Part shown: positions 1 through 64,000 of the stretch, one piece after another
How positions within the stretch are numbered: position 1 is the stretch's first letter
Layout of the letters: every line of letters starts with the position of its first letter
Source: Gammaproteobacteria bacterium
GTDB lineage: Bacteria; Pseudomonadota; Gammaproteobacteria; SZUA-229
DNA: 64,000 bases
NCBI GenBank assembly: GCA_015488885.1
Contig: WFMW01000023.1
Span: 1 to 64,000 of the forward strand
Direction of reading: 5' to 3'
Program-made: the position numbers and the translations under genes
Notes under the pieces: generated by a model
The model's database searches: none
What the model was told of the DNA's origin: nothing
Seen by the model: the letters and a program-made list of their open reading frames with translations, nothing else

Positions 1-2
1 TA

Positions 3-785
3 TCACCCGATAATTTTCGGGCCGCCTCAATGCTGGCAGTTATCAAGATGAAACAGGGTAATAAAACACAGGCTTTTGAAATCGTACATCAGCAGTTAAC
101 CACAAAAAACAGGTCTGCGGCCATGGTATTAAAAGGCGACCTGTATATGATGGAAAAAAACTATGTAAAAGCAGTACAAGCCTATCAAGCAGCCAGTAAA
201 AACAGCGCGGCTGCCTCGACAACAGTAAAATATTATTATGCGGCCAGACGTGCCGAAAAATCAGACGCGGAAAATATTTTATTATCCTGGCTAAAAAAGC
301 ACCCTGATGATCATGCTCTGCGTTTCCTGCTTGCTGTTGAATACGATAAAAATAGTAACATCCGTAAAGCAATACCTGAATATGAGATACTTGCCAGGCA
401 ACAACCCGGTAATGCGAATGTACTTAATAATCTGGCTCATGATTATTCTCTACAGAAAGACAAACGCGCACTATCAACAGCTGAAAAAGCCTATAAGATG
501 AACCGGCATAATGCAGCAATACAGGATACTCTGGGCTGGATATTGTTGAATGAAAACAACACCAAACGTGCTCTGAAACTGTTACAGGATGCAGCCTCCA
601 GTCTGCCTGATAATAAAGAGGTTAGCTATCATTATGCGGTAGCACTGGCAAAATCAGGCGACCAGTTGGCAGCTATCAATATCCTGAAAAAACTGGATAC
701 AACAAAAGCAGATGACTCGCTTAGCAGAAAAGTCACCCAATATTTAAAGATACTGCAATCATTTAAAGATACTGCAATCCGGTGA
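3..785 (+). CDS. TPR-repeat protein, C-terminal fragment (PEP-CTERM/XrtA-type PrsT-like)
   Basis: The reading frame is open to the left edge, so the N-terminus lies outside the window; the first ATG at 30 is probably internal. About 260 residues are visible and consist of tandem tetratricopeptide repeats of about 34 residues, with typical signatures such as NVLNNLAHDYSLQKD and AAIQDTLGWILLNEN. TPR arrays are protein-protein interaction scaffolds. The repeat style (long array, 'DTLGWILL' near the end) resembles the large TPR lipoprotein of PEP-CTERM/exosortase exopolysaccharide systems, but no exosortase gene is in view, so that is inference. The last codons are altered by a 19-bp tandem duplication (742-779): the tail reads LQSFKDTAIR instead of LQSGDSK. 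Confidence 0.6.
   Translation, partial: SPDNFRAASMLAVIKMKQGNKTQAFEIVHQQLTTKNRSAAMVLKGDLYMMEKNYVKAVQAYQAASKNSAAASTTVKYYYAARRAEKSDAENILLSWLKKHPDDHALRFLLAVEYDKNSNIRKAIPEYEILARQQPGNANVLNNLAHDYSLQKDKRALSTAEKAYKMNRHNAAIQDTLGWILLNENNTKRALKLLQDAASSLPDNKEVSYHYAVALAKSGDQLAAINILKKLDTTKADDSLSRKVTQYLKILQSFKDTAIR
742..779 (+). repeat. 19-bp tandem duplication inside the 3' end of the TPR gene
   Basis: The 19-mer ATTTAAAGATACTGCAATC occurs twice in direct, perfect tandem (742-760 and 761-779). Because 19 is not a multiple of three, the second copy is read in another frame and gives a new C-terminus and stop. Confidence 0.9.
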
Positions 786-973
786 TAGCAAATAATTAAT
801 ATGGTCATTTTTTGACCGCATGTATCCATACTGTTTATTAACTCAGTACCATAAAATGGTAAAGTTGCACTATTGCGCCTGGACAAAGCGGCCTTAACCG
901 CTGTATCAGATGATGATGTTACACCACCTTGTTTGAGTGAGATTTAATCATACAAACGATAAAAAAATCCTTA

Positions 974-1465
974 TTACTTAAAATCAAAAGCCACCGGTGC
1001 CAGTTTTTCCCGGCTTTTATCAAATGCTGCCCAGTGTTGTGCATAGGTCTTATGGCTTAATGGATGCGCCAGATCTGGTGCAATTTCAGCCAGCGGCCAC
1101 AGGACAAAAGCATTTTTCAGGATTTCGCCTCGTGGTAGAACCAGGTGATCTTCCTCGATAACCCGATCATCATAAAGCAGCAGATCAAGGTCAAGCCGCC
1201 GCGAGGAAAATCTGGGCCCGCTTCGATCACGACCATGGTCATCTTCAATTTGACGCAGCAGATGGTTCACTGCATGGACATCCAGCGATGTACTGGCACC
1301 AATAACCATATTGAAAAAAGCATCGCCCTCAAAACCCACCGCTTCACTTTCATAGACCGATGACAGCTGCAACGGCCCAAACGCATGACGCATCGCCACC
1401 ACCCCGGCGCGGGTATATTTCTCACGCTCTATATTGCTGCCCAGACCAATATATATGTTTGCCAT
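974..1465 (-). CDS. folK: 2-amino-4-hydroxy-6-hydroxymethyldihydropteridine pyrophosphokinase (HPPK)
   Basis: Transfers pyrophosphate from ATP to 6-hydroxymethyl-7,8-dihydropterin in folate synthesis; cytosolic. The protein (163 aa) starts MANIYIGLGSNIE, the usual HPPK opening, and contains the signature RRLDLDLLLYDD and the pterin-site region VLPRGEILKNAFVLWPL. The ATG at 1465 is chosen because a GGGGG-rich Shine-Dalgarno lies just upstream and homologues start here; an in-frame start at 1483 would overlap folB. It lies 8 bp after folB on the same strand, so the two successive folate enzymes are probably co-transcribed. Length is normal for the family. Confidence 0.95.
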   Translation of the reverse strand: MANIYIGLGSNIEREKYTRAGVVAMRHAFGPLQLSSVYESEAVGFEGDAFFNMVIGASTSLDVHAVNHLLRQIEDDHGRDRSGPRFSSRRLDLDLLLYDDRVIEEDHLVLPRGEILKNAFVLWPLAEIAPDLAHPLSHKTYAQHWAAFDKSREKLAPVAFDFK

Positions 1466-1473
1466 ATTGCCCC

Positions 1474-1833
1474 CTACCGACAACCCCGCTCAATGATAAC
1501 ACCAACCGAACGTGAACCGGTGACCGCCCCCAGTTTGCTGAGTTTGAGCCGCAGCCAGGGAACCTTGAATTCATTTATAATTATTTCTGCCAGTCGTTCA
1601 GCCAGCGTTTCCACCAGTTGAAACTGACTTTCTTCAGTAAATGCAATCAAGCGCTTGGCAACCGCCTTATAGTTCAGCGCATCATCGATATTTTCACTGG
1701 CAGCGGGCAGACTATTATCAGCGGCCATCTCAATATCCAGCGCTACTGTCTGCTTGACCTCACGTTCCCACTCATAGATGCCAATAATGGTATTAATACG
1801 CAAATCTTCAATAAAAACTATGTCTTTCATCAT
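1474..1833 (-). CDS. folB: Dihydroneopterin aldolase
   Basis: Catalyses retro-aldol cleavage (and epimerisation) of 7,8-dihydroneopterin to the HPPK substrate and glycolaldehyde in folate synthesis. The 119-aa protein has the family core: DIVFIEDLRINTIIGIYEWER at the start, FQLVETLAERLAEIIINEF in the middle, and KLGAVTGSRSVGVIIER at the end. It is the upstream partner of folK. The plsY gene often found divergent to folB is absent; a degenerate repeat element lies upstream instead. Confidence 0.95.
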   Translation of the reverse strand: MMKDIVFIEDLRINTIIGIYEWEREVKQTVALDIEMAADNSLPAASENIDDALNYKAVAKRLIAFTEESQFQLVETLAERLAEIIINEFKVPWLRLKLSKLGAVTGSRSVGVIIERGCR

Positions 1834-1877
1834 TTAATATCATTTTAGACGGCATTATATTTGAAACCCCCGTATCT

Positions 1878-1941
1878 TTAACCCGAACATTTCATAGAAA
1901 GGCTATAAATTACTTTAACACCATGAATATATTAATAGAGA
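1878..1941 (+). mobile_element. Single-ended relic of the TTAA/CCCGAATATT inverted-repeat element (copy C)
   Basis: TTAACCCGAACATTTCATAG at 1878 matches the left terminal repeat of the complete copy at 5235-5388. The similarity continues through a GCTATAAAT block and a CTTTAACA..ATGAATATATTAATA block. No right-hand end is found before the tRNA, so this is a decayed or partial copy in the folB upstream region. Confidence 0.65.
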
Positions 1942-1992
1942 CCTTTGCAGGTAAGATATAGCCTGATGTTGATCATATAGTGATCCAGAAAA

Positions 1993-2028
1993 CAAAAAGG
2001 GCTGGGCTTTCTGACAAAACCAGCCCTA
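1993..2028 (-). terminator. Rho-independent terminator after tRNA-Lys
   Basis: Read on the minus strand, an 8-bp stem (AGGGCTGG / CCAGCCCT, + positions 1998-2005 and 2020-2027) with a 14-nt loop is followed by TTTTTG. It lies about 16 nt beyond the tRNA 3' end. Confidence 0.8.
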
Positions 2029-2043
2029 AGTGCATGATATAGA

Positions 2044-2119
2044 TGGTGGGCCGTGAGCGACTTGAACGCTCGACCATCGGATTAAAAGTCCGGTGCTCTA
2101 CCAACTGAGCTAACGGCCC
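2044..2119 (-). tRNA. tRNA-Lys (anticodon UUU)
   Basis: The minus strand folds as a cloverleaf: acceptor GGGCCG pairs with CGGCCC; D-arm AGCTCAGTTGGTAGAGC; anticodon loop CTTTTAA with anticodon TTT; T-arm with GTTCAAGTC. The 3' CCA is encoded. It stands alone between queC and a terminator, downstream of the tol-que run. Confidence 0.96.
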
Positions 2120-2250
2120 GTATTTTTTTATCAGCTGAAGCGAGCAACCAGCACAGTTGACCGCCTCACAGGAAGGCGCAAATATTACATGGAGTTGAGA
2201 CGAAAAACAATAAAAACCATACAAAAAAATCAGCAGACAGTTTTTTATTT

Positions 2251-2934
2251 CTAAAAATATCGAGTTGGATCTTTAACCCCCGCATCCACAAACCCTTTTT
2301 CACGGAATTGACAGGAATCACACTGCCCACAGGCTTCGCCCCGCGCATTCGCCTGATAGCAGGAAACCGTCTGGGCATAATCAACCCCCAGCTTTAAGCC
2401 TGTCTGGATAATCTGCGCTTTGGTTTTTTCAATAAGCGGTGCATGAATGGTTAGCCGATGACCTTCCACCCCTGCCCGGGTTGCGAGATTGGCCATGGCT
2501 TCAAATGCCTGGATATATTCAGGCCGACAATCAGGGTAACCCGAATAATCCACCGCATTCACCCCGATAAACAGGTCGTTTGCACCGCGTACCTCGGCCA
2601 CGGCAAGTGCATGTGCCAGAAATAAAGTATTGCGTGCTGGAACATAGGTAACAGGAATACCTGCAGAACGGGTTTGTGGCACTTCGATGCTCTTATCGGT
2701 TAGCGCAGAACCAGCCAACACACCATCATCAATAGTGACAATCTGATGACTTGCCCCATAATCGTGAGCAATAGACTGCGCCGCCTTTAACTCTGACAGA
2801 CTACGTTGTGCATAGTTAAAACTAAGCGCATGACAGACATAATGCTGCGAAGCAATAGCCAGCACCGTGGTTGAATCCAGGCCACCGGAAAGCAATACCA
2901 CCGCTTTTTTTTGTGATGTTGTATCAGCTGGCAT
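2251..2934 (-). CDS. queC: 7-cyano-7-deazaguanine (preQ0) synthase
   Basis: ATP-dependent conversion of 7-carboxy-7-deazaguanine to preQ0, a step of queuosine tRNA-modification synthesis. The N-terminal PP-loop [19 protein letters not shown] binds ATP. The C-terminal zinc site [17 protein letters not shown] carries the four cysteines expected of QueC. The 227-aa length is typical. It follows queE by 32 bp on the same strand, so the two consecutive enzymes of the pathway are grouped at the end of the tol-pal run, as in many gammaproteobacteria. No preQ1 riboswitch was recognised upstream. Confidence 0.96.
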
Positions 2935-2966
2935 AATATGTCTAGTATAAATCCATGTTACAAAAA

Positions 2967-3644
2967 TTAAACACCTGCTACATCACCCCATAAAAATTTA
3001 TGCAGTTGAATCTGAAAACGTACCGGTAACTGATCACGTAAAATCCAGCCTGCCAGTGTTTTTGCTTCCAGTTGAATACCACCCAGCGGATCGCTACTAT
3101 GACAGGCAGAGAATAAAACCTCACAACGTTTATCCAGCTGTGCTGTCTGTAATAATGACTTGCTCCATTCATAATCGGCTTCATTACAGATTACAAATTT
3201 AATCTGATCTGAGGAAGTGATACAGGCCAGATTGGAATCCAGATTTCTATCCTGCTCACCGGAAGCAGGCGTTTTAATATCCATCACTTTTATTACTCGC
3301 GGATCAACTGCTGCTATCGACAGTGCGCCACTGGTTTCCAGCGAAACCTTATAACCTTTATCACACAGGGCGGTTAACAGATGCATACAGGCTTTCTGTG
3401 CCAAGGGTTCACCGCCGGTTACGGTTACATAGGGCGTATGATAGGCAGAAATAGTATCCACAATTTGTTCAATACCTTGCCACTGTCCGCCGCTAAAGGC
3501 ATAAGCAGTATCACAGTAAACACAACGCAGGGGACAGCCCGTGAGGCGGATAAAGATAGTTGGCAACCCGGAATTCAGTGCTTCCCCCTGTAGTGAATAA
3601 AAAATCTCACTAATCTTTAAGCGTTGTTCTGTCGCCCTTACCAT
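2967..3644 (-). CDS. queE: 7-carboxy-7-deazaguanine synthase (radical SAM)
   Basis: Radical-SAM enzyme that contracts 6-carboxytetrahydropterin to 7-carboxy-7-deazaguanine. The cluster motif is [14 protein letters not shown] (C-x3-C-x2-C), followed by the SAM-binding VTVTGGEPL. The start [21 protein letters not shown] matches the family, where the first strand and SLQGEG-like segment precede the cluster. The length is 225 aa. It sits upstream of queC and 80 bp after cpoB; that gap holds degenerate short repeats. Confidence 0.95.
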
Positions 3645-3660
3645 AATACGTTGTAGATGA

Positions 3661-3722
3661 ACCTGCTGTAAATAAACGCGCCGTAAATTAACATGCTGTT
3701 AATCGACATGCGTAAATCGACA
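3661..3722. repeat. Degenerate ~16-bp tandem repeat between cpoB and queE
   Basis: Four imperfect units around CTGTAAATAAACG, CCGTAAATTAACATG, CTGTTAATCGACATG and CGTAAATCGACAG follow each other in the queE-cpoB gap. No coding capacity was seen. It may be slippage-derived. Confidence 0.5.
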
Positions 3723-3724
3723 GC

Positions 3725-4513
3725 TTAATGACCTTCTCTCTGAATACGCTGCAAACGCTCTTTGGCTTTTTTTGCTACCGTGGTATTCGGGTACAGCGTA
3801 ATAACATGTTGTAATGCTTCCCGTGCCGCAGACCAGTTCTTTAACTCATAATAGATATAGGCAATCTTTAATCTGGCACCGGGAATTTTGCTACTGTCCG
3901 GGAACTGGGCAATTAATTGCTGAAAATTTGTTAGTGCTTTTTTATATTCACGTGATACATAATTTGCCTCACCCAACCAGTACTGTGCATTATCTGCATA
4001 TTTACTTTGTGGATGATCTTTAATGAATTTTTCAAATGCAGCTATTGATTGTTGATATTTACCTTCTTTCAATAATCCAAATGCAACGCTATAATCGGTT
4101 TTACCCTCGACATCATTCCCAGCCGTGGTGACAACAGGCACAGCAGCAGCACTGACAGGCGGTGGCACAGGTGCAACCGTTGCATTGTTACTACCACTTA
4201 ACTCAATATTATTAATTCGCCTGTCCATATCCTGATAAAGACTGCGTTGTCTTTGTTTTATCATTTCCAATGCATGATTCTGTTGTTCTATTTGCCCCCT
4301 CAGAGCATCTATCTCATCTCTGAGCGAGCGAATCGTCTCAGCCTGTTTATGTAGATTATCAGGACTCAATAGACGTTCCAGACGCAATAGACGCTGCTGT
4401 ACTGTTAAAGTTTCAGCTGCTGCCTGCACCTGTGATTCGACGAAAAAAAACAGTGCCAGAACAATCAGTACGGATCTGATCGATTTGTTTACCATGTGTT
4501 TACATTTAACCAT
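3725..4513 (-). CDS. cpoB: Cell division coordinator CpoB (YbgF), periplasmic TPR protein
   Basis: Periplasmic partner of TolA that links peptidoglycan synthesis to outer-membrane constriction. A signal peptide (RSVLIVLALFFFVESQVQA) precedes a coiled coil of about residues 40-95 rich in Leu/Arg/Gln (the trimerisation domain). A linker rich in Pro, Val and Ala follows, then C-terminal TPRs with the phrases DNAQYWLGEANYVSREYKKAL and PGARLKIAYIYYELKNW. It closes the tol-pal cluster downstream of pal. The start is uncertain: ATG 4513 lies in a 19-bp duplication, and ATG 4495 (MVNKSIRSVL) gives a more compact signal peptide; neither has a clear ribosome site. Confidence 0.9.
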   Translation of the reverse strand: MVKCKHMVNKSIRSVLIVLALFFFVESQVQAAAETLTVQQRLLRLERLLSPDNLHKQAETIRSLRDEIDALRGQIEQQNHALEMIKQRQRSLYQDMDRRINNIELSGSNNATVAPVPPPVSAAAVPVVTTAGNDVEGKTDYSVAFGLLKEGKYQQSIAAFEKFIKDHPQSKYADNAQYWLGEANYVSREYKKALTNFQQLIAQFPDSSKIPGARLKIAYIYYELKNWSAAREALQHVITLYPNTTVAKKAKERLQRIQREGH

Positions 4514-4542
4514 TTTTATATTCTTTAACCATTTTTACATTC
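4505..4542. repeat. 19-bp tandem duplication over the cpoB start region
   Basis: TTTAACCATTTTTATATTC (4505-4523) is repeated with one mismatch at 4524-4542. On the minus strand this duplicates an ATG GTT AAA segment; the upstream copy opens an eight-codon frame ending in TAA just after the first cpoB ATG. Confidence 0.85.
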
Positions 4543-4584
4543 AAACTGCTTCAGGTTTAACCATTGATACACTTTTAACAGTGA

Positions 4585-5157
4585 CTATTTATAGACTATA
4601 TCTACACGACGATTTAACTGCCAGGATTCTTCATCATGACCGAAGGCAATGGGTTTTTCTTCACCATAACTGATCACTTCTATCTGCTCTGGACTCACTC
4701 CTTCATAGAGTAATAACTGTTTAACCGCCTGGGCACGACGCTCACCCAGTGCAACGTTATATTCTCTGGTTCCACGCTCATCGGTATTGCCTTCCAGCCG
4801 TACTCTTGCCTGCGGATTCAGCGATAAATACTTACCATGATACTTAATCAGATCAAGATACTTCTCAGGCACTGCATCACTGTCATAGTCAAAGTAAATA
4901 CGGCGTTCAGATAACACGTTATCCGGGTCATTGATCGCGCCTTTTTCATAAGAAATATGTTTACCATCTGCCAGCATGGTAGTACCTGTCATATCACTGT
5001 TATCAACCGAGCCAGTCGTCGTTGCATTTTCCTCTGTGCCATTCTGTGCTGAACCATTCTGCGCAGTATTATCACCTGCTGTCGCATCAGGTTTTAATGG
5101 TTGCCCACAGGCGGTTACCATCATGGCGACAAAAGCCAGTAAAATAAATTTTTTCAT
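4585..5157 (-). CDS. pal: Peptidoglycan-associated lipoprotein Pal
   Basis: Outer-membrane lipoprotein that binds peptidoglycan and TolB and is recruited by TolA to septa. The signal peptide MKKFILLAFVAMMVTAC ends in a lipobox VTAC with the acylated Cys at 17. A Thr/Asn/Gly-rich linker follows. The C-terminal OmpA-like domain contains IYFDYDSDAVP and the peptidoglycan motif EGNTDERGTREYNVALGERRA with RRVDI. A GAGG ribosome site precedes the ATG. It is separated from tolB by an inserted 154-bp inverted-repeat element, unusual inside this operon. Confidence 0.97.
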   Translation of the reverse strand: MKKFILLAFVAMMVTACGQPLKPDATAGDNTAQNGSAQNGTEENATTTGSVDNSDMTGTTMLADGKHISYEKGAINDPDNVLSERRIYFDYDSDAVPEKYLDLIKYHGKYLSLNPQARVRLEGNTDERGTREYNVALGERRAQAVKQLLLYEGVSPEQIEVISYGEEKPIAFGHDEESWQLNRRVDIVYK

Positions 5158-5234
5158 TTCTACATCCTCTTTAAAAAAACACCAGTATAAAAAGACACAG
5201 GTACAATAACCAGCGACATAATCCTCTAAAAAGA

Positions 5235-5388
5235 ATTAACCCGAATATTTCATGGGAACGCTATAAATATGGCTTAACATAATGGATATACTAATAAATA
5301 TTGGTATCAGAAAAATACACTATGTACCTGTTGCTCGCTATGCAGTTTTTGGAAAAATCCTGCATTCCCATGAAATATTCGGGTTAAT
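5235..5388. mobile_element. Complete MITE-like element (copy A) with 24-bp perfect terminal inverted repeats
   Basis: Positions 5235-5258 and 5365-5388 are exact reverse complements over 24 bp. The core of the arm is TTAACCCGAATATTTCATGG. The 106-bp interior is A+T rich with no convincing gene. The TTAA at the tolB side forms the tolB stop codon (complement of 5384-5386). If TTAA is the target duplication, the insertion preserved the original gene end. Related copies are at 27391-27643 and 1878, with relics elsewhere. No transposase gene is present, so it would need one in trans. Confidence 0.85.
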
Positions 5389-6676
5389 CACGCACTGGTG
5401 CCCAGGCCGGATCTCTCACATCACCTTCACTAAATGCCAGACGTTGCCTGAATTTACCATCAACCGAAACAGCAGCCAGAACAGCATGTTTATTTTCCTG
5501 AGAAGCAAATAAAACCATACTGTTATTTGGGGCAAACTCAGGGGATTCATCCAGTGGCCCCTGCGTGAGAAGCTGGTAATTCCCGGTTTTTAATGTCATT
5601 AATGCAATTCTGTAGATATTACCTTTACCCTGCACATAAGCCAGCAATTTTCCATCCGGTGAAATGGATGCGCTGGCATTGTAATTGCCTGCAAACGTTA
5701 AACGGCGCGGTGACTGCTTACCCGTTAATGATTTTATATATAACTGTGGTTTTCCACTACGCCCCGAAGTGAATATAATCGACTTACCATCGGGTGTCCA
5801 TACTGCTTCAGTGTCAATCGCCCACTGGTGCGTAAACCGACGTAATAACTTATTGGCCAGCGTTAAGATATAAATTTCCGGATTACCATCTTTTGACAAT
5901 GTAATCGCCAGTTGTTTTCCATCCGGTGACCAGGCCGGCGCACCATTTAAGCCTGGATATGAAGATACCAGTGTGCGCACACCACTATGAATGTTCTGAA
6001 TATAAATCTCAGCATGGCCTTTCTCAAAAGACACATAGGCTAATTGTGAACCATCCGGTGACCAGGCAGGTGACATAATGGGCTGGTCAGAGGTTAATAA
6101 AGTCTGCGGGTTATAACCATCGGTATCAGCAACCTTTAACCGTGAAACCATGCCTGTTTTGGTATTATGCTGCACCGTGACATAAGCGATACGTGTATTA
6201 AAAGCCCCTGGTAGTCCGGTAATTTGGGTAAATATATAATCACTGATCTGATGAGCAATCGTGCGCAGGGTCTTTTTCGTTGCAAAAAAACTGTAGCCCA
6301 CAACCTGCTGGCCTTTTAATACATCAAACAGGCGGAACTTGACCTGATACCTGCCATCAGGCTGTAAATTTACACTACCGATAACCAGATGATCCATGCC
6401 TGCCACACGCCAGGTTTTAAAGTTTATATCCTTAGGTTGCTGCGGATGGGAAAGCAGGTCTTTTTCAGCCATCGGCGAAAACTTGCCACTTCTTGCCAGG
6501 TCGGAAACAACGATTGCCGAAACATCAGCATCGGGCAGTTTTTTTGTGTTCCATTGGAACGGCACCACGGCAATTGGCAATGCACCTTCCAAACCCTGAG
6601 TTATATCTATTTTTAATACTGCATGGGAGGTACTGGCAAAAAAGACCAGAATTAAACTTGCTAAAATCTGTTTCAT
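5384..6676 (-). CDS. tolB: Tol-Pal system translocation protein TolB
   Basis: Periplasmic beta-propeller protein that interacts with Pal and TolA to keep the outer membrane in step with division. Signal peptide MKQILASLILVFFASTSHA. The N-terminal domain runs to about residue 160; then WD40-like/PD40 blades repeat the motif SPDGSQLAYVS, SPDGKQLAITL, TPDGKSIIFTSGRSG and SPDGKLLAYVQG. The end DVRDPAWAPVRD matches the usual TolB terminus; the final TAA lies in an inserted repeat element. It is 15 bp after tolA. Length (430 aa) is normal. Confidence 0.97.
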   Translation of the reverse strand: MKQILASLILVFFASTSHAVLKIDITQGLEGALPIAVVPFQWNTKKLPDADVSAIVVSDLARSGKFSPMAEKDLLSHPQQPKDINFKTWRVAGMDHLVIGSVNLQPDGRYQVKFRLFDVLKGQQVVGYSFFATKKTLRTIAHQISDYIFTQITGLPGAFNTRIAYVTVQHNTKTGMVSRLKVADTDGYNPQTLLTSDQPIMSPAWSPDGSQLAYVSFEKGHAEIYIQNIHSGVRTLVSSYPGLNGAPAWSPDGKQLAITLSKDGNPEIYILTLANKLLRRFTHQWAIDTEAVWTPDGKSIIFTSGRSGKPQLYIKSLTGKQSPRRLTFAGNYNASASISPDGKLLAYVQGKGNIYRIALMTLKTGNYQLLTQGPLDESPEFAPNNSMVLFASQENKHAVLAAVSVDGKFRQRLAFSEGDVRDPAWAPVRD

Positions 6677-6691
6677 AAAGAATCTGTTTTT

Positions 6692-7657
6692 CTAAGGTGA
6701 CTCAGGTCTAAATGTAAAATAAATCTGCCGGTCAAAAACGTCAGGATTGGGTGGTAATGGCAGTGGTGAAGCCGCCTGCACTGCACGTTCCACCGAACGT
6801 TGAAAAGCGTTATCCGCCTGACATTTTTTCAATTGCACATTCACCACATCACCGGTATAAGTTTGTGTCACAACCACATCACAAAACTGCCCATTAGCGC
6901 TATCAGCTGGCCTTAGCCAGTTATTCTCAACCTTTTGTGCAATGAGCTTAACATATTGAGCTCGTAATGCGGATATCTTTGCAGCATGAGCGGCCTGTAA
7001 TCGTGCCTGCTCCTGACGTTGCTCTTCTTCCTTTAATGCCTGTTGCATTTCCTGTTTTGCTTCCTGCTGACGTTGTCTGGCCTCTGCAGCCAGACGTTTT
7101 GCACGCGCTTTGGCCGCCAGTTTTTTCTTTTTCTCTGCGGCTAAACGCGCTTTCTCGGCCGCCTTGCGTTTGCGTTCAAGTGCCTGTTTTTCTGCGGCGG
7201 CTTTTTTCTTCGCCTGCAATTTTTTCTGTGCCAGCAGTTTTTGCTGCTTTAATTTTTGCTGCTTTATTCTTTCCTGCTTTAATTTCTGCTGACGTTTTTT
7301 TTCAGCCAGCTGCCTGGCTTTTTGCTGATGTTTTTTATCCAGGACGGCCTGTTTTTTTCGTTCCAGCTCACGTTTTTTTCTTTCAGCTTCACGTTTGCGT
7401 TTTAATTTTTTTACTCGAATTTGTGCCTGTTTTATTGCCCGTTCCTGCTGTTTTTTCTTTGCTTTTTGCCGATCATACTGTTTTGCATCAACAGCAACGG
7501 CAGCAATGATTTTATTGGGTTTTTCAGCAACAGCCACAGGTGTATTATCGGTAAGATTAATACCCAGCAATACCACAAGGCCAAGGTGAAAAGCAATCAC
7601 CATGGCCAACACCCAGGGGTGATTTTTTATTTCCTGAAACAGGCTGGTTGAATTCAT
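6692..7657 (-). CDS. tolA: Cell envelope integrity protein TolA
   Basis: Inner-membrane protein that spans the periplasm and couples TolQR motor energy to TolB/Pal. ATG 7657 gives MNSTSLFQEIKNHPW and one membrane segment (VLAMVIAFHLGLVVLLGINL). A very long Lys/Ala/Glu/Gln/Arg helix (domain II, about residues 55-235) follows. The C-terminal domain III has paired Cys (FCDVVV and KKCQ) and ends PNPDVFDRQIYFTFRPE. An extended upstream reading (to 7756) lacks sense as TolA sequence and is not adopted. It lies between tolR and tolB on the minus strand. Confidence 0.95.
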   Translation of the reverse strand: MNSTSLFQEIKNHPWVLAMVIAFHLGLVVLLGINLTDNTPVAVAEKPNKIIAAVAVDAKQYDRQKAKKKQQERAIKQAQIRVKKLKRKREAERKKRELERKKQAVLDKKHQQKARQLAEKKRQQKLKQERIKQQKLKQQKLLAQKKLQAKKKAAAEKQALERKRKAAEKARLAAEKKKKLAAKARAKRLAAEARQRQQEAKQEMQQALKEEEQRQEQARLQAAHAAKISALRAQYVKLIAQKVENNWLRPADSANGQFCDVVVTQTYTGDVVNVQLKKCQADNAFQRSVERAVQAASPLPLPPNPDVFDRQIYFTFRPESP

Positions 7658-7771
7658 ATATACAACAATAAAAAACGCTGATAGTTCCCATATTTTGTGC
7701 GGAAGTTTATACAGGAATGCTCTGCATGCAGGCGCGCTCCATGTTCCCTGACACAAAACGTGGCAACAAGG

Positions 7772-8197
7772 TTACCCGTTATCATCCGTATCCGTCATCA
7801 AACCTACTTTAGCTACACCCGCCTGCTGTAATAACACCATTGCGTGAGTCACCGCACCATAATTCACATTGGTGTCACCACGTACCAGAACCGGGGTTTT
7901 GGGATGTAAGCGCATAATAATACCTACCCGTCTCAACACCTCATCCGCAGTCACCGGTTTTTTTACATCATCACCAATATTCAAATAATAACGACCAGCC
8001 TGACTCACACTAAGTATCACCGGCTCACGTTCATCCGGCGGTAACGGGTTAGCTGCCGCCTGTGGTAGTTTTATTTCTACACCCTGCTGCACGATAGGCG
8101 CAGTAATCATAAAAATAATCAGCAATACCAGCATTACATCAATATAAGGCACCACATTAATAGCAGCCATGGCTCGACGTTTATTTTTTCTGGCCAT
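7772..8197 (-). CDS. tolR: Tol-Pal system proton-channel protein TolR
   Basis: ExbD/TolR family; with TolQ it forms the proton-driven motor that energises TolA. ATG 8197 is chosen: MARKNKRRAMAAINVVPYIDVMLVLL, 141 aa, the family length. The single membrane helix carries the essential Asp in YIDVMLVLLIIFMI. The periplasmic domain ends with LVRGDTNVNYGAVTHAMVLL and AGVAKVGLMTD, typical of the family. Upstream codons to 8383 would overlap tolQ and are not TolR-like. Confidence 0.96.
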   Translation of the reverse strand: MARKNKRRAMAAINVVPYIDVMLVLLIIFMITAPIVQQGVEIKLPQAAANPLPPDEREPVILSVSQAGRYYLNIGDDVKKPVTADEVLRRVGIIMRLHPKTPVLVRGDTNVNYGAVTHAMVLLQQAGVAKVGLMTDTDDNG

Positions 8198-8252
8198 TAT
8201 TGTCTGTCCATTAGTATCTATCCAGTATTCTCTATCCAGCAGATGCTTGCGC

Positions 8253-9014
8253 TTAGCCCGGCACCACTTCCGTTTTATTACGCACCCGCAACGAAGCCGC
8301 TGCCTCAGTAGAGGGCGTTTGCATTTCAGTCTGATGACTCTGGCGCTGAAGAATGGTAGCGAATTCTTCGGCAAAGTTTTCATATGCTACTGACAGGCGG
8401 TCAACCTGATCGGCATAACGATTATACGCAACAACAGCTGGAATCGCGGCAAACAGGCCCATGGCGGTAGCAATTAAGGCCTCCGCGATACCGGGAGCAA
8501 CCATCGACAGACTGGCATGCTGAACCGCACCTAGCGCAATAAATGCCCGCATAATACCCCACACGGTACCAAACAGGCCGATATAAGGGCTGATTGAACC
8601 GATGGTCGCCAGTACAGACAGATTTGCATCGAGATACTCCTCCTCGCGAGCCAGTGCCACTTTCATACTGCGTTGCACACTTGATAAAACCATCTCTGCA
8701 TTACTGGAAGATGCGTTCGTTGCCAGATGTTTTCGGTTACGCATATATTCGCTGAAACCGGCCTTGAAAACATTAGCCATACCACGCTCCTCGGCATGGC
8801 GTTTGGTACGCTGATATAACTCGGCAAGATTGATACCTGACCAGAACTGATCTTCAAACCGGTTCGCCTGTTTTTGGGCCGTTTTGATTGCTCTGGATTT
8901 AATAACAATAATCACCCACGACAGTACGGAAGCAGATAATAATATGGTCATCACGATCTGCACCACAATACTGGCACGCGTGACCAGTGCAAACATGGAC
9001 ATATCAGCTTCCAC
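8253..9014 (-). CDS. tolQ: Tol-Pal system protein TolQ
   Basis: MotA/TolQ/ExbB proton-channel protein, inner membrane. Three membrane helices are visible: around residues 15-37 (IVVQIVMTILLSASVLSWVI), then a cytoplasmic loop, then segments containing NLSVLATIGSISPYIGLFGTVWGIM and MVAPGIAEALIATAMGLFAAIPAVV. GTG at 9014 is preferred because a perfect GGAGGT lies six bases upstream; an ATG four codons later is possible. The start overlaps ybgC by 11 bp, indicating translational coupling. The C-terminal tail TEAAASLRVRNKTEVVPG is somewhat longer than usual. Confidence 0.96.
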   Translation of the reverse strand: MEADMSMFALVTRASIVVQIVMTILLSASVLSWVIIVIKSRAIKTAQKQANRFEDQFWSGINLAELYQRTKRHAEERGMANVFKAGFSEYMRNRKHLATNASSSNAEMVLSSVQRSMKVALAREEEYLDANLSVLATIGSISPYIGLFGTVWGIMRAFIALGAVQHASLSMVAPGIAEALIATAMGLFAAIPAVVAYNRYADQVDRLSVAYENFAEEFATILQRQSHQTEMQTPSTEAAASLRVRNKTEVVPG

Positions 9015-9495
9015 TGCACACCTCCGGGAAATCCTGATTTTTTTTAATCGCTGTACTGAGAACTGTATTCATACTTATCTTTTGCAATACGGGCGCGGGA
9101 ATTTTCTGGCTTGAAAATTGTTCGGCATTCAGGCAGGCTATTTTAACCTCTGCCACGCATAGAGGTAAGGTATTAACGCTGCCTTTTTCAGGAAAAATTT
9201 TTTGACAAAAGACAATACTGACCTTACCCAGAGAAATAATGGAGGTTACCACATTCAAGCTATCATTAAACCGTGCCGGTTTTTTATACTGAATGCTGAC
9301 ATTATGGACGGCAAAAATAATGCCGTATTGCTGTTGTAACTGATCCAGTTCAAAACCCAGACTACGCAGACATTCGGTTCTTGCCCGTTCCATAAATTTC
9401 AGGTAGTTTGCATAATACACTACCCCGCCCGCATCGGTATCCTCGTAATAGACACGTACTGGCCATAAAAATTCAGTGTGTTTTTCTGTGCTCAT
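9004..9495 (-). CDS. ybgC: Tol-Pal-associated acyl-CoA thioesterase YbgC
   Basis: Hotdog-fold thioesterase that hydrolyses acyl-CoA at the inner membrane and accompanies tol-pal genes. The catalytic motif is [26 protein letters not shown], with the key Asp in EDTDAGG. ATGA overlap with ruvB upstream and an 11-bp overlap with tolQ downstream show tight operon organisation. The 163-aa length is slightly longer than E. coli YbgC; the extra residues are C-terminal. Confidence 0.93.
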
Positions 9496-10538
9496 GGAAA
9501 TAAATCTTCTTCCTGTTCTGCTTGCAGACTGCCGGGAGGCTTTAAACCAAAATGTCGGTACACATTGTTAGTCGCTACCCGTCCGCGCGGGGTACGCATT
9601 AAATAACCCTGCTGAATAAGATAGGGTTCAATCACATCTTCAATGGTGTCGCGTTCTTCACCAATGGCTGCGGCCAGATTTTCCACACCTACCGGGCCGC
9701 CATTAAATTTTTCGATAATGGTCAGTAACAGCCGCCGATCCATGGTATCGAAGCCAAGCGGATCTACCTTTAACAATTCCAGCGCCGCAGCAGCCACCTC
9801 GGCATTAACGTTGCCATCGGCTTTTACCTGTGCATAATCGCGTACCCGGCGTAGCAGCCGATTAACGATCCGCGGGGTACCGCGTGCGCGCCGGGCAATT
9901 TCAATGGCACCAGCCTGGTCGATTGGCACCTGCAATATAGCAGCCGAACGCTGCACAATATAGCTTAAATCAGCCAGTTCATAAAATTCCAGCCTTAATA
10001 CAATACCAAAACGGTCACGCAACGGTGAGGTCAGGGAACCGGCACGTGTGGTGGCTCCCACCAGTGTAAACGGCGGCAGATCAATTTTTATTGAACGCGC
10101 TGCCGGACCCTCGCCGATCATAATATCCAGCTGATGATCTTCCATGGCCGGGTAAAGCACTTCTTCTACGACCGGACTGAGACGGTGAATTTCATCAACA
10201 AACAGGACATCATGCGCTTCGAGGTTAGTCAGCAGGGCAGCCAGATCACCCTGTTTTTCCAGTACCGGCCCGGAGGTGGAATGCAGGGTCGCGCCCATTT
10301 CATTGGCGACAATATGTGCCAGGGTGGTTTTACCCAGTCCCGGCGGGCCGAAAAAAAGCAGATGATCGAGCGCTTCCCCGCGTGCTTTTGCGGCAGGAAC
10401 AAATATTTCCAGTTGTTCGGTCACGGCGGGCTGACCACGATAATCTTTTAGATACTGTGGCCGAATAGCGCGGTCAATGGCAATTTCACCTTCGGCCTGC
10501 TCGGCAGATAAGATACCTTTATCGCCTTTTTCGGTCAT
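9492..10538 (-). CDS. ruvB: Holliday junction branch migration ATPase RuvB
   Basis: Hexameric AAA+ motor that drives branch migration with RuvA. Walker A is [15 protein letters not shown], Walker B is LFVDEIHRL, sensor 1 is [11 protein letters not shown] and the arginine finger is in [11 protein letters not shown]. The C-terminal winged helix contains [16 protein letters not shown]. The length is 348 aa. ATGA overlaps link it to ruvA before and ybgC after, placing the recombination and tol-pal genes in one apparent transcription unit. Confidence 0.98.
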
Positions 10539-11131
10539 CGTTGCATACTCTGCAGGGCTTTACGGATGATGTCTTCAGTATTTAACCCCTCTACCTCAAT
10601 GGCAGCGACCAGCTGGCTGGCCTGCGGGGCTTTATAACCCAGTGAAATCAACGCACTGATGGCATCATTAACCGGGCGTGGGGAACGCTCGATTACCACT
10701 GCCGCACCCGGCAAGGTCGATGCTGTGTCTTTTTCCAGCCGGTCCTTTAACTCCACGACCAGACGTTCGGCGGTTTTTTTACCCACGCCGGGCAACCGGG
10801 TCAGAGCTTTGGCATCAGCCTCCTTGATACACTGGCTGAAATCCGCCGTGCTCATGCCCGACAGTATGGTCAAGGCCAGTTTTGGCCCTACCCCGCTGAT
10901 ACGAATCAAATGGCGGAACATAACCCGTTCTGCCAGTGCAAAAAAGCCATACAGTAACTGGGCATCTTCACGCACTACCATATGAGTATGCAACACCACC
11001 TGCTCACCGACTTCAGGTAACTGATAAAAGGTGGACATGGAAGCGGCCAGTTCATAGCCTACCCCCTGCACATCAAGTAACAGCAGGGGCGGCTGTTTGT
11101 CCAGTATCGTACCCTGTAATCGGCCAATCAT
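10535..11131 (-). CDS. ruvA: Holliday junction branch migration protein RuvA
   Basis: Tetrameric Holliday-junction-binding subunit. N-terminal OB fold [20 protein letters not shown]; two helix-hairpin-helix motifs at [19 protein letters not shown] and [21 protein letters not shown]-terminal domain III ([18 protein letters not shown]) that contacts RuvB. The length is 198 aa. Stop overlaps the ruvB start (ATGA). Confidence 0.97.
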
Positions 11132-11228
11132 CGCTATTTATCTCCTGTTGACGAGTGGCAAAACGGCCACCCGGTTAATACAGTACAAGCCCCGCATAAT
11201 ACAACAATATCTACGCGGTATAACAACA

Positions 11229-11756
11229 TCAGCGCCAGCGACCACCGCGAACCTGGGTCGCAATACCGGCTCGCTTGAGTGGCATATGGTTGGCATGACA
11301 AACTGCAATCGCCAGCGCATCGGCTTCGTCACTCTGTGGCAGAAAATCGAGCTTCAGTAATATTTTCATCATTTGCTGTATTTGCTGTTTATCGGCACTG
11401 CCATTACCAACGACCGCTTTCTTGATGGCACGGGGCGTATATTCACCAATCGCCAGCCCGGCCTGCGCCGCCGCACAGATAGCTGCCCCGCGTGCCTGCC
11501 CGAGTTTGAGTGCCGAGTCGATATTCTTGTTAACAAAGACCTGTTCGATACCTGCGCACTGTGGCTGACAGCGGGCTATCACCTGGCTCAGTTGTGAAAA
11601 AATATTGCTCAGGCGTTGTGGAAAATCATCACCACTGACAGCGATAAAACCACTGTCAATATAACGGTGCCGAAAGCCGTCACTGTCTATAATACCGTAG
11701 CCGGTAGAACGTGAGCCCGGGTCTATACCAAGAATGCGCTGGCGGGTTTTTAGCAA
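11229..11756 (-). CDS. ruvC: Crossover junction endodeoxyribonuclease RuvC
   Basis: Resolves Holliday junctions in the RuvABC complex; RNase-H-like fold. Catalytic acidic residues are recognisable in ILGIDPGSRSTGYGII (Asp), AGIEQVFVNKN (Glu) and QSDEADALAIAVCHAN (Asp pair). The start is TTG at 11756 (MLKTRQRILGIDPG): no ATG is available before the essential first Asp, and AAGGT lies about nine bases upstream. It is separated from ruvA by 97 bp. Confidence 0.95.
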   Translation of the reverse strand: MLKTRQRILGIDPGSRSTGYGIIDSDGFRHRYIDSGFIAVSGDDFPQRLSNIFSQLSQVIARCQPQCAGIEQVFVNKNIDSALKLGQARGAAICAAAQAGLAIGEYTPRAIKKAVVGNGSADKQQIQQMMKILLKLDFLPQSDEADALAIAVCHANHMPLKRAGIATQVRGGRWR

Positions 11757-11848
11757 CCGATTTACCTTATTGTTGAGTAACTGTTATATTTGACTACTCG
11801 ATGCGTCATTACATGACCAATGGCCCGACGATAACAACACAGAAAAAT

Positions 11849-12604
11849 TTATTCTGCTGACAGTTCGGCCATCACCTCGGCAGAAAAATCCGCATTGGTA
11901 TGCACTTCCTGCACATCATCCAGATCTTCAAGCACATCGATCAGGTGCATTATTTTTTGCGCGTCTTCAAGCTCGACATCAATGGTATTTTCTGGTTTTT
12001 CAATAACTTCTGCCTGTTCCGGTGTAAAGCCTGCTGTTATCATCGCCTCTTTTACAGCAATAAAATCCGTAAAGGGCATGGTCACTTCAATACCACCTTC
12101 ATCATTGGTTTCAATATCTTCCGCGCCGACATCCAGCGCCACTTCCATCACTGCATCCTCATCCGTGCCCACTGGATACATCAATAGTCCGGTGCGTTTG
12201 AACATATACGCGACCGAGCCATCAGTACCCAGATTACCGCCAGACTTGGTAAAGGCATGACGTACTTCCGATACCGTCCGGTTGCGATTATCGGTTAAAC
12301 AGTCAACCATAATCGCGGTGCCCGCCGGGCCATAACCTTCATAACGAATTTCATCATAGTGTGTATCGTCACCTTCGCCGGTACCACGCTTTATGGCACG
12401 GTCTATGGTATCACGGGTCATATTTGCACCCAGTGCTTTATCCACCGCGAGGCGCAGGCGCGGATTAGAAGCCACATCACCACCGCCACCACCACGTGCT
12501 GCAACGGTGATTTCGCGAATTAATTTGGTGAAAATCTTACCGCGTTTTTTATCCTGGGCGGCTTTGCGATGTTTAATATTTGCAAACTTGCTGTGTCCAG
12601 CCAT
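11849..12604 (-). CDS. yebC: YebC/PmpR family protein
   Basis: TACO1/YebC family; members act as transcription regulators or, as shown for bacterial YebC2 and TACO1, relieve ribosome stalling on proline-rich stretches. Starts [25 protein letters not shown], the invariant family opening, followed by [21 protein letters not shown] and the loop [31 protein letters not shown]. The length is 251 aa, typical. It precedes ruvC, as in many gammaproteobacteria. Confidence 0.95.
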
Positions 12605-12652
12605 CTTTATTCTCCAGACTTCTTTATAATAATGCTTAAAATAATGTTTTAG

Positions 12653-12667
12653 TTAACCCGACAAATA
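12653..12667 (+). repeat. Short relic of the TTAACCCG terminal repeat
   Basis: TTAACCCGACAAATA in the gap between yebC and the hydrolase resembles the first bases of the inverted-repeat element; too short to prove descent. Confidence 0.3.
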
Positions 12668-12682
12668 CCCTGCACAATATAT

Positions 12683-13342
12683 TTATGCAATACCTGTATC
12701 CAGTATTGGTGTCGTGGTTTCCTGATCGAACTTACCGGTACGTAAAAAAATAATCACCTGTTTTGCCACCTCGGCTGAAATCAGCATGCCCAGATGACTT
12801 ACCGGCAGTACAATCGCATCGGTGGCACCTTTTAATGCCGTTTCCTCAACCGACACGGTGCCATCATGCGGCAATGAAGGGCCACCGGCAACCAGCCCCA
12901 GTCCAACCGGAAAATTACCTGCAATCACGCCGATATCCTGCCAGCCTTTCCATTCAGGCACATCACCGGACAGACCGTTAATATAACTTTGCCCCAGCAT
13001 CCAGCGTGTCATCGGGTTTTTAATGATACGCTGACCGACCGCGCTGCCATTCACCGGCGCGCCCATCAGTACAATGCGCCCCTGTGAACTGAATGGAAAC
13101 TGGTCAAACATATGCAGCAGTACAATACCACCAAAACTGTGTGCCACAAAATGAATAACCGGCGCGTCAAGAGTTTCCACAAAGGCATGTAACCGTTGCG
13201 CTATTTTCGCTGGTGGCTTGCCCCATACATGGTAATTAAAGGTATGGCATTCATAACCGGCGGTTTTCAGCCGATGGCGCAAACGTAACAGATCAACCCC
13301 GACGCTCCATACCCCATGAATTAAAACAACGGCTTCACGCAT
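12683..13342 (-). CDS. Alpha/beta hydrolase (lipase/esterase-like)
   Basis: Predicted serine hydrolase of 219 aa. It opens REAVVLIHGVWSVGVDLLRL (oxyanion-type HG). The nucleophile elbow is FVAHSFGGIVLL (G-x-S-x-G-like, with AHSFGG). A likely acid is the Asp in PSLPHDGTVSVEE and a likely catalytic His is in VLPVSHLGMLIS. No signal peptide is seen, so it is probably cytosolic. It resembles the PGAP1-like/triacylglycerol lipase group often called 'alpha/beta fold hydrolase'; the substrate is unknown. It stands between nadA and yebC on the same strand. Confidence 0.75.
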   Translation of the reverse strand: MREAVVLIHGVWSVGVDLLRLRHRLKTAGYECHTFNYHVWGKPPAKIAQRLHAFVETLDAPVIHFVAHSFGGIVLLHMFDQFPFSSQGRIVLMGAPVNGSAVGQRIIKNPMTRWMLGQSYINGLSGDVPEWKGWQDIGVIAGNFPVGLGLVAGGPSLPHDGTVSVEETALKGATDAIVLPVSHLGMLISAEVAKQVIIFLRTGKFDQETTTPILDTGIA

Positions 13343-13389
13343 AACAAAAGTGACCCGCCCCGGCCATTAATAAATCATCAAAGACGACA

Positions 13390-14484
13390 TCAAGGTGAAA
13401 CATCAAGCATTCTGGCCAGGGCTGTTCTGGCCTGGTTAGCCACCTGCTCTGGTACCCTGATTTGATTCACAACATGACCATCGACCAGGTTTTCCAGCAC
13501 CCAGGCCAGATGTTGCGGGTCGATACGGAACATGGTGGAACACATACAGACATCAGGCGACATAAAATGTACATTTTTACCTTCATGCTTAAACTGTTCA
13601 TGCAGACGGTTAACCAGATTCAGCTCGGTTGCTACCAGCCAGCGCGTACCGGCTTCGGCATTGGCGATAGTCTGGATAATGTATTCAGTAGAACCGACAT
13701 AATCGGATTTCTGGCAGACTTCAAAAGCACTTTCCGGGTGTGCAATAACCCTGGTTTCAGGGAACTTTGCCTTGAACTGATCAATCTGTTCGGCTTTGAA
13801 CATCTGATGAACCGAGCAGAAGCCTTTCCATAAAATCATTTTTGCGGCTTTTATCTGTGTCACGCTCAACCCGCCCATCGGCTGGTCAAAATCCCACACC
13901 ACCATATCTTCAAGCGGGATTCCCATAGTAAAGGCCGTATTACGACCAAGGTGCTGATCGGGGAAAAATAACACTTTTTCACGTTGCTGAAAACACCAGT
14001 CCAGCACATGTGGCGCATTGGTCGAAGTACAGACAATGCCACCATGCGCACCACAGAAAGCTTTCAGGTTAGCCGCAGAATTGATATAGGTAACCGGGGT
14101 GATTGTTTCATCGGCATCGAGTACGCTCGACAGTTCCTGCCAGGCCTGTTCAACACGTGACAGGTCAGCCATATCAGCCATTGAACAGCCTGCTGAAACA
14201 TCCGGTAAAATAGCAATCTGGTCGGGGCGCGACAGAATATCCGCCACTTCGGCCATAAAATGCACCCCGCAAAAAACAATATACTGCGCTTTGGAACTGG
14301 CTGCCTGACGCGACAGTTTCAGGGAATCGCCGGTAAAATCGGCATGGCGAAAAACTTCATCACGTTGATAATGATGGCCGAGTATAACCAGCGACTCACC
14401 CAGCGTTTCACGTGCCGCCAGAATACGCTGCTCGCAATCTTCATCATCTAATAAAGTATAAGGTTGTATCGCCTGTGCACTCAT
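13390..14484 (-). CDS. nadA: Quinolinate synthase
   Basis: Condenses iminoaspartate and dihydroxyacetone phosphate to quinolinate in de novo NAD synthesis, using a 4Fe-4S cluster. Motifs: LVILGHHYQRDEVFRHADFTGDSLKLS at the start; candidate cluster cysteines in FCGVHFMAEVADIL, GIVCTSTNAPHVLDW and SPDVCMCSTMFRIDPQHL. Its length of 364 aa is close to the E. coli enzyme. It follows aspS by 22 bp on the same strand. No nadB or nadC is in the window. Confidence 0.96.
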   Translation of the reverse strand: MSAQAIQPYTLLDDEDCEQRILAARETLGESLVILGHHYQRDEVFRHADFTGDSLKLSRQAASSKAQYIVFCGVHFMAEVADILSRPDQIAILPDVSAGCSMADMADLSRVEQAWQELSSVLDADETITPVTYINSAANLKAFCGAHGGIVCTSTNAPHVLDWCFQQREKVLFFPDQHLGRNTAFTMGIPLEDMVVWDFDQPMGGLSVTQIKAAKMILWKGFCSVHQMFKAEQIDQFKAKFPETRVIAHPESAFEVCQKSDYVGSTEYIIQTIANAEAGTRWLVATELNLVNRLHEQFKHEGKNVHFMSPDVCMCSTMFRIDPQHLAWVLENLVDGHVVNQIRVPEQVANQARTALARMLDVSP

Positions 14485-14505
14485 AATTTTTACTCGTTAA
14501 CGTCT

Positions 14506-16323
14506 TTACTGTTTGACGCTGCCTTTATCCATCTTGCTTTTATCTACATCCACTTTACGCAACCTTAAGTTTAACTCCCTTAACTGCTGGCTGGAAACCT
14601 CTGCCGGTGCCGACGTTAACGGGCAGGCTGCAGTCTGGGTTTTGGGAAAAGCCATAACATCGCGAATCGAATGCGCGCCTGCCATTAACATTACCAGCCG
14701 GTCGAGGCCAAAGGCAATACCGGCATGAGGCGGACAGCCATATTTCAGTGCGGTCAATAAAAAGCCGAACTTGTCCTCTGCTTCCTGCTGACTGATGCCC
14801 AATATATCAAACACCGCATTCTGCATTGCCATGTTATAGATACGTTCGGAACCACCACCGGCTTCCGTACCATTAAGCACCAGATCATAGGCGCGTGACA
14901 ACACCTTGCCGGGGTCGGCCTTGAAGGCTTCTACCGACATCGTGGCCGGTGCGGTAAACGGATGATGCAAGGCGGTCCAGCTGCCATCACCGGCTTTTTC
15001 AAACATCGGGAAATTAACCACCCATAGAGGCCGCCAGCCAACATGGGTTTCCCTGTCCACCAGCCCCTGATCCAGTCCCAGTTTGACCCGTAGCGCGCCA
15101 ATGGATTCATTAACCGTGGTAGCATTACCGGCACCGAAAAACAGAATATCCCCCGATTTCGCTGCCGTTTTCTCCAGGATGGCCGCCAGTACGTCATCAG
15201 GCAGAAATTTCACAATGGGTGACTGCAGACCTTCGCGCCCCGCCGCCACATCATTGATTTTAATCCATGCCAGCCCTTTGGCACCATAACGGCCCACATA
15301 ATCGGTATAGCCATCAATGTCTTTACGTGACAGCGCCGCGCCACCAGGCAGGCATAACACCACAACGCGACCTTCCGGGTCATTGGCCGGGCCGGAAAAG
15401 ACTTTGAATTCAACGGCTTTCATTACCTCAGCCAGGTCAACCAGTTCCAGTGGAATGCGTAAATCAGGTTTATCCGAACCAAAACGCGACATCGCCTCAC
15501 AATGATCCATGCGCGGAAAAGGATTTGGCAGTTCAACATTCAATATGGCTTTAAACAGGCCGCGAATCATTTCTTCCATTAATGCCATCACCGCATCTTC
15601 ACCCATAAAGGTGGTTTCAATATCCACCTGGGTAAACTCCGGCTGACGATCGGCACGTAAATCTTCATCACGAAAACAACGCACAATCTGATAATAACGG
15701 TCCATCCCCGACATCATCAACAGCTGTTTGAATAATTGCGGTGACTGCGGCAGGGCAAAAAAACTGCCTGGATGGGTTCGGCTGGGCACCAGATAGTCAC
15801 GTGCACCTTCCGGTGTCGCTTTGGTGAGCATTGGTGTTTCAATATCCCAGAAACCATGGCTGTCGAGAAAACTACGCAGATAATGGCTTACCTGGTTGCG
15901 CAGACGTATCCGCTGTTGCATTTCATCCCGGCGCAGATCGATATATCGATAGCGCAGACGCAGATCATCATTCACATCATTTTCATCAAGCTGGAATGGC
16001 GGGGTTTCTGCCGCATTCAGCACTTCCAGTTCCAGACCCAGTATTTCGATTTTACCGGTGGTTAAATCCGGGTTTACCGTACCTTCAGGGCGAGGCCGCA
16101 CCCGTCCGGTCATCCGCAATACATATTCATTACGAATATGTTCGGCCAGTTTGAATATTTCAGCCCGGTCAGGGTCAAAAACCACCTGCACCAGACCTTC
16201 CCGGTCACGTAAATCAACAAAAATAACCCCACCGTGGTCACGGCGACGATTAACCCAGCCACATAAAGTGACTTCCTGATCAAGCAATTCTTCGGTAACT
16301 TCTCCGCAATAATGACTGCGCAT
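14506..16323 (-). CDS. aspS: Aspartyl-tRNA synthetase
   Basis: Class II aminoacyl-tRNA synthetase of the bacterial type, 605 aa. The N-terminal OB-fold anticodon-binding domain contains [22 protein letters not shown]. Motif 2 is [18 protein letters not shown], the bacterial GAD insertion is present in the middle, and motif 3 is [13 protein letters not shown]. The C-terminal tail ([16 protein letters not shown]) is a little longer than in E. coli. It is upstream of nadA. Confidence 0.97.
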
Positions 16324-16490
16324 AAATCTTTCCAGTTAAAGTCAGTAGTTTAAGTGCCCGGATAAAACACGGCACCAGATATTAAAAAGGTGACATTGTA
16401 CCGCACCGGGGCGCGGGAAGCTAAAAAATCAGCATCTGTACAATCAGCAAAGCCCCACCTGTATAAAAATGTGAGTCCGGAAAATTTTCG

Positions 16491-16503
16491 TTAAACCCGG
16501 ATA
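16491..16503 (+). repeat. Possible relic of the inverted-repeat element end
   Basis: TTAAACCCGGATA lies just past the FmdB gene end; it matches the first bases of the terminal repeat only. Confidence 0.3.
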
Positions 16504-16508
16504 GATTC

Positions 16509-16787
16509 CTAGGAATCAGCTGCTTTTTTAGTCGGGGGAGATTTTTTTGATTGCTTTTTATCTGCGGCTTTTTTACTGTCGGTATGCTGGATATTTTTTT
16601 TATTTCCCGATTTGAAATCGGTCTCGTACCAGCCACCGCCTTTTAAACGGAAGGCGGCGGCTGATACCAGTTTTTTCAGCGCGGGTTTACCGCATTGCGG
16701 GCATTTTTTGAGAGGTTTATCGCTTATTTTCTGCAGCACTTCTTCCTTATGGCCACATTTAGCACATTGGTATTCATAAAAAGGCAT
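16509..16787 (-). CDS. FmdB-family zinc-ribbon protein
   Basis: Small (92 aa) protein of the FmdB/CxxC_CXXC_SSSS regulatory family. It starts MPFYEYQCAKCGHKEEVLQKI, and the second knuckle is KKCPQCGKPALKKLVSAAAF, so four Cys can bind one zinc. Then comes RLKGGGWYETDFKSG, conserved in the family, and a lysine-rich low-complexity tail (KKAADKKQSKKSPPTKKAADS). Function is not established; it frequently precedes aspS in gammaproteobacteria, as here. Confidence 0.9.
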   Translation of the reverse strand: MPFYEYQCAKCGHKEEVLQKISDKPLKKCPQCGKPALKKLVSAAAFRLKGGGWYETDFKSGNKKNIQHTDSKKAADKKQSKKSPPTKKAADS

Positions 16788-16973
16788 TATTATCTACCGG
16801 TTACATTTAAATCTAAGGGACTATTTTTTAACACAGGTTTAACGCATAGCTGGCTCATTTCAGTGGCCAGGTGAGTCGTTACAATTGTTACTGCATATAT
16901 AGATACAGACTATATTTTTCAAGTATAAAGGGAATATTTATCATGGGACATTTATCACCAAACCAGAAGCCAT

Positions 16974-17582
16974 TCATTCCCCCCAGGCGGGAACAAGCTG
17001 GTGTTCCACGTCAAGCTGGTCGAGTATTTTTGCCACCACAAAATCAACCAGATCGGTTACTTTTTCTGCATTATTATAGAATCCCGGATTCGCATCCAGA
17101 ACAACCGCCCCCATGCGCGAGAGTTTGAGCATGTTTTCCAGATGAATGGTTGAATACGGGGTTTCACGCGGCACCAGAATCAGTTGCCGGCGCTCTTTTA
17201 ACATCACATCCGCTGCGCGTTCCATTAAATGATTACTCGCCCCGGTGGCAATTGCGGACAGCGCGCCCATCGAACAGGGACAAACCACCATAGCATCAAC
17301 CCTGCCGGTGCCGCTGGCCGGTGGTGCAGTCCATTCGTCTTCACCGAATACCCGCAGCTGGTTTTTATCGCAGCCACAGGTTTCGACCAGAAAACGCTGT
17401 ATATCATTACAGCGTGCCGGCAGGGTCATAGTAGTTTCCATGCCAATAACCACCCGTGCCGCCTTACTGATCATCAGATAAACCGTGTGCTGCTGTTGCA
17501 ACAGACACTCAAGCAAACGAAAACCGTATTGCACCCCGGATGCACCGGTGACAGCTAATGAAATGATTTTATTTTTACTCAT
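16974..17582 (-). CDS. ubiX: Flavin prenyltransferase UbiX
   Basis: Makes prenylated FMN, the cofactor of the UbiD decarboxylase in ubiquinone synthesis. ATG 17582 gives MSKNKIISLAVTGASGVQYGF, the standard start; codons further upstream to 17687 have no family resemblance. Motifs VVCPCSMGALSAIATGASNHL and RRQLILVPRETPYSTIHLENM are diagnostic. The length is 202 aa. It lies downstream of mpl, a common neighbour, but a repeat-filled 278-bp gap separates them. Confidence 0.96.
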   Translation of the reverse strand: MSKNKIISLAVTGASGVQYGFRLLECLLQQQHTVYLMISKAARVVIGMETTMTLPARCNDIQRFLVETCGCDKNQLRVFGEDEWTAPPASGTGRVDAMVVCPCSMGALSAIATGASNHLMERAADVMLKERRQLILVPRETPYSTIHLENMLKLSRMGAVVLDANPGFYNNAEKVTDLVDFVVAKILDQLDVEHQLVPAWGE

Positions 17583-17650
17583 AAATAAATCTACTTTTAA
17601 CCTTGTATTAATAGCATCGTTCCCACGCGGGCATACAAACGATAAAACCA

Positions 17651-17838
17651 ACATTAAACCACTCTGATGTATTGTGTCGAATGACACTTCGCTCTTCCTA
17701 CCTACAAAAACAAACCCATATTTTAGTTACTCCTTAATCGTAGGATGGAATAGCGATAGCGTATTCCGTCAGGGGTGTGCAACAAACATTTAACCACTCA
17801 TATGCACTCTGTCGGATGACGCTACACTCTTCCAACCT
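17651..17838. repeat. Diverged 53-bp direct repeats flanking an imperfect palindrome
   Basis: Positions 17651-17703 and 17786-17838 are the same 53-bp unit with 42 identities, each holding CATTnAACCACTC and a GTCGnATGACnCT..CTCTTCCnACCT block. Between them (17740-17770) lies GTAGGATGGAATAGCGATAG running into CGTATTCCGTC, an imperfect palindrome of the kind seen in REP-like elements. No gene is seen in this 278-bp gap between mpl and ubiX. Confidence 0.7.
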
Positions 17839-17860
17839 GGCCTGGAACCAGAAAAAATAA

Positions 17861-19279
17861 TCAGGCTATCACATTTTCCGCATAGCGTGATTGTAAAGCA
17901 TCCAGCAGACCTTGATGAATGCCTTCAAATGCACCATTACTCATAATCAGCACATGATCGCCCGGTTTTGCGCTGTGACAGATTTGCTGGATAATAGTCT
18001 CTGTGGAATCATACACACTCACTGGCATGGCGGCTGATTTTGCCACCTCATTCAGATCCCAGTTAACACTGGCAGGCTGAAACAGCAATACTTCATCGGC
18101 ACCATTAAAAGCCGCCGCCAGGGAGGTTTTATGCACACCCATGCGCATGGTATTGGAACGCGGTTCCAGTACCACGAAAATGCGCCCCGTTCCCTGAACT
18201 TCCTCCATCGCAGACAGTGTTTCAGCAATCGCTGTAGGATGATGGGCAAAATCGTCATATACGGTAATCCCTGCAATCACACCGCGAACTTCCAGGCGGC
18301 GTTTAATACCGCGAAATTCTGCCAAAGCAGCACAGGCCTGTGCTACCGGCACCCCGGCGTGGCGTGCCGCGATAATCGCTGCCAGTGCGTTCAAACGGTT
18401 AAAGCGGCCATGTATCGACCAGTTCACTTCTCCTGCAGGCCGGTTATTTAACAATACCTCAAAACGTGAACCGTCCGGGCTACATGAACCAATAGACCAG
18501 AGTGTTTGTGGCGCCTGCTCATTTTGCTGCTGTACCAGCTGACCATGCTTTGCAATAAAAGATGCCTGCCCGGTCCAGCACCCCTGGGCGATAACACTGG
18601 CCAGGTTTTTATCTTCACCGTTGACCACCAGCAAACCTTCCCCGGGAACAGTACGGACAAGATGATGAAACTGTTTTTTGATGGCATCCAGATTTTCAAA
18701 AATGTCCGCATGGTCAAATTCCAGATTATTCAGGATGGCTGTGCGTGGATGATAATGGATAAATTTGGAGCGTTTATCAAAAAAGGCGGTATCATACTCG
18801 TCCGCTTCAACAACAAAAAAAGGCGCCTCACCGCAACGTGCCGAAAGGCCAAAATTTGCCGGCACACCGCCGATAAGAAACCCCGGATTCAGCCCGGCAT
18901 AGTCCAGTATCCAGGCCAGCATACTTGAAGTACTGGTTTTGCCGTGGGTACCGGCCACCGCCAGCACCCAGCGTTGAGACAGAATATTTTCCGCCAGCCA
19001 CTGCGGCCCGGAAATATAAGGGATATTTTTATTAAGCACATATTCCACCGCCGCATTACCGCGTGACAGCGCATTACCAATGACCACCTGATCCACATCA
19101 TCAGCAATATGTTCAGCTTTATAACCACGGCACAGAGCAATTCCCTGCTGTTCTAGCTGGGTACTCATCGGTGGATAGACATTTTCATCGGAACCGCTGA
19201 CTTCATGCCCGGCCTGACGTGCCAGCAAGGCAATCCCGCCCATAAATGTGCCACAGATACCAAGAATATGTATTTTCAT
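17861..19279 (-). CDS. mpl: UDP-N-acetylmuramate:L-Ala-gamma-D-Glu-meso-DAP ligase
   Basis: Murein peptide ligase: attaches the recycled tripeptide directly to UDP-MurNAc. The Mur-ligase fold starts MKIHILGICGTFMGGIALLA; the ATP-binding P-loop is VAGTHGKTSTSSMLAWILD; the central domain has FFVVEADEYDTAFFDKRSKF, typical of Mpl rather than MurC; the C-terminal domain has VYDDFAHHPTAI. The length is 472 aa. It is the recycling companion of ampD (34.0 kb) and amgK/murU (40.3 kb). Confidence 0.96.
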   Translation of the reverse strand: MKIHILGICGTFMGGIALLARQAGHEVSGSDENVYPPMSTQLEQQGIALCRGYKAEHIADDVDQVVIGNALSRGNAAVEYVLNKNIPYISGPQWLAENILSQRWVLAVAGTHGKTSTSSMLAWILDYAGLNPGFLIGGVPANFGLSARCGEAPFFVVEADEYDTAFFDKRSKFIHYHPRTAILNNLEFDHADIFENLDAIKKQFHHLVRTVPGEGLLVVNGEDKNLASVIAQGCWTGQASFIAKHGQLVQQQNEQAPQTLWSIGSCSPDGSRFEVLLNNRPAGEVNWSIHGRFNRLNALAAIIAARHAGVPVAQACAALAEFRGIKRRLEVRGVIAGITVYDDFAHHPTAIAETLSAMEEVQGTGRIFVVLEPRSNTMRMGVHKTSLAAAFNGADEVLLFQPASVNWDLNEVAKSAAMPVSVYDSTETIIQQICHSAKPGDHVLIMSNGAFEGIHQGLLDALQSRYAENVIA

Positions 19280-19290
19280 CAGTGACTTGC

Positions 19291-19800
19291 CTACGCCGGA
19301 AAAAGTAGTTGTGATAAGGTCATGGTAATAAAAAATAGTGAAAAGGATAATAACAATGCGTTTAACATAGAGATTTCCAGCGCGTGCTTAAAAATATGTG
19401 CTTTCACCAGCACTTCCCAGCTTATTAGCATGAGAAACATAAAAGAAACGGTGGCCAGTAATGACTCTTTATTACTGGTATCCGCAACCATCGACAATAG
19501 TGGCCACGAAGCCAGATTAAATAATATCGCCACCCCGACAATAGCAGAAAAAGTCTGTACAAAACGATGCTGAAAATGAAAAATGCGTAAAACACCGTAA
19601 ACAAAAACCAGTAAAATAGCCAGACTTAATGACATGCTTTCCATTAACCAGGATGGTTCAAGGGTTGTTTTTAATACTACAATGCCACTAAACCAGTAAA
19701 AAAAGCCAAGCTGGACAGCAAGTGACCGGTTATAGGGTAAATCCTCCGGGGCTGCCCTTAAAAACAGCATCGCAATAATTTTCTGGAATACAGACATCAT
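19291..19800 (-). CDS. Integral membrane protein of unknown function
   Basis: 169 aa with five predicted membrane segments (about residues 30-50, 53-72, 82-104, 112-131, 140-166) and a short cytoplasmic N-terminus (MMSVFQKIIAMLFLRAAPEDLPYNRS). A YIP1-like arrangement is possible but no family was recognised. It lies 11 bp upstream of mpl on the same strand, so it may be the first gene of an mpl operon. It diverges from pyrC with only 54 bp between starts. Confidence 0.75.
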   Translation of the reverse strand: MMSVFQKIIAMLFLRAAPEDLPYNRSLAVQLGFFYWFSGIVVLKTTLEPSWLMESMSLSLAILLVFVYGVLRIFHFQHRFVQTFSAIVGVAILFNLASWPLLSMVADTSNKESLLATVSFMFLMLISWEVLVKAHIFKHALEISMLNALLLSFSLFFITMTLSQLLFPA

Positions 19801-19809
19801 TCAGTTTAA

Positions 19810-19822
19810 AAATATCCGGGTT
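19810..19822 (-). repeat. Short terminal-repeat-like relic in the pyrC divergent region
   Basis: AACCCGGATATTT on the minus strand matches the outer part of the inverted-repeat element. Only 13 bp are shared. Confidence 0.3.
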
Positions 19823-19854
19823 GAAGCATAATAGAACATCATGAGAATATTACT

Positions 19855-20889
19855 ATGTCAGTGCCACAATTAATACTCACCCAGCCCGATGACTGGCATT
19901 TACATTTGCGCGATGGTGAAATTTTAAAGCATGTAGCAGCTTTTAGCGCCCGGCAATTTGCGCGTGCCATCATTATGCCTAACCTGCAACCGCCGGTAAC
20001 CACCGTGGTTCAGGCAGTTGAATATCTGGATCGTATCCTTGCCGCCGTGGATGGTAGCGATTTTGAACCCTTGATGACCCTTTATCTCACCGATAATACC
20101 ACGGTAGCAGAAATTATTGCCGCACGAAAAAGCTGTTTTATCAAGGCACTGAAATTTTATCCGGCAGGTGCCACCACAAACGCCTCAGCCGGCGTAACCG
20201 ATATTAAACATTGCCATGCTGTGCTGGAAACCATGCAGGAAACCGGCCTGCCCCTGTTGATTCATGGCGAAGTAAGCGATCATCAGGTAGATATTTTCGA
20301 CCGCGAAAAACAGTTTATCGATAGCGTCCTGCAACCACTGAGCAAGGACTTCCCGGAACTGAAAATCGTCTTTGAACACATCACCACCCGGGAAGCGGCG
20401 GATTTTGTGCTCGAATCCAGTGACACTATCGCCGCCACCATTACCCCTCAGCACCTGTTGCTGAATCGCAACGCTCTGTTTGCCGGTGGCCTGCAACCGC
20501 ATCATTACTGTTTGCCGGTATTGAAACGTGAAACCCACCGCCAGCGATTACTGGAAATGATTCGTAGCGGCAGCCCGAAATTTTTTGCTGGCACCGACAG
20601 TGCGCCACATCCACGGCATAAAAAAGAAACGGCCTGTGGTTGTGCCGGTATTTTTTCCGCACCTGTAGCACTGGAAATTTATGCCAGTATTTTTGAACAA
20701 CAACAGATACTGGATAAACTGGAAGCCTTTACCAGTTTTAATGGCGCCGACTTTTATGGCCTGCCGCGCAATACAAAAACCGTCACCCTCATTAAACAGG
20801 CGTGGAAAATCCCGGCACAATACTCACTTGGTAGCGATACTGTGATACCCTTTCTGGCAGGTAGCACCCTCGACTGGAAACTGATTTAA
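19855..20889 (+). CDS. pyrC: Dihydroorotase (class II, E. coli type)
   Basis: Cyclises carbamoyl-aspartate to dihydroorotate in pyrimidine synthesis; binuclear zinc amidohydrolase. Zn ligands are in QPDDWHLHLRDG, the carbamylated Lys is in KALKFYPAGATTNA, further His residues are in LIHGEVSD and FEHITT, and the catalytic Asp is in FAGTDSAPH. The length is 344 aa. It diverges from the membrane protein gene and is followed, after three tandem 18-bp repeats, by RNase T. Confidence 0.96.
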   Translation: MSVPQLILTQPDDWHLHLRDGEILKHVAAFSARQFARAIIMPNLQPPVTTVVQAVEYLDRILAAVDGSDFEPLMTLYLTDNTTVAEIIAARKSCFIKALKFYPAGATTNASAGVTDIKHCHAVLETMQETGLPLLIHGEVSDHQVDIFDREKQFIDSVLQPLSKDFPELKIVFEHITTREAADFVLESSDTIAATITPQHLLLNRNALFAGGLQPHHYCLPVLKRETHRQRLLEMIRSGSPKFFAGTDSAPHPRHKKETACGCAGIFSAPVALEIYASIFEQQQILDKLEAFTSFNGADFYGLPRNTKTVTLIKQAWKIPAQYSLGSDTVIPFLAGSTLDWKLI

Positions 20890-20895
20890 ACCATA

Positions 20896-20949
20896 TGATT
20901 TGGGACATTATTGTGATTTGGGATATTATTGTGATTTGGGATATTATTG
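20896..20949 (+). repeat. Three tandem 18-bp repeats between pyrC and rnt
   Basis: Units TGATTTGGGACATTATTG, TGATTTGGGATATTATTG and TGATTTGGGATATTATTG follow each other without gaps. The last TTG is in frame with rnt and could act as a weak alternative start, but the ATG at 20962 is better supported. Confidence 0.95.
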
Positions 20950-20961
20950 AACCAGGATACT

Positions 20962-21615
20962 ATGACTGAAACTGATGCAACACTTATGGCCCGACGTTTT
21001 CGCGGCTTTTACCCGGTAGTCGTCGATGTGGAAACCGGCGGCTTTAATGAAAAAACCGATGCCCTGCTGGAAATCGGCGCACTCAGCCTGAGCATTGATA
21101 AACAGGGTAAAATGGCTATTAATGAGAGCTTTTCCCGGCACATTACGCCTTTTGAAGGTGCCAATATGGATCCGGCCTCACTTGAAGTCAATGGCATTGA
21201 CCCGTTTCACCCTTTCCGTATAGCAGCGGCAAAAAAAGAGGATGAAGCAGTACGTGATTTATTTAAATTCATTCACCAGGGCATGAAAACCAGCCACTGC
21301 AAACGTGCGATTATGATTGGTCATAACACCACGCTGGATCATAAATTCATTAATGCAGCAGCAGTGCGCAATAAAATCAAACGTAATCCTTTCCATCCGT
21401 TCAGCACATTTGATACGGTAAGCCTGGCTGGGCTGGCCTATGGTCAGACCGTATTATCCCGCGCGGTACAGGCAGCAGGTATTGCCTGGGACAACAATGA
21501 AGCACACTCGGCCCTGTATGATGCCACCAAAACAGCTGAGTTGTTCTGCCAGATTGTTAACCACTGGGCAGAAAATATCGGTGAAGTATGGAGTCAACCT
21601 GCTGCTAAAAATTAA
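20962..21615 (+). CDS. rnt: Ribonuclease T
   Basis: DEDDh 3'-5' exoribonuclease that trims tRNA CCA ends and stable RNA. Exo I is VVVDVETGGFNEKTDAL, Exo II is IMIGHNTTLDHKFINAA and Exo III is NNEAHSALYDATKTAEL with the DEDDh His. ATG 20962 has CAGGA upstream; the in-frame TTG at 20947 inside tandem repeats would add five residues. The length of 217 aa is normal. Neighbour pyrC upstream is a common gammaproteobacterial arrangement. Confidence 0.95.
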   Translation: MTETDATLMARRFRGFYPVVVDVETGGFNEKTDALLEIGALSLSIDKQGKMAINESFSRHITPFEGANMDPASLEVNGIDPFHPFRIAAAKKEDEAVRDLFKFIHQGMKTSHCKRAIMIGHNTTLDHKFINAAAVRNKIKRNPFHPFSTFDTVSLAGLAYGQTVLSRAVQAAGIAWDNNEAHSALYDATKTAELFCQIVNHWAENIGEVWSQPAAKN

Positions 21616-21706
21616 CCAGCATAGCCTGCACATCACACTCAACAAATATTTCCAAAACATTATAATAACGATATAATAAAATAAAACAGGGAGCAGGTAA
21701 CCACCT

Positions 21707-22657
21707 ATGAGTAGTCAGGAACTTTCTATTGTTATTGTTGACGACCTGCAGTTTAGTCGCATTGTCGTTAAGACTGCCCTGAAAAAAGCCGGTTATAATG
21801 GTGTTCGCATGGCGGATAATGCGACTGAAGCACTGACCATGCTTGAACATAAACCCGCCGATGTCGTTCTGGCAGACTGGGTCATGCCCGAAATGAACGG
21901 ACTGGAACTGACGGCCAAAATCCGCCAGGGCGATGAAGAAAAAGGTACCTATACTGCGATTATTCTGTTTACCGCCAACGATGGCATGGAATATCTGGTT
22001 CGGGCTTTTGACCACGGCGTTGATGATTACCTCTGCAAACCTCCTAACCCTCTGGAACTGGCTGCACGGGTCAATGCAGCGGCACGTGTTGCTGCCATGC
22101 AGAACGACCTGCTGGAAACCTCCAGGCGAATGAGTGAAACCATTAAACATCTGCAAATAATGAGTTTGCTGGATGAACTTACCGGGGCGGGTAATCAACG
22201 CTTTTTAATACGCACTCTGAAAACTCACATTGAGGAAGCCTCAACCCGCCATGGCGGTGTTTGCCTGGCACTGGTTGAACTGTGTGAACTTCCTCATCTG
22301 CGTATGCAATATGGTGAAAATATTGTCAATGAAATACTGATTAGCCAGCACCGCCGCTTACGTCGTGCAGTACGGCCAACCGATACGGTGGCACGGCTTA
22401 ATGATGATAGCTTTGGCATTATTATGCATCACACAAAAGTGAAAGATTATAAACAGGCATCCATCCGGCGAGTACTGACCATGATTGATAATCGTGCCTA
22501 TAAAACTTCCATTGGCAACCTGGTTATCAGTGGCCGGATCGGGGTTTATTATTATCGTGGCAATGAAGTCATTATTTCCGCTGAAGAATTATTCAAGCGC
22601 GCCAGGCAGAAACTTCAGGAAACTCATGAAGACCAGTCATTAAAGATTGCTTATTGA
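21707..22657 (+). CDS. Response regulator with receiver domain and degenerate GGDEF domain
   Basis: Receiver domain (residues 1-125): acidic pair in IVIVDDLQFSR, phospho-acceptor Asp in VVLADWVMPEMNGLEL, Lys in DYLCKPPNPLEL. A short coiled linker leads to a GGDEF-like domain that starts MSLLDELTGAGNQRFL. At the position of the active-site GG(D/E)EF the protein reads ARLNDDSFGIIM, so both glycines are lost and diguanylate-cyclase activity is unlikely. It could be a signal-binding or protein-docking domain. The sensor kinase is not in the window. It stands alone between rnt and grxD (convergent). Confidence 0.85.
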   Translation: MSSQELSIVIVDDLQFSRIVVKTALKKAGYNGVRMADNATEALTMLEHKPADVVLADWVMPEMNGLELTAKIRQGDEEKGTYTAIILFTANDGMEYLVRAFDHGVDDYLCKPPNPLELAARVNAAARVAAMQNDLLETSRRMSETIKHLQIMSLLDELTGAGNQRFLIRTLKTHIEEASTRHGGVCLALVELCELPHLRMQYGENIVNEILISQHRRLRRAVRPTDTVARLNDDSFGIIMHHTKVKDYKQASIRRVLTMIDNRAYKTSIGNLVISGRIGVYYYRGNEVIISAEELFKRARQKLQETHEDQSLKIAY

Positions 22658-22716
22658 CATCCCTGTGCGCAAATTTGTCCGTTGCTCCAGGGACACTTGA
22701 GTATCCGGGTCTGAAA

Positions 22717-23037
22717 TTATGCTTCGGTTGCCTTATCAATCATCTTTTTCAGTTCACCCTTTTCAAATAGCTCCAGAGTAATGTCACAGCCGCCAATAAG
22801 CTCACCATCAATATATACCTGAGGAAAAGTCGGCCAGTCGGCATAGCGTGGCAGGTTCTCAAAAATTTCCGGATCAGCCAGTACATTACAGTAGGCAAAC
22901 TCTTTACCAATCTGTTTCAGGGCTTCAACGGTACGCCCCGAAAAACCACATTGTGGGAACTGTGGCGTGCCTTTCATATAAATCATTACTCTATTGTTTT
23001 TTACCTGTTCATCAATACGCTCTAAAACACCTGTCAT
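22717..23037 (-). CDS. grxD: Monothiol glutaredoxin, CGFS type
   Basis: Carries or delivers 2Fe-2S clusters with glutathione and BolA-like partners. The motif KGTPQFPQCGFSGRTVEAL holds the CGFS active site; WPTFPQVYIDGELIGGCDI is the glutathione-binding cis-Pro and GG region. The length is 106 aa, typical. Monocistronic, convergent with the response regulator. Confidence 0.96.
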   Translation of the reverse strand: MTGVLERIDEQVKNNRVMIYMKGTPQFPQCGFSGRTVEALKQIGKEFAYCNVLADPEIFENLPRYADWPTFPQVYIDGELIGGCDITLELFEKGELKKMIDKATEA

Positions 23038-23104
23038 AATTATTACCTGTTAAACGTAAAACATACTATATAGGGTCTAAAATTCTTTTTTCAAGCCGCA
23101 AATA

Positions 23105-23728
23105 TCAGGCGGCAACCTCTTTCTGATAGGTCTGTTGCAGCCTGTTATAGACATCATCTCTAAAAGTGGCAGAATCACAGTCCAGAACCTGAAGAATATC
23201 CGCCAGATGTTCATTATCCTCACGGTCATTCCAGATTTTCTGATAACTGCCTTCTTTATAACCATTATCCTGGCGAAAAATATTTAACACATTTTTACCC
23301 ACATAAATCTCATAAAGTTCATCAAAGGGCATTTCCAGAAATTTCATAATACCGGCAATAAATGAAAAATGTGCCCCCTGGTCGGTTAAGGTTAGCAAAG
23401 CCAGGCATTCAATAGATTTACGAATATCTTCCGCCTGCATCGAATTTTCAAAATCGTTGGCAATACCCACGGCAATATCTTTCATGCTGCCTTTCTGCAG
23501 CAAGCGAATACTCAGCATAAAATGCACAATATCCACCACTTCAAGTTTTACCTGCATGGCATCAGGGTTCTGTTTTTTCCACCATTTCCAGCCATAATGC
23601 TCCAGCATTTCAGCAGCCTCCATCCAGATCGCCCGGTACCATTCGTAACCAGCATGGCGCCAGTCAGGGTTCACTTTCGTATTCATGGTATCCTGCAGTT
23701 CAAGCATGGTTATTATTTTCTGTTTCAT
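23105..23728 (-). CDS. All-alpha dUTP diphosphatase (dUTPase_2 family)
   Basis: Hydrolyses dUTP to dUMP, keeping uracil out of DNA; belongs to the all-alpha NTP pyrophosphatase superfamily, unrelated to the trimeric E. coli Dut. The metal-binding motif is IWMEAAEMLEHYGW (E-x2-E) followed by VKLEVVDIVHFML (E-x2-D). ATG 23728 is chosen for its strong AGGGGA ribosome site; 207 aa. It lies upstream of grxD on the same strand and 145 bp after ung, so two uracil-exclusion functions are side by side. Confidence 0.85.
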   Translation of the reverse strand: MKQKIITMLELQDTMNTKVNPDWRHAGYEWYRAIWMEAAEMLEHYGWKWWKKQNPDAMQVKLEVVDIVHFMLSIRLLQKGSMKDIAVGIANDFENSMQAEDIRKSIECLALLTLTDQGAHFSFIAGIMKFLEMPFDELYEIYVGKNVLNIFRQDNGYKEGSYQKIWNDREDNEHLADILQVLDCDSATFRDDVYNRLQQTYQKEVAA

Positions 23729-23873
23729 AATTTTCCCCTGATAAATGTCTGTTTCTTCAGAAGTCTGCCTGAAATAATCAGGCTTGTTCAGAGTATCCCA
23801 AGTTTTTTGCAGCCTCAATACTTACTATTTGGTACAGCCAAAGCCAATGAAGCCATAAAATAAAAGAGAGGCA

Positions 23874-24548
23874 CTATAACTGCCAGTTAATCGATGTTTG
23901 CCCCTGCTGCTGTAGAAACTGGTTAATTTGTGAAAAGGGCCGACTACCGAAAAAACCCCGGTAGGCAGACAGCGGCGAAGGATGCGCCGAACGAATCACT
24001 TTATGCTTTTCGGTATTGATAATACTACCTTTTTTCTGCGCATAACTGCCCCATAAAACAAACACCAGCGGTTTATCCCGCGCGTTTAGCAGCTGAATAA
24101 TTTTATCGGTAAACATCTCCCAGCCCTTACCCTGATGTGAATTGGGTTTACCCGCCTCAACGGTTAACACACTATTCAATAGCAATATACCCTGCTCCGC
24201 CCAGGGCTGCAAATAACCACTGGTGTTATGAATACCCAGGTCATCATTTAATTCTTTATAAATATTAAGCAATGACTTAGGCAACGGTGACACCTCAGGT
24301 TTAACCGAAAAACACAAACCATGTGCATGACCGGGAGTAGGATAGGGATCCTGCCCCAGAATAACTACTTTCACCTGATCAAGTGGCGTAGCATTCAGCG
24401 CATTAAACCACAGGGATGAATGTGGCAGAATAATTTTTTCCAGGTCTTTTTGTTGTCGTAAAAAAGACTTCAATGCCTGCATATAAGCCTGCTTAAATTC
24501 CCCATGCAAAGGTTGCTGCCAGCTTTCTGGCAAAATTTGTTCCGACAT
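23874..24548 (-). CDS. ung: Uracil-DNA glycosylase (family 1)
   Basis: Removes uracil from DNA. The water-activating motif is VVILGQDPYPTPGHAHGLCFSV, the uracil pocket is GILLLNSVLTVEAGKPNSH, and the DNA-intercalation loop is RSAHPSPLSAYRGFFGSRPF. The length is 224 aa. It overlaps nothing but starts 4 bp after the DUF4010 gene ends, so co-transcription with that membrane protein is likely. Confidence 0.97.
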   Translation of the reverse strand: MSEQILPESWQQPLHGEFKQAYMQALKSFLRQQKDLEKIILPHSSLWFNALNATPLDQVKVVILGQDPYPTPGHAHGLCFSVKPEVSPLPKSLLNIYKELNDDLGIHNTSGYLQPWAEQGILLLNSVLTVEAGKPNSHQGKGWEMFTDKIIQLLNARDKPLVFVLWGSYAQKKGSIINTEKHKVIRSAHPSPLSAYRGFFGSRPFSQINQFLQQQGQTSINWQL

Positions 24549-24551
24549 TTT

Positions 24552-25823
24552 TTAACCTGTAAATAAAAAAACATAAAACATGGAGGCCAGGAATAACAAT
24601 ACTAGCCACGCTGCCGCCGCCAGCGTATAACGATTCGAACCCAGTACCAGTGTATAACCCGCCTTGACAAGATTATTACTCCCGGAGGCAATAATAATAG
24701 CGGCAATCATCTGGCTACCACTGATATGAAATTTTCCACCAAGCAATGACAGGATAAAAGGATCAATATCCGTCAGACCGACAGCAAAGGAAAGTAGCCG
24801 CAAACCTTCACTACCATAATGGCCAATAACAAACGTTGTCAACGCCGCAAAGAATACAAATAAAAAGGCAAAAATCAACGCAGTTTTAAATTCCAGTGGG
24901 TGGCTTAAGGGTAATGTATCAGTAGCACTACCAGGGCTATGCGGGATACGGGAAGCCAGCCAGCTCGCCATTAATGAAAATATAACCAGCACCAGAAATG
25001 GCAGCAGTAACTGCTGGGTAACATGCGTGTGCCCAAGAAAAAATATCAGCAATAATAATCGTATATACATCATTGCTGTCGCCAGGATAATGGCCTGGGT
25101 AATTTGTGGCGTGGGTGTCATTTCCCGTGCCCGTCGTGCCAGTACCACCGTTGTTGCGGTGCTTGAATAGAGTCCGCCCAGCAGCCCTGTCAACAACAAA
25201 CCTTTTTCCTTAAATATATAAGTCTGCGCCAGATAACTAAGGTAGGAAACCGCAGACACGACTATAACAGCCAGCCAGACCTGATAGAAGCTAATAGTAA
25301 TAAATGAGGCAATTTGTCGATCAGGCAATAAAGGTAATATAACACCCGCCATAATCAGAAATTTAGAGAATGTAACCATCTCCGCATTACGAAAGGCATC
25401 AGAAAAACGCCGTATTTTCGGCATTTCACTGAGCATAAGCAATATTGTCACGACATATAAAATTACAAACCAGTTGGGCAGACGCATCAATACCGGCGCG
25501 ATTAAATAGGTTAATAGCGCAAGTAACAGGCTGATTAAGGAATATTGATGCTGACTACTACGGTGATAATAATAAATAGCCAGGAACACCACCAGACTAA
25601 GCAGGCCATACAGATAAAACTGGTGGTGGCTATCAATGTTATAGAACACAAAACCGGCAACACCAATTAAAGTGAAGGTACGCGTGGTACCAAATCCCAG
25701 TTCCTGCTGATTACTACGACGATAACTATGCAGCTCCAGGCCAATAATAAAACTCAGCAACAGGGTAAGAACAAACTGTACCAGCAGATGTGGAAAAGCG
25801 GTGAAATTAAGCAGTTGATTCAT
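24552..25823 (-). CDS. MgtC/SapB family membrane protein with DUF4010
   Basis: 423 aa, about 12 membrane segments. The N-terminal part has the MgtC/SapB signature LVQFVLTLLLSFIIGLELHSYRR and RTFTLIGVAGFVFY. The C-terminal DUF4010 part has GLLGGLYSSTATTVVLARRAR and GLTDIDPFILSLLGG with ASGSNNLVKAGYTLVLG. The transported substrate is unknown for this family. Upstream (minus strand) are a short palindrome shared with the zinc-porin leader and then a 14-bp hairpin followed by a T-run, so its expression may be attenuated or regulated. Confidence 0.85.
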   Translation of the reverse strand: MNQLLNFTAFPHLLVQFVLTLLLSFIIGLELHSYRRSNQQELGFGTTRTFTLIGVAGFVFYNIDSHHQFYLYGLLSLVVFLAIYYYHRSSQHQYSLISLLLALLTYLIAPVLMRLPNWFVILYVVTILLMLSEMPKIRRFSDAFRNAEMVTFSKFLIMAGVILPLLPDRQIASFITISFYQVWLAVIVVSAVSYLSYLAQTYIFKEKGLLLTGLLGGLYSSTATTVVLARRAREMTPTPQITQAIILATAMMYIRLLLLIFFLGHTHVTQQLLLPFLVLVIFSLMASWLASRIPHSPGSATDTLPLSHPLEFKTALIFAFLFVFFAALTTFVIGHYGSEGLRLLSFAVGLTDIDPFILSLLGGKFHISGSQMIAAIIIASGSNNLVKAGYTLVLGSNRYTLAAAAWLVLLFLASMFYVFLFTG

Positions 25824-25834
25824 TATAAAAAATA

Positions 25835-25854
25835 TAACTACTCAGTGAGTAGTC
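25835..25854 (-). promoter_or_regulatory. Near-palindrome GACTACTCACTGAGTAGTTA in the DUF4010 leader
   Basis: The minus-strand sequence GACTACTCACTGAGTAGTTA lies 11 bp before the start codon. An almost identical GACTACTCACT(C)AAGTAGTTA occurs 41 bp before the porin gene at 32685-32705. The dyad suggests a regulator site or a short RNA hairpin. Confidence 0.45.
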
Positions 25855-25865
25855 ACTAAAAAATT

Positions 25866-25909
25866 ACTGCTGTCCCGTTAGCCGAAGCGACAGGGAACGG
25901 GACAGCAGT
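25866..25909 (-). terminator. 14-bp perfect hairpin followed by T-run (minus strand), leader of DUF4010 gene
   Basis: ACTGCTGTCCCGTT (25866-25879) is the exact reverse complement of 25896-25909, with a 16-nt loop. Read on the minus strand it is followed by AATTTTTT, a canonical intrinsic terminator, yet no minus-strand gene ends upstream of it. It could be a leader attenuator or a REP-like palindrome. Confidence 0.6.
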
Positions 25910-26003
25910 GATAAAAAATAAAAATGTAACCGAAGCGTCATAAAACTGAAATAGTTTTCTGTCATGATCCCCCTGTTTTCCATTTAACCTAAAGGTGAAA
26001 CCC

Positions 26004-26432
26004 ATGACAGGAACTGCATACGATACCAGTGATTATACCGAAATCACCCAACAGACCTTAGGCTATTTTGAATGTTTATCAACATGGTTGTTTAATACTT
26101 CCAACACTATAAACCTGGGCTGCCTGCTGGTTGATATTTCCACCCTGGGTGGCGCAGTGCTTATTCCAGCTCGCCAAAGTCTGCCACACCAATACTTTGA
26201 TCTTATTATTCACTCAACAGAAAAAAACAATGCCATCCGCGCTTTATTATCGGCACGGCAGCGCTGGACAAACCGTAACTATTCCAGCACCTATGCCAAA
26301 ATGGGCTTTGAATTCTGTAATATGGATATAAAAAAATACCAGGCAATCCATAAACTGATTCAGTCGGTTTCATCTGAACCAGTGCTGGAACTCGAATGCA
26401 GTCTGAGGCATGGTGCAAGCCTGGCAGGGTAG
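26004..26432 (+). CDS. PilZ-like domain protein, divergent
   Basis: 142 aa from ATG 26004, preceded by AAAGGTG about nine bases upstream. The central segment LGCLLVDISTLGGAVLIPARQ resembles the (D/N)xSxxG part of a PilZ c-di-GMP-binding domain, and YAKMGFEFCNMD resembles the closing strand (hydrophobic-G-x-x-F). The RxxxR element that binds c-di-GMP is not clearly present, so ligand binding is doubtful. No signal peptide. It is monocistronic and convergent with the low-complexity exported protein gene. Confidence 0.5.
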   Translation: MTGTAYDTSDYTEITQQTLGYFECLSTWLFNTSNTINLGCLLVDISTLGGAVLIPARQSLPHQYFDLIIHSTEKNNAIRALLSARQRWTNRNYSSTYAKMGFEFCNMDIKKYQAIHKLIQSVSSEPVLELECSLRHGASLAG

Positions 26433-26518
26433 TCCACCACACATTGATAAAGACTCCCGACTGCTACCAGAGATGGTTTTACTAAAAAATGAACCTGTTT
26501 ATTTTAAGTCGTACAGAA

Positions 26519-27280
26519 TTACCAACCACCACGATTTCCCCATGGGCTGAAGCCTGAGCCACTATTACCAAAAGGAAAACTGAAACCTGAACCACGATTG
26601 TTCCACGGGCCGCTAAAACTGGAGCTATTATTCCAGGGACGGTTAAAACCTGAACCATTATTCCCCCACGGCATAGTAAAACCTGAGCCACGATTGTTCC
26701 ATGGCCCACTAAAACCTGAACTATTATTCCATGGGCCATTAAAATTTGCTCCTCGGTTACCCCATGGATTATAACCGTAGTTAGATCCTCGAGGCTGGTT
26801 ATAAGCACCATAATTTTGTGGTGAATAATAGGGTGATGAAGCGCCTGGTGACGGGTAAGTCGTCTGAACTGTTGTATTATTCCGGGTCGTAGTGTTTCGG
26901 GTTGAGTTTTTCAAGGTATGACTACCGGTTGAATACGAACCTGAGGAATAGCTATTCGAACTGGTCGGCGTTGCTGTATCCGTTGGCTGTGATTTAACCG
27001 CCTTTTGGGTAGTGTCTATCTCCTTCTGTATTTGTTCATCAATATCCTTAGGCGGAAAATTCCCATAATGGTTATTGCTGTTATAACTATTGCTGTTATA
27101 ACTATTGCTGCCATAACCGTTGCTGTTATAACCGTTATCATAATCATTATTATAACTGTTCGATGACTGATTCGTATAACCATCAGCCAGTACCTGACTG
27201 GTATATAATCCACCTGCCGATAAACCCGCCACCATTAAAACAGTCATCGATGCAGATTTTCTGAATAAGCTGTTTTTCAT
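26519..27280 (-). CDS. Exported low-complexity Asn/Gly/Ser/Trp-rich protein (sulfur-globule-like?)
   Basis: 253 aa from ATG 27280, which has a strong GGAGGTG ribosome site. A signal peptide (KSASMTVLMVAGLSAGGLYTSQVLA) is followed by an N/Y/S/G-rich stretch with repeats of GSNSYNSNSYN. A Thr/Ser linker and a C-terminal array of about ten-residue units of the form GSGFxxPWxNN follow: NGPWNN, SGPWNN, TMPWGN, NRPWNN, SGPWNN, SFPFGN and SPWGN. The composition recalls sulfur-globule envelope proteins of sulfur-oxidising gammaproteobacteria, but identity is not established. Almost no Cys, Lys-poor tail. A complete inverted-repeat element lies between it and asnB. Confidence 0.6.
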   Translation of the reverse strand: MKNSLFRKSASMTVLMVAGLSAGGLYTSQVLADGYTNQSSNSYNNDYDNGYNSNGYGSNSYNSNSYNSNNHYGNFPPKDIDEQIQKEIDTTQKAVKSQPTDTATPTSSNSYSSGSYSTGSHTLKNSTRNTTTRNNTTVQTTYPSPGASSPYYSPQNYGAYNQPRGSNYGYNPWGNRGANFNGPWNNSSGFSGPWNNRGSGFTMPWGNNGSGFNRPWNNSSSFSGPWNNRGSGFSFPFGNSGSGFSPWGNRGGW

Positions 27281-27390
27281 TTTCACCTCCACTCGCAACA
27301 ACCCAACCAATAACATTACTGTCACTTTAACAGTAACATAATCTAACTGGAATAAAAGGGGAAATGTAATAAAAAACAACAATATTCAGG

Positions 27391-27643
27391 TTTAACCAGA
27401 ATATTTCATGGAAAGGCTATAAATCCATCTTAACATTATGAACATATTAGTAAATATTGATATGGGAAAGTACACTATTCGTCTATTATCCGCTATGCCA
27501 TTTTTGAAAAAACCTCAGCAGTCATACTTGAATAAGGCTGGAATTAATTCACCTGTAACTGTAGCTATATTCAACGAATCGGCAAAACTCATTCACTGGA
27601 ATTAGTCAGGAATTCTACATTTCCATAAAATATTCGGTTTAAT
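27391..27643. mobile_element. MITE-like element (copy B), 253 bp
   Basis: Outer arms at 27391-27414 and 27620-27643 are inverted repeats with about 20 of 24 matches, cores TTAACCAGAATATTTCATGG and its partner. The first 130 bp align with copy A (shared GGCTATAAAT, CTTAACAT, AAATATTG, TACACTAT and CGCTATGC blocks); the extra 100 bp before the right arm are unique to this copy. The right arm contributes the asnB TAA stop (complement of 27639-27641). It accounts for most of the 358-bp gap here. Confidence 0.8.
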
Positions 27644-29429
27644 TTTTAGTTACGCGGTCTAAATTCTGTTGCAGCCACAACTCCAGCGCGGCCAGATGCC
27701 ATAATTTATTGCCCTGAAGACGGGTAAAATGGGCTTCCGGCTTATGTAATAATTTTTCAACATAGGCCGGATTAAACAGACCCCGCTGTTTTGCGCTATC
27801 AGACAGCAGAATATCTCGCATAAAAGCTAAAAAATCGCCCTGCACATATTTAAGTGCCGGCATCGGGAAATAGGCTTTGCGGCGATTTACCACTTTATCG
27901 GGCAGAAAACCTTTCGCCAGCTGTTTTAACACATATTTGCCACCATCCGGCAGTTTCATTGCCGGTGGCATACTGGCAGCCAGTTCAATCAGTTCGGTAT
28001 CCAGAAACGGCACGCGCGCTTCCAGCCCCCAGGCCATGGTCATATTATCGACCCGTTTTACCGGGTCATCGACAATCAGCGTGGTGACATCGACAGCCAG
28101 CACACGATCAAGATAGTCATCCGCATCGACCGTATTCAACAGTTCATCGACCAGTGCTGACGTCACATCCTGCGTATGGAAACGGGGATCTACCATGGCA
28201 AGATATTCATCATGATCACGATCAAAATATTCATCCGAAAAACGTCGAATACCCGACGTAATGGAATGATGCATCCGCGGATACCAGAAATACCCCGCAA
28301 AAACCTCATCGGCACCCTGCCCGCTCTGCACTACTTTGACGTGTTTTGCTACCTGTTCCGATAACATATAAAAAGCCACCGCATCCTGTGCAAACATGGG
28401 TTCAGACATATGCCGAAAAGCCTCGGGCAGACGCGGCAATACCTGATCGTTAGGCACCATTAACTGATGATGATCGGTAGCAAACCGGTGCGCGACGGCA
28501 TCCGAATATTCAAACTCATTGCCTTTTTCCTGCGGTGCATCCTCAAAGCCGATGGAAAAGGTTTTTAAATCCCGCTGCCCCGCTTCAGCCAGCAGCCCCA
28601 CCAGTAAACTGGAATCTATGCCACCGGACAACAATACACCCACCGGCACATCGGCAATTTTCACCCGTTTTTCAACCGCATTTCTCAAACCATCATGAAT
28701 AGCCTGTACCCAGTCCTGCTCGGTCATGTTTTTTTCAGGCCGCCGGGCGGATAACTGCCAGTAACGTTTTTCCACAACCCCGGTATCTTTTTTAATCAGC
28801 ATGTAATGCGCCGGTTTAACTTTCTGTATGCCTTTTAAAATGGTATTGGGCGCGGGCACCACCGCGTGCAGGCTAAATAAATTATGCAAGGCAAACGTAT
28901 TAATACTGGTATCCAGCGCGGCATCAGCATGAATAAGTGCGCGGGTGTTCGAAGCGAATAATAAACGCTGCCCGGTTAATGAATAGTAAAAAGGTTTGAT
29001 ACCAATACGGTCACGCGCCAGCAGTAATTGCTGACGATTATTGTCCCAGATGGCAAAGGCAAACATTCCCTGTAATTTTTCTACGCAATTTTCACCCCAT
29101 TCAATATAGGCGCGCAATATAACTTCAGTGTCGCCAGTGGAACGAAAGCGGTGACCTTTGGCCTGTAATTGCTGGCGCAACATCGGGTAATTATAAATCG
29201 TACCGTTAAACACCAACGCCACCCCGGTAGCGTCATCAACCATGGGTTGCGCCGCATGCTCACTAAGGTCAATAATCGCCAGCCGACGATGCCCCAGCGA
29301 GACCGGCCCGCACTGGTAATCACCTTTCCCGTCCGGCCCGCGTTCAGCCAGTTGCGACATCATTCGATATGTCACCTCAACTTGCGGACGACTAGCATCA
29401 AATCTTAATTCACCACAAATGCCACACAT
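27639..29429 (-). CDS. N-acetylglutaminylglutamine-type amidotransferase (asparagine synthetase family)
   Basis: Class II glutamine amidotransferase plus asparagine-synthetase domain, 596 aa. Cys2 nucleophile in MCGICGELRFD; amidotransferase residues RGPDGKGDYQ and FNGTIYNYPMLR; synthetase P-loop GVLLSGGIDSSLLVGLLAE and GQGADEVFAGYFWYPR. The opening MCGICGELRFD and the HAVVPAPNTILKGIQKV segment point to the enzyme that amidates the osmolyte precursor in NAGGN synthesis rather than to plain AsnB. The usual partner ngg and its peptidase are not adjacent, so the pathway assignment is inference. Its stop codon is part of an inserted repeat element. Confidence 0.8.
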   Translation of the reverse strand: MCGICGELRFDASRPQVEVTYRMMSQLAERGPDGKGDYQCGPVSLGHRRLAIIDLSEHAAQPMVDDATGVALVFNGTIYNYPMLRQQLQAKGHRFRSTGDTEVILRAYIEWGENCVEKLQGMFAFAIWDNNRQQLLLARDRIGIKPFYYSLTGQRLLFASNTRALIHADAALDTSINTFALHNLFSLHAVVPAPNTILKGIQKVKPAHYMLIKKDTGVVEKRYWQLSARRPEKNMTEQDWVQAIHDGLRNAVEKRVKIADVPVGVLLSGGIDSSLLVGLLAEAGQRDLKTFSIGFEDAPQEKGNEFEYSDAVAHRFATDHHQLMVPNDQVLPRLPEAFRHMSEPMFAQDAVAFYMLSEQVAKHVKVVQSGQGADEVFAGYFWYPRMHHSITSGIRRFSDEYFDRDHDEYLAMVDPRFHTQDVTSALVDELLNTVDADDYLDRVLAVDVTTLIVDDPVKRVDNMTMAWGLEARVPFLDTELIELAASMPPAMKLPDGGKYVLKQLAKGFLPDKVVNRRKAYFPMPALKYVQGDFLAFMRDILLSDSAKQRGLFNPAYVEKLLHKPEAHFTRLQGNKLWHLAALELWLQQNLDRVTKN

Positions 29430-29505
29430 ATTTTTTCTCGTTACCCGCCCTCACCACACAATACACACTGTATGGCATTCTAAAAGCATAACATCAAAAA
29501 CTTTT

Positions 29506-29599
29506 TACCACGGACCACACGGAAGATAAAGTAAAAACCCAAAATATTTTTGTTTATAATTTTATCTTTTTCCATGTGTTTCGTGTGATCCGTGGTTAA
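29506..29599. repeat. Palindromic CCACGGA/CACACGGAA repeat (copy 1) overlapping the znuB 3' end
   Basis: Left arm 29506-29530 (ACCACGGACCACACGGAAG..) and right arm 29561-29599 are inverted relatives; the right arm carries an extra ACACATGG-like segment. The right arm is translated as the ZnuB tail (residues NHGSHETHGKR and the stop). Other copies are at 54619-54660 and 62316-62371. Confidence 0.85.
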
Positions 29600-30362
29600 T
29601 TATGGTTGTTTGACTAATAATTAATTTTAACCCCAGGCCGGAGATAACCAGTGCCCAGACAATAATGGGGCCACTGGGAAAATCAAAGACAGCAGATACA
29701 ATCAGACCCAGTGCATAACCGATGGCACCGACCAGGTAAGCCAGTAATAATGCGCTATTTTTTGAGGAAATACAACGGGTTGCCAGCGCTGGTACAATCA
29801 GGCTGGAAAAAACCAGATAAACCCCAACCAGCTGTACCGATGCCGTTACTGCCAGTGCAAAAATAATATAAAACTTCAATGACCCCGAGCTGACTCGTAG
29901 TTTAAACCATAAAAACAGTAACACGACATACAATATAGCTACCGGTACAAGATGATGCAGATCAACCCATAAAATCTGCCCGGTAAGCAGTTCACGCAGA
30001 TGTTCACCACCATGCGGGTTATTTGCCAGCAGTAAAATACCGCTGCTGGCAGCAAGTATAAAGATTACTCCGATTAAAGCTTCTAGCGAATCATGCCAGT
30101 GATGTTCCAGCCAGCGCAGTAAAATGGCCCCGGCGACCGCACTGCCTGCAGCCACCACCTGTACCTGCCAGCCATCCACAGTCCAGCCCATATTATAGGC
30201 CGTAATAACACCCAGCCCGGCTATTTGCGCAATTGCCAGGTCAATAAAGATAATTCCCCGACGTAACACTTCTCTACCCAATGGCACATGGGTGGAGAGA
30301 ACCAGCAGCCCCGCCAGAAAAGCGGGGCCGATAATGGTTAATGACAGATTACTTAAATCCAT
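29562..30362 (-). CDS. znuB: Zinc ABC transporter, membrane permease ZnuB
   Basis: ABC-3 family permease, 266 aa with seven to eight membrane segments and the family landmarks GREVLRRGIIFIDLAIAQIAG and YLVFSSLIVPALATR. It overlaps znuA by one base (TAATG), showing translational coupling. The last eleven residues (NHGSHETHGKR) and stop are encoded by a palindromic repeat, replacing the native terminus; the tail is hydrophilic and His-containing. No ATPase gene (znuC) accompanies it. Manganese or other divalent metal transport cannot be excluded. Confidence 0.88.
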   Translation of the reverse strand: MDLSNLSLTIIGPAFLAGLLVLSTHVPLGREVLRRGIIFIDLAIAQIAGLGVITAYNMGWTVDGWQVQVVAAGSAVAGAILLRWLEHHWHDSLEALIGVIFILAASSGILLLANNPHGGEHLRELLTGQILWVDLHHLVPVAILYVVLLFLWFKLRVSSGSLKFYIIFALAVTASVQLVGVYLVFSSLIVPALATRCISSKNSALLLAYLVGAIGYALGLIVSAVFDFPSGPIIVWALVISGLGLKLIISQTTIINHGSHETHGKR

Positions 30363-31288
30363 TATTTGTGTTCCTGCTTAACGGCCTTTTCAAGCCGGTT
30401 GATGGTAACGCTATAAAGGTCAAATAATGTATCCACACCTTTGATGCCACCGACAGTAAAAGGTAATTTAACCACTGGAATACCGGTTTTTTCTGATAAC
30501 CAGTGGGCGGCTCTAGATGACTGATAGGCAGCATAAATAATCATAGCTGCCGGATGTTTGTGCATTTTCTTCAGTAGATCAGCCAGGTGATCACTGCTTG
30601 GCGGGATGCCGGGTTTAGGTTCCAGCGTACCCACTTCTTTTAAACCTAACCAGTCATTCATATAAGCCCAGCCTTTATGGTAAACCACAACGCGTTTACC
30701 ACGTAGATTTGCCGCCTGTTTTTCCCAGCCCTGTATTGCCTGCAACCAGCGTTGTTTGAAATGCTGATAATTGGTTTCATAACTGTCAGCATTATCCGGG
30801 TCGACTAACTGCAGACGTTGATTCAATGCTTCAGCCACATCGGTTATATTATTCGGGTCGGTCTGAATATGCGGGTTGCCCATGGCATGCACATCACCTT
30901 CACTGCGATCGAGGACTGTCGGCACATCCAGCATGCTCACCGCATTGCTGGCCATAAAATAACCATCCGTACCTACCTGAATTTTCGGATTACCTGATTT
31001 GCGCTGTAAAATCGGCAACCAGCCAATTTCCAGCTCGGCACCCGTACAGACCAGCAAATCCGCCTGCCGTGCCTGATTCAATAAACTGGGACGCGCCTGA
31101 ATATGATGCGGATCCTGCGCACCATTGGTAGCACTGATAACCTTTACCTTATCGCCGCCTAGTACCCGACTTAATGCCGCCCATTCCGGTTCACAGGCAA
31201 AAATATTTAATCTGGCAAATACCGGACTGGCATTGCTCATAAGCAGTAAGGCCACCATAAAAGCAGTTATCTTGTTATTTATTATCAT
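30362..31288 (-). CDS. znuA: Zinc ABC transporter, periplasmic substrate-binding protein ZnuA
   Basis: Cluster A-I metal-binding lipoprotein-like receptor, 308 aa, with signal peptide (AFMVALLLMSNASPVFA). Metal ligands are recognisable as His in AQDPHHIQARPS, His in GNPHIQTDPNN and His in VVVYHKGWAYMNDW; a late acidic ligand is expected near the C-terminus. The His-rich loop typical of many ZnuA proteins is absent. It sits between the porin gene (15 bp upstream) and znuB (1-bp overlap). Confidence 0.88.
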   Translation of the reverse strand: MIINNKITAFMVALLLMSNASPVFARLNIFACEPEWAALSRVLGGDKVKVISATNGAQDPHHIQARPSLLNQARQADLLVCTGAELEIGWLPILQRKSGNPKIQVGTDGYFMASNAVSMLDVPTVLDRSEGDVHAMGNPHIQTDPNNITDVAEALNQRLQLVDPDNADSYETNYQHFKQRWLQAIQGWEKQAANLRGKRVVVYHKGWAYMNDWLGLKEVGTLEPKPGIPPSSDHLADLLKKMHKHPAAMIIYAAYQSSRAAHWLSEKTGIPVVKLPFTVGGIKGVDTLFDLYSVTINRLEKAVKQEHK

Positions 31289-31302
31289 CGTCTTTAATCC
31301 TC

Positions 31303-32643
31303 TTAATAAGCATGTGCGCCATGTGCGCCCATTACCATGGTGTATTGAATCAATAATTGATTATCGCTGTTAGCCGTGGATTCATCGTAGTTATACTGCG
31401 CCCGAATACGACTGAAGTGGCTGGCCTGCCAGGACAGCATCACACTGGTTCGTTGCGGCGTATGGGTATTTGATAAACCCGCCTGATCCAGTACGCTTTG
31501 ATTATTGCCTGAATTATTACTGTCGAGGCGGTCATATCGCAGCCCGGTTGTCCAGTTGGGAATAAACTGATACACACCCTGCGCATACCAGCCGGACTGA
31601 TGCCCCGCATAAGAACTCACAAGTGAAGTAGTGTTTAAGGTTAACTGGCCATCTTCCAGGCGATTAAAATATTCCCATTGAAACTTGAAATTGTGCTGCA
31701 ATGGATTGCCGTTCGGCGCCCATTTATAAACAAAATCCAGCCCGTCAATTTTACTGTTGCCACTGAATATTGAATCAGCCCCAACCGGATTAAAAGTCTG
31801 GCGCTTATTAATATCACCGGCCTGCCAGTGCGACACACCCAGTTCCCAGCTGTTGCTCAGATTAATGTCACCACCGGTTTTGAGATAGGCCACCCAGTCA
31901 CCTACACCGGTTTGGCTGCCGGTCGAGGGATACTGCACACCATTACCCAATTCACCACCCACTAAAATATAATGGTCAGTGGGTAATATCCACGATGCCT
32001 GTACCCCCTCCTCCTTCAACTGGTCACCAAACATGCCACGATAAACCAGCGGCGCATCATTAAAATCCCAGGCATGACTGTGCTTGCCATTAATGTACCC
32101 CATGGCTGAAAAAAAACGACCGGCTTTAACATGTAAACCATGCGGCAAGCCAATGGTTTCAAAAAAAGCTTCTTCCACTGAAATAGTGGTATTGCCTTTC
32201 TCATTACCAAAAGAAAACGTCGCCTGGCCATAAAAATTCTGATCCACGTTTGAGCCCATGGTAATTTCTGACTCGCCCAGCGAAAAACCTTCTGTATCCA
32301 GCCCGGCTTCATTACCCAGCGCAAAACCCGGCAGCGTATAGTTGTCAGGGTTATTACTATAAGAAGCGTAAAGCCCGGTCAGAACCAGACTGATTGCCGG
32401 ATTAAACGCATTGGGTTTTATCGTCCGCGTGGCCGCCTGAGTCTGTTTCAGGTGTTTTTGCATACGTTTAAGACGGCGGTCATAATCGTGTTTCATGGTA
32501 TCAATCTGCTGCTGAATCTGCGCCGATGACTGTGGCGTTTTAGCTGCCGATGTTTCAGTTTCCGCCAGCGCATTCTGTACTGACAGCGCAGTCATCGCCA
32601 GCAAACAGATGGCTGATGACAAAGTATAAGTTGCTTGTTGCAT
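31303..32643 (-). CDS. Outer-membrane beta-barrel porin associated with zinc uptake
   Basis: 446 aa. Signal peptide ending QNALAE, then a short Gln-rich coiled coil (IQQQIDTMKHDYDRRLKRMQKHL), then a barrel with alternating aromatic strands and the terminus NQLLIQYTMVMGAHGAHAY. The GAHGAHAY end gives two His before the final aromatic residue. It is the first gene of an apparent operon with znuA and znuB, so a role in metal passage across the outer membrane is inferred. Its leader contains tandem repeats around TAACTACTTG and a dyad shared with the DUF4010 gene. Confidence 0.8.
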   Translation of the reverse strand: MQQATYTLSSAICLLAMTALSVQNALAETETSAAKTPQSSAQIQQQIDTMKHDYDRRLKRMQKHLKQTQAATRTIKPNAFNPAISLVLTGLYASYSNNPDNYTLPGFALGNEAGLDTEGFSLGESEITMGSNVDQNFYGQATFSFGNEKGNTTISVEEAFFETIGLPHGLHVKAGRFFSAMGYINGKHSHAWDFNDAPLVYRGMFGDQLKEEGVQASWILPTDHYILVGGELGNGVQYPSTGSQTGVGDWVAYLKTGGDINLSNSWELGVSHWQAGDINKRQTFNPVGADSIFSGNSKIDGLDFVYKWAPNGNPLQHNFKFQWEYFNRLEDGQLTLNTTSLVSSYAGHQSGWYAQGVYQFIPNWTTGLRYDRLDSNNSGNNQSVLDQAGLSNTHTPQRTSVMLSWQASHFSRIRAQYNYDESTANSDNQLLIQYTMVMGAHGAHAY

Positions 32644-32662
32644 AAAAAAATCTCACATTAAA

Positions 32663-32724
32663 TTATTGTAACTACTTGTTATCGTAACTACTTGAGTGAG
32701 TAGTCAGGGAGTGAGTAGCCAGGA
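32663..32724 (-). promoter_or_regulatory. Tandem ACTACT/GAGTAG repeats upstream of the porin operon
   Basis: Two 16-bp units (TTATTGTAACTACTTG at 32663 and TTATCGTAACTACTTG at 32679) are followed by two 15-bp units (AGTGAGTAGTCAGGG at 32695 and AGTGAGTAGCCAGGA at 32710); another GTAACTACTCAG lies at 32734. The junction creates the dyad 32685-32705. This could be a multi-site operator for the metal-uptake genes; no classical Zur box was recognised. Confidence 0.5.
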
Positions 32725-32875
32725 TTAACAGTAACTACTCAGATTGTCGCCAGGAATTGCTACTAAAATCAGTCAGACCATGGCAAAAAACGGAATTTAC
32801 AAGCGTAAACATCCATTTTTTATCACAGCGCTGGTGAATTTCAGCGGTTAGCTGAGTCGTTACAAACAAATAAAA

Positions 32876-33184
32876 TTAATGCCGAGCAGGAGGCGCCCGA
32901 ATAAGACTTAAACGAAGAGTGGGTAAAACAACCGATATGATACTAAAGACAGCAATGGTCAGTAGAAAGTAAACCGCCATCTGCATGATTGCCATAGCCG
33001 GAACATCAACCACATTGTGGTTGACAACCATACAGACCGGGCAGTGGTTATTGAGAAAATGATGGTGATGGGTTTTGTGTATTAACACCGCTGCCTGCAT
33101 TGACAGTAACAGCACAACCAGTAAAAACCCCCGAATGGTTTTGCTGTTTTTAGCGGTAAATAGATTACGCCCTGTTTTTCTCAT
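32876..33184 (-). CDS. Small membrane protein with His-rich HCPVC motif (DUF2946-like)
   Basis: 102 aa from ATG 33184 (MRKTGRNLFTAKNSK), though upstream in-frame starts exist. Two membrane segments flank a periplasmic metal-binding-looking loop HKTHHHHFLNNHCPVCMVV, with five His and a CxxC. This layout resembles DUF2946-type proteins found next to metal-transport genes. It lies 233 bp upstream of the zinc porin operon on the same strand and diverges from sodB. A role in metal sensing or handling is inferred from sequence and place only. Confidence 0.6.
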   Translation of the reverse strand: MRKTGRNLFTAKNSKTIRGFLLVVLLLSMQAAVLIHKTHHHHFLNNHCPVCMVVNHNVVDVPAMAIMQMAVYFLLTIAVFSIISVVLPTLRLSLIRAPPARH

Positions 33185-33300
33185 CAATTTATAGTAGCAC
33201 ATATCAAATGATGGGTTAATTATAGACCTTTGCATGATAAAAGCGTAAACCTCTTTAATAATCATTCTAATTTCGGGGTTTATCCGACATAAATTAGAGG

Positions 33301-33306
33301 TATAAT
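33301..33306 (+). promoter_or_regulatory. Probable -10 box of the sodB promoter
   Basis: A perfect TATAAT lies 40 bp upstream of the sodB ATG in an A+T-rich leader. A matching -35 box is not clear (GTTTAT at 33278 is the best at 17-bp spacing). No Fur box was recognised. Confidence 0.45.
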
Positions 33307-33346
33307 AAAAAGCTGAAATAATTATTCCTTAACCGAGAGAAAAACA

Positions 33347-33925
33347 ATGGCCTTTGAATTACCTGCATTACCTTTTGCCAAAGACGCACTGGTACCCCAT
33401 ATATCTGAAGAAACCCTTGAATACCACTATGGTAAACACCATGCTACCTATGTAGCCACCCTGAACAGCCTGATTGATGGTACTGAATTTGCCAATATGT
33501 CGCTGGAGGACATCATCAAAAAATCCAGTGGCCCGCTGTTCAATAATGCCGCACAGGTATGGAACCACAGTTTTTACTGGAACTGCCTGAGTCCTAATGG
33601 TGGTGGTGAACCCACTGGCGCTTTAGCCGATGCCATCAATGCAAAATTTGGCTCATTTGATGAATTCAAAAAAACCTTCAGCACCAACTGTGTTGGTAAT
33701 TTTGGTTCCGGCTGGACCTGGCTGGTAAAAAATGCCGCCGGTGAACTGGAAATTGTTAAAACCTCCAATGCCGGCTGCCCGATCACCGAAGATGGCGTTA
33801 CCCCGCTGATGACCTGTGACGTATGGGAACATGCCTATTACATCGACTACCGCAACGCCCGTCCAGCCTATGTTGAAGCATACTGGAATCTGGTCAACTG
33901 GAATTTTATCAGTAGCAATTTCTAA
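33347..33925 (+). CDS. sodB: Superoxide dismutase, iron type
   Basis: Dismutates superoxide in the cytosol. Metal ligands: His in YHYGKHHATYVATL, His in AQVWNHSFYWNCLSP, and Asp/His in CDVWEHAYYIDYRNARP. The N-terminal MAFELPALPFAKDALVPHIS and residues typical of Fe-SOD (AQVWNHSFYW, GSGWTWLV) support Fe rather than Mn. The length is 192 aa. An A+T-rich promoter precedes it and a strong intrinsic terminator follows, so it is monocistronic. Confidence 0.97.
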   Translation: MAFELPALPFAKDALVPHISEETLEYHYGKHHATYVATLNSLIDGTEFANMSLEDIIKKSSGPLFNNAAQVWNHSFYWNCLSPNGGGEPTGALADAINAKFGSFDEFKKTFSTNCVGNFGSGWTWLVKNAAGELEIVKTSNAGCPITEDGVTPLMTCDVWEHAYYIDYRNARPAYVEAYWNLVNWNFISSNF

Positions 33926-33949
33926 ACCTAAGGAACATCTGTATATCTG

Positions 33950-33984
33950 GCGGCTTGCTGTTAACACAGCAAGCCGCTTTTTTT
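33950..33984 (+). terminator. Intrinsic terminator of sodB
   Basis: GCGGCTTGCTG (33950-33960) pairs with CAGCAAGCCGC (33967-33977), loop TTAACA, followed by seven T. It lies 25 bp after the sodB stop. Confidence 0.93.
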
Positions 33985-34045
33985 GCGATTTCGGACAGGC
34001 TCCTGATGATTATGTATTGTAATGGTATAAAGCTATAATGACATA

Positions 34046-34600
34046 ATGAAAATAAACTCAAAAACCGGCCTGTTAACACCCTGCACCCAAATACCCTCCC
34101 CCAACTGTGACCAGCGGCCTGCTGATCAGGACATCGACCTGATTGTACTCCATAGTATCAGCCTGCCACCCGGGCAGTATGGTGGTGATGCCATTGAGCG
34201 TTTTTTTAGCAACCGGCTGGCAGCCGATGAGCACCCCTATTTTCAACAGATCGCCGAGGTGAAAGTTTCATCCCATGTGCTGATTAAACGTGATGGCCAT
34301 ATCATACAGTTTGTCCCGTTCCATCAACGCGCCTGGCATGCCGGGGTTTCCTGTTATCATAGCCGGGAGCATTGTAATGATTTTTCTATTGGCATCGAGC
34401 TGGAAGGCACCGATACAGACACCTTTGAATCGCTGCAATATACCCGGCTGGCAGCGTTGATTCAGGCACTTGAACAGACCTACACGGCTATCACACCGCA
34501 GTGCATCACCGGCCACAGCGATATTGCGCCGGGTCGAAAAACTGACCCCGGCAGAGGTTTTGACTGGAATAAGCTACAATCTCTTTTAGTGAAGTCCTGA
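34046..34600 (+). CDS. ampD: 1,6-anhydro-N-acetylmuramyl-L-alanine amidase AmpD
   Basis: Cytosolic zinc amidase that cleaves the peptide from anhydro-muropeptides during wall recycling. Zn ligands: His in LIVLHSISLPP, His and Asp in CITGHSDIAPGRKTDPGRGFDW. Substrate segment SSHVLIKRDGHIIQFVP. No signal peptide; 184 aa. Together with mpl, amgK and murU the window holds most of the recycling pathway. ampE follows at 25 bp. Confidence 0.96.
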   Translation: MKINSKTGLLTPCTQIPSPNCDQRPADQDIDLIVLHSISLPPGQYGGDAIERFFSNRLAADEHPYFQQIAEVKVSSHVLIKRDGHIIQFVPFHQRAWHAGVSCYHSREHCNDFSIGIELEGTDTDTFESLQYTRLAALIQALEQTYTAITPQCITGHSDIAPGRKTDPGRGFDWNKLQSLLVKS

Positions 34601-34625
34601 ATCATTCAGGATAATAAAAAAAACC

Positions 34626-35468
34626 ATGGCTTTACTCTCTATCATCCTTGGCTTGATTTTTGATCGTATGTTTCTGCACTGGCATGAACTGCGTGATATG
34701 ACATGGTTTGAATATTATGTAGAAAAAGTCAGCTGGCTCACTCACCAGCAATTACCGCCCCTGCAATATATTCTGAGTGTTGCTCCGGCACTAATGATTA
34801 TTCTTGTTATCCATATCCTGTTATCGGGTCTGCTGTTTAATATACCGTCGCTGGTTTTTGGTATTATGGTTTTCATCTACTGCCTTGGCCCTGCCTGTCT
34901 GGCTACCGACATTGATGCCTACCTGCACGCACGTGAAACGGGCGATGATGATGAAGCCCTGCATTATGCTGGTGCCATTACTGAACAGGCCGCTTCCACT
35001 TCGCCTGACCAGCAAACCACCGATGTTACCCGGGCGATTTTTTTTGTTGCCAACGAGCGTATCTTTGCCGCTATTTTCTGGTTTGTTATTCTCGGCCCAT
35101 GGGGTGCTTTACTGTATCGTTTAACATCACAACTGAGTAAGCAGATAGAACACTATGAACTGGCCACTTTTGCTGACTATATACAGTCAATGATGGCATT
35201 TATACCTGCACGAATGCTGGCGGCGGGTTATGCATTGAGTGGTAATTTCGATGCCGCCTGGCATGCTTATAAAAATCGCCTGCGTTCACTTGATATAGCC
35301 AGCAGTAATTATGATGTACTGGTGGCAACCGGTATCGGTGCCATGAAAAACATGGCGATAAAAAATGAAATTGCCGGTATTCAGGCGGCACAGGCTCTGG
35401 TGATGCGCTCGGTATTAGTATGGGTAGCAGTACTGGCTATACTGACACTGGGCGGATGGTTACAGTAA
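34626..35468 (+). CDS. ampE: AmpE-like inner-membrane protein
   Basis: 280 aa, four to five membrane segments; the start MALLSIILGLIFDRMFLHWHELRD and the segment RIFAAIFWFVILGPWGALLYRL match the AmpE/CobD-related family. Its exact function is unresolved; in enterobacteria ampE forms an operon with ampD, as here. The gene ends only 4 bp from the convergent GltD-like gene, leaving no room for a separate terminator. Confidence 0.88.
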   Translation: MALLSIILGLIFDRMFLHWHELRDMTWFEYYVEKVSWLTHQQLPPLQYILSVAPALMIILVIHILLSGLLFNIPSLVFGIMVFIYCLGPACLATDIDAYLHARETGDDDEALHYAGAITEQAASTSPDQQTTDVTRAIFFVANERIFAAIFWFVILGPWGALLYRLTSQLSKQIEHYELATFADYIQSMMAFIPARMLAAGYALSGNFDAAWHAYKNRLRSLDIASSNYDVLVATGIGAMKNMAIKNEIAGIQAAQALVMRSVLVWVAVLAILTLGGWLQ

Positions 35469-35472
35469 AGCC

Positions 35473-37167
35473 TTAAATATCCTCTACCATCAGAATATAA
35501 CCGGTGGGGCATTCCATGGCACATAAACCACAACCTTTACAGTAATCATAATCAAACACATAATAAGAGCCATCCGCTGCCATTTTTTTGCTTTTTAATA
35601 CGGCATTATCCGGGCATAAGGTCCAGCAATTATCACAACTAAGGCAGCTTCCACAGGAAAAACAACGACGGGTTTCTTTTTCTACCTGTTGAACGCTGAG
35701 GCCTGCTTCAATTTCTGTTTCACCAACACGTTCTGCAACCGGTAACACAGCCTGTTCAGCACGTGGTGCCGGTTCAAAGTATTCGGTATTAAGGTTTTCG
35801 TAGTGCACCACAACGGGTGGTTCAATAACCGGCAAACCCTGTTGTTTCAGCTTCATAGCTATCGCCTGAGCAGTCATACGCCCATTACCGACCGCTTCAG
35901 TTACCGTGCCACCATTGCCGTCAATTGCATCACCACCGGCAAAAACATTCTCACTACCGGCTACCTGCCCCCACGCATCTACCTTGATATGGTGCTCGCC
36001 ATGAACTAAATCTTCCATTCCCTGCTGGTCAACAATCTGCCCGATTGCGGGAATAACCTGATCAACATGCAGAATACTTTCAGTGCCATCAAAAGCAATA
36101 CGATGTAACTTGCCATTATCATCAGGCAATTTGCGCATGCGGATAATTTCTATACCCGTCACTTTTTCACCACGCAGTAACAGGCGCTTGATACCATGAT
36201 GATTAAGAATCTTCACGCCTTCTTCGAGTGCCTGATTAATTTCCCGTGGCATAGCACGCATATCATCGGCCAGTGGATGCGCTGGGTCGGGCATACTACT
36301 ATGAATAATGATATGCGTATCAACACCGTTACGTACCAGCAAACGCGCGATATCAATAGCAGTATTACCACCGCCAATGACAACGGCTGTTTTCATTGGT
36401 GGCAGGGCACCGACATCCCCCCACTCTTTTAACAAATGCAGTCCCTGATGCAAATCACGCGGTGTGACACCATCAATACTCCATTCGCTACTCTTCATCA
36501 CACCGGGTGCCAGAAAGACAGCGGCATAGCGTCGTTGCAGTTCATCCAGATTCATTTCACGCCCGAGTTTAAAGTCGGCAGTAAAATTTATACCTGCTTT
36601 AAGCAGGCGCCGGGTTTCGGCCCTGACCACATCATCTGGCAGGCGGTAGTTGGGAATGGTAAATAATGTACCACCAGCTTCTGCCTCCTCATCAAAAACG
36701 GTTACCTGCAGACCGTTACGCAAGCAATGCCAGGCAGCTGACAGCCCAGCAGGGCCAGCCCCTAACACTGCAATATGCGGGGCATCAGCGGGGGGGGCAG
36801 TAACCGGATAAGCCCAGTCATGTTCAATCGCCAGATCGCCCAGATAGCGTTCGATACTGTGAATAGCCAAAGGCTGGTCATAATCGCCACGGTTACAGCC
36901 GGTTTCGCAGGGGTGCGGGCACACTCTCCCGGTAATGGCTGGCAGCGGATTGATACTCACCAGTTCTTCCCAGGCCTGCTGAGGTTTACCACTATCAAGC
37001 AAGGCAATATAAGCCTGTGGATCCTCACCTGCCGGGCAGGATGCATGACAGGGCGCAGCACGATATTCATGTTGTGGACGCTGTACGCGCCAGGTACCGG
37101 TATGATAATTACAGCTGGTGTCACCCCAGGCAAAGCCACCACGGGTTAATTTCAGTTTTGTATTCAT
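35473..37167 (-). CDS. GltD-like FAD/NAD(P) oxidoreductase fused to a 2x[4Fe-4S] ferredoxin (POR-associated)
   Basis: 564 aa. N-terminal Cys cluster (HASCPAGEDPQAY, GRVCPHPCETGC) as in glutamate-synthase small subunits; FAD GxGxxG in IAVLGAGPAGLSAAWH; NAD(P) site AVVIGGGNTAIDIARLL; second FAD motif FAGGDAIDGNGGTV. The C-terminal ferredoxin has CLSCDNCWTLCP and CKGCGLCAMECP. It overlaps the porB stop (ATGA), so it replaces the separate PorD ferredoxin. Inferred role: passing electrons between NAD(P)H and the 2-oxoacid oxidoreductase. Cytosolic. Confidence 0.85.
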   Translation of the reverse strand: MNTKLKLTRGGFAWGDTSCNYHTGTWRVQRPQHEYRAAPCHASCPAGEDPQAYIALLDSGKPQQAWEELVSINPLPAITGRVCPHPCETGCNRGDYDQPLAIHSIERYLGDLAIEHDWAYPVTAPPADAPHIAVLGAGPAGLSAAWHCLRNGLQVTVFDEEAEAGGTLFTIPNYRLPDDVVRAETRRLLKAGINFTADFKLGREMNLDELQRRYAAVFLAPGVMKSSEWSIDGVTPRDLHQGLHLLKEWGDVGALPPMKTAVVIGGGNTAIDIARLLVRNGVDTHIIIHSSMPDPAHPLADDMRAMPREINQALEEGVKILNHHGIKRLLLRGEKVTGIEIIRMRKLPDDNGKLHRIAFDGTESILHVDQVIPAIGQIVDQQGMEDLVHGEHHIKVDAWGQVAGSENVFAGGDAIDGNGGTVTEAVGNGRMTAQAIAMKLKQQGLPVIEPPVVVHYENLNTEYFEPAPRAEQAVLPVAERVGETEIEAGLSVQQVEKETRRCFSCGSCLSCDNCWTLCPDNAVLKSKKMAADGSYYVFDYDYCKGCGLCAMECPTGYILMVEDI

Positions 37168-38165
37168 GCCCAGCGCATCCCCCCGCGTCGTACTGTGTCG
37201 GCACCATCGCTATCCAGCGCATCCATAGTGTCACCCTGCAGATTAAAATGTTTAATATTATGATCAGCCAGCGCCTGAATATGCTCCAGTTCTTCCCGTG
37301 CACGGGCATCCTTTGTGGTGAACAGATGCCGAAAACGTTGCTGCATTTTCAGATATTCAACCACGGGTTTAGGATGACGTATTGGCATACTACCAATCAG
37401 CTCGGTACGCTCCAGCTCAATCACCGGGAACAGCCCGGTCTGTACGGCAAGCCGCGCCACTTTAATACTGTTAGCACCATCATGCCCCCAGCCCAACGGA
37501 CAGGGACAGTGAATATGGATAAACGTCGGACCTTCTATATCCATAGCACGGCGCACTTTTTTACGAATATCGGAGGGATAGGCAATCGAAGTCGTTGCCG
37601 CATAGGGAATATGATGCGCGGCGACAATAGTCAGAATATCTTTTTTAAGGTGACGTTTCCCCATCCGTTCACTACCCGGTGGTGACGTCGTGGTCATCGC
37701 TGCATGAGGTGTTGAACTGGAACGCTGAATACCTGTATTCATATACGCTTCATTATCAAAGCACACATAAAGCACATTATGACCACGTTCCAGCATACCT
37801 GAAATTGCCTGAAAACCAATATCGAAAGTGCCACCGTCACCGCCAAAAGCCAGTACTTTTGTACTTTTACCCTGCGCTTTCAACGCCGCTTCCATCCCCG
37901 ATGCAATGGCACCGGCATTTTCAAACACCGAATGCATCCACGGTATATGCCAGGCAGATTCGGGCCAGGGTGTGGTAAAAATTTCCAGACAGCCGGTCGC
38001 ATTGGCCACCACCACATCCGGGCCGGCGGCTTCGGTAACCAGACGCGCAGCCAGTGCCTGACCACAGCCAAGACAGGCACGATGACCGGATTTGATTCCT
38101 TCAAAACGTGGCTGGTTACGACGCAGCTGTTCAATGGATATAGCGGAATTTTTCTCTGTATTCAT
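37164..38165 (-). CDS. porB: 2-oxoacid (pyruvate):ferredoxin oxidoreductase, beta (TPP) subunit
   Basis: ATG 38165 gives MNTEKNSAISIEQLRR and 333 aa; the longer reading upstream overlaps porA and is not family-like. Cluster Cys in HRACLGCGQALAARL, TPP/Mg motif LAFGGDGGTFDIGFQA then VCFDNEAYMNTG, and a further Cys pair in HIHCPCPLGWGH. Converts pyruvate plus CoA to acetyl-CoA and CO2 with reduced ferredoxin, or the reverse. Third gene of the porG-porA-porB-GltD/ferredoxin operon. Confidence 0.9.
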   Translation of the reverse strand: MNTEKNSAISIEQLRRNQPRFEGIKSGHRACLGCGQALAARLVTEAAGPDVVVANATGCLEIFTTPWPESAWHIPWMHSVFENAGAIASGMEAALKAQGKSTKVLAFGGDGGTFDIGFQAISGMLERGHNVLYVCFDNEAYMNTGIQRSSSTPHAAMTTTSPPGSERMGKRHLKKDILTIVAAHHIPYAATTSIAYPSDIRKKVRRAMDIEGPTFIHIHCPCPLGWGHDGANSIKVARLAVQTGLFPVIELERTELIGSMPIRHPKPVVEYLKMQQRFRHLFTTKDARAREELEHIQALADHNIKHFNLQGDTMDALDSDGADTVRRGGMRWA

Positions 38166-38190
38166 GATTAGTTCAGCGGCTCCTGAAGTT

Positions 38191-39372
38191 CTACTCAACA
38201 CCATAATCTTCGACGGGAAGACGTTCCAGCTCGACGTCGATAATGGTAAACGGCGCCGGTTCTTCAAGCTGAATACGGCGGTGTAATTTTCGATATATTT
38301 CCAGTGGTATATCACGCCCACCCAGACCAACCGCAAAACTATGTACCCGCGTTGCGGCATGCACACTGGTTAAAGAAGCCTGTACTTCTGGTGCAACAAT
38401 ACCACCATAGCCGGGAGACAGTGCACGTTCCAGCACGATTAAATCAGTCAGGCCCTGGCAGGCTTCACACAGAGCCGCTACCGGGAATGGCCGAAAGGCA
38501 CGCAGATTGATGATTTTTGTCGCCGGTAAATCGGGGTATTCCTCACGTGCTTCAACCAGTGTGCCATAAACGGAACCCAGGGTGAGAATACCAATTTTTG
38601 CATCATCCGGGCCATCAATGCTCAGCAAACCACCCGACGCACGCCCACTGATTTTTGCCCAGTCGGCATCAGCAGCAACAATTTCATCGGCGGCATGTAA
38701 TAAAGCCTGATGATGCGAATAACGTGCCTCCGGGAAAAAGTCGGGGGAAACCAGCGTTCCCATACTGGTTGGCTGTGCCGGGTTCAAAGCCCGTTTAAAA
38801 TTAAACGCAGGCAAAAACTGGTCAACCATTGCCTGTTCAGGAATATCGATCGGTTCCAGCGTATGTGTCAGCGTAAACCCGTCCACACATACCATTACCG
38901 GTAATTCCGTGCGTTCCGCAATACGATAAGCCTGTATGGTCGTATCAACAGCATCCTGATTATCGGCACAATATAACTGTATCCAGCCGGCATCACGTAC
39001 CGCCATCGAATCCTGCTGGTCATTCCAGATTGAAATAGGTGCCGAAACGGCCCGGTTTGCACAGGTCATCACCATCGGAATACGCATACCGGCAATGTTG
39101 TATAAAACTTCAGCCATCAACAAAATACCCTGTGAAGCACTGGCCGTATAGGTGCGCGAACCGGCACAGGCCGCACCCAGCACAACGGAAGCAGCTGAAA
39201 ATTCACTCTCCACACTCACCATTTCACAATGCATTTTGCCATTAGCGACCAGTTTGGCAATATTCTCTACAATATGGGTCTGCGGGGTAATCGGGTAAGC
39301 AGCCACGACCTGTGGCCGGCAGCTTGCCACGGCCTGTGCGATAGCCTGAGACCCTTCCAGTGCTTTAAGCAT
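38191..39372 (-). CDS. porA: 2-oxoacid (pyruvate):ferredoxin oxidoreductase, alpha subunit
   Basis: 393 aa. Pyrimidine-binding domain opens EGSQAIAQAVASCRPQVVAAYPITPQTHIVE, followed by SVESEFSAASVVLGA and TASASQGILLMAEVLY, the standard PorA landmarks. ATG at 39372 with GGAGGT upstream overlaps the porG end by 8 bp. The C-terminal domain has LVEAREEYPD and VLERALSPGYGG. Pyruvate is the probable substrate; 2-ketoisovalerate cannot be excluded from sequence alone. Confidence 0.9.
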   Translation of the reverse strand: MLKALEGSQAIAQAVASCRPQVVAAYPITPQTHIVENIAKLVANGKMHCEMVSVESEFSAASVVLGAACAGSRTYTASASQGILLMAEVLYNIAGMRIPMVMTCANRAVSAPISIWNDQQDSMAVRDAGWIQLYCADNQDAVDTTIQAYRIAERTELPVMVCVDGFTLTHTLEPIDIPEQAMVDQFLPAFNFKRALNPAQPTSMGTLVSPDFFPEARYSHHQALLHAADEIVAADADWAKISGRASGGLLSIDGPDDAKIGILTLGSVYGTLVEAREEYPDLPATKIINLRAFRPFPVAALCEACQGLTDLIVLERALSPGYGGIVAPEVQASLTSVHAATRVHSFAVGLGGRDIPLEIYRKLHRRIQLEEPAPFTIIDVELERLPVEDYGVE

Positions 39373-39931
39373 TTGCTACCTCCTGCCATTGATTGTGTTC
39401 AACTTTTTTTGCTGCCGCTTCAATTAAAGCCAGGTTTTTTTCCAGCACCTTATCCTGAAAGCGCTGTTCAAGGGCATGTTCTAAAGCCGCCTGGGGTAAC
39501 AGGCCAGTCAGGTTAAGAAATGCTGATAATAATGCCGTATTAGGTACTGGCCGACCAAGATACTCCTTTGCCATCTGCGTTGCCGGCAGCGTTACCACCC
39601 TGGCATCGAGCGTATCAGCGAATGCCTCACTGCTACGAACTGAATTTAATAAAATACGGCCACCGGGTTTTAAACCATTAATAATACCGGGTATATGTAG
39701 CAGCGCTTCATCCTGAATAATCAGAAAATCGGGGGAAACAATCTGGCAACGGCGGCGAATAATTTTATTATTAAGGCGGGCGAAGGCAATAACCGGCGCG
39801 CCTCTACGTTCAGCACCAAATGCCGGAAACGCCTGTGCATACCAGCCTTCGGTAAAGGCTGCCGTGGCCAGTAAATAGGCTGCCACCACATTACCCTGGC
39901 CACCACGCCCATGAATACGAACTTCAATCAT
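39365..39931 (-). CDS. porG: 2-oxoacid (pyruvate):ferredoxin oxidoreductase, gamma subunit
   Basis: 188 aa. Begins MIEVRIHGRGGQGNVVAAYLL and has FPAFGAERRGAPVIAFARL, the CoA-binding-domain signature of the gamma subunit. It is the first gene of the operon; 332 bp of non-coding DNA separate it from the divergent amgK. Confidence 0.9.
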   Translation of the reverse strand: MIEVRIHGRGGQGNVVAAYLLATAAFTEGWYAQAFPAFGAERRGAPVIAFARLNNKIIRRRCQIVSPDFLIIQDEALLHIPGIINGLKPGGRILLNSVRSSEAFADTLDARVVTLPATQMAKEYLGRPVPNTALLSAFLNLTGLLPQAALEHALEQRFQDKVLEKNLALIEAAAKKVEHNQWQEVANA

Positions 39932-40263
39932 AGTAAAGCCTGCCTTTTGTTATTAAACCCTTTGTTGTTAAACCCTTTGTCATGAAAAGTGACATTAATG
40001 ATGTCATTAACGTCTGTTATTATTATTCTACTACACAAGCACTTTTTTATGGGGTGCCGTTGTTACCACTACCCTGTCAATAACGCGTGCCTGAATACTG
40101 AGCAATAATATTAAATAATACTACGTATTTTGCTATGATATTTATCAAGTAACTAACAGGAAAATCGCAAAAGTATCTTTTAACTGAAGTAACAGCTTTG
40201 ATAGGCTACAATACTGCCGACTATTAATAATGACACTATCAACCAAATCAGGATAATCATTTC
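39932..40263. other. Divergent intergenic region between porG and amgK
   Basis: No gene was seen. A 15-bp tandem pair (TTTGTTATTAAACCC at 39946, TTTGTTGTTAAACCC at 39961) lies near porG. A candidate promoter toward amgK is TTGATA (40198) with TATTAA (40222) at 18-bp spacing. The two operons presumably start here. Confidence 0.5.
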
Positions 40264-41232
40264 ATGGATCGCCTGTCACAACTTCAACAATGGCTGGAAT
40301 CCATCGAAGAAAACAGCTTCACCGATATTCAGCCTGCCTCTGCCGATGCCAGTTTCCGGCAGTATTTCCGTGTTTATCATCGCCGCCAGCACTGCCATTA
40401 TATTGTTATGGATGCCCCGCCGGAAAAAGAGGACTGTCACCCGTTTATCCATATTACCGAGCTTATCCGTGGCGCTGGCGTGAACGCACCACAAATTTAT
40501 GCCAGCAGTGTTGCACAGGGTTTTTTATTACTCGCCGACCTTGGCAACCGACCCTATCTGGATGCATTAAACAATAATACAGCCGAACAGCTGTATTCTG
40601 ACGCGATTAATGCTTTAATAAAAATGCAGTCGATTAAAGCCATTCTTCCTGCTTATGATTGTGCATTATTGCAGACAGAAATGAACCTGTTTGAAATCTG
40701 GTATCTGAATCGACATCTTGATATCCATCTCAACCCGGAACAGAAAACAGCCCTGCAAGCGATTTTTAACTTGCTTATCCATACTGCTGAAGAGCAGCCA
40801 CAGGTATTCGTGCATCGTGATTATCATTCACGCAATCTGATGCTGACCGAGCAAAACAATCCCGGTGTTATCGATTATCAGGATGCAGTAAACGGTCCCA
40901 TCAGCTACGACCTGGTTTCATTATTCAAAGACTGTTATATTCACTGGCCGCGAGAAAAAACCGAACACTGGCTAAAACAATATTTATCGCGACTGAACAT
41001 TGACTATTCCATCACCCCGGCAACCCTGCTGCGCTGGTTCGATTTAATGGGTGTACAGCGGCATCTCAAAGTGCTGGGTATTTTTGCCCGGCTGAATTAT
41101 CGTGATGGCAAACAACAGTATCTCAACGACCTGCCTTTAACACTGCAATATCTGCTGGAAACCTGCGATTATTATGCTGAATTAAAACCTTTAAAACAGC
41201 TGCTGGTAATGGCCACTACAAAACCGTTATGA
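40264..41232 (+). CDS. amgK: N-acetylmuramate/N-acetylglucosamine kinase AmgK
   Basis: Aminoglycoside-phosphotransferase-fold sugar kinase, 322 aa, that phosphorylates MurNAc/GlcNAc at the anomeric position. Catalytic loop FVHRDYHSRNLMLTEQ and metal motif GVIDYQDAVNGPISYDLVSL are clear. ATGA overlap with murU. Part of the wall-recycling bypass to UDP-MurNAc that avoids de novo synthesis. Confidence 0.93.
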   Translation: MDRLSQLQQWLESIEENSFTDIQPASADASFRQYFRVYHRRQHCHYIVMDAPPEKEDCHPFIHITELIRGAGVNAPQIYASSVAQGFLLLADLGNRPYLDALNNNTAEQLYSDAINALIKMQSIKAILPAYDCALLQTEMNLFEIWYLNRHLDIHLNPEQKTALQAIFNLLIHTAEEQPQVFVHRDYHSRNLMLTEQNNPGVIDYQDAVNGPISYDLVSLFKDCYIHWPREKTEHWLKQYLSRLNIDYSITPATLLRWFDLMGVQRHLKVLGIFARLNYRDGKQQYLNDLPLTLQYLLETCDYYAELKPLKQLLVMATTKPL

Positions 41233-41900
41233 AAGCCATGATCCTTGCCGCCGGACGTGGCGAACGCATGCGCCCGCTCACGGATGCCACGCCCAAACCA
41301 TTGCTGGAAGTCGCCGGAAAAGCATTGATCGAATATCATCTGGAAAAGCTGGCTGCCGCCGGGTTCAAGGAGGTTATTATCAATACCGCCTGGCTGGCAG
41401 AAAAGCTTCACCGGCGACTGGGTGATGGCAGCCGGTATCACCTGCACCTTGTTTATGCTGATGAAAATGAAGCACTGGAAACGGCTGGCGGTATCTATCA
41501 TGCCCTGCCGCTGTTAGCTAATGCCCCCTTTCTGGTGGTGAACGGGGATATCTGGAGTGACTTTGATTTTGCCTCCATCCAGCCACTTGCACCCGGCCTG
41601 CAGGCACATTTAATTTTAGTCAGCAACCCGCCCCATCATCCTCAGGGCGATTTTGCTATTGAAAATGATCGCTTGAGCAACCGGCAGACAGGGCGTTACA
41701 CCTACAGCGGCATAGGGGTTTATTCACCCGCGTTTTTCAGTGCCTGCAAACCGGGTAAAGCCGCCCTGGCACCACTGCTTAGAGAGAAAGCGGATCAACA
41801 CCTGATCAGCGCACAGCTTTATTCCGGTTACTGGACAGATATTGGCACTTTCGAGCGTTTACAGGCACTGGAGAACAGGCTCAGGAAAGCGGCTGAATAA
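41229..41900 (+). CDS. murU: N-acetylmuramate alpha-1-phosphate uridylyltransferase MurU
   Basis: Nucleotidyltransferase of 223 aa that makes UDP-MurNAc from MurNAc-1-P. N-terminal MILAAGRGERMRPLTDATPK, the pyrophosphorylase signature with KPLLEVAGKALIEYHLEKL; metal Asp in LVVNGDIWSDFDF; end YSGYWTDIGTFERLQALE. Co-transcribed with amgK. It converges with the chalcone-isomerase-like gene, 7 bp apart. Confidence 0.93.
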   Translation: MKAMILAAGRGERMRPLTDATPKPLLEVAGKALIEYHLEKLAAAGFKEVIINTAWLAEKLHRRLGDGSRYHLHLVYADENEALETAGGIYHALPLLANAPFLVVNGDIWSDFDFASIQPLAPGLQAHLILVSNPPHHPQGDFAIENDRLSNRQTGRYTYSGIGVYSPAFFSACKPGKAALAPLLREKADQHLISAQLYSGYWTDIGTFERLQALENRLRKAAE

Positions 41901-41907
41901 CACCACC

Positions 41908-42501
41908 TCAATATTCATCATTACTATCATCACTGGCCAGCATCGCTTCCTTCAAATCATCATCCGCTGGTTCATCACCCAGCCAGATATCAAGCAATGC
42001 GGTATTAAAATCCCGACCTTTTATCACCCCTTTGACTTTACCTTTTATGCTTACCCGTGTCCCCACGCCGGGAATATAATCCAGCAACACAATATCACCT
42101 TTTTTTAAATCTGCAAACATCGCATCGAACTGGCGGATGGCTGGCTGGAGTTTTTTAAACTGTGCTGCCGAGGTGTTGTCTTCAAAACCCTCATTCCAGG
42201 CATCAACCAGTTTTTCCCTGCCCACCTCACCATAGATAAAATGCATCACCACACGTTTGGGGCCATTCAATGCCTGCACCGCATCACGGCTGCTTACTTT
42301 TTTTTCGGTATAGAGTGCACCGGCATAAATCTTGAAAAAGAATTTGGTTCGATACCCCACACCGTTTAACTGTAGCTGGGTATGGGTACCGGCAATGGTG
42401 ACATGATTGGGAAAATTCAAATCACCCAGTTTTTTAGCAATGACTGGATTAAAGCAGGCTGACACAGCAATAGCCAGCAGGATATAAACAAATTTTTTCA
42501 C
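41908..42501 (-). CDS. Exported chalcone-isomerase-like domain protein
   Basis: 197 aa from GTG 42501, preceded by AGGAG at 6-8 bases; a longer reading to 42558 lacks a ribosome site. Signal peptide KFVYILLAIAVSACFNPVIA includes a possible lipobox (VSAC). The domain core NGVGYRTKFFFKIYAGALYT and YIPGVGTRVSIKGKVKG matches the bacterial chalcone-isomerase-like family, whose members are periplasmic and bind fatty acids or unknown ligands. Acidic C-terminal tail. Confidence 0.75.
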   Translation of the reverse strand: MKKFVYILLAIAVSACFNPVIAKKLGDLNFPNHVTIAGTHTQLQLNGVGYRTKFFFKIYAGALYTEKKVSSRDAVQALNGPKRVVMHFIYGEVGREKLVDAWNEGFEDNTSAAQFKKLQPAIRQFDAMFADLKKGDIVLLDYIPGVGTRVSIKGKVKGVIKGRDFNTALLDIWLGDEPADDDLKEAMLASDDSNDEY

Positions 42502-42744
42502 TCCATATCTCCTCTGATAATAAAAATAGATGATTACATTTAGGGATACTCTGAACAAGTCTGGATACAGCAGATTGAGAACCAGTAGTTTCAGAGCAAG
42601 GTGCCAAAAGACTGGAATAGTTTTTAATTGCCTGGTAACGCAACAATGAGAACACTGAACTTATAAAGGCGTATTCACGACTTATTCAGATGTTCCTTAG
42701 TATGACTATAACATTACTGCACAACTAACCCCAGTCGGGCTTTT

Positions 42745-44187
42745 TCATTTATACCTTAAATCCAGCTGCCGCGCGGCCTTGACTTCATCCAGACGTTTCA
42801 CCGGCAGGGTTTGCGGCGCCTCTTTTAATAACTGCGGGCGGGTATGTGCTTCATGCAAGATCTGTTCTAACGCAGCCATAAACGCATCCAGCACCTCCTT
42901 ACTTTCGGTTTCTGTGGGTTCAATCAGCAGACATTCTGCAATTAACATCGGAAAATAGGTGGTCGGTGCATGAAAGCCCATATCCAGTAAGCGCTTGGCA
43001 AAATCCATAGCGGAGACATGACAGGTTTTTGCGACCTGTTTCAGGGTAATAATAAATTCGTGTGAGGCACGGCGATTATCGATACCCAGATCAAAGCCAC
43101 GGCGTTTTGCCTCAGCCTGCATATAGTTCGCATTAAGCGTGGCAAATTCGGCCACTCGCTCCATCCCCTCCGCCCCTAACAGGCGCATATAAATATAGGC
43201 TCGCAATAACACCCCGGGGTTGCCCATAAAAGCCGATAAGCGGCCAATACTCTGTGGGCAATCGACCTCAGTCAGGTAACGGTATGTATCCTTATCTTTT
43301 GTAACCACCGGCAAGGGTAAAAAAGCCTGCAGCCGTTTTGCAACACCGACCGCACCGGAACCCGGCCCGCCGCCACCGTGAGGCGTGGAAAAGGTTTTAT
43401 GCAGATTGGTATGAATCACATCAAATCCCATATCGCCGGGACGGGTTTTACCCAGAATCGCATTCAGATTTGCACCATCGTAATACAGCAGCCCACCGGC
43501 ATCATGTACAATTTTTGCGATGCTTTCGATATTGCGCTCAAATACGCCGAGTGTTGACGGGTTGGTTAACATTAAACCGGCAGTCTGCGGCCCCACGGCG
43601 GCAGTCAGTGCATCGATGTCAACATCACCGTTGGCCAGTGTCGGAATTTCTTTTACGCTGAAACCGCACATCACTGAACTTGCCGGGTTGGTGCCATGTG
43701 CGGCATCCGGTATCAGCATTTCCCGGCGCATCGCATCACCCCGCGCCTGATGATAGGTTTTAATCATCGCCACCCCGGCAAACTCACCCTGCGCACCTGC
43801 CATGGGTGCCAGTGAAAACGCAGCCATACCGGTTATTTCCGCCAGCATTAACTGTAATTCGGCCATGCAGGCAAGAAAACCCTGCTGTTGTGTAGCCGGG
43901 GACAGCGGATGAATGCCGCTAAAACCGGGCAGCATGGCCAGGGTATGACAGACACGCGGGTTATACTTCATGGTACAGGAACCCAGTGGGTAAAACTGCG
44001 TATCAATCGAAAAATTCTGTTGTGACAGACGGGTATAGTGGCGCACGGCCTGCAGCTCAGACACCTGCGGCAAAGCTGCGGATTCCGGTCTTAATAAATG
44101 CGCGGGAATGCCGGTTAAGGGGGCTTTTTGCCGGGGCGCCTGCGGTGCACCTTTACGCCCTTCGGCAGAATGTTCATAAATTAACAT
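42745..44187 (-). CDS. gcvPB: Glycine dehydrogenase (decarboxylating) subunit 2
   Basis: PLP-dependent P-protein, C-terminal half. PLP Lys in VIHTNLHKTFSTPHGGGGPG; CTMKYNPRV and AHGTNPASS are family motifs. 480 aa. It overlaps gcvPA by 7 bp, the two-gene P-protein organisation of many bacteria, unlike the single GcvP of E. coli. Last gene of the gcvT-H-PA-PB operon. Confidence 0.96.
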   Translation of the reverse strand: MLIYEHSAEGRKGAPQAPRQKAPLTGIPAHLLRPESAALPQVSELQAVRHYTRLSQQNFSIDTQFYPLGSCTMKYNPRVCHTLAMLPGFSGIHPLSPATQQQGFLACMAELQLMLAEITGMAAFSLAPMAGAQGEFAGVAMIKTYHQARGDAMRREMLIPDAAHGTNPASSVMCGFSVKEIPTLANGDVDIDALTAAVGPQTAGLMLTNPSTLGVFERNIESIAKIVHDAGGLLYYDGANLNAILGKTRPGDMGFDVIHTNLHKTFSTPHGGGGPGSGAVGVAKRLQAFLPLPVVTKDKDTYRYLTEVDCPQSIGRLSAFMGNPGVLLRAYIYMRLLGAEGMERVAEFATLNANYMQAEAKRRGFDLGIDNRRASHEFIITLKQVAKTCHVSAMDFAKRLLDMGFHAPTTYFPMLIAECLLIEPTETESKEVLDAFMAALEQILHEAHTRPQLLKEAPQTLPVKRLDEVKAARQLDLRYK

Positions 44188-45614
44188 AGCGGGTATTCAC
44201 CTTCTAAAGCCTGTCCGAGAACCGCTTGCAACGCAGCCACATAAGCGGCAATATCTTCTGCGCTACGCATTTCTGTGGCGCAGACAAGTAAGGCCTGCCC
44301 CAATGACGGATAATCACGACTTATATCCACCCCCCCCAGAATACCGCGTGCCGCCAGTGCCGTTAAAATAGCCGCCACCGGCTGCTCGAACTGGAGGACA
44401 AATTCATGAAAATAAGGCGAATTAAAAACCAGACGCACACCCTCCAGCGCGCTTAACCGGGTGGCCAGTTCATGGCTGTTGGCATAACAGGCTGCTGCGG
44501 TGTTTTCCAGACCCTGTGCGCCCAGAATAGCCATGTGTATGGTTGCAGCAACCACCATCAGCCCCTGATTCGTACAGATGTTTGAGGTAGCACGGGAACG
44601 GCGGATATGTTGTTCACGGGCCTGCAAAGTGAGCACAAAACCGGGATTCCCGTCGAGATCTTCGGTACGCCCGACAATCCGCCCCGGCAGCTGACGCAGC
44701 AGCGCCTGCCGACAGCACAGAAAGCCAAAATAGGGGCCACCGGCAGCCAGCGGCGCACCCAGCGGCTGACCATCACCACAGACGATGTCCGCACCTGTTT
44801 CTCCCCATTGCCCCGGTGGTTTTAACACGCTCAGTAACAGCGGATTAACCACCGCGATAACCAGCATATTATTTTTATGTGCCCAGTCGGTTATTGCATC
44901 CACATCTTCCAGTTGCCCGAAAAAGTTTGGCTGCCCGATCACCACCGCACTCATCGTCTCCCCGGCACAGGCTTCAAGCTGTGCCAGGTCGGTGCTACCG
45001 GTTTGCCTGTCGAAAGGAACATCAATCAACTCAATCTGCTGACCATGCACAATCGTGTGTGTCACTTTACGGTATACCGGATGCAGGTTTGTCGGCATCA
45101 ATATCCGGGCCGGGGGGTTGGAGGCAACCTTGCCCGCTTTTGCCGCACCCCCTCCTGAACGGATACGTTTGTCCGCACGTACCGCCATTAATACCGCTTC
45201 AGCCAGTGCCGAGGCACCGTCATACATGGAAGCATTGGAGACATCCATGGCGGTTAATGCAGTCATCATGCTCTGGTATTCATAGATAATCTGCAAAGTA
45301 CCCTGCGAGGCTTCGGCCTGATACGGTGTGTAGGCGGTATAAAATTCACCACGTGCGCACAGTTCCCAGACGGCTGCCGGAATATGATGTTCATAGGCAC
45401 CGGCACCGATAAAACACAAAGCCGTTGAATTTTGCCGTGCACGCTGATGCAGCAAGCGGGAAACTTCCATTTCGGTTAAACCTTCCGGGATGGCGTTTAA
45501 TGATCCGGCACGCAGACTATCTGGAATTTCATCAAACAGGTTTTCAATTTCAGCAACACCGATAGCCTCAAGCATATCGGCAATTTCCTGTTCAGTATGC
45601 GGAATAAAAGGCAT
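44181..45614 (-). CDS. gcvPA: Glycine dehydrogenase (decarboxylating) subunit 1
   Basis: 477 aa; begins MPFIPHTEQEIADMLEAIGV, followed by the P-protein segments FIGAGAYEHHIPAAVW, TAYTPYQAEASQGTLQ and YEYQSMMTALTAMDVSNASMYDGASA. It forms the heterodimer with gcvPB and lacks the PLP Lys. Starts 5 bp after gcvH. Confidence 0.96.
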   Translation of the reverse strand: MPFIPHTEQEIADMLEAIGVAEIENLFDEIPDSLRAGSLNAIPEGLTEMEVSRLLHQRARQNSTALCFIGAGAYEHHIPAAVWELCARGEFYTAYTPYQAEASQGTLQIIYEYQSMMTALTAMDVSNASMYDGASALAEAVLMAVRADKRIRSGGGAAKAGKVASNPPARILMPTNLHPVYRKVTHTIVHGQQIELIDVPFDRQTGSTDLAQLEACAGETMSAVVIGQPNFFGQLEDVDAITDWAHKNNMLVIAVVNPLLLSVLKPPGQWGETGADIVCGDGQPLGAPLAAGGPYFGFLCCRQALLRQLPGRIVGRTEDLDGNPGFVLTLQAREQHIRRSRATSNICTNQGLMVVAATIHMAILGAQGLENTAAACYANSHELATRLSALEGVRLVFNSPYFHEFVLQFEQPVAAILTALAARGILGGVDISRDYPSLGQALLVCATEMRSAEDIAAYVAALQAVLGQALEGEYPLC

Positions 45615-45619
45615 AGGTG

Positions 45620-46003
45620 CTATTCGTCCAGAATGGCTGCATACGCCTCTGCATCCATTAAATCATCCAGTTCATTGCCGGTAGGATTAACCTTGACCAG
45701 CCAGCCATCTTCATAAGGAGACCGGTTGATGATTTCCGGCTCATCATTCAGGGCTTCATTGACTTCAATAATTTCACCACTGACAGGCATATAAACGTCA
45801 GATGCCGCTTTGACCGATTCCACCACGCAGACCGCATCATCTGCCATTAACTCAGCCCCCGTTTCCGGGAGTTCAACAAACACCAGATCGCCCAGTGCTG
45901 CCTGTGCATGATCAGTAATGCCCAGCGTGAGCGTATTATCATCATTGACACGCACCCATTCATGCGATTTGCTATATTTTAATTCTGCAGGTATTTCACT
46001 CAT
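45620..46003 (-). CDS. gcvH: Glycine cleavage system H protein
   Basis: 127-aa lipoyl carrier. Lipoylated Lys in [20 protein letters not shown]; flanking sequence [16 protein letters not shown] is typical. Shuttles the methylamine between P and T proteins. Follows gcvT by 98 bp on the same strand. Confidence 0.97.
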
Positions 46004-46101
46004 CAGTTATGCCCCTTAATACAGGTTATGGATACAGATTATGGATTGTTATCATTTGCAGACAGACACATATCCCGCGTTGTTTGATATATCGTTGCTG
46101 T

Positions 46102-47211
46102 TTATACGGCCTGCCCGTCCCGAACAAAAACCGGCTTCACCACACGCGCAGGTAATAATTTACCGCGAATATCAACCTCACAATATTCCCCGGTGGCGGC
46201 TGGAACGCGTGCCAGTGCAATCGATTTTTTTAATGTTGGCGAAAACGTCCCGCTGGTTACTTCACCTTTGCCCAGTGGATGACCCGCATTATCCTTTGCC
46301 AGCACCGATTGATGGGCACGCAATACGCCGCGCTGTTCAAGCGCCAGCCCCACCAGTTTCTGTTTGACGCCAGCGGCTTGTTCCGCCTGCAATGCCCGGC
46401 GGCCAATAAAATCTCTGTCCTCAGGCTGCCAGCTGATCGTCCAGCCCAGGCCGGAAATCAATGGCGACGTGGTTTCTGTCATATCCGAACCGTACAGGTT
46501 CATTCCGGCCTCAAGGCGGAGTGTATCCCGCGCACCCAGACCACAGGGTTTAACCCCTGCTGCCAGTAATTTATCCCACAAAATACCGGCCTCACCAGCA
46601 GGTAACATCACTTCAAACCCGTCTTCACCGGTATAGCCCGTGCGTCCTACAAACCATTCCCCACTGTCCACACCATAAAATCGCGCTAATGGTCTGGCTG
46701 CCGCTGCCACATCTGGCGGTAAAACTGACAACGCCTGCTCACGGGCATTTGGCCCCTGTACGGCAATCATGGCAAGGTCGGCACGTTCGTTAACCTCGAC
46801 ACCAAAAGCGGCCGCCTGTTGTGTCAACCAGGCAAGATCTTTTTCACGGGTGGCAGCATTCACCACCATACGATACCAGCTATTGTGCATATAATAGACA
46901 ATCAGGTCATCAATCACCCCGCCCGCATCATTCAACATACAGCTATACAGTGCCTTACCTGGCTGTTTGAGCCTGGCCACATCATTGGCCAGCAAATAGC
47001 GTAAAAAACCGGTGACTGAATCACCGCTCAGATCAACGATAACCATATGAGAAACATCAAACATGCCGGCATCGTGTCTTACCAGCTGATGCTCCGCAAT
47101 TTGCGAACCATAATTAACCGGCATCTGCCAACCGGCAAAATCCACCATTTTGCCACCACTGGCCCGATGTTTGTCAAACAGAACTGTTTGCTGACTCATT
47201 TTCTTACTCAT
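46102..47211 (-). CDS. gcvT: Aminomethyltransferase (glycine cleavage T protein)
   Basis: 369 aa; transfers the methylene to tetrahydrofolate. Folate-binding residues in GMFDVSHMVIVDLSG and the tail segment GEVTSGTFSPTLKKSIALARV; GLGARDTLRLEAGMNLYGSDM is the family hallmark. First gene of the gcv operon. No glycine riboswitch was recognised in the 100 bp before it. Confidence 0.97.
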   Translation of the reverse strand: MSKKMSQQTVLFDKHRASGGKMVDFAGWQMPVNYGSQIAEHQLVRHDAGMFDVSHMVIVDLSGDSVTGFLRYLLANDVARLKQPGKALYSCMLNDAGGVIDDLIVYYMHNSWYRMVVNAATREKDLAWLTQQAAAFGVEVNERADLAMIAVQGPNAREQALSVLPPDVAAAARPLARFYGVDSGEWFVGRTGYTGEDGFEVMLPAGEAGILWDKLLAAGVKPCGLGARDTLRLEAGMNLYGSDMTETTSPLISGLGWTISWQPEDRDFIGRRALQAEQAAGVKQKLVGLALEQRGVLRAHQSVLAKDNAGHPLGKGEVTSGTFSPTLKKSIALARVPAATGEYCEVDIRGKLLPARVVKPVFVRDGQAV

Positions 47212-47311
47212 AAAAATTAATATTACTATAAAAACGGGGCGATAAATAAAGCGGCGAATTTTACACGCATTGATGATTGAGCACTAAATTTAATTTTTTA
47301 TCAATGATTGC

Positions 47312-48565
47312 TTACGCACCCAGCGCGTGCTGAATAAAACGATTTTTTATTATCGGTAGATGGTCAACCAGATTCAGCCCGGCATTTCTGACTTCTGCCA
47401 GCACGGGGTTGTTCTGCCCGAACAAAATTTTAAAACCGGTCATGGCATTTTCCATCAGGCGGTTATCCAGTTTACGCTGGCGCTGGTATTTCAACAGTGT
47501 ATGCAATGCGTTCCACTGCCGACCGGCGGCTTTTGCCTGAGTCATCACTTCAGCCAGACAAAGCGCGTCAGCAATCCCCAGATTAGCGCCCTGTCCGGCC
47601 AGTGGGTGAATGGTATGCGCGGCATCACCGATTAAAGCCAGCCCCGGCTTCACATAGTCTTTCACATGGCCATGCCCCAGAGGAAACAGCTTACGTTCAC
47701 TGACCGCAAGTATGTCACCCAGTTTATATTCACTGGCCTTAGCCAGCGCCTGCATAAAGGCACTGTCATCGAGTGCCAGCATTGCCTGTGCCTCGGCATC
47801 ATCCAGTGACCAGACAATGGAACTTTGGTGGTTAAACAGGGGCAAAAAAGCCAGTGGCCCCGAGGGCATAAAACATTGCCATGCCGTCTGCTGATGAGGG
47901 TATTGCGTTGCTACCGCACAGACCAGCCCCTGCTGCTGATAACTATGCTGCACCGGCTTAAAGCCAGCGACTTTACGCACACTGGAGCGTGCCCCATCCG
48001 CACCAACCAGCAAACGGGTCGATAAGGTCAGCGTAGCGGTGGCATTGTCATCACGTAAACGAACGGCATACTGCGCATGGACTGGACTGCCGTCATTGGC
48101 TGAATCATCTATCACTGGCGTCATCGCAAGAATTTCTGCTGGATGATAACAATGAATATTTTCTGCCCGGTGTAAATTTTCCCATAGTGCCTGTACCAGT
48201 ACACTGTTTTCAATAATACAGCCCAGTTCAGCCAGACCCGGCTCGGCGCTATCGAACTGAATTTGTCCGAGACCGGTCGTGTCCCAGACAAACATCTTTT
48301 CATAGGCACAGAAACGCTGTTGCAGATATGGCCAGACACCCGCCGATTGGTAGAAAGCGACAGCGCGGGGATTAATCGCCGAAACGCGCAAGTCGGTCTG
48401 GTCATTTTCCGGCACCGGCATGGCCGCCGCCTGCTCAACCACGGCAACGGAAAATTCGGTATTCGCCAGCGCATTCGCCAGACTCAGACCAACAATGCCA
48501 CCGCCGACGATAATAATATCGACAGACTGATCAGCCTGCTGCCCGGTCTGCTGTGAAGGTTTCAT
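47312..48565 (-). CDS. ubiI: UbiH/UbiF/VisC-family FAD hydroxylase (UbiI-like)
   Basis: FAD monooxygenase of ubiquinone ring hydroxylation, 417 aa. Rossmann motif IIIVGGGIVGLSLANALA, DG motif VGADGARSSVRKVAGF, second FAD motif LIGDAAHTIHPLAGQGANLG. Position downstream of ubiH and before gcvT matches E. coli ubiI (visC). Exact regiospecificity (C5 versus another position) cannot be read from sequence. Start overlaps ubiH stop (ATGA). Confidence 0.88.
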   Translation of the reverse strand: MKPSQQTGQQADQSVDIIIVGGGIVGLSLANALANTEFSVAVVEQAAAMPVPENDQTDLRVSAINPRAVAFYQSAGVWPYLQQRFCAYEKMFVWDTTGLGQIQFDSAEPGLAELGCIIENSVLVQALWENLHRAENIHCYHPAEILAMTPVIDDSANDGSPVHAQYAVRLRDDNATATLTLSTRLLVGADGARSSVRKVAGFKPVQHSYQQQGLVCAVATQYPHQQTAWQCFMPSGPLAFLPLFNHQSSIVWSLDDAEAQAMLALDDSAFMQALAKASEYKLGDILAVSERKLFPLGHGHVKDYVKPGLALIGDAAHTIHPLAGQGANLGIADALCLAEVMTQAKAAGRQWNALHTLLKYQRQRKLDNRLMENAMTGFKILFGQNNPVLAEVRNAGLNLVDHLPIIKNRFIQHALGA

Positions 48566-49848
48566 AATGACAGCCCCCGCGCCAGTCGTGAACGCCGGCC
48601 ACTTAAACCCATGCTCTGTCTGGCCAGTACATGTTTGAGCGGCGGCATGATATCCACCAGCTGTAACCCGGCGGAACGGCAGTGCGCCAGCGGCGCAAAG
48701 GATGTGGAAAATACTTTCACCAGCGTATCGGTAAACCGGTAGACACGGTGAATATCTTTCTCACGCAAGGCAACATAGCGATCCAATACAACACTGGCTC
48801 CCATATCCTTATGGTGGCGGTGTGCGTCACACAATAATTCTGCCAGCAGGGCAATATCACGCAGGGCCAGATTGAAGCCCTGCCCGGCAACCGGATGCAG
48901 CGTATGCGCGGCATTACCGACAATCACCACGCGTCCATGCACAAACCGGGTTGCCTCCTGTAATATCAGCGGATACAACTGACGCTTGCCGACTTTTTTG
49001 AATTCGCCCAGGCGAAAACCAAAAACCTGCTGTAATTGTTGTAAAAAATCAGCATCCGCCAGTGATGAGATATATTTGGCCTGTTTATCCGTCATTGTCC
49101 ACACCAGCGAACAACGGTTGTCCCGCATGGGCAAAAAGGCCACCGGACCGTTTTCAGTAAAGCGCTCATAGGCGACATTATGGTGTGGCAGTCCGGGGGT
49201 AATATTGGTGACCAAAGCAGTCTGCTGATAATCCTGACAGCTATCACCAATATTTAACTGTTGTTTCACCTGAGAGTGCTGGCCATCAGCCGCAACCAGC
49301 ACGCGGGCATCAAGGGTTTTTCTGCCAGTTTCTGTTTCCAGCGTTAAGTAAACGCGGTTATCTTTTTCTTCAAGCGGATACCGTTCTTCAAGTAGCGGGT
49401 CTTCAAATAACAGGCTGGCCGGACAATAAAGCTGTACCGTCTTCAGAGTGGCGATTTTTTGATACAGCTTCTCACCCAGAAAACGGTTCTCTGCCACATA
49501 GCCTAAAGCTTCAACCTTTTCTTCATCGGCATGTAAACGACTGACCCCGAAATGACCACGGTCGGAAATATGAATATGAGCAATGGGTTCTGCCTGTGAC
49601 TGAATCGCCGACCATAAACCCATGCTTTCGAGAATCTGACGACTGCCCCAGGAAAGCGCAACCGTCCGGTCATCGTAACAGGGTTGCTGTTGGGTATTGA
49701 GCGGGTAAGCTTCAATAACAGCAACCGAGATATTCTGCTCACCCAGAACACAGGCCAGGCTGGCACCAACCAGACCGCCACCAATAATAACCACATCATA
49801 ATGACTGTGAGCCGGATCAGCAGTAGCATTCATTTGTTGTGTGGACAT
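48562..49848 (-). CDS. ubiH: 2-octaprenyl-6-methoxyphenol hydroxylase-type FAD monooxygenase
   Basis: 428 aa, aerobic ubiquinone synthesis. FAD motif VVIIGGGLVGASLACVLG, ADGQHSQVKQQLNIG, and VGNAAHTLHPVAGQGFNLALRD. It lies between pepP (4 bp upstream) and the ubiI-like gene (ATGA overlap), the order found in E. coli, which supports the name. Confidence 0.93.
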   Translation of the reverse strand: MSTQQMNATADPAHSHYDVVIIGGGLVGASLACVLGEQNISVAVIEAYPLNTQQQPCYDDRTVALSWGSRQILESMGLWSAIQSQAEPIAHIHISDRGHFGVSRLHADEEKVEALGYVAENRFLGEKLYQKIATLKTVQLYCPASLLFEDPLLEERYPLEEKDNRVYLTLETETGRKTLDARVLVAADGQHSQVKQQLNIGDSCQDYQQTALVTNITPGLPHHNVAYERFTENGPVAFLPMRDNRCSLVWTMTDKQAKYISSLADADFLQQLQQVFGFRLGEFKKVGKRQLYPLILQEATRFVHGRVVIVGNAAHTLHPVAGQGFNLALRDIALLAELLCDAHRHHKDMGASVVLDRYVALREKDIHRVYRFTDTLVKVFSTSFAPLAHCRSAGLQLVDIMPPLKHVLARQSMGLSGRRSRLARGLSL

Positions 49849-49852
49849 CGGG

Positions 49853-51154
49853 TTAAGCTGCCATCACGGTTTCAATTTCTTCGCAACTGCGCGGCAGGCC
49901 TTTGCTCAGCAGGTCATTACCGTCACGTGTCACCACAATATCATCTTCAATACGCACGCCAATATTCCACCAGCGTCTGGCACCGCGTGAACCGGCAGGG
50001 ATATACAGACCCGGTTCCACGGTTAACACCATACCCGGTTCCAGCAAACGCCACTTCTCGGCAACTTTATAATCGCCGACATCATGTACATCCATCCCCA
50101 GCCAGTGGCCGGTACGATGCATAAAATATTTGCGGTATTTTTCCTCTTTAATCAACTGGGTGACCTTACCTTTAAGCAGCCCCAGCTCGACCATGCCACG
50201 GGTTAATACTTTCACCGCTGCCCGGTGTGGATCATTCCAGTGGTTACCCGGTTTCACCTGTTTAATCGCCGCCTCCTGAGCCTGCAAAACCAGTTCATAA
50301 ATTTCTCGCTGTGGCGCAGTAAATCGCCCGTTCACCGGAAACGTCCGGGTAATATCTGCCGCATAACCCTCATATTCCGCCCCGGCATCAATCAATACCA
50401 TGGTTTTATCCTGTAGTAGCTGATTATTCTCGGTGTAATGCAAAATGCAGGCATTTTCACCCCCGCCGACAATAGACGGGTAGGCCCAGCCAGCGCCGTT
50501 TTTCTTGAATGCATATAAAAATTCCGCTTCCAGTGCGTTTTCCGCCATACCCGGTTTGCATTGCCGCATGGCAGCGATATGCGCCTGCACAGAAATTTTT
50601 GCTGCCTTGCGCATCAGGCTGATTTCAGCCCGGCTTTTAAACAGGCGCATATCATGCAACAGGTATTCCAGCGACACAAATTCGTGAGGCGCACAGGCAC
50701 CACGACGCGACTGCTGACGTATATTATTCACACATTTCATCACCAGATTATCAAATTCCGGGCGCAAACCCATGGTGTAATACACCTTTTCACAATGCCC
50801 CATCATGGCGGGCAGACGCTCTTCAAATTCCTCTGTCACAAAGGCTTCATCCGCCGCAAAATATTCAATTGCCCCTTCCGGGCCAAAGCGCCGACCATGC
50901 CAGGTCTCTTTTAACTTATCGCGCTGACGACAGAACATGACAAACTGCCCCTGTTTGCGTCCGGGCAACAAAACGATGATCGCTTCCGGTTCATTAAACC
51001 CGCTAAGATAACGAAAATCACTATCCTGACGAAAATCATACTCTACATCGCGATTTCTAATCTGCAGACTGGCAGCCGGTAAAATTGCCACCGAATTTTC
51101 ACCCATCATTTGCATCAACTGTTTACGACGCTGGGCGTGTATTTTTATATTCAC
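49853..51154 (-). CDS. pepP: Xaa-Pro aminopeptidase
   Basis: Metallo-aminopeptidase (pita-bread fold), 433 aa, removes N-terminal residues before proline. Metal ligands in LIDAGAEYEGYAADITRTFP, MHRTGHWLGMDVHDVGDY, LTVEPGLYIP and GVRIEDDIVV. GTG start at 51154 (MNIKIHAQRRKQLMQMM), as no earlier ATG is available. Located between ygfB and ubiH as in E. coli. Confidence 0.95.
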   Translation of the reverse strand: MNIKIHAQRRKQLMQMMGENSVAILPAASLQIRNRDVEYDFRQDSDFRYLSGFNEPEAIIVLLPGRKQGQFVMFCRQRDKLKETWHGRRFGPEGAIEYFAADEAFVTEEFEERLPAMMGHCEKVYYTMGLRPEFDNLVMKCVNNIRQQSRRGACAPHEFVSLEYLLHDMRLFKSRAEISLMRKAAKISVQAHIAAMRQCKPGMAENALEAEFLYAFKKNGAGWAYPSIVGGGENACILHYTENNQLLQDKTMVLIDAGAEYEGYAADITRTFPVNGRFTAPQREIYELVLQAQEAAIKQVKPGNHWNDPHRAAVKVLTRGMVELGLLKGKVTQLIKEEKYRKYFMHRTGHWLGMDVHDVGDYKVAEKWRLLEPGMVLTVEPGLYIPAGSRGARRWWNIGVRIEDDIVVTRDGNDLLSKGLPRSCEEIETVMAA

Positions 51155-51186
51155 TCAATTATTCCGGTTATTTTTCAGATTATTAT

Positions 51187-51363
51187 GGATGCGGATGTCA
51201 AGCACACATGGATGTAGGCACAGCGTGTCATGAATATACACCTTTTTTCATTTCTGAGGCGGATGAAGCAGGTTTATTCAGAACCGTCAGCCGCAGGGAT
51301 GCGGATGTCGAGCGTACATGGATGTATGCATAACGTGTCATGAATAAACCTGCTTCATCCGCC
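51187..51363. repeat. Compound repeat: two 50-bp direct copies interleaved with a 23-bp perfect inverted repeat
   Basis: The unit at 51187-51236 (GGATGCGGATGTC, ACATGGATGTA, GCGTGTCATGAATA) recurs at 51297-51346 with about seven differences. Overlapping the second copy, 51258-51280 and 51341-51363 are exact reverse complements over 23 bp (core GATGAAGCAGGTTTATTC). It fills most of the 226-bp gap upstream of pepP; no gene is seen. Confidence 0.9.
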
Positions 51364-51380
51364 TTGAAAACGCCATAAAA

Positions 51381-51962
51381 TTAATGCAATGTCTGTGATG
51401 TCTGTATGGGTTGCAATTCTTCATAAATCAATAACACCCCCATACGGACATATTCCACCACCTCCATAAACGCGACTTCATCCTCCTCCCTTGAACTCTC
51501 TTCTTCATCATCGTCCAGCGAATCCTGCCCGATACGGGAAGTTTCGACAATATCCTGAATTAACTCACTGGTATCCTCGGGTAAAACGGTATCCTGTTTA
51601 ATGCCGCCAGCTGCCAGCCCATACACATACCCCTGACACCACAGGCTCAGCGCCTCAACCCGCTCTTCCAGCGGTTCATCTTCATCGGGCAGAAACAGAT
51701 CAAGCCCCGCATCACTACTGTTCATCTGACTAATCGTTAACTGATAAATCTGCATTAACTGCGCGGCCGCCGCTTTAAGCGCCGAACTTGACTGCCCCTC
51801 TGCCTGCTCACCCAAAACATGTAATAACCACTGAGGTGCTTCAACCGAACCACTGGCACACAACATCCCGCACAGCGCACCATGTGATTCAATGGCACTC
51901 ATCGTAGCATCCACCTGAAATAATAGATCTTCCAGCCCGACTATATCCGCAAATTCATTCAT
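51381..51962 (-). CDS. ygfB: UPF0149/YgfB-family protein
   Basis: 193 aa all-helical protein, SHGALCGMLCASG near the start and LSLWCQGYVYGLAAGG in the middle are family marks. Highly acidic patch DDDEEESSREEDE near the C-terminus. Function uncertain; in Pseudomonas a YgfB homologue influences antibiotic resistance via AmpDh3 control. First gene of the ygfB-pepP-ubiH-ubiI run; diverges from the ZapB-like gene. Confidence 0.88.
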   Translation of the reverse strand: MNEFADIVGLEDLLFQVDATMSAIESHGALCGMLCASGSVEAPQWLLHVLGEQAEGQSSSALKAAAAQLMQIYQLTISQMNSSDAGLDLFLPDEDEPLEERVEALSLWCQGYVYGLAAGGIKQDTVLPEDTSELIQDIVETSRIGQDSLDDDEEESSREEDEVAFMEVVEYVRMGVLLIYEELQPIQTSQTLH

Positions 51963-52132
51963 TATTAAACTCTTTAAATTGATGGCACCAAGTTTAACAA
52001 ACCTTTCTACTGGACTGAAATTAAAAATTCTGCAAAATAATTCTAATAAAACAGCATATTAAATTTGACCACTGCCCATTCACGTTCTACTATTAAGCCT
52101 ATGAGCAGACTATTTGTGAAATAATTATAAAA

Positions 52133-52324
52133 ATGAACAAGCTTGAGCAACAGGTGAATACTTTACTGGAACTGTGTAAGCGCCTGAGTAAAGAGAATAA
52201 TGATTTACGCGCACAGATTAATCACCTTAATCATGAACGTGCCGCGCTGGTAGAACAGAAAGCCACAGTTCGCACCCAGGTTGAATCAATGATTACCCGA
52301 CTGCGGTCAATGGAGAACGTTTAA
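52133..52324 (+). CDS. ZapB-like coiled-coil protein (TIGR02449 type)
   Basis: 63-aa single coiled coil with heptad Leu pattern: LEQQVNTLLELCKRLSKEN, then LRAQINHLNHERAALVEQ. Found just before zapA in many gammaproteobacteria, so a divisome or cell-shape role is inferred. ATG has weak upstream AAATAATTATAAAA context. Confidence 0.8.
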   Translation: MNKLEQQVNTLLELCKRLSKENNDLRAQINHLNHERAALVEQKATVRTQVESMITRLRSMENV

Positions 52325-52332
52325 CCCCATAT

Positions 52333-52353
52333 CAACCTGGATATTTCATGGAA
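52333..52353 (+). repeat. Terminal-repeat relic between ZapB-like gene and zapA
   Basis: CAACCTGGATATTTCATGGA matches the element arm at most positions (CCxGxATATTTCATGGAA). Sequence beyond it does not align with copies A or B. Confidence 0.5.
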
Positions 52354-52454
52354 TTGACATACCTGTTTTTTTGCTAAATTAAAGATTTCAGTATATGCCT
52401 GTCGGTAATTTCGGTATAAACTAAACCCGTCACTCATTGTTTGCGGACTATTGT

Positions 52455-52754
52455 ATGAGCAAATCTGAATCTTTAACCATTAATATTATGAGCAAGGATT
52501 ATCGGGTAGCCTGCCCTGCGGAAGAAATTGAAACCTTAAAGGCTTCTGCACAGCTATTAAACGATAAACTACAGGCCATCAAAGCAAAGGGGTCGGTTAT
52601 TGGCACGGAGCGCATAGCAATTATGGCAGCGTTGAACATGAGCCATGACGTTCTTCTTGGTGAATCATTACAGCAAACGCATAATGATTTAAACCAGCGA
52701 ATTGAAATATTATCCAGTCGCATCGAAGACTCCATGCGTGAAATAAATATTTAG
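52455..52754 (+). CDS. zapA: Cell division protein ZapA
   Basis: 99 aa from ATG 52455. Binds and bundles FtsZ at the Z-ring. N-terminal domain LTINIMSKDYRVACPAEE, then a coiled-coil helix with RIAIMAALNMSHDVLL. It lies directly upstream of the 6S RNA, the conserved order zapA-ssrS-5-FCL. Confidence 0.93.
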   Translation: MSKSESLTINIMSKDYRVACPAEEIETLKASAQLLNDKLQAIKAKGSVIGTERIAIMAALNMSHDVLLGESLQQTHNDLNQRIEILSSRIEDSMREINI

Positions 52755-52841
52755 CTACACAGTTATACTCTTCAATCATAACGTCATGTAGCGTTAAAAC
52801 AGCTGTAATATTGCAGGCTACTAACATGCAGCAATTTGCAG

Positions 52842-52847
52842 TACAAT
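52842..52847 (+). promoter_or_regulatory. Probable -10 box of the 6S RNA promoter
   Basis: TACAAT lies about 10 bp upstream of the inferred 6S RNA 5' end; the -35 region is weak. Confidence 0.4.
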
Positions 52848-52856
52848 GGTTATGGT

Positions 52857-53040
52857 GTTTCTGGGGTGTACGCAAGCAACCTGTATAATCCCTTGAGCCT
52901 TATATACTGACTACGGAAGCTGGTCTGTTGAATTTGTGTGCGATACCGCCTCGGCGGGAGGCCTGACGATTCATCGCTGGTTTCCAACCTGGACCATATC
53001 GGTTCGAGGTGGGCAGTATTGCTGCGGCACTCCGGTAACA
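52857..53040 (+). ncRNA. ssrS: 6S RNA
   Basis: About 184 nt between zapA and 5-FCL. The 5' part GGGGTGTACGCAAGCAACC followed by CCCTTGAGCC resembles the conserved GTTCGCAAGC...CCCTGAGCC of E. coli 6S RNA. The 3' end (GGCACTCCGG) pairs with CTGGGGTG to close the long rod; the central bulge imitates an open promoter. Binds sigma-70 RNA polymerase and reduces transcription in stationary phase. Ends inferred from pairing. Confidence 0.9.
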
Positions 53041-53073
53041 CCTTTTATTTACCCGACTTCACCATTCTACATT

Positions 53074-53655
53074 GTGTCCACAGCTGCCAGTATACGACAA
53101 CAAAAGCGACAACAACGGCGTGCATTGTCTCCGCAGTTACAGATCAGACATGCGATACAATTAAACAGACAACTGGTAAAACTTGCCGCATATCGTCGTA
53201 GTAAACATATTGCCTGTTATCTGGCCAACGATAGTGAAATCAGCCCGCACAAAATTATTGAACATGCCTGGCAGCAAAATAAAACCATCTACCTGCCCGT
53301 GCTGGCGCCCTTACAGAAAACCCTGTATTTTGCCCCCTACACACCGTACTGTGGTTTAACTGGCAACCGTTTCAATATTAATGAACCTGATTGCCACCCC
53401 TCTAAATGGCGCCGCGCATGGCAACTTGACCTGCTTTTATTACCGTTAGTTGCCTTTGATATACACAAAAACCGCATCGGCATGGGCGGTGGCTATTATG
53501 ACCGTACGCTAAGCTATCTCAACCGGCATACTTTATGGAAGAAACCTCGCCTGATAGGACTGGCGCATGAAATACAAAAAAGTGATAAATTACCCGTACA
53601 ACAGTGGGATATACCGCTAAACATGGTTGTAACAGATAAGAAAATATACACATAA
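53074..53655 (+). CDS. 5-formyltetrahydrofolate cyclo-ligase family protein
   Basis: 193 aa from GTG 53074 (homologues begin SAASIRQQKRQQRRALSP). ATP-dependent conversion of 5-formyl-THF to methenyl-THF. ACYLANDSEISPH, LLPLVAFDIHKNRIGMGGGYYDRTL are motifs; the last is the GxGxGYYDR signature. Longer reading upstream would overlap 6S RNA and is rejected. Stop TAA is directly followed by CCCGGATCATT, like the element ends at tolB and asnB. Confidence 0.9.
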   Translation: MSTAASIRQQKRQQRRALSPQLQIRHAIQLNRQLVKLAAYRRSKHIACYLANDSEISPHKIIEHAWQQNKTIYLPVLAPLQKTLYFAPYTPYCGLTGNRFNINEPDCHPSKWRRAWQLDLLLLPLVAFDIHKNRIGMGGGYYDRTLSYLNRHTLWKKPRLIGLAHEIQKSDKLPVQQWDIPLNMVVTDKKIYT

Positions 53656-53716
53656 CCCGGATCATTCATGAATAATCAGAACCATAAACCATCAACATGA
53701 GCATTTCATGGTAAGG
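53653..53716 (+). mobile_element. Degraded inverted-repeat element relic at the 5-FCL stop codon
   Basis: TAACCCGGATCATTCATG begins at the stop codon of 5-FCL (53653-53655), and CATTTCATGGTAAGG at 53702 resembles the inner arm again. A small internally deleted copy is possible; identity is weak. Confidence 0.4.
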
Positions 53717-53731
53717 TTCCCTGGTTCACAA

Positions 53732-54562
53732 ATGCAACACCAGTCTAAAAAAATGCCGATAAAAATAGTTGTTCTACTTATTATACCGTTTTTCTCAACA
53801 CTGGCTTATGCTCAGATGCATGATGCCATTGCCAGACGAGCAAAGTTCGAATACAAGGCCGCCATCCACCTTAAACCTGACCTCGAACATGGCCGACAGA
53901 TTTACCAGACCTGCATGGTCTGTCATGGTGCCGAAGGATGGGGTAGCCGTAATGGCATGTACCCGCAAATTGCCGGGCAGTTAAAATCGGTTATTATCAA
54001 ACAACTGGACGACATACAAACAGGCAACCGCGGTAACCCAATGATGGTGCCATTTACCCAACCGGATATACTACCCAATGCACAGGCGATTGCTGATGTT
54101 GCCGGTTATATTTCACAACTGCCGATGACCCCCTTTAATGGCAAAGGTCATTCCATGGATCTTAAAAGAGGTGAACAGCTGTATAAAGATAATTGTGTTG
54201 ACTGTCACGGTAAACGTGGTGAAGGCAGCGAAAAAGATCATATACCACTTATTCAGGGACAACATTACAATTACCTTTACAGGCAGTTTCGCTGGATACA
54301 GATTGGCCGTCGCCGAAATGCCGACGATGACATGATTAAACAGATTCAAAAATTTCACGGTAGTGATATCGACGATATTATGGATTATGTATCGAGAATC
54401 AAACCACCGGCTGCAAAACTGGCTCGCCCTGACTGGATCAACCCTGATTTTCCTTATTACGTCCATGATATTATGCCTGCCAGACAGGTAGATGTTGAGC
54501 TACCTGAAGAACGAAACTACAAAATGAATGGAAACCGCGTTCAGAACCCAGATGATGAATAG
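53732..54562 (+). CDS. Dihaem cytochrome c (c4-like), exported
   Basis: 276 aa from ATG 53732; ATG 53708 and 53753 are alternatives. Signal peptide ends STLAYAQ. First haem site CMVCHG, second CVDCHGKRGEG, each followed by a c4/c5-like fold with the Met-ligand candidate NPMMVPF and a late Met. Periplasmic electron carrier. C-terminus ends in acidic DDE. Begins the multihaem locus but on the plus strand, separated from the minus-strand genes by a palindromic repeat. Confidence 0.85.
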   Translation: MQHQSKKMPIKIVVLLIIPFFSTLAYAQMHDAIARRAKFEYKAAIHLKPDLEHGRQIYQTCMVCHGAEGWGSRNGMYPQIAGQLKSVIIKQLDDIQTGNRGNPMMVPFTQPDILPNAQAIADVAGYISQLPMTPFNGKGHSMDLKRGEQLYKDNCVDCHGKRGEGSEKDHIPLIQGQHYNYLYRQFRWIQIGRRRNADDDMIKQIQKFHGSDIDDIMDYVSRIKPPAAKLARPDWINPDFPYYVHDIMPARQVDVELPEERNYKMNGNRVQNPDDE

Positions 54563-54618
54563 GAAATATTTTGTTGCCAGACTCTTAGTGTAGTGTCCTA
54601 AACAAATTCTATATTTTC

Positions 54619-54660
54619 AACCACAGAAAACACGGAAGGATTTCTGTGTATTCCGTGGTT
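54619..54660. repeat. Palindromic CCACGGAA repeat (copy 2) between convergent genes
   Basis: AACCACAGAAAACACGGAA (54619-54637) and CTGTGTATTCCGTGGTT (54644-54660) form an imperfect hairpin. It lies between convergent cytochrome and ankyrin genes, where a bidirectional terminator would sit. Confidence 0.85.
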
Positions 54661-54702
54661 CATTTATCGTTTGTATGACTAACTCAAACAAACAATAAAA
54701 AA

Positions 54703-55557
54703 CTACCTGTTTTTCAATAACAGATCGAGAATCTTTTTATCACCGGATTTTTTTGCCATCGAAATAGCCGAATTACCATCATTATCTTTTATCGCAGGGC
54801 TGGCACCATATGCCAGCAACAAACTTACTACTTCATTATGGTGTCCGGTTACGGCTTCCATTAAAGCAGTGGTGCCATCAACATCCTGTGCATTAACCTT
54901 TGCATGAAGATTTAATAAGGTTCTAACAACTGCCACATTACCTTTGGCAGCAACATTAATTAATGCCGTTGCATGGTCTCTATCGCGGGCATCCACCTCA
55001 CCGCCATATTTTACAAGTAATCTAACAACCCGAGGGAAGCCATGCTCAGCAGCAATAATCAATGCAGTATTATTATTGCGATCAACAGCTCGTGGATTGG
55101 CACCTTTAAATAATAACTGCTCAACGATTTTTTCCAGCCCATATTGTGAGGCTATCATTAATGAATCCCACCCGGAGCGAGTGCGCGCATGAATTTGTGC
55201 GCCACGCTCCAGCAACATGGACATAATGCCACTATTTCCATTTTCAGCAGCAAAGGTTAATGCACTACTACCTGCCACCGTCCGATGATTAACATCTGCA
55301 CCACGATTAAGCAATAAGGCGACTGTTGATAGTTTACCGTTCTCAACAGCCATCATCAATGCAGTCTGACCAAAGCTGTTACTGGTATCAACACTTATTT
55401 TTTTCCGATTTAACAGTTTTAACATATCTGCATTATTACCGGCTGCAGCATCAAGACGAAACCGGCTGCCATAATCCACTTTGTTATCTGCCGCATTTGC
55501 CGATAGAACCATTAGCAATGATGCAGTCAGTAAAAACAGTACATTTAGCGTTTTCAT
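54703..55557 (-). CDS. Exported ankyrin-repeat protein
   Basis: 284 aa from ATG 55557 with GGAGGTAGGG ribosome site. Signal peptide KTLNVLFLLTASLLMVLSANAAD. Seven or so 33-residue ankyrin repeats with GQTALMMAVENG, GSSALTFAAENG, DSLMIASQYGLEK, NTALIIAAEHGFPR, ATALINVAAKGN and TTALMEAVTGHHN. Ankyrins bind proteins; periplasmic ones often accompany redox or oxidative-stress enzymes. Downstream end of the multihaem gene group; role is inferred from position. Confidence 0.82.
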   Translation of the reverse strand: MKTLNVLFLLTASLLMVLSANAADNKVDYGSRFRLDAAAGNNADMLKLLNRKKISVDTSNSFGQTALMMAVENGKLSTVALLLNRGADVNHRTVAGSSALTFAAENGNSGIMSMLLERGAQIHARTRSGWDSLMIASQYGLEKIVEQLLFKGANPRAVDRNNNTALIIAAEHGFPRVVRLLVKYGGEVDARDRDHATALINVAAKGNVAVVRTLLNLHAKVNAQDVDGTTALMEAVTGHHNEVVSLLLAYGASPAIKDNDGNSAISMAKKSGDKKILDLLLKNR

Positions 55558-55773
55558 CCCTACCTCCATACAGCAGGATTACAATAACCATATATTACAT
55601 ATATGATAATCAATTATGATAATCAATTTTATAGCTACTCAACTACCCGTTGAAACCTGCCAGCGCCGAGTTAAAAAATGACCAGTTACAGATACAGGCG
55701 CACACAAGCCTCTATTAATGATCAAGATTAATCATAACACCAATAAACAGAATTATGGGAACAGTTAATCAGC

Positions 55774-56316
55774 TTAACTATCATCATCGTCATCGGGCTC
55801 TTCCGGGTCTTCATGCGCAATCCCTGAATGGCAATCAATACATTCCTTACCTTTATCAATGGCCTCTCCATGACGCTTGCGTGCTCGACGTGACTGTGCA
55901 CTTAAATCCATCTGATTCCATTTATGGCAGTTTTTACACTCACGTGAATGGTCTGCGCGCATTTTTGCCCACACGATATTAGCCATTTCCCAGCGGTGAG
56001 CTTCGTATTTCTTCTTAGTATCAATAACGCCGGTAATTTCACCCAGCACATCTTTATAAGCAAGAATTTTTGCTTTCATTTTAGGAAAGAATTCCTTTGG
56101 TACATGACAATCAGAACATACAGCACGTATGCCTAATGCATTTTTATAGTGAATAGTTTTTTTATACTCACGCAGGTTAACCTGCATGGAATGGCAGGAA
56201 GTGCAAAACTCCAGTTCATTAGTAAACTCCAGTGCACCATGAAATGATACAGTAAACAGAATACCGGCAATAAATACAACTGCAATAGCTATCCATGATA
56301 GTCTTCTTTTCGTCAT
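55774..56316 (-). CDS. NapC/NirT-type membrane-anchored tetrahaem cytochrome c
   Basis: 180 aa from ATG 56316, with GGAGGGG upstream (GTG 56319 possible). One N-terminal membrane helix (LSWIAIAVVFIAGILFTVSF) then four CxxCH: CTSCH, CSDCH, CKNCH and CIDCH. Spacing and the first site 'FCTSCHSM' match quinol dehydrogenases of the NapC/NirT/NrfH family, which oxidise quinol and pass electrons to periplasmic partners. The acidic end PEEPDDDDDS resembles the heptahaem protein's end. Part of an uncharacterised cluster. Confidence 0.9.
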   Translation of the reverse strand: MTKRRLSWIAIAVVFIAGILFTVSFHGALEFTNELEFCTSCHSMQVNLREYKKTIHYKNALGIRAVCSDCHVPKEFFPKMKAKILAYKDVLGEITGVIDTKKKYEAHRWEMANIVWAKMRADHSRECKNCHKWNQMDLSAQSRRARKRHGEAIDKGKECIDCHSGIAHEDPEEPDDDDDS

Positions 56317-56419
56317 CACACCCCTCCCCCAACTTCAACAATATTAAAATAAACAACGATGGAATAAAATTCCACAGCTTGCCTTACTACGACTAACGCC
56401 GTTTCAGCATAACAAAAAG

Positions 56420-56475
56420 CAAAAAAACATCCAGATTCCCATTATCCCGGTATGTTTTTGAGCCGGGATCCAGAC
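56420..56475 (-). terminator. Possible terminator after the thioredoxin gene
   Basis: Stem ATCCCGG/CCGGGAT (56444-56450 with 56463-56469) on the minus strand, with a later T-run around 56422-56427. The T-run is about 20 bases from the stem, so strength is uncertain. Confidence 0.35.
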
Positions 56476-56490
56476 TTGTTCAGAGGCTCA

Positions 56491-57120
56491 CTAACTCTTA
56501 AGCAACGGCAATAGATATAACTCTATCGCGTCGTCACTAATCATTCCCCGGTGGATATACTTTATCGTGCCGGTTTTATCTATCATCACAGAATGCGGAA
56601 TAATCGCCGATTTATTACCCCATTGCTTAAGTAACTTACTTCTTAACCCCTGAGGAACAATTAACACTGGATAATTAATACCCAGAGAACGAACAACATT
56701 TTTAAGTTTTGCTTTTTCATCCAGACCATAACTGACAACCTGCAAACCTTGTGCTGCATATTTTTTCTGTAATGCAATCAGATCAGGAATTTCATATTGA
56801 CAGGGCTGACACCAGCTTGCCCAGAAATTTATTAAAATAGTTTTGCCTTTCCAGTCATTTAACTGATGCGTGACACCATTAATATCCTTTAGCTTATAAT
56901 CGTGTATTTTCCAGGCACTTCGGGTTTGCCCAGGCAATACAATAGTTGATGTCCTTTCTGCTGGTTTTGCATGTGTTTTTCCTGTTACTACTTGAATATT
57001 ATCTCCCGGAACATTATCTCCGGGAACATCAGCTCTGGCAGAATAATAATAACCACCCGAAGCGGCAATTATCGCAACCCCCAGTACCACACCCACTGAC
57101 ACTATCTTATTTGCTAACAT
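56491..57120 (-). CDS. TlpA/ResA-like thioredoxin-fold protein
   Basis: 209 aa from ATG 57120. N-terminal membrane anchor (IVSVGVVLGVAIIAASGGYYY), then a periplasmic thioredoxin domain with FWASWCQPCQYEIPDL (active-site WCxPC), and a cis-Pro segment IIPHSVMIDKTG. Reduces CxxCH cysteines or otherwise assists haem attachment. Contains a duplicated VPGDN pair from a 15-bp tandem repeat (56999-57028). Clustered with 15 haem sites, so a cytochrome-maturation role is likely. Confidence 0.85.
   Translation of the reverse strand: MLANKIVSVGVVLGVAIIAASGGYYYSARADVPGDNVPGDNIQVVTGKTHAKPAERTSTIVLPGQTRSAWKIHDYKLKDINGVTHQLNDWKGKTILINFWASWCQPCQYEIPDLIALQKKYAAQGLQVVSYGLDEKAKLKNVVRSLGINYPVLIVPQGLRSKLLKQWGNKSAIIPHSVMIDKTGTIKYIHRGMISDDAIELYLLPLLKS
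56999..57028. repeat. 15-bp tandem duplication in the thioredoxin gene
   Basis: TTATCTCCCGGAACA and TTATCTCCGGGAACA adjoin, giving VPGDN twice in the periplasmic linker, with one silent difference. Frame is kept. Confidence 0.9.
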
Positions 57121-57199
57121 ATTAATGAATAACCTGTATTGAACGGCCTGAGCCAATGTTCTGATCTATTGATCTGATTTAATACTCTAAAATAATCTA

Positions 57200-58561
57200 T
57201 TACTTATTGCTGTTTTTTGCTGCCCCAACTGCTGTATCCGCCTGCACTAATTTCCAGCTAACCAGGTATTTTTTATACAAACTTTTCAAATACGGCCCCA
57301 TCTTCTGTGTAATGAGTAACTGTTTAATCTTGCTTTTCATACCGTTATAACGCAGGCGGCTGCCAGGTTTTGCATCAATAATTTCTACTATATGATAGCC
57401 TTTTGGTGTTTTAATAATCGGACTTACCTTGTTCACTGGCAGGTCTTTTAGTACCGCATTAATTTGTGGCAAAACCTTACCATCAGCAATCCAGCCCATA
57501 TCACCATTTTTACTTCTACCGTAACTATCGATACTATATTTACCTGCCAGCGTAAACAGGCTTTCACCTTTCTTTATACGTTGTAAAATTTCTTTAGCCT
57601 GTTTCCTGGTTTTTAAAACAACCTGACCAACGTGCCAGAACTGTGGTACAACACCAGTTTTAGGATGCTCTTTATAATATTTTTTTAACACAGTCTCATC
57701 AGGGATCCATTGCTGTATTTTTTTCTCCAGCATCAGATCAGGCAATCTTTCATTTTTATAAGCAAGTAATTGTGGCTCGACACTAATATTATCTTTTCTA
57801 GCAGCCTGTGAAAATAAAAGCAGCTCTTCACTTTGTTGCAAACGATTAAGCACTGCATCTGGATTGATGTTTTTTTCATCTGCCGTAACAACATCCTTAT
57901 AACGAATGGTAATATTTTTTCCCGTTAATAAAATCGTATCCGGCGGTGTTGGTGATTTTATTCGCTGCTGAAAGATAGTTACATTAGCCTGTTTTTCTAA
58001 ACGCTGTAATGCCTGCCTGCGTCTTTTTTTGTACTCTGTCGATATATAGATAACTTTTGCCGCTGAATAGGCATCGGAACTACTTTTATTATCTTTACGT
58101 ATCTGTGCCAGCTCATCCTTTGGGATTTTTATCTTATCTCTTATATGATGCAGATAGGCGTTGTAGAGCAATGAAGTCCGGTAATCACTCAACTCCTGTT
58201 TAAACGCAGCAGTCTTATCCAGACCTTCTGCTTTTGCTTCTTCAGCAAGCAATTTTGACGCCACCAGTCGCTTGAGTAAATCCCCGCGAATTAAAGCCTG
58301 CTGGTCACTGGTCATGGTATTAAACTGGGTATAAAACGGACTACTCTTGATCACTTTTTCCAGATCGATAGAAGTAACCGAATCGTGCTGACCAATCTTA
58401 ACCAGAATCTGATCCGGGCTGGTTCGACCCGAACCAGCTTGATTTTTACCTATCTGACTTGCGCCTGTATTGGCTGCCGACAGGGTAAAACTTGTCGTTA
58501 CAATTAAACCAAGTAAATAGCTTGCTACTCGTTTACTTATTATTTGTTTACATCTTTTCAT
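57200..58561 (-). CDS. PpiC/SurA-type peptidyl-prolyl isomerase
   Basis: 453 aa. Signal peptide (LLGLIVTTSFTLSAANTG), N-terminal SurA-like helical chaperone part (VTSIDLEKVIKSSPFYTQF), a second helical part, and a C-terminal parvulin domain with WHVGQVVLKTRKQAKEIL, GRSKNGDMGWIADG and KTPKGYHIVEI. Periplasmic foldase. Its place between heptahaem cytochrome and thioredoxin genes suggests dedicated folding help for the cytochromes, similar to PrsA/EpsD-like partners. Confidence 0.85.
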   Translation of the reverse strand: MKRCKQIISKRVASYLLGLIVTTSFTLSAANTGASQIGKNQAGSGRTSPDQILVKIGQHDSVTSIDLEKVIKSSPFYTQFNTMTSDQQALIRGDLLKRLVASKLLAEEAKAEGLDKTAAFKQELSDYRTSLLYNAYLHHIRDKIKIPKDELAQIRKDNKSSSDAYSAAKVIYISTEYKKRRRQALQRLEKQANVTIFQQRIKSPTPPDTILLTGKNITIRYKDVVTADEKNINPDAVLNRLQQSEELLLFSQAARKDNISVEPQLLAYKNERLPDLMLEKKIQQWIPDETVLKKYYKEHPKTGVVPQFWHVGQVVLKTRKQAKEILQRIKKGESLFTLAGKYSIDSYGRSKNGDMGWIADGKVLPQINAVLKDLPVNKVSPIIKTPKGYHIVEIIDAKPGSRLRYNGMKSKIKQLLITQKMGPYLKSLYKKYLVSWKLVQADTAVGAAKNSNK

Positions 58562-58921
58562 ATTTTACAACCGTCATATAAACCACTATTCCAGGAATGC
58601 TAACCGTATTATATATTTATAATTTTAGTTAAATCATTATTATTTAAATCTACTATTTGAATCGGTTATTCTAAACCTAATATCATGAACCCTTTGCACG
58701 AAACAGATTAGTGCGCAGATTAATGCAATAATGGTGACATTAAAATCGCCTTGCCACAACACGAAATCTACACCGTGCAAAACACTCATTCGTTAATAAA
58801 GTTAAAACTGGGGGCATGATTGCCCCCAGAAAAATATTAATCTGATAATCACTCCTTCTGTCAGAGAGTCGGCATAATGCAGACCCCCTGACAGATTAAC
58901 CAGTATTAAGACTGTAACATC
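58562..58921. other. Gene-free 360 bp between heptahaem and PpiC genes
   Basis: Contains the terminator 58801-58829 and an A+T-rich segment just before the PpiC start with TATAAT-like TATATAAT on the minus strand (about 58610). No open frame of interest. The PpiC group may have its own promoter here. Confidence 0.5.
58801..58829 (-). terminator. Terminator downstream of the heptahaem cytochrome gene
   Basis: CTGGGGGCA (58808-58816) pairs perfectly with TGCCCCCAG (58821-58829), tetraloop, followed on the minus strand by TTTTAAC. Located about 95 bp after the stop codon. Confidence 0.75.
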
Positions 58922-61366
58922 TTAATCATCGGAGTCATCATCGTCATCCTCTGAAGGTATTGCACCACCTTCATCTTTAGCACTGGCATGCATCCAGGAT
59001 ACCGCAGCATCGAAGTCATGCATAATGCTCTTACCTTTCCATTTAATTTTCTTCTTATTAGCAATAAATGGAACACCACTATCATTTACCTCATGACAGG
59101 CAGCACACTTGATGGGACCATGTGAACCATCAGGATTATACTGTGGAGCCTGTTTGTAAGTAGTGGTATCAGCACGCGGGTCAACCGGGTACAGACCATG
59201 AATGGACTGATGACATGCCTGACACGATAAACCAGAGTGACCTTTGGAATAGCGCATTTCACTGTATTTACCCGGTTGGTTAATCGGGAATGCAACGCCA
59301 CCCTGACCTTCTACAAAAGGTGCAGCATGACAGTCAGCACAGTGTGGCACACCTGCCGATAACCAGTAGTCACCACCATCAGACGCTGCCGTATAAGGTA
59401 CAGCAACTGCGCCCGTCGCACCTTTTGGCAGTTTTAGAGAAGCAATATCAACCGCAGGATTCGCTGACAAAATTGATACATTCACATCACCATCCACATC
59501 TTTATGTACCAGTGGTCCCTTACCTTTTAATGCAATCACTGCAATATCAGGTGTCATACGCGTTTTCGACCAGGTTAGCAGTACACCGGATTTTCCTGGT
59601 GTGTCGTGGCCTTTGCGGTCTAACACAACTTTGGGATCCATGTACTTATCTTCCAGATCTTTCATGCTTACTTTCAATGCGCGTGCAATATCCTTCAGCG
59701 ATTCATTACGAATGGTTGTGCCGGTTTGCAGGAAGGCATTCTTCAGGTTATCACGTTGATACAGCTCACGGGCTAACTGATTATGGCAGTTGGTACACCA
59801 TAAACCTTTACCACCTTTATGCCGTCCACCAATCTGTGAGACATTATCCTGTAACCACTGACCGATAGCATTCAGGTGACTAACACCATCCAGATCTTTA
59901 TCTTTATTAAGATTAGAGTGTACATCACGACCGGCAAAACAGCCTATACCATCACGGTTATCACCTTTAGCAAGTGGGTTCTTACCTTGCAGGGTAATGG
60001 GGAAATTAGACATATCACCATCCTGACGGTGGGCTGGATGACAGGCAGCACAGGCACCGGTACGGTTATGGCTATCCGGTAACGGCTGATCTTTCAGATG
60101 AACCCGGTGTAACGCACCTGTTAAAGAAGAAATTCGCACGGTTTTACCATGTTTATCTTTATGGGTTCCCGATTGCAGCACAGCAATCACGTTATCAGCG
60201 TGGCATTTTTGACATAAAACCGGGTCACGACCCAGGCGATTGCCCATATTACGACTTTCAGGTTTATAGTTTTTCAGGAAATGCGTGCCATTCTTATCAT
60301 CATGTATTTGCATAATAGAAATGGATGTCGCTTTCAGCCCGGCAATCCAGTCGGAAGCGCCCAGCCCTTTCCAGAAGGCTTTTTCACGTTTATACAGATT
60401 ATATTTTTTACCATTCGCGGTTTTATTTGCGTGGCAGCGTGAACAGTTAGGAACATCAATGGGTTCAGTACCGATAAAACGTACCGGTTTACCACTATGG
60501 CTATCAATCACTGGTTTGCCAGATTTTGCATCAACCATTTCCACCCATGCTTCCTGGAATGGACGCACATCAGGCTCGGTTAAAGTAAGCGGATTGCCTG
60601 CCTGGGCATCATCAAACGGCGTTAATGGCAAACCCAGTGCATCCCAGATTCCAGGATTGGTTAACACAATGGGAACATTGTCCAGGACATTGGATTTGGT
60701 AAATACAACGGTTCCAGTTTTACCCGTGTAATACAGGTGTCCGCCTTTTATCGGACTGGGCTCAACAGCACCAGCTGGACCATTGTCCTGAGGAATTTTA
60801 ATCTGCAAGCCAACAAACAGTTTTTCGCTGTCTTTACTGGTATGCTTGGGGTTGCTGCCTTTCAGGTCTTTATACACATACAAATGTGTAAAGTAGGCAT
60901 TTGCCACATTCTCATCCGGGCCATAATGCCCATCACCATTCACATCATAAGGCACATGGAAGTAATGCAGTTTTGCACCTTCCGAATAGGTGTTACCCAC
61001 AAAACCATAATTCAGCTTGAATTTCTTGTGGCCATCAACCAGCACATCCGGCTCGCCATCATCATCGGCTTCGAGTAATTCAGGGAATTTCTTTTTACCC
61101 GTTGAGGTTTTAATCACCTGGCTCTGTACCGAATTATACGGCGGTAACACACAACAATAAGTAAAATCAAAGCCAGTACAGTGCATACCCAGCTCATAGT
61201 TAATAGTTATGTTGTAATCATTTTTAGGTTTATGAATATCAATTTTTTTCGTTGTGGATGACATTGTCGGCGCAGGCGCTGTGGCTGATACCTGTTTCTC
61301 AGCAGCGCAGCCCGCCACACCAAACACCACCATCACAACGGCAAGTGAAAGCATTTTCATTAACAT
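58922..61366 (-). CDS. Heptahaem c-type cytochrome lipoprotein of unknown function
   Basis: 814 aa from ATG 61366, with GGAGG about 11 bases upstream. Lipoprotein signal SLAVVMVVFGVAGC (lipobox VAGC). Residues about 50-310 hold no haem but a striking Cys-rich segment ELGMHCTGFDFTYCCVLPPY and an EF-hand-like loop DVNGDGHYGPDE. Then seven CxxCH: CSRCH, CQKCH, CAACH, CTNCH, CADCH, CQACH, CAACH. The C-terminus ends in SEDDDDDSDD. Outer-membrane or periplasm-facing anchoring is inferred. No named family recognised; likely terminal electron carrier or enzyme of this cluster. Confidence 0.85.
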   Translation of the reverse strand: MLMKMLSLAVVMVVFGVAGCAAEKQVSATAPAPTMSSTTKKIDIHKPKNDYNITINYELGMHCTGFDFTYCCVLPPYNSVQSQVIKTSTGKKKFPELLEADDDGEPDVLVDGHKKFKLNYGFVGNTYSEGAKLHYFHVPYDVNGDGHYGPDENVANAYFTHLYVYKDLKGSNPKHTSKDSEKLFVGLQIKIPQDNGPAGAVEPSPIKGGHLYYTGKTGTVVFTKSNVLDNVPIVLTNPGIWDALGLPLTPFDDAQAGNPLTLTEPDVRPFQEAWVEMVDAKSGKPVIDSHSGKPVRFIGTEPIDVPNCSRCHANKTANGKKYNLYKREKAFWKGLGASDWIAGLKATSISIMQIHDDKNGTHFLKNYKPESRNMGNRLGRDPVLCQKCHADNVIAVLQSGTHKDKHGKTVRISSLTGALHRVHLKDQPLPDSHNRTGACAACHPAHRQDGDMSNFPITLQGKNPLAKGDNRDGIGCFAGRDVHSNLNKDKDLDGVSHLNAIGQWLQDNVSQIGGRHKGGKGLWCTNCHNQLARELYQRDNLKNAFLQTGTTIRNESLKDIARALKVSMKDLEDKYMDPKVVLDRKGHDTPGKSGVLLTWSKTRMTPDIAVIALKGKGPLVHKDVDGDVNVSILSANPAVDIASLKLPKGATGAVAVPYTAASDGGDYWLSAGVPHCADCHAAPFVEGQGGVAFPINQPGKYSEMRYSKGHSGLSCQACHQSIHGLYPVDPRADTTTYKQAPQYNPDGSHGPIKCAACHEVNDSGVPFIANKKKIKWKGKSIMHDFDAAVSWMHASAKDEGGAIPSEDDDDDSDD

Positions 61367-61622
61367 CTTGGCATTTCCTCCCGGAATTACAGTTTTCATC
61401 TCAAAAGCATTAACAAAACTCGTGTAGATTTTGTATACACTTCTGCTCTCTGGTTCTTACTTATTATTTCTAGCATTACAAATGTATTCCCCAACCACAA
61501 AAAAATCAATGCCATTTTGTCATATTGTAAAAATATAAAAGTTATTTTAATATGCCGACAGGTTTAGCTTACAGTATGTACAGGTAAACCTAATAAACTT
61601 AACAAAGGTTCAATATGATACT

Positions 61623-62264
61623 ATGAAAAAAATACCTATTTTAACGTTAGCAGCGACTGTTTTATTCACCGCATGCAGCATTGCCAGCGCCTCAGACCTG
61701 TCAAAAAAATGTGATAAATGCCACGGTAAAAACGGCAATAGTACCGACAGCAAAGTCGCTTCAATTGCAGGTTTTTCTACCTCTGTTCTCCATGATATTC
61801 TGCACGAATTTAAAGATGGTGATAGAGCTGCCGTCAAATACAAACCCAAGGATGGTAAAAAAACAGACATGAAGGAAATTACTGATAAGCTGAGCGACAA
61901 GCAGATAAATGAAATTGCTTTACATTACTGTAATCAGTCTTTTATACCACGCAAACAGCCCTTTGACGAAAAACTGGCTAAAAAAGGCAAAAAACTACAT
62001 AAAAGAAAATGTGAAAAATGTCATTCAGACGGTGGCACCAAAGCCGATGATGACGCTGCAATTCTGGCTGGACAGGGGCGTAAATATCTGGAGGAACAGT
62101 TCCACTTAATCCACACACACGACCGCATTGTGCCGAAAAAAATGTGGCATAAGTTCAAACATCTGAAAGACAAACAGATCAAAGAATTGACGGAATATTA
62201 CATCAGTGAACAAAACGGGAAACCCATCGTCAATGATGCGGATACCTGTAACCCGGATAATTAA
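61623..62264 (+). CDS. Small dihaem cytochrome c, c4-like, Lys-rich
   Basis: 213 aa. Signal peptide KKIPILTLAATVLFTACSIASA with possible lipobox (FTAC), two CxxCH: CDKCHGKNG and CEKCHSDGG. Unusually rich in Lys/Asp for a c4 protein; tail NPDN created by TAACCCGGAT read in frame. It diverges from the heptahaem gene, sharing a 256-bp control region, so it may be the soluble donor or acceptor of that system. Confidence 0.82.
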   Translation: MKKIPILTLAATVLFTACSIASASDLSKKCDKCHGKNGNSTDSKVASIAGFSTSVLHDILHEFKDGDRAAVKYKPKDGKKTDMKEITDKLSDKQINEIALHYCNQSFIPRKQPFDEKLAKKGKKLHKRKCEKCHSDGGTKADDDAAILAGQGRKYLEEQFHLIHTHDRIVPKKMWHKFKHLKDKQIKELTEYYISEQNGKPIVNDADTCNPDN

Positions 62265-62315
62265 TAATCTTATCGTTTATACGCTCTGCGGGGAACGATA
62301 AAAAAGCTTATTTTT

Positions 62316-62371
62316 AACCACGGAATACACGGAAGAACTTCTTTTCAGTGTATTCCGTGTGTTCCGTGGTT
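62316..62371. repeat. Palindromic CCACGGAA repeat (copy 3) between convergent genes
   Basis: AACCACGGAATACACGGAAG at 62316 pairs with GTGTATTCCGTGTGTTCCGT.. ending GGTT at 62371. Lies between the cytochrome (plus) and ilvA (minus), again at a convergent junction. Confidence 0.9.
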
Positions 62372-62463
62372 CTATAAAAACCCATTCACACATCATCCAC
62401 CTCGCGTTAATATCGCTCCACGCTCCGCATCATAACCTGATTGCATTCTTTCGAGGTGCAAGT

Positions 62464-63993
62464 TCAAGGCGCAAGAAAAGCCTGATAGGCAGGATTTTGT
62501 GTTTCGTCCCAGTAACTGTATGCCAGCGTATCGAGGTGCTGTTTCAGCGCCTCCCGTTCCTCAAGCGGCACCTGCAGGCCAACCAGTACCCGCCCGAAAG
62601 CCGCACCGTGGTTACGGTAATGAAACAGACTGATATTCCATTTCCTGCCGATACTGGTCAAAAAAGCCAGCAACGCCCCCGGCCTTTCGGGGAATTCAAA
62701 ACGGTACAGGACTTCATCGAACTGCATTTCATGCGCCACACCAACATGGCCGCCAACAATATGGCGAATATGCATTTTCGCCATTTCATTATCGGTCATA
62801 TCCATAACAATATATTTTTTCTGCTGTAACCTGTCGAGAATTTCCTGTTTTTCCTGCTGCCCGCCGCGCAGCTTCACCCCGGTAAAAACCTGGGCATTTT
62901 TCGCGTCGGCATAACGATAGTTAAATTCGGTAATCCCGCGTTTGCCAATGGTCTTGCAAAAAGCCCGGAAACTGCCCGGCTTTTCCGGGATGGTTACTGC
63001 AAACAGCGCTTCACGGTGCTCACCAATTTCTGCCCGTTCCGCCACATGACGCAGACGGTCAAAATTCATATTGGCGCCAGAGCAAATCGCCACTAGCGTA
63101 GCATCGTGCAAAGTTTCACACCGGCTGTATTTTTTTACCCCGGCCACCGCCAGGGCACCAGCTGGTTCCATAATAGAACGGGTATCATCAAAAATATCCT
63201 TAATCGCAGCACAAATCTCATCGGTATTGACAGTAATCATTTCATCCACATAGTTACGTGCAATGCGATAAGTTTCCTTACCGGCCTGTTTTACCGCCAC
63301 CCCATCGGCAAAAATACCCACATGCTTTAATACTGCCCGGCGCTTTTTTTTCAATGCCAGTGCCATACAGGCAGCATCTTCCGGTTCCACGCCAATCACT
63401 TTCGTTTCCGGGCGCAAATATTTGCTGAACATGGCAATCCCCGCGATCAGGCCACCGCCACCAACGGGCACAAAAATCGCATCAATCGGGTCGGCATGTT
63501 GACGATATATTTCCATACCTATCGTACCCTGCCCGGCAATCACCGCCGGGTCGTCATAAGGATGAATAAAATCCAGTTGCTGTTGTTCAGCCAGTGCATA
63601 CGCATAAGCGCAGGCCTCATCGTAAGTATCCCCGGTTAATACCACCTGCGCGCCATACGACTTGACCGCGTCCACCTTGATTGCCGGGGTGGTCTGCGGC
63701 ATCACAATCGTAGCTTTAATCTTTAACCGGCTGGCTGCCAGCGCCACCCCCTGCGCATGATTACCTGCCGAAGCCGCAACCACACCCTTCAGTGTTTTTT
63801 TTCTGCTTAACTGATAAATACAGTTATAGGCACCACGCAATTTAAACGAAAACACCGATTGCAAATCTTCACGTTTTAACCACACCTTATTGTGCTGACG
63901 CAGGGTTAAATTTTTTGCCAGTTCCAGCGGCGTTTCCACTGCCACATCATAAACCCGCGCAGAAAGTATTTTTTCAATATATTTTATAATCAT
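62464..63993 (-). CDS. ilvA: Threonine ammonia-lyase, biosynthetic (IlvA)
   Basis: 509 aa, complete: ATG 63993 is seven bases from the window edge. PLP Lys in VFSFKLRGAYNCIYQLS, glycine loop VPVGGGGLIAGIAMF, and two C-terminal ACT-like regulatory domains (ALFAVTIPEKPGSFRAFCK and YRFEFPERPGALLAFLTS) that bind isoleucine and valine. First step of isoleucine synthesis. Confidence 0.97.
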   Translation of the reverse strand: MIIKYIEKILSARVYDVAVETPLELAKNLTLRQHNKVWLKREDLQSVFSFKLRGAYNCIYQLSRKKTLKGVVAASAGNHAQGVALAASRLKIKATIVMPQTTPAIKVDAVKSYGAQVVLTGDTYDEACAYAYALAEQQQLDFIHPYDDPAVIAGQGTIGMEIYRQHADPIDAIFVPVGGGGLIAGIAMFSKYLRPETKVIGVEPEDAACMALALKKKRRAVLKHVGIFADGVAVKQAGKETYRIARNYVDEMITVNTDEICAAIKDIFDDTRSIMEPAGALAVAGVKKYSRCETLHDATLVAICSGANMNFDRLRHVAERAEIGEHREALFAVTIPEKPGSFRAFCKTIGKRGITEFNYRYADAKNAQVFTGVKLRGGQQEKQEILDRLQQKKYIVMDMTDNEMAKMHIRHIVGGHVGVAHEMQFDEVLYRFEFPERPGALLAFLTSIGRKWNISLFHYRNHGAAFGRVLVGLQVPLEEREALKQHLDTLAYSYWDETQNPAYQAFLAP

Positions 63994-64000
63994 AAGCAAA

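Follow-up and report, generated by a model that had tools for sequence, protein, structure and literature searches.

A TTAA-flanked MITE at the tolB stop codon of a gammaproteobacterium, probably moved by an IS1380-family transposase

The gene-less element found between tolB and pal is a genuine MITE insertion that duplicated 4 bp, TTAA, and left TolB intact. Very likely this MITE owes its mobility to a transposase of the IS1380 family that acts in trans and duplicates a 4-bp YTAR site, a short copy thereby arriving at the tolB stop codon. The element represents a new MITE family and the finding itself is well explained. It provides a clean case of a transposon with a stop-like target that enters an essential-type operon while the protein remains unaltered. 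In the proposed mechanism an IS1380-family transposase would act in trans on YTAR words (TTAA, CTAA, TTAG, CTAG), duplicating the target. A parent of the 240-bp class would have lost ~100 bp between two AAAATC repeats, giving a short product still able to transpose, and a short copy would then have inserted at the TTAA that spans the last base of tolB and its stop codon, with 78 nt of native sequence upstream of pal left in place.

The insertion between tolB and pal

The window, i.e. the whole analysed stretch of 64,000 nucleotides, comes from contig C23, one of the 72 contigs of a 2.63-Mb draft genome. The element occupies positions 5240-5383 (144 bp, plus strand) between two TTAA copies, at 5236-5239 on the pal side and at 5384-5387 on the tolB side. 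The pal-side copy was assigned to the target duplication from the sequence and from the 4-bp duplication rule derived from other copies of the family. The terminal inverted repeats (TIRs) lie at 5240-5261 (plus) and 5362-5383 (minus), the right one being supported by arm pairing and by TIR sites elsewhere in the genome. Taken with their flanks, the arms (5235-5261 and 5362-5388, 27 nt each) are 96% complementary. An earlier note on this DNA had described a 154-bp non-coding element with perfect TIRs of 24/24 bp. The inverted-repeat element is indeed real, but the element proper measures 144 bp and its own perfect repeat is only 19 bp, CCCGAATATTTCATGGGAA. The perfect inverted run extends over 24 bp when read from 5235/5388 (23 bp from the outer TTAA) because it takes in the 4-bp target copy and one flanking base that matches by chance. 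No ORF of at least 80 aa was found inside the element, which thus combines short size, absence of a gene and terminal inverted repeats, as expected of a MITE.

The tolB gene (5384-6676, minus strand; 430 aa, TolB_N and PD40 domains) ends with a TAA stop at 5384-5386 on the minus strand, inside the border TTAA as had been noticed before. The pal gene (OmpA family, 190 aa) was located at 4585-5157 on the minus strand by ORF and domain match, and 148 of the 226 nt separating the two genes consist of the element and one TTAA. The target duplication preserves the stop codon, and TolB is therefore unchanged. This agrees with the earlier proposal that the insertion spared the protein: the C-terminus appears native, ending at nearly the same place as that of TolB in relatives.

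Comparison with an empty site had been suggested as a check. The genus holds one genome and offers no empty site of its own, so that such a site can be read only in other genera. In other genera of the family the element was absent between tolB and pal in all 29 loci. The last base of tolB and its stop read TTAA in 9 of these, TTAG in 3 and CTAG in 3, i.e. YTAR in 15/29, the other 14/29 not being YTAR. The relatives' tolB-pal spacers measure 2-122 nt where pal was located, with one overlap call and one locus in which pal was not found. The loci without the element and the single TTAA at the stop in 9/29 support target duplication, although they fall short of a strict, same-genus empty site.

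Dispersed copies and their long and short forms

The element with ~10-bp flanks gave 84 BLAST matches in its own genome. The left TIR with its TTAA recurs at 61 genome sites with at most 3 mismatches, as counted with the word TTAACCCGAATATTTCATGGGA, versus 0 for a reversed control. In the window the TIR-plus-TTAA word has 5 matches at the same stringency, versus 0 expected from 100 shuffles. Full-length copies of the long form measure 240-274 bp (11 cases in this genome). Identical 4-mers were found on both sides in 18 of 41 candidate end pairs (14 TTAA, 2 TTAG, 1 CTAA and 1 TCAA), 3 of these 18 having a weak second end with 7-8 mismatches. The remaining 23 pairs have unequal words, most with a poor second end; pairs of the latter kind may represent one-ended or truncated copies. 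TTAG (twice), CTAA and TCAA are non-palindromic and occur as direct repeats, which identifies these 4 bp as a duplicated target lying outside the inverted repeat. The earlier suggestion that TTAA is a duplicated target is thereby borne out, and many dispersed copies with target duplication, a further mark of a MITE, are present in this genome.

A second copy in the window is of the long form (27392-27642, plus). TTAA borders it at either end, and within the right-hand TTAA lies the stop of a 596-aa gene (27639-29429, minus), named asparagine-synthase-like by eye from its sequence. The C-terminus of this protein also looks native, since the alignments of most relatives' proteins extend to residues 590-594 of its 596. 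Matches to the TIR word furthermore revealed a one-ended remnant at 1878-1941 (plus), consisting of a left end with TTAA and located close to a tRNA gene at 2047-2119 (minus). On contig C54 (22839-24760) three copies, two long and one short, are found within 2 kb, with TTAA, TTAA and TCAA as targets.

The origin of the short form was mapped by aligning 11 long copies with 3 short ones. The loss of ~100 bp maps to a repeated AAAATC, which in the tolB-pal copy forms the junction of the internal deletion at 5354-5359 (plus). This copy aligns with two other copies of 144-147 bp, and all three (C23:5240, C54:24617 and C23:66990) have one common junction while residing at different targets, TTAA, TCAA and TTAG, respectively. 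The short form must therefore have gone on transposing once formed.

The long form carries an internal hairpin (alignment columns 183-240), most of which is missing from the short copy at tolB. Among 28 full-length copies from several genera, changes on both sides were found in 7 of 18 interior hairpin pairs (24 cells versus 6.9 in shuffles), and the TIRs behave like the internal hairpin in this analysis. Such covariation is no proof of function, since the copies share ancestry and template switching can correct palindromes. A frame of 38-54 aa in the long form was considered as a gene and rejected: it has no plasmid match, Pfam gave just one below threshold (E 0.16), the frame overlaps the hairpin, and several copies carry indels that shift it.

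The probable transposase and its target words

One match to PF13701 (75.8 bits) was found in this genome, to the N-terminus of a transposase truncated, 84 aa after its start codon, where contig C64 ends. NCBIfam NF033539 assigns this fragment to the IS1380 family (E 3.8e-15), with a score under the whole-protein cut-off because the fragment comprises only 84 aa. Just upstream of the transposase start lies the tip CCCGAATATTTCACGC, with a CTAA flank read into the element (CTAA/TTAG), and contig C7 terminates in another copy of the tip, likewise preceded by CTAA. Between this tip and the MITE, common sequence is limited to the outermost 13 bp. The sequence CCCGAATATTTCAC is present at the tip of the genome's own IS, and the named-plasmid elements ISPosp7 and ISPa33 have tips similar to those of MITE and IS and duplicate CTAG. 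The MITE likewise makes a 4-bp duplication of the YTAR type. A third IS1380 element examined (L176) has unequal flanks. Unlike these IS elements the MITE lacks a transposase, and in this genome it duplicates mostly TTAA instead of the CTAG of ISPosp7 and ISPa33.

In the assembly IS1380 is represented by the two contig-end fragments on C64 and C7; there is no complete copy, and the right end is missing. A full IS is lacking because both contigs stop at IS1380-family ends. A 346-bp stretch with the IS end matches just these two ends and no MITE, the rest of the IS lying outside the assembly. With the body and right end of the IS missing, the partnership is inferred from the 13-bp tip and the target words, which point to an IS1380-family transposase as the MITE's probable mover in trans. 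Another candidate, the IS1380 transposase of a different genome, G023 (L115/L121), was rejected; it runs to a contig end, and in the stretch read no TIR of the MITE family was seen by eye. Variation in target size within the IS family is on record, its member IS1247 being listed with a 5-bp duplication in a published table (PMC3281130).

The MITE occurs in 17 of 54 genomes of the family, including its own. In a sample of 185 genomes from the class, matches beyond the family were confined to short ones of 25-42 bases in 3 genomes. No exact TIR match was found in viral contigs and no match to the long form in plasmids or phages. The copies in this genome reside mostly on TTAA, those of relatives often on CTAG. 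In the MITE-rich relative G011, CTAG is the target of 6 of the 14 copies whose end could be read, versus 5 of 96 non-coding YTAR sites in the surrounding stretches (P 4e-5), in a small sample whose target classes were counted by hand and whose copies may differ in age. In this genome CTAG appears once among 50 insertion rows, in a mixed CTAG/CTAA pair (Fisher P 2e-4). It is conceivable, and put forward tentatively, that within a single MITE lineage the target changed between an IS1380-like CTAG, seen in related genera, and a piggyBac-like TTAA, seen here, as a step between specificities, and that the hairpin of the long form was kept by compensatory changes and may have a role of its own as RNA or single-stranded DNA. 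The CTAG/TTAA contrast and the covarying hairpin across genera are the newer parts of these observations. The use of both words within one MITE family provides material for studying YTAR choice by IS1380-type transposases and its relation to the TTAA choice of piggyBac.

Alternative explanations and related systems

The sense RNA of the tolB-pal element folds into a stem of ~25 bp (-59.5 kcal/mol, z about -10), as would suit a functional feature of the operon, a terminator or mRNA stabiliser that is not mobile. This origin is highly improbable: dozens of copies of the sequence are scattered over unrelated loci, none of the 29 family loci has it between tolB and pal, and a search of the element for a terminator-like site found none. 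The dispersed copies with their target duplications refute such an origin; the element may still affect expression. A mobile element granted, it might be moved by a different, unseen transposase, piggyBac-like or of another DDE family, with a convergent likeness to the IS1380 tip. That only 13 bp are common to both tips would fit this, as would G011, where many MITE copies coexist with no match to PF13701, although repeats often drop out of draft bins. However, the IS in the same genome combines that very tip with identical target words (CTAA/TTAG). PF13843, the piggyBac-type domain, had no match in this genome in a search that lacked a positive control, no control genome matching either. A different mover is therefore considered unlikely, and transposition by an IS1380-family enzyme is preferred.

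Whether such a MITE is, in addition, selected for or aimed at stop codons as a safe harbour is a supplement to this explanation, not a competitor. Every YTAR reads TAA or TAG on both strands, and many gene stops (TAA or TAG after C or T) are thus possible targets. In 10 of 50 insertion rows the target coincides exactly with the end of an ORF of 100 aa or more; one of these 10 is uncertain, and one element appears in two rows (~9-10 of 48-50). The background was taken from a 400-kb sample plus the window, with 142/888 sites on stops at an ORF cut-off of 60 aa, 126/1049 at 100 aa and 102/1253 at 150 aa. At 150 aa, 8 of 48 insertions are on stops versus 8.1% expected (P 0.039), but P is 0.07-0.13 at 100 aa (12% expected) and 0.36 at 60 aa (16% expected). 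An earlier background of element flanks plus the window, the flanks being rich in intergenic DNA, had given P values down to 0.001. With P between 0.04 and 0.36 a preference for stops lacks firm support, and selection or aiming is regarded as rather doubtful. An orientation bias of the copies at stops, first seen by hand in 5 of 6, was abandoned when it disappeared over all ends (R 5 and L 3 in this genome, L 8 in other genomes).

Animal piggyBac elements resemble the MITE in duplicating TTAA, with rare TTAG, CTAA and TCAA variants, according to passages of a piggyBac study in which IS1380 serves as prokaryotic outgroup (PMC10813416); unlike the MITE, they reside in animal hosts. Passages on IS1380, MITEs and piggyBac in the literature (PMC10813416, PMC3281130, PMC4133298, PMC10140906, PMC9330008, PMC10969869, PMC2649163) describe no IS1380-derived bacterial MITE. 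Correia elements (CREE/NEMIS), as portrayed in parts of this literature, are similar in being ~150 bp long, without a gene and with terminal repeats that fold in mRNA, but differ in sequence and in target, which for CREE is TA and related words (PMC9330008). Passages of two papers state that their hairpins can be RNase III sites (PMC2649163, PMC10969869). By analogy, the stem between tolB and pal may be such a site, and cleavage there may leave co-transcription unblocked. At the gathering threshold Rfam gave nothing over the tolB-pal element or in three loci with long copies; elsewhere in the window a 6S RNA was found at 52855-53042 on the plus strand (RF00013, 75.1 bits).

Follow-up and report, generated by a model that had tools for sequence, protein, structure and literature searches.

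In the 64,000-nucleotide stretch analysed here (the window), seven genes with exactly 15 CXXCH haem sites (2 + 4 + 7 + 2 = 15) were found between positions 53708 and 62264, all of those listed for this region in the first-pass annotation being present. For the c4-like gene, the annotated start was revised, since position 53732 is a later in-frame Met and the gene begins at 53708. The genes and a terminator-like site between two of them are the following:

53708..54562, plus strand: dihaem c4-like cytochrome (match to cytochrome c4 6q2u, E 1e-12)
54703..55569, minus strand: secreted/periplasmic ankyrin-repeat protein
55774..56319, minus strand: NapC/NirT-family tetrahaem quinol dehydrogenase (PF03264, 219.7 bits; cut-off 24.1)
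56491..57156, minus strand: membrane-anchored TlpA/ResA-like thioredoxin with WCQPC
57200..58561, minus strand: PpiC/SurA-type peptidyl-prolyl isomerase (foldase)
58808..58829, minus strand: terminator-like hairpin with a T run between the HEP and foldase genes (9 bp stem, 7 G-C)
58922..61399, minus strand: HEP, seven-haem cytochrome of 825 aa (7 CXXCH)
61623..62264, plus strand: second dihaem cytochrome, FccA/PdsA type, divergent from HEP

All in the same direction, the HEP, PpiC, thioredoxin, NapC and ankyrin genes lie on the minus strand. The gene for the FccA/PdsA-like dihaem protein diverges from HEP, and that for the c4-like dihaem protein converges with the ankyrin gene. The hairpin between HEP and PpiC would fit a HEP message exceeding that of the foldase; such sites are mildly enriched here, with 12 found in the region against 7.3 expected from shuffled sequence, which is weak evidence. 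Outside the locus, a 6S RNA (RF00013, 75.1 bits) lies at 52855-53042 of the window (plus strand), flanked by zapA and the gene for 5-formyltetrahydrofolate cyclo-ligase.

HEP carries a lipobox (VAGC, C31) and ends in an acidic tail (DDDDDSDD). Its layout, of which an AlphaFold model was obtained with a pLDDT of 82 and a pTM of 0.85, comprises a haem-free beta domain (residues ~60-315), haems 1-4 (haem Cys at 319, 396, 450 and 535), a short beta stretch (618-668) and haems 5-7 (Cys at 687, 726 and 765). The motifs were mapped as follows:

61130..61201, minus strand: N-terminal motif NYELGMHCTGFDFxYCCVLPPYNS in the haem-free domain (H73, C74, C82, C83; C74-X8-C83)
60431..60445, minus strand: haem motif 1, CSRCH
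60200..60214, minus strand: haem motif 2, CQKCH
60038..60052, minus strand: haem motif 3, CAACH
59918..59941, minus strand: conserved non-haem Cys motif GCxxGRDxH (C487, H494)
59783..59797, minus strand: haem motif 4, CTNCH
59327..59341, minus strand: haem motif 5, CADCH
59210..59224, minus strand: haem motif 6, CQACH
59093..59107, minus strand: haem motif 7, CAACH

Relatives of HEP were collected from genomes representing one species each, and the best-matching 80 loci were kept; because many of these are metagenome-assembly fragments, the neighbourhood fractions given below are indicative only. The 65 full-length seven-haem members align over nearly their entire length, the seven haem motifs being identical in all, with 54-75% identity across Gammaproteobacteria, Nitrospinota, Acidobacteriota and Bacteroidota. 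The hosts comprise gammaproteobacteria (Sedimenticola-like and Chromatiales), methanotrophs (Methylobacter luteus, Methylothermaceae and a snail endosymbiont), Nitrosomonadales and Sulfuricella, Nitrospinota, one acidobacterium and Saprospiraceae; a nine-haem sister family is found in Thiodiazotropha and others. Among gammaproteobacteria the distribution is patchy, HEP being present in 15 of 369 sampled genomes (12 of 272 genera). Three copies from the JALXEI MAG, labelled Hyphomicrobiales, group with gammaproteobacterial ones (L037, L062, L093), and their contigs are probably mis-binned. One relative (G002:C209), which does carry MtrB, has a nine-haem and a seven-haem HEP (L128:1956-5072 and 6878-9037) in tandem around one PpiC gene.

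HEP matched no NCBIfam model and had no significant match in a PDB sequence search, and Foldseek of its model against the PDB, a search run without positive control, returned nothing below E 0.4; this places HEP outside the known named families, as had been suspected. The lipobox is present in 21 of the 65 members, so that being a lipoprotein is not characteristic of the family. Conservation peaks at the N-terminal LGMHC motif, with 63% of the columns from 60 to 97 reaching an invariance of 97% or more, compared with 27-39% of columns in the haem regions. Invariant in the family are the non-haem cysteines C74, C82, C83 and C487, together with ten histidines outside CXXCH.

Comparison of the gene neighbourhoods within the best-matching 80 loci revealed PpiC directly after HEP in 43 of the 56 seven-haem loci that were long enough, and in all 12 nine-haem loci; the HEP members of Saprospiraceae are without the foldase. 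A TlpA-like thioredoxin was located within 6 kb of HEP in 25 of the 41 seven-haem loci with enough flank, NapC in 12, an ankyrin gene in 10 and a dihaem protein of c4-like or FccA/PdsA-like type in 23. Thus, the view that the locus has its own thioredoxin and foldase is supported, the foldase being a near-constant and the thioredoxin a frequent neighbour of HEP. The full seven-gene set was recovered in at least three other loci (L035, L040, L092), and six of the seven genes occur together in L031, L033, L038, L043 and L045. Because the same genes recur together in other genomes, their grouping is not due to chance, and the proposal of a coherent electron-transfer locus stands; they do co-occur, but not as an obligate set, since only the HEP-PpiC pair is near-constant. 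HEP and PpiC form the near-constant core, and the electron-supply genes swap between lineages. Identities to the window proteins were 60-74% for HEP, 49-64% for NapC, 23-45% for PpiC, 43-52% for thioredoxin and 38-55% for matching dihaems; HEP, exceeding NapC, PpiC and the dihaems, is the most constrained member of the locus.

The window NapC has a PF03264 domain with four CXXCH motifs, one N-terminal membrane helix and an acidic tail; no second member of the NapC/NirT family was found in the genome. It scores below the subfamily cut-offs of NapC, TorC and NrfH (207 of 310.6 bits and lower). No NapA over cut-off was found in the host genome, and with NapC below every subfamily cut-off, a Nap, Tor or Nrf system was rejected. 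As to the absence of catalytic subunits of NapC-linked systems noted earlier, the cell does possess an enzyme that a NirT-type protein could serve, because NirS/cd1-type nitrite reductase genes are encoded elsewhere in the genome, on contig 28. These genes, and the commonness of the NapC/NirT family, would suit an arrangement in which NapC is a NirT-type donor to the cd1 nitrite reductase and adjoins HEP by chance. We consider this very improbable, given that the cd1-type cluster includes its own small c-type cytochrome and that the NapC-ANK-dihaem-HEP-PpiC-thioredoxin synteny recurs in many genomes.

Among solved proteins, FccA, the haem-bearing subunit of flavocytochrome c sulfide dehydrogenase (3vrd, E 5.5e-19; 1fcd), is the nearest to the second dihaem cytochrome, which scores 154 bits against the PdsA model NF049874, below the 330-bit cut-off. 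A search of the genome for the FccB flavoprotein gave no match, as was also the case for the control genomes. In the lineages with NapC, HEP and NapC often have acidic C-terminal tails and the c4-like protein often a basic one; these tails may be a docking device. A basic tail, RSWRPxxIR, was seen on the c4-like protein of several lineages; that of the window is not basic.

We propose, with a probability of about 0.4, that the genes of the locus form an electron-transfer chain in the periplasm which ends in a hitherto undescribed seven-haem oxidoreductase and runs from quinol via NapC and dihaem c to HEP and its substrate. The NapC-type tetrahaem protein would oxidise quinol and pass electrons to the c4-like or the FccA/PdsA-like dihaem cytochrome c, or to both, and these would dock on HEP; HEP would then pass the electrons on to a small substrate, in or close to the haem-free, strictly conserved Cys/His motif of its N-terminal domain. 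Maturation of HEP is ascribed to the PpiC foldase together with the TlpA-like thioredoxin, which would act in folding, on the non-haem cysteines C74, C82, C83 and C487 and in haem attachment. We infer a catalytic HEP, an outward flow of electrons from quinol and an inorganic substrate, most likely a sulfur compound.

Elsewhere, this HEP core is joined to different electron modules, depending on the lineage, namely a ba3 oxidase with dihaem c, DsrMKJOP, Nap or hydrogenase. The gene order COX2-COX1(ba3 type)-dihaem c-HEP was found in L066 and L107 (methanotrophs, some Sedimenticola), DsrMKOP-type genes lie beside HEP in L069 (DsrK, 570 bits; cut-off 400), NapA/NapB and a HAO-like octahaem protein are near HEP in L057, and a [NiFe] hydrogenase is near HEP in L080. 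A NapC-ankyrin-dihaem-FCSD flavoprotein run adjoins HEP in L155:97-4274, with the flavoprotein beside the PdsA-like dihaem, and possibly represents a sulfide dehydrogenase wired into the HEP cluster. In L097, HEP is adjoined by an octahaem protein related to tetrathionate reductase at the family level, and in L104 by a sulfur transporter.

The oxidase order in L066 and L107, the FCSD flavoprotein beside the dihaem in L155 and the predominance of chemolithotrophs among the host lineages agree with a module running inwards, where HEP oxidises Fe(II) or a sulfur compound as donor and feeds the dihaems and then oxidases, NapC returning some of the electrons to the quinone pool. The NapC/NirT proteins of known function, however, oxidise quinol, and the pairing of HEP with hydrogenase (L080) and NapA (L057) better fits an electron sink, which makes the inward direction improbable.

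For the outward chain proposed here, the guess of a sulfur compound as substrate stems from the association with dsrA and from the sulfur genes that neighbour HEP elsewhere. The host is a sulfur-cycling bacterium whose genome carries dsrA, which is present in 10 of 12 HEP genera compared with 77 of the 260 genera without HEP (Fisher p 0.0003, kinship ignored), an association that is confounded by kinship and habitat. Enzymes of nitrogen (NapA, HAO-like octahaems) and of oxygen (ba3) metabolism are likewise among the neighbours of HEP in other lineages, and methanotrophs carry HEP, too. These neighbours and carriers, the foldase-less Saprospiraceae and the confounded dsrA link weaken the enzyme and sulfur reading. 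A role in methanotrophy was dismissed, no AMO/PMO family match being detected in the genome (control genomes were also without a match).

A PpiC-type gene sits beside MccA. In its seven CXXCH motifs, as in SirA (PMC6976685), and in its sulfur setting, HEP resembles MccA/SirA, and Nitrospinota HEP loci have NrfD and FeS partners. None of the 65 HEP members has the MccA/SirA haem site (CX15CH or CX12NKGCH) or, more generally, an atypical catalytic haem motif (CXXCK or CX15CH). With this motif absent and no sequence or fold match to solved multihaem enzymes, an MccA-type sulfite reductase was rejected. The absence of an atypical haem motif also weakens the catalytic reading, as the ten invariant histidines could ligate all seven haems, which would be the situation of a pure electron carrier.

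HEP could instead be sited at the cell surface or in the outer membrane, as a cytochrome of an extracellular chain with a CymA-like NapC, a PdsA-like shuttle and HEP as MtrC analogue, reaching the exterior by a route other than MtrB; we hold this to be tenable, if less probable than the periplasmic chain. All 18 of 18 members gave a weak match to the MtrC/MtrF haem domains II/IV (PF22113; best 1.9e-8), the window HEP reaching 26.1 bits, under the 30-bit cut-off, and there was no match to the OmcA/MtrC model TIGR03507. The beta-haem-beta-haem order predicted by the model resembles that of MtrC, although no Foldseek match to MtrC was found, and C74-X8-C83 of HEP recalls the CX8C disulfide of MtrC (PMC4486940). 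A NapC-type quinol dehydrogenase and a PdsA-like dihaem are shared with the MtrC/OmcA/MtrF, CymA and PdsA systems, for which CymA-PdsA-MtrCAB is an established chain (PMC8805035). In contrast to the decahaem MtrC/OmcA cytochromes, HEP has seven haems rather than ten, and its host is devoid of an MtrB/PioB porin, for which the same search was positive in 36 of 369 gammaproteobacteria; MtrB is present in 1 of 15 HEP genomes and in 35 of 354 others, without association. On the haem number and the lack of MtrB in the genome, an MtrCAB-type conduit was rejected and kept only in the looser form of the surface cytochrome described above. The description of the locus as a "complete" and "extracellular" module could therefore not be upheld, since MtrB/PioB is absent from the genome, the seven genes are not obligate and the supply genes vary by lineage.

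PpiC foldases accompany other extracellular multihaem loci, i.e., those of ANME-partner sulfate reducers with 16/26 haems (PMC5539420) and the Uet complex with the peptidyl-prolyl isomerase UetB and an undecahaem cytochrome (PMC10734462). As in these operons, a peptidyl-prolyl isomerase is the core partner of a secreted multihaem cytochrome in the HEP locus, which differs from them in its cytochromes and in having neither beta-propeller nor porin. A genome belonging to the same family has 35 CXXCH motifs in one ORF of 926 aa (L123:78-2858; G023:C48:93077-95857), which lies ~2.5 kb upstream of a nine-haem LGMHC protein and recalls in its size the extracellular PCC3 cytochromes with 10-35 haems (PMC10734462).

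The genome of the window also encodes an LGMHC paralogue of 967 aa with nine haems (L114:7004-9907; G000:C70), which has a lipobox-like start and an Ig-like N-terminal part. This paralogue probably belongs to the cytochrome c553o type known from Methylococcus. HEP is distantly related to the nine-haem LGMHC proteins, as BLASTP gave 9e-10 with 23% identity over 380 residues for the paralogue, and alignment of the family profiles (hhalign) gave 99.8% with E 1.3e-27 over the N-terminal domain and haems 1-3. Both are large multihaem c-type proteins with a signal peptide, the LGMHC domain and the first three haem segments in common, and the paralogues have a Cys at a place similar to that of C487 (TxCLRGAM). 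HEP differs in having seven haems, the extra C82-C83 pair, the DNRDxxGC..GRDxH segment and a PpiC partner, and in lacking the Ig-like N-terminal extension. Methylococcus has six cytochrome c553o members (PMC517821), the proteins are surface-located and copper-regulated (PMC4831470), and deletion of MCA0421 lowered the anodic current (PMC6281684). This kinship with cytochromes of extracellular electron transfer and the weak likeness to MtrC/MtrF weaken the enzyme reading and speak for a surface location, against which stand the lipobox in just a third of the members and a conservation far above the norm for extracellular cytochromes.

Extracellular electron-transfer cytochromes of Geobacter are reportedly poorly conserved, with raised mutation rates (PMC12977616). 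Since in HEP the haem-free Cys/His motif is the most conserved part, a specific redox reaction is favoured, and the sequence pattern points more to a dedicated redox enzyme than to an unspecific wire. The enzyme reading is supported further by the absence of MtrB from the host and its presence in a single one of the 15 HEP genomes, and by NapC being the only NapC/NirT protein. A wider version of the periplasmic enzyme reading, which we regard as less likely than not, is that HEP founds a new class of multihaem respiratory enzymes. In these, the haem-free Cys/His N-domain, possibly with bound copper or another metal and matured by PpiC and thioredoxin, would serve as the active site, its substrate being an inorganic compound of sulfur or nitrogen, and the enzyme would be deployed in four phyla on different electron chains.

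The overall scheme of a NapC-type quinol dehydrogenase, a small shuttle, a large multihaem protein and a PpiC helper is already known; HEP itself, its conservation pattern and the HEP-PpiC core are undescribed as far as a literature search of partial coverage showed. At least Methylobacter luteus (L066) among the hosts is in culture, which makes the function of HEP directly testable. HEP is conserved across four phyla and enriched in dsrA-bearing lineages, occurring in vent, groundwater and methanotroph genomes, and, being without a family in Pfam, NCBIfam or PDB, it points to an electron exchange or respiratory reaction overlooked in present annotation.
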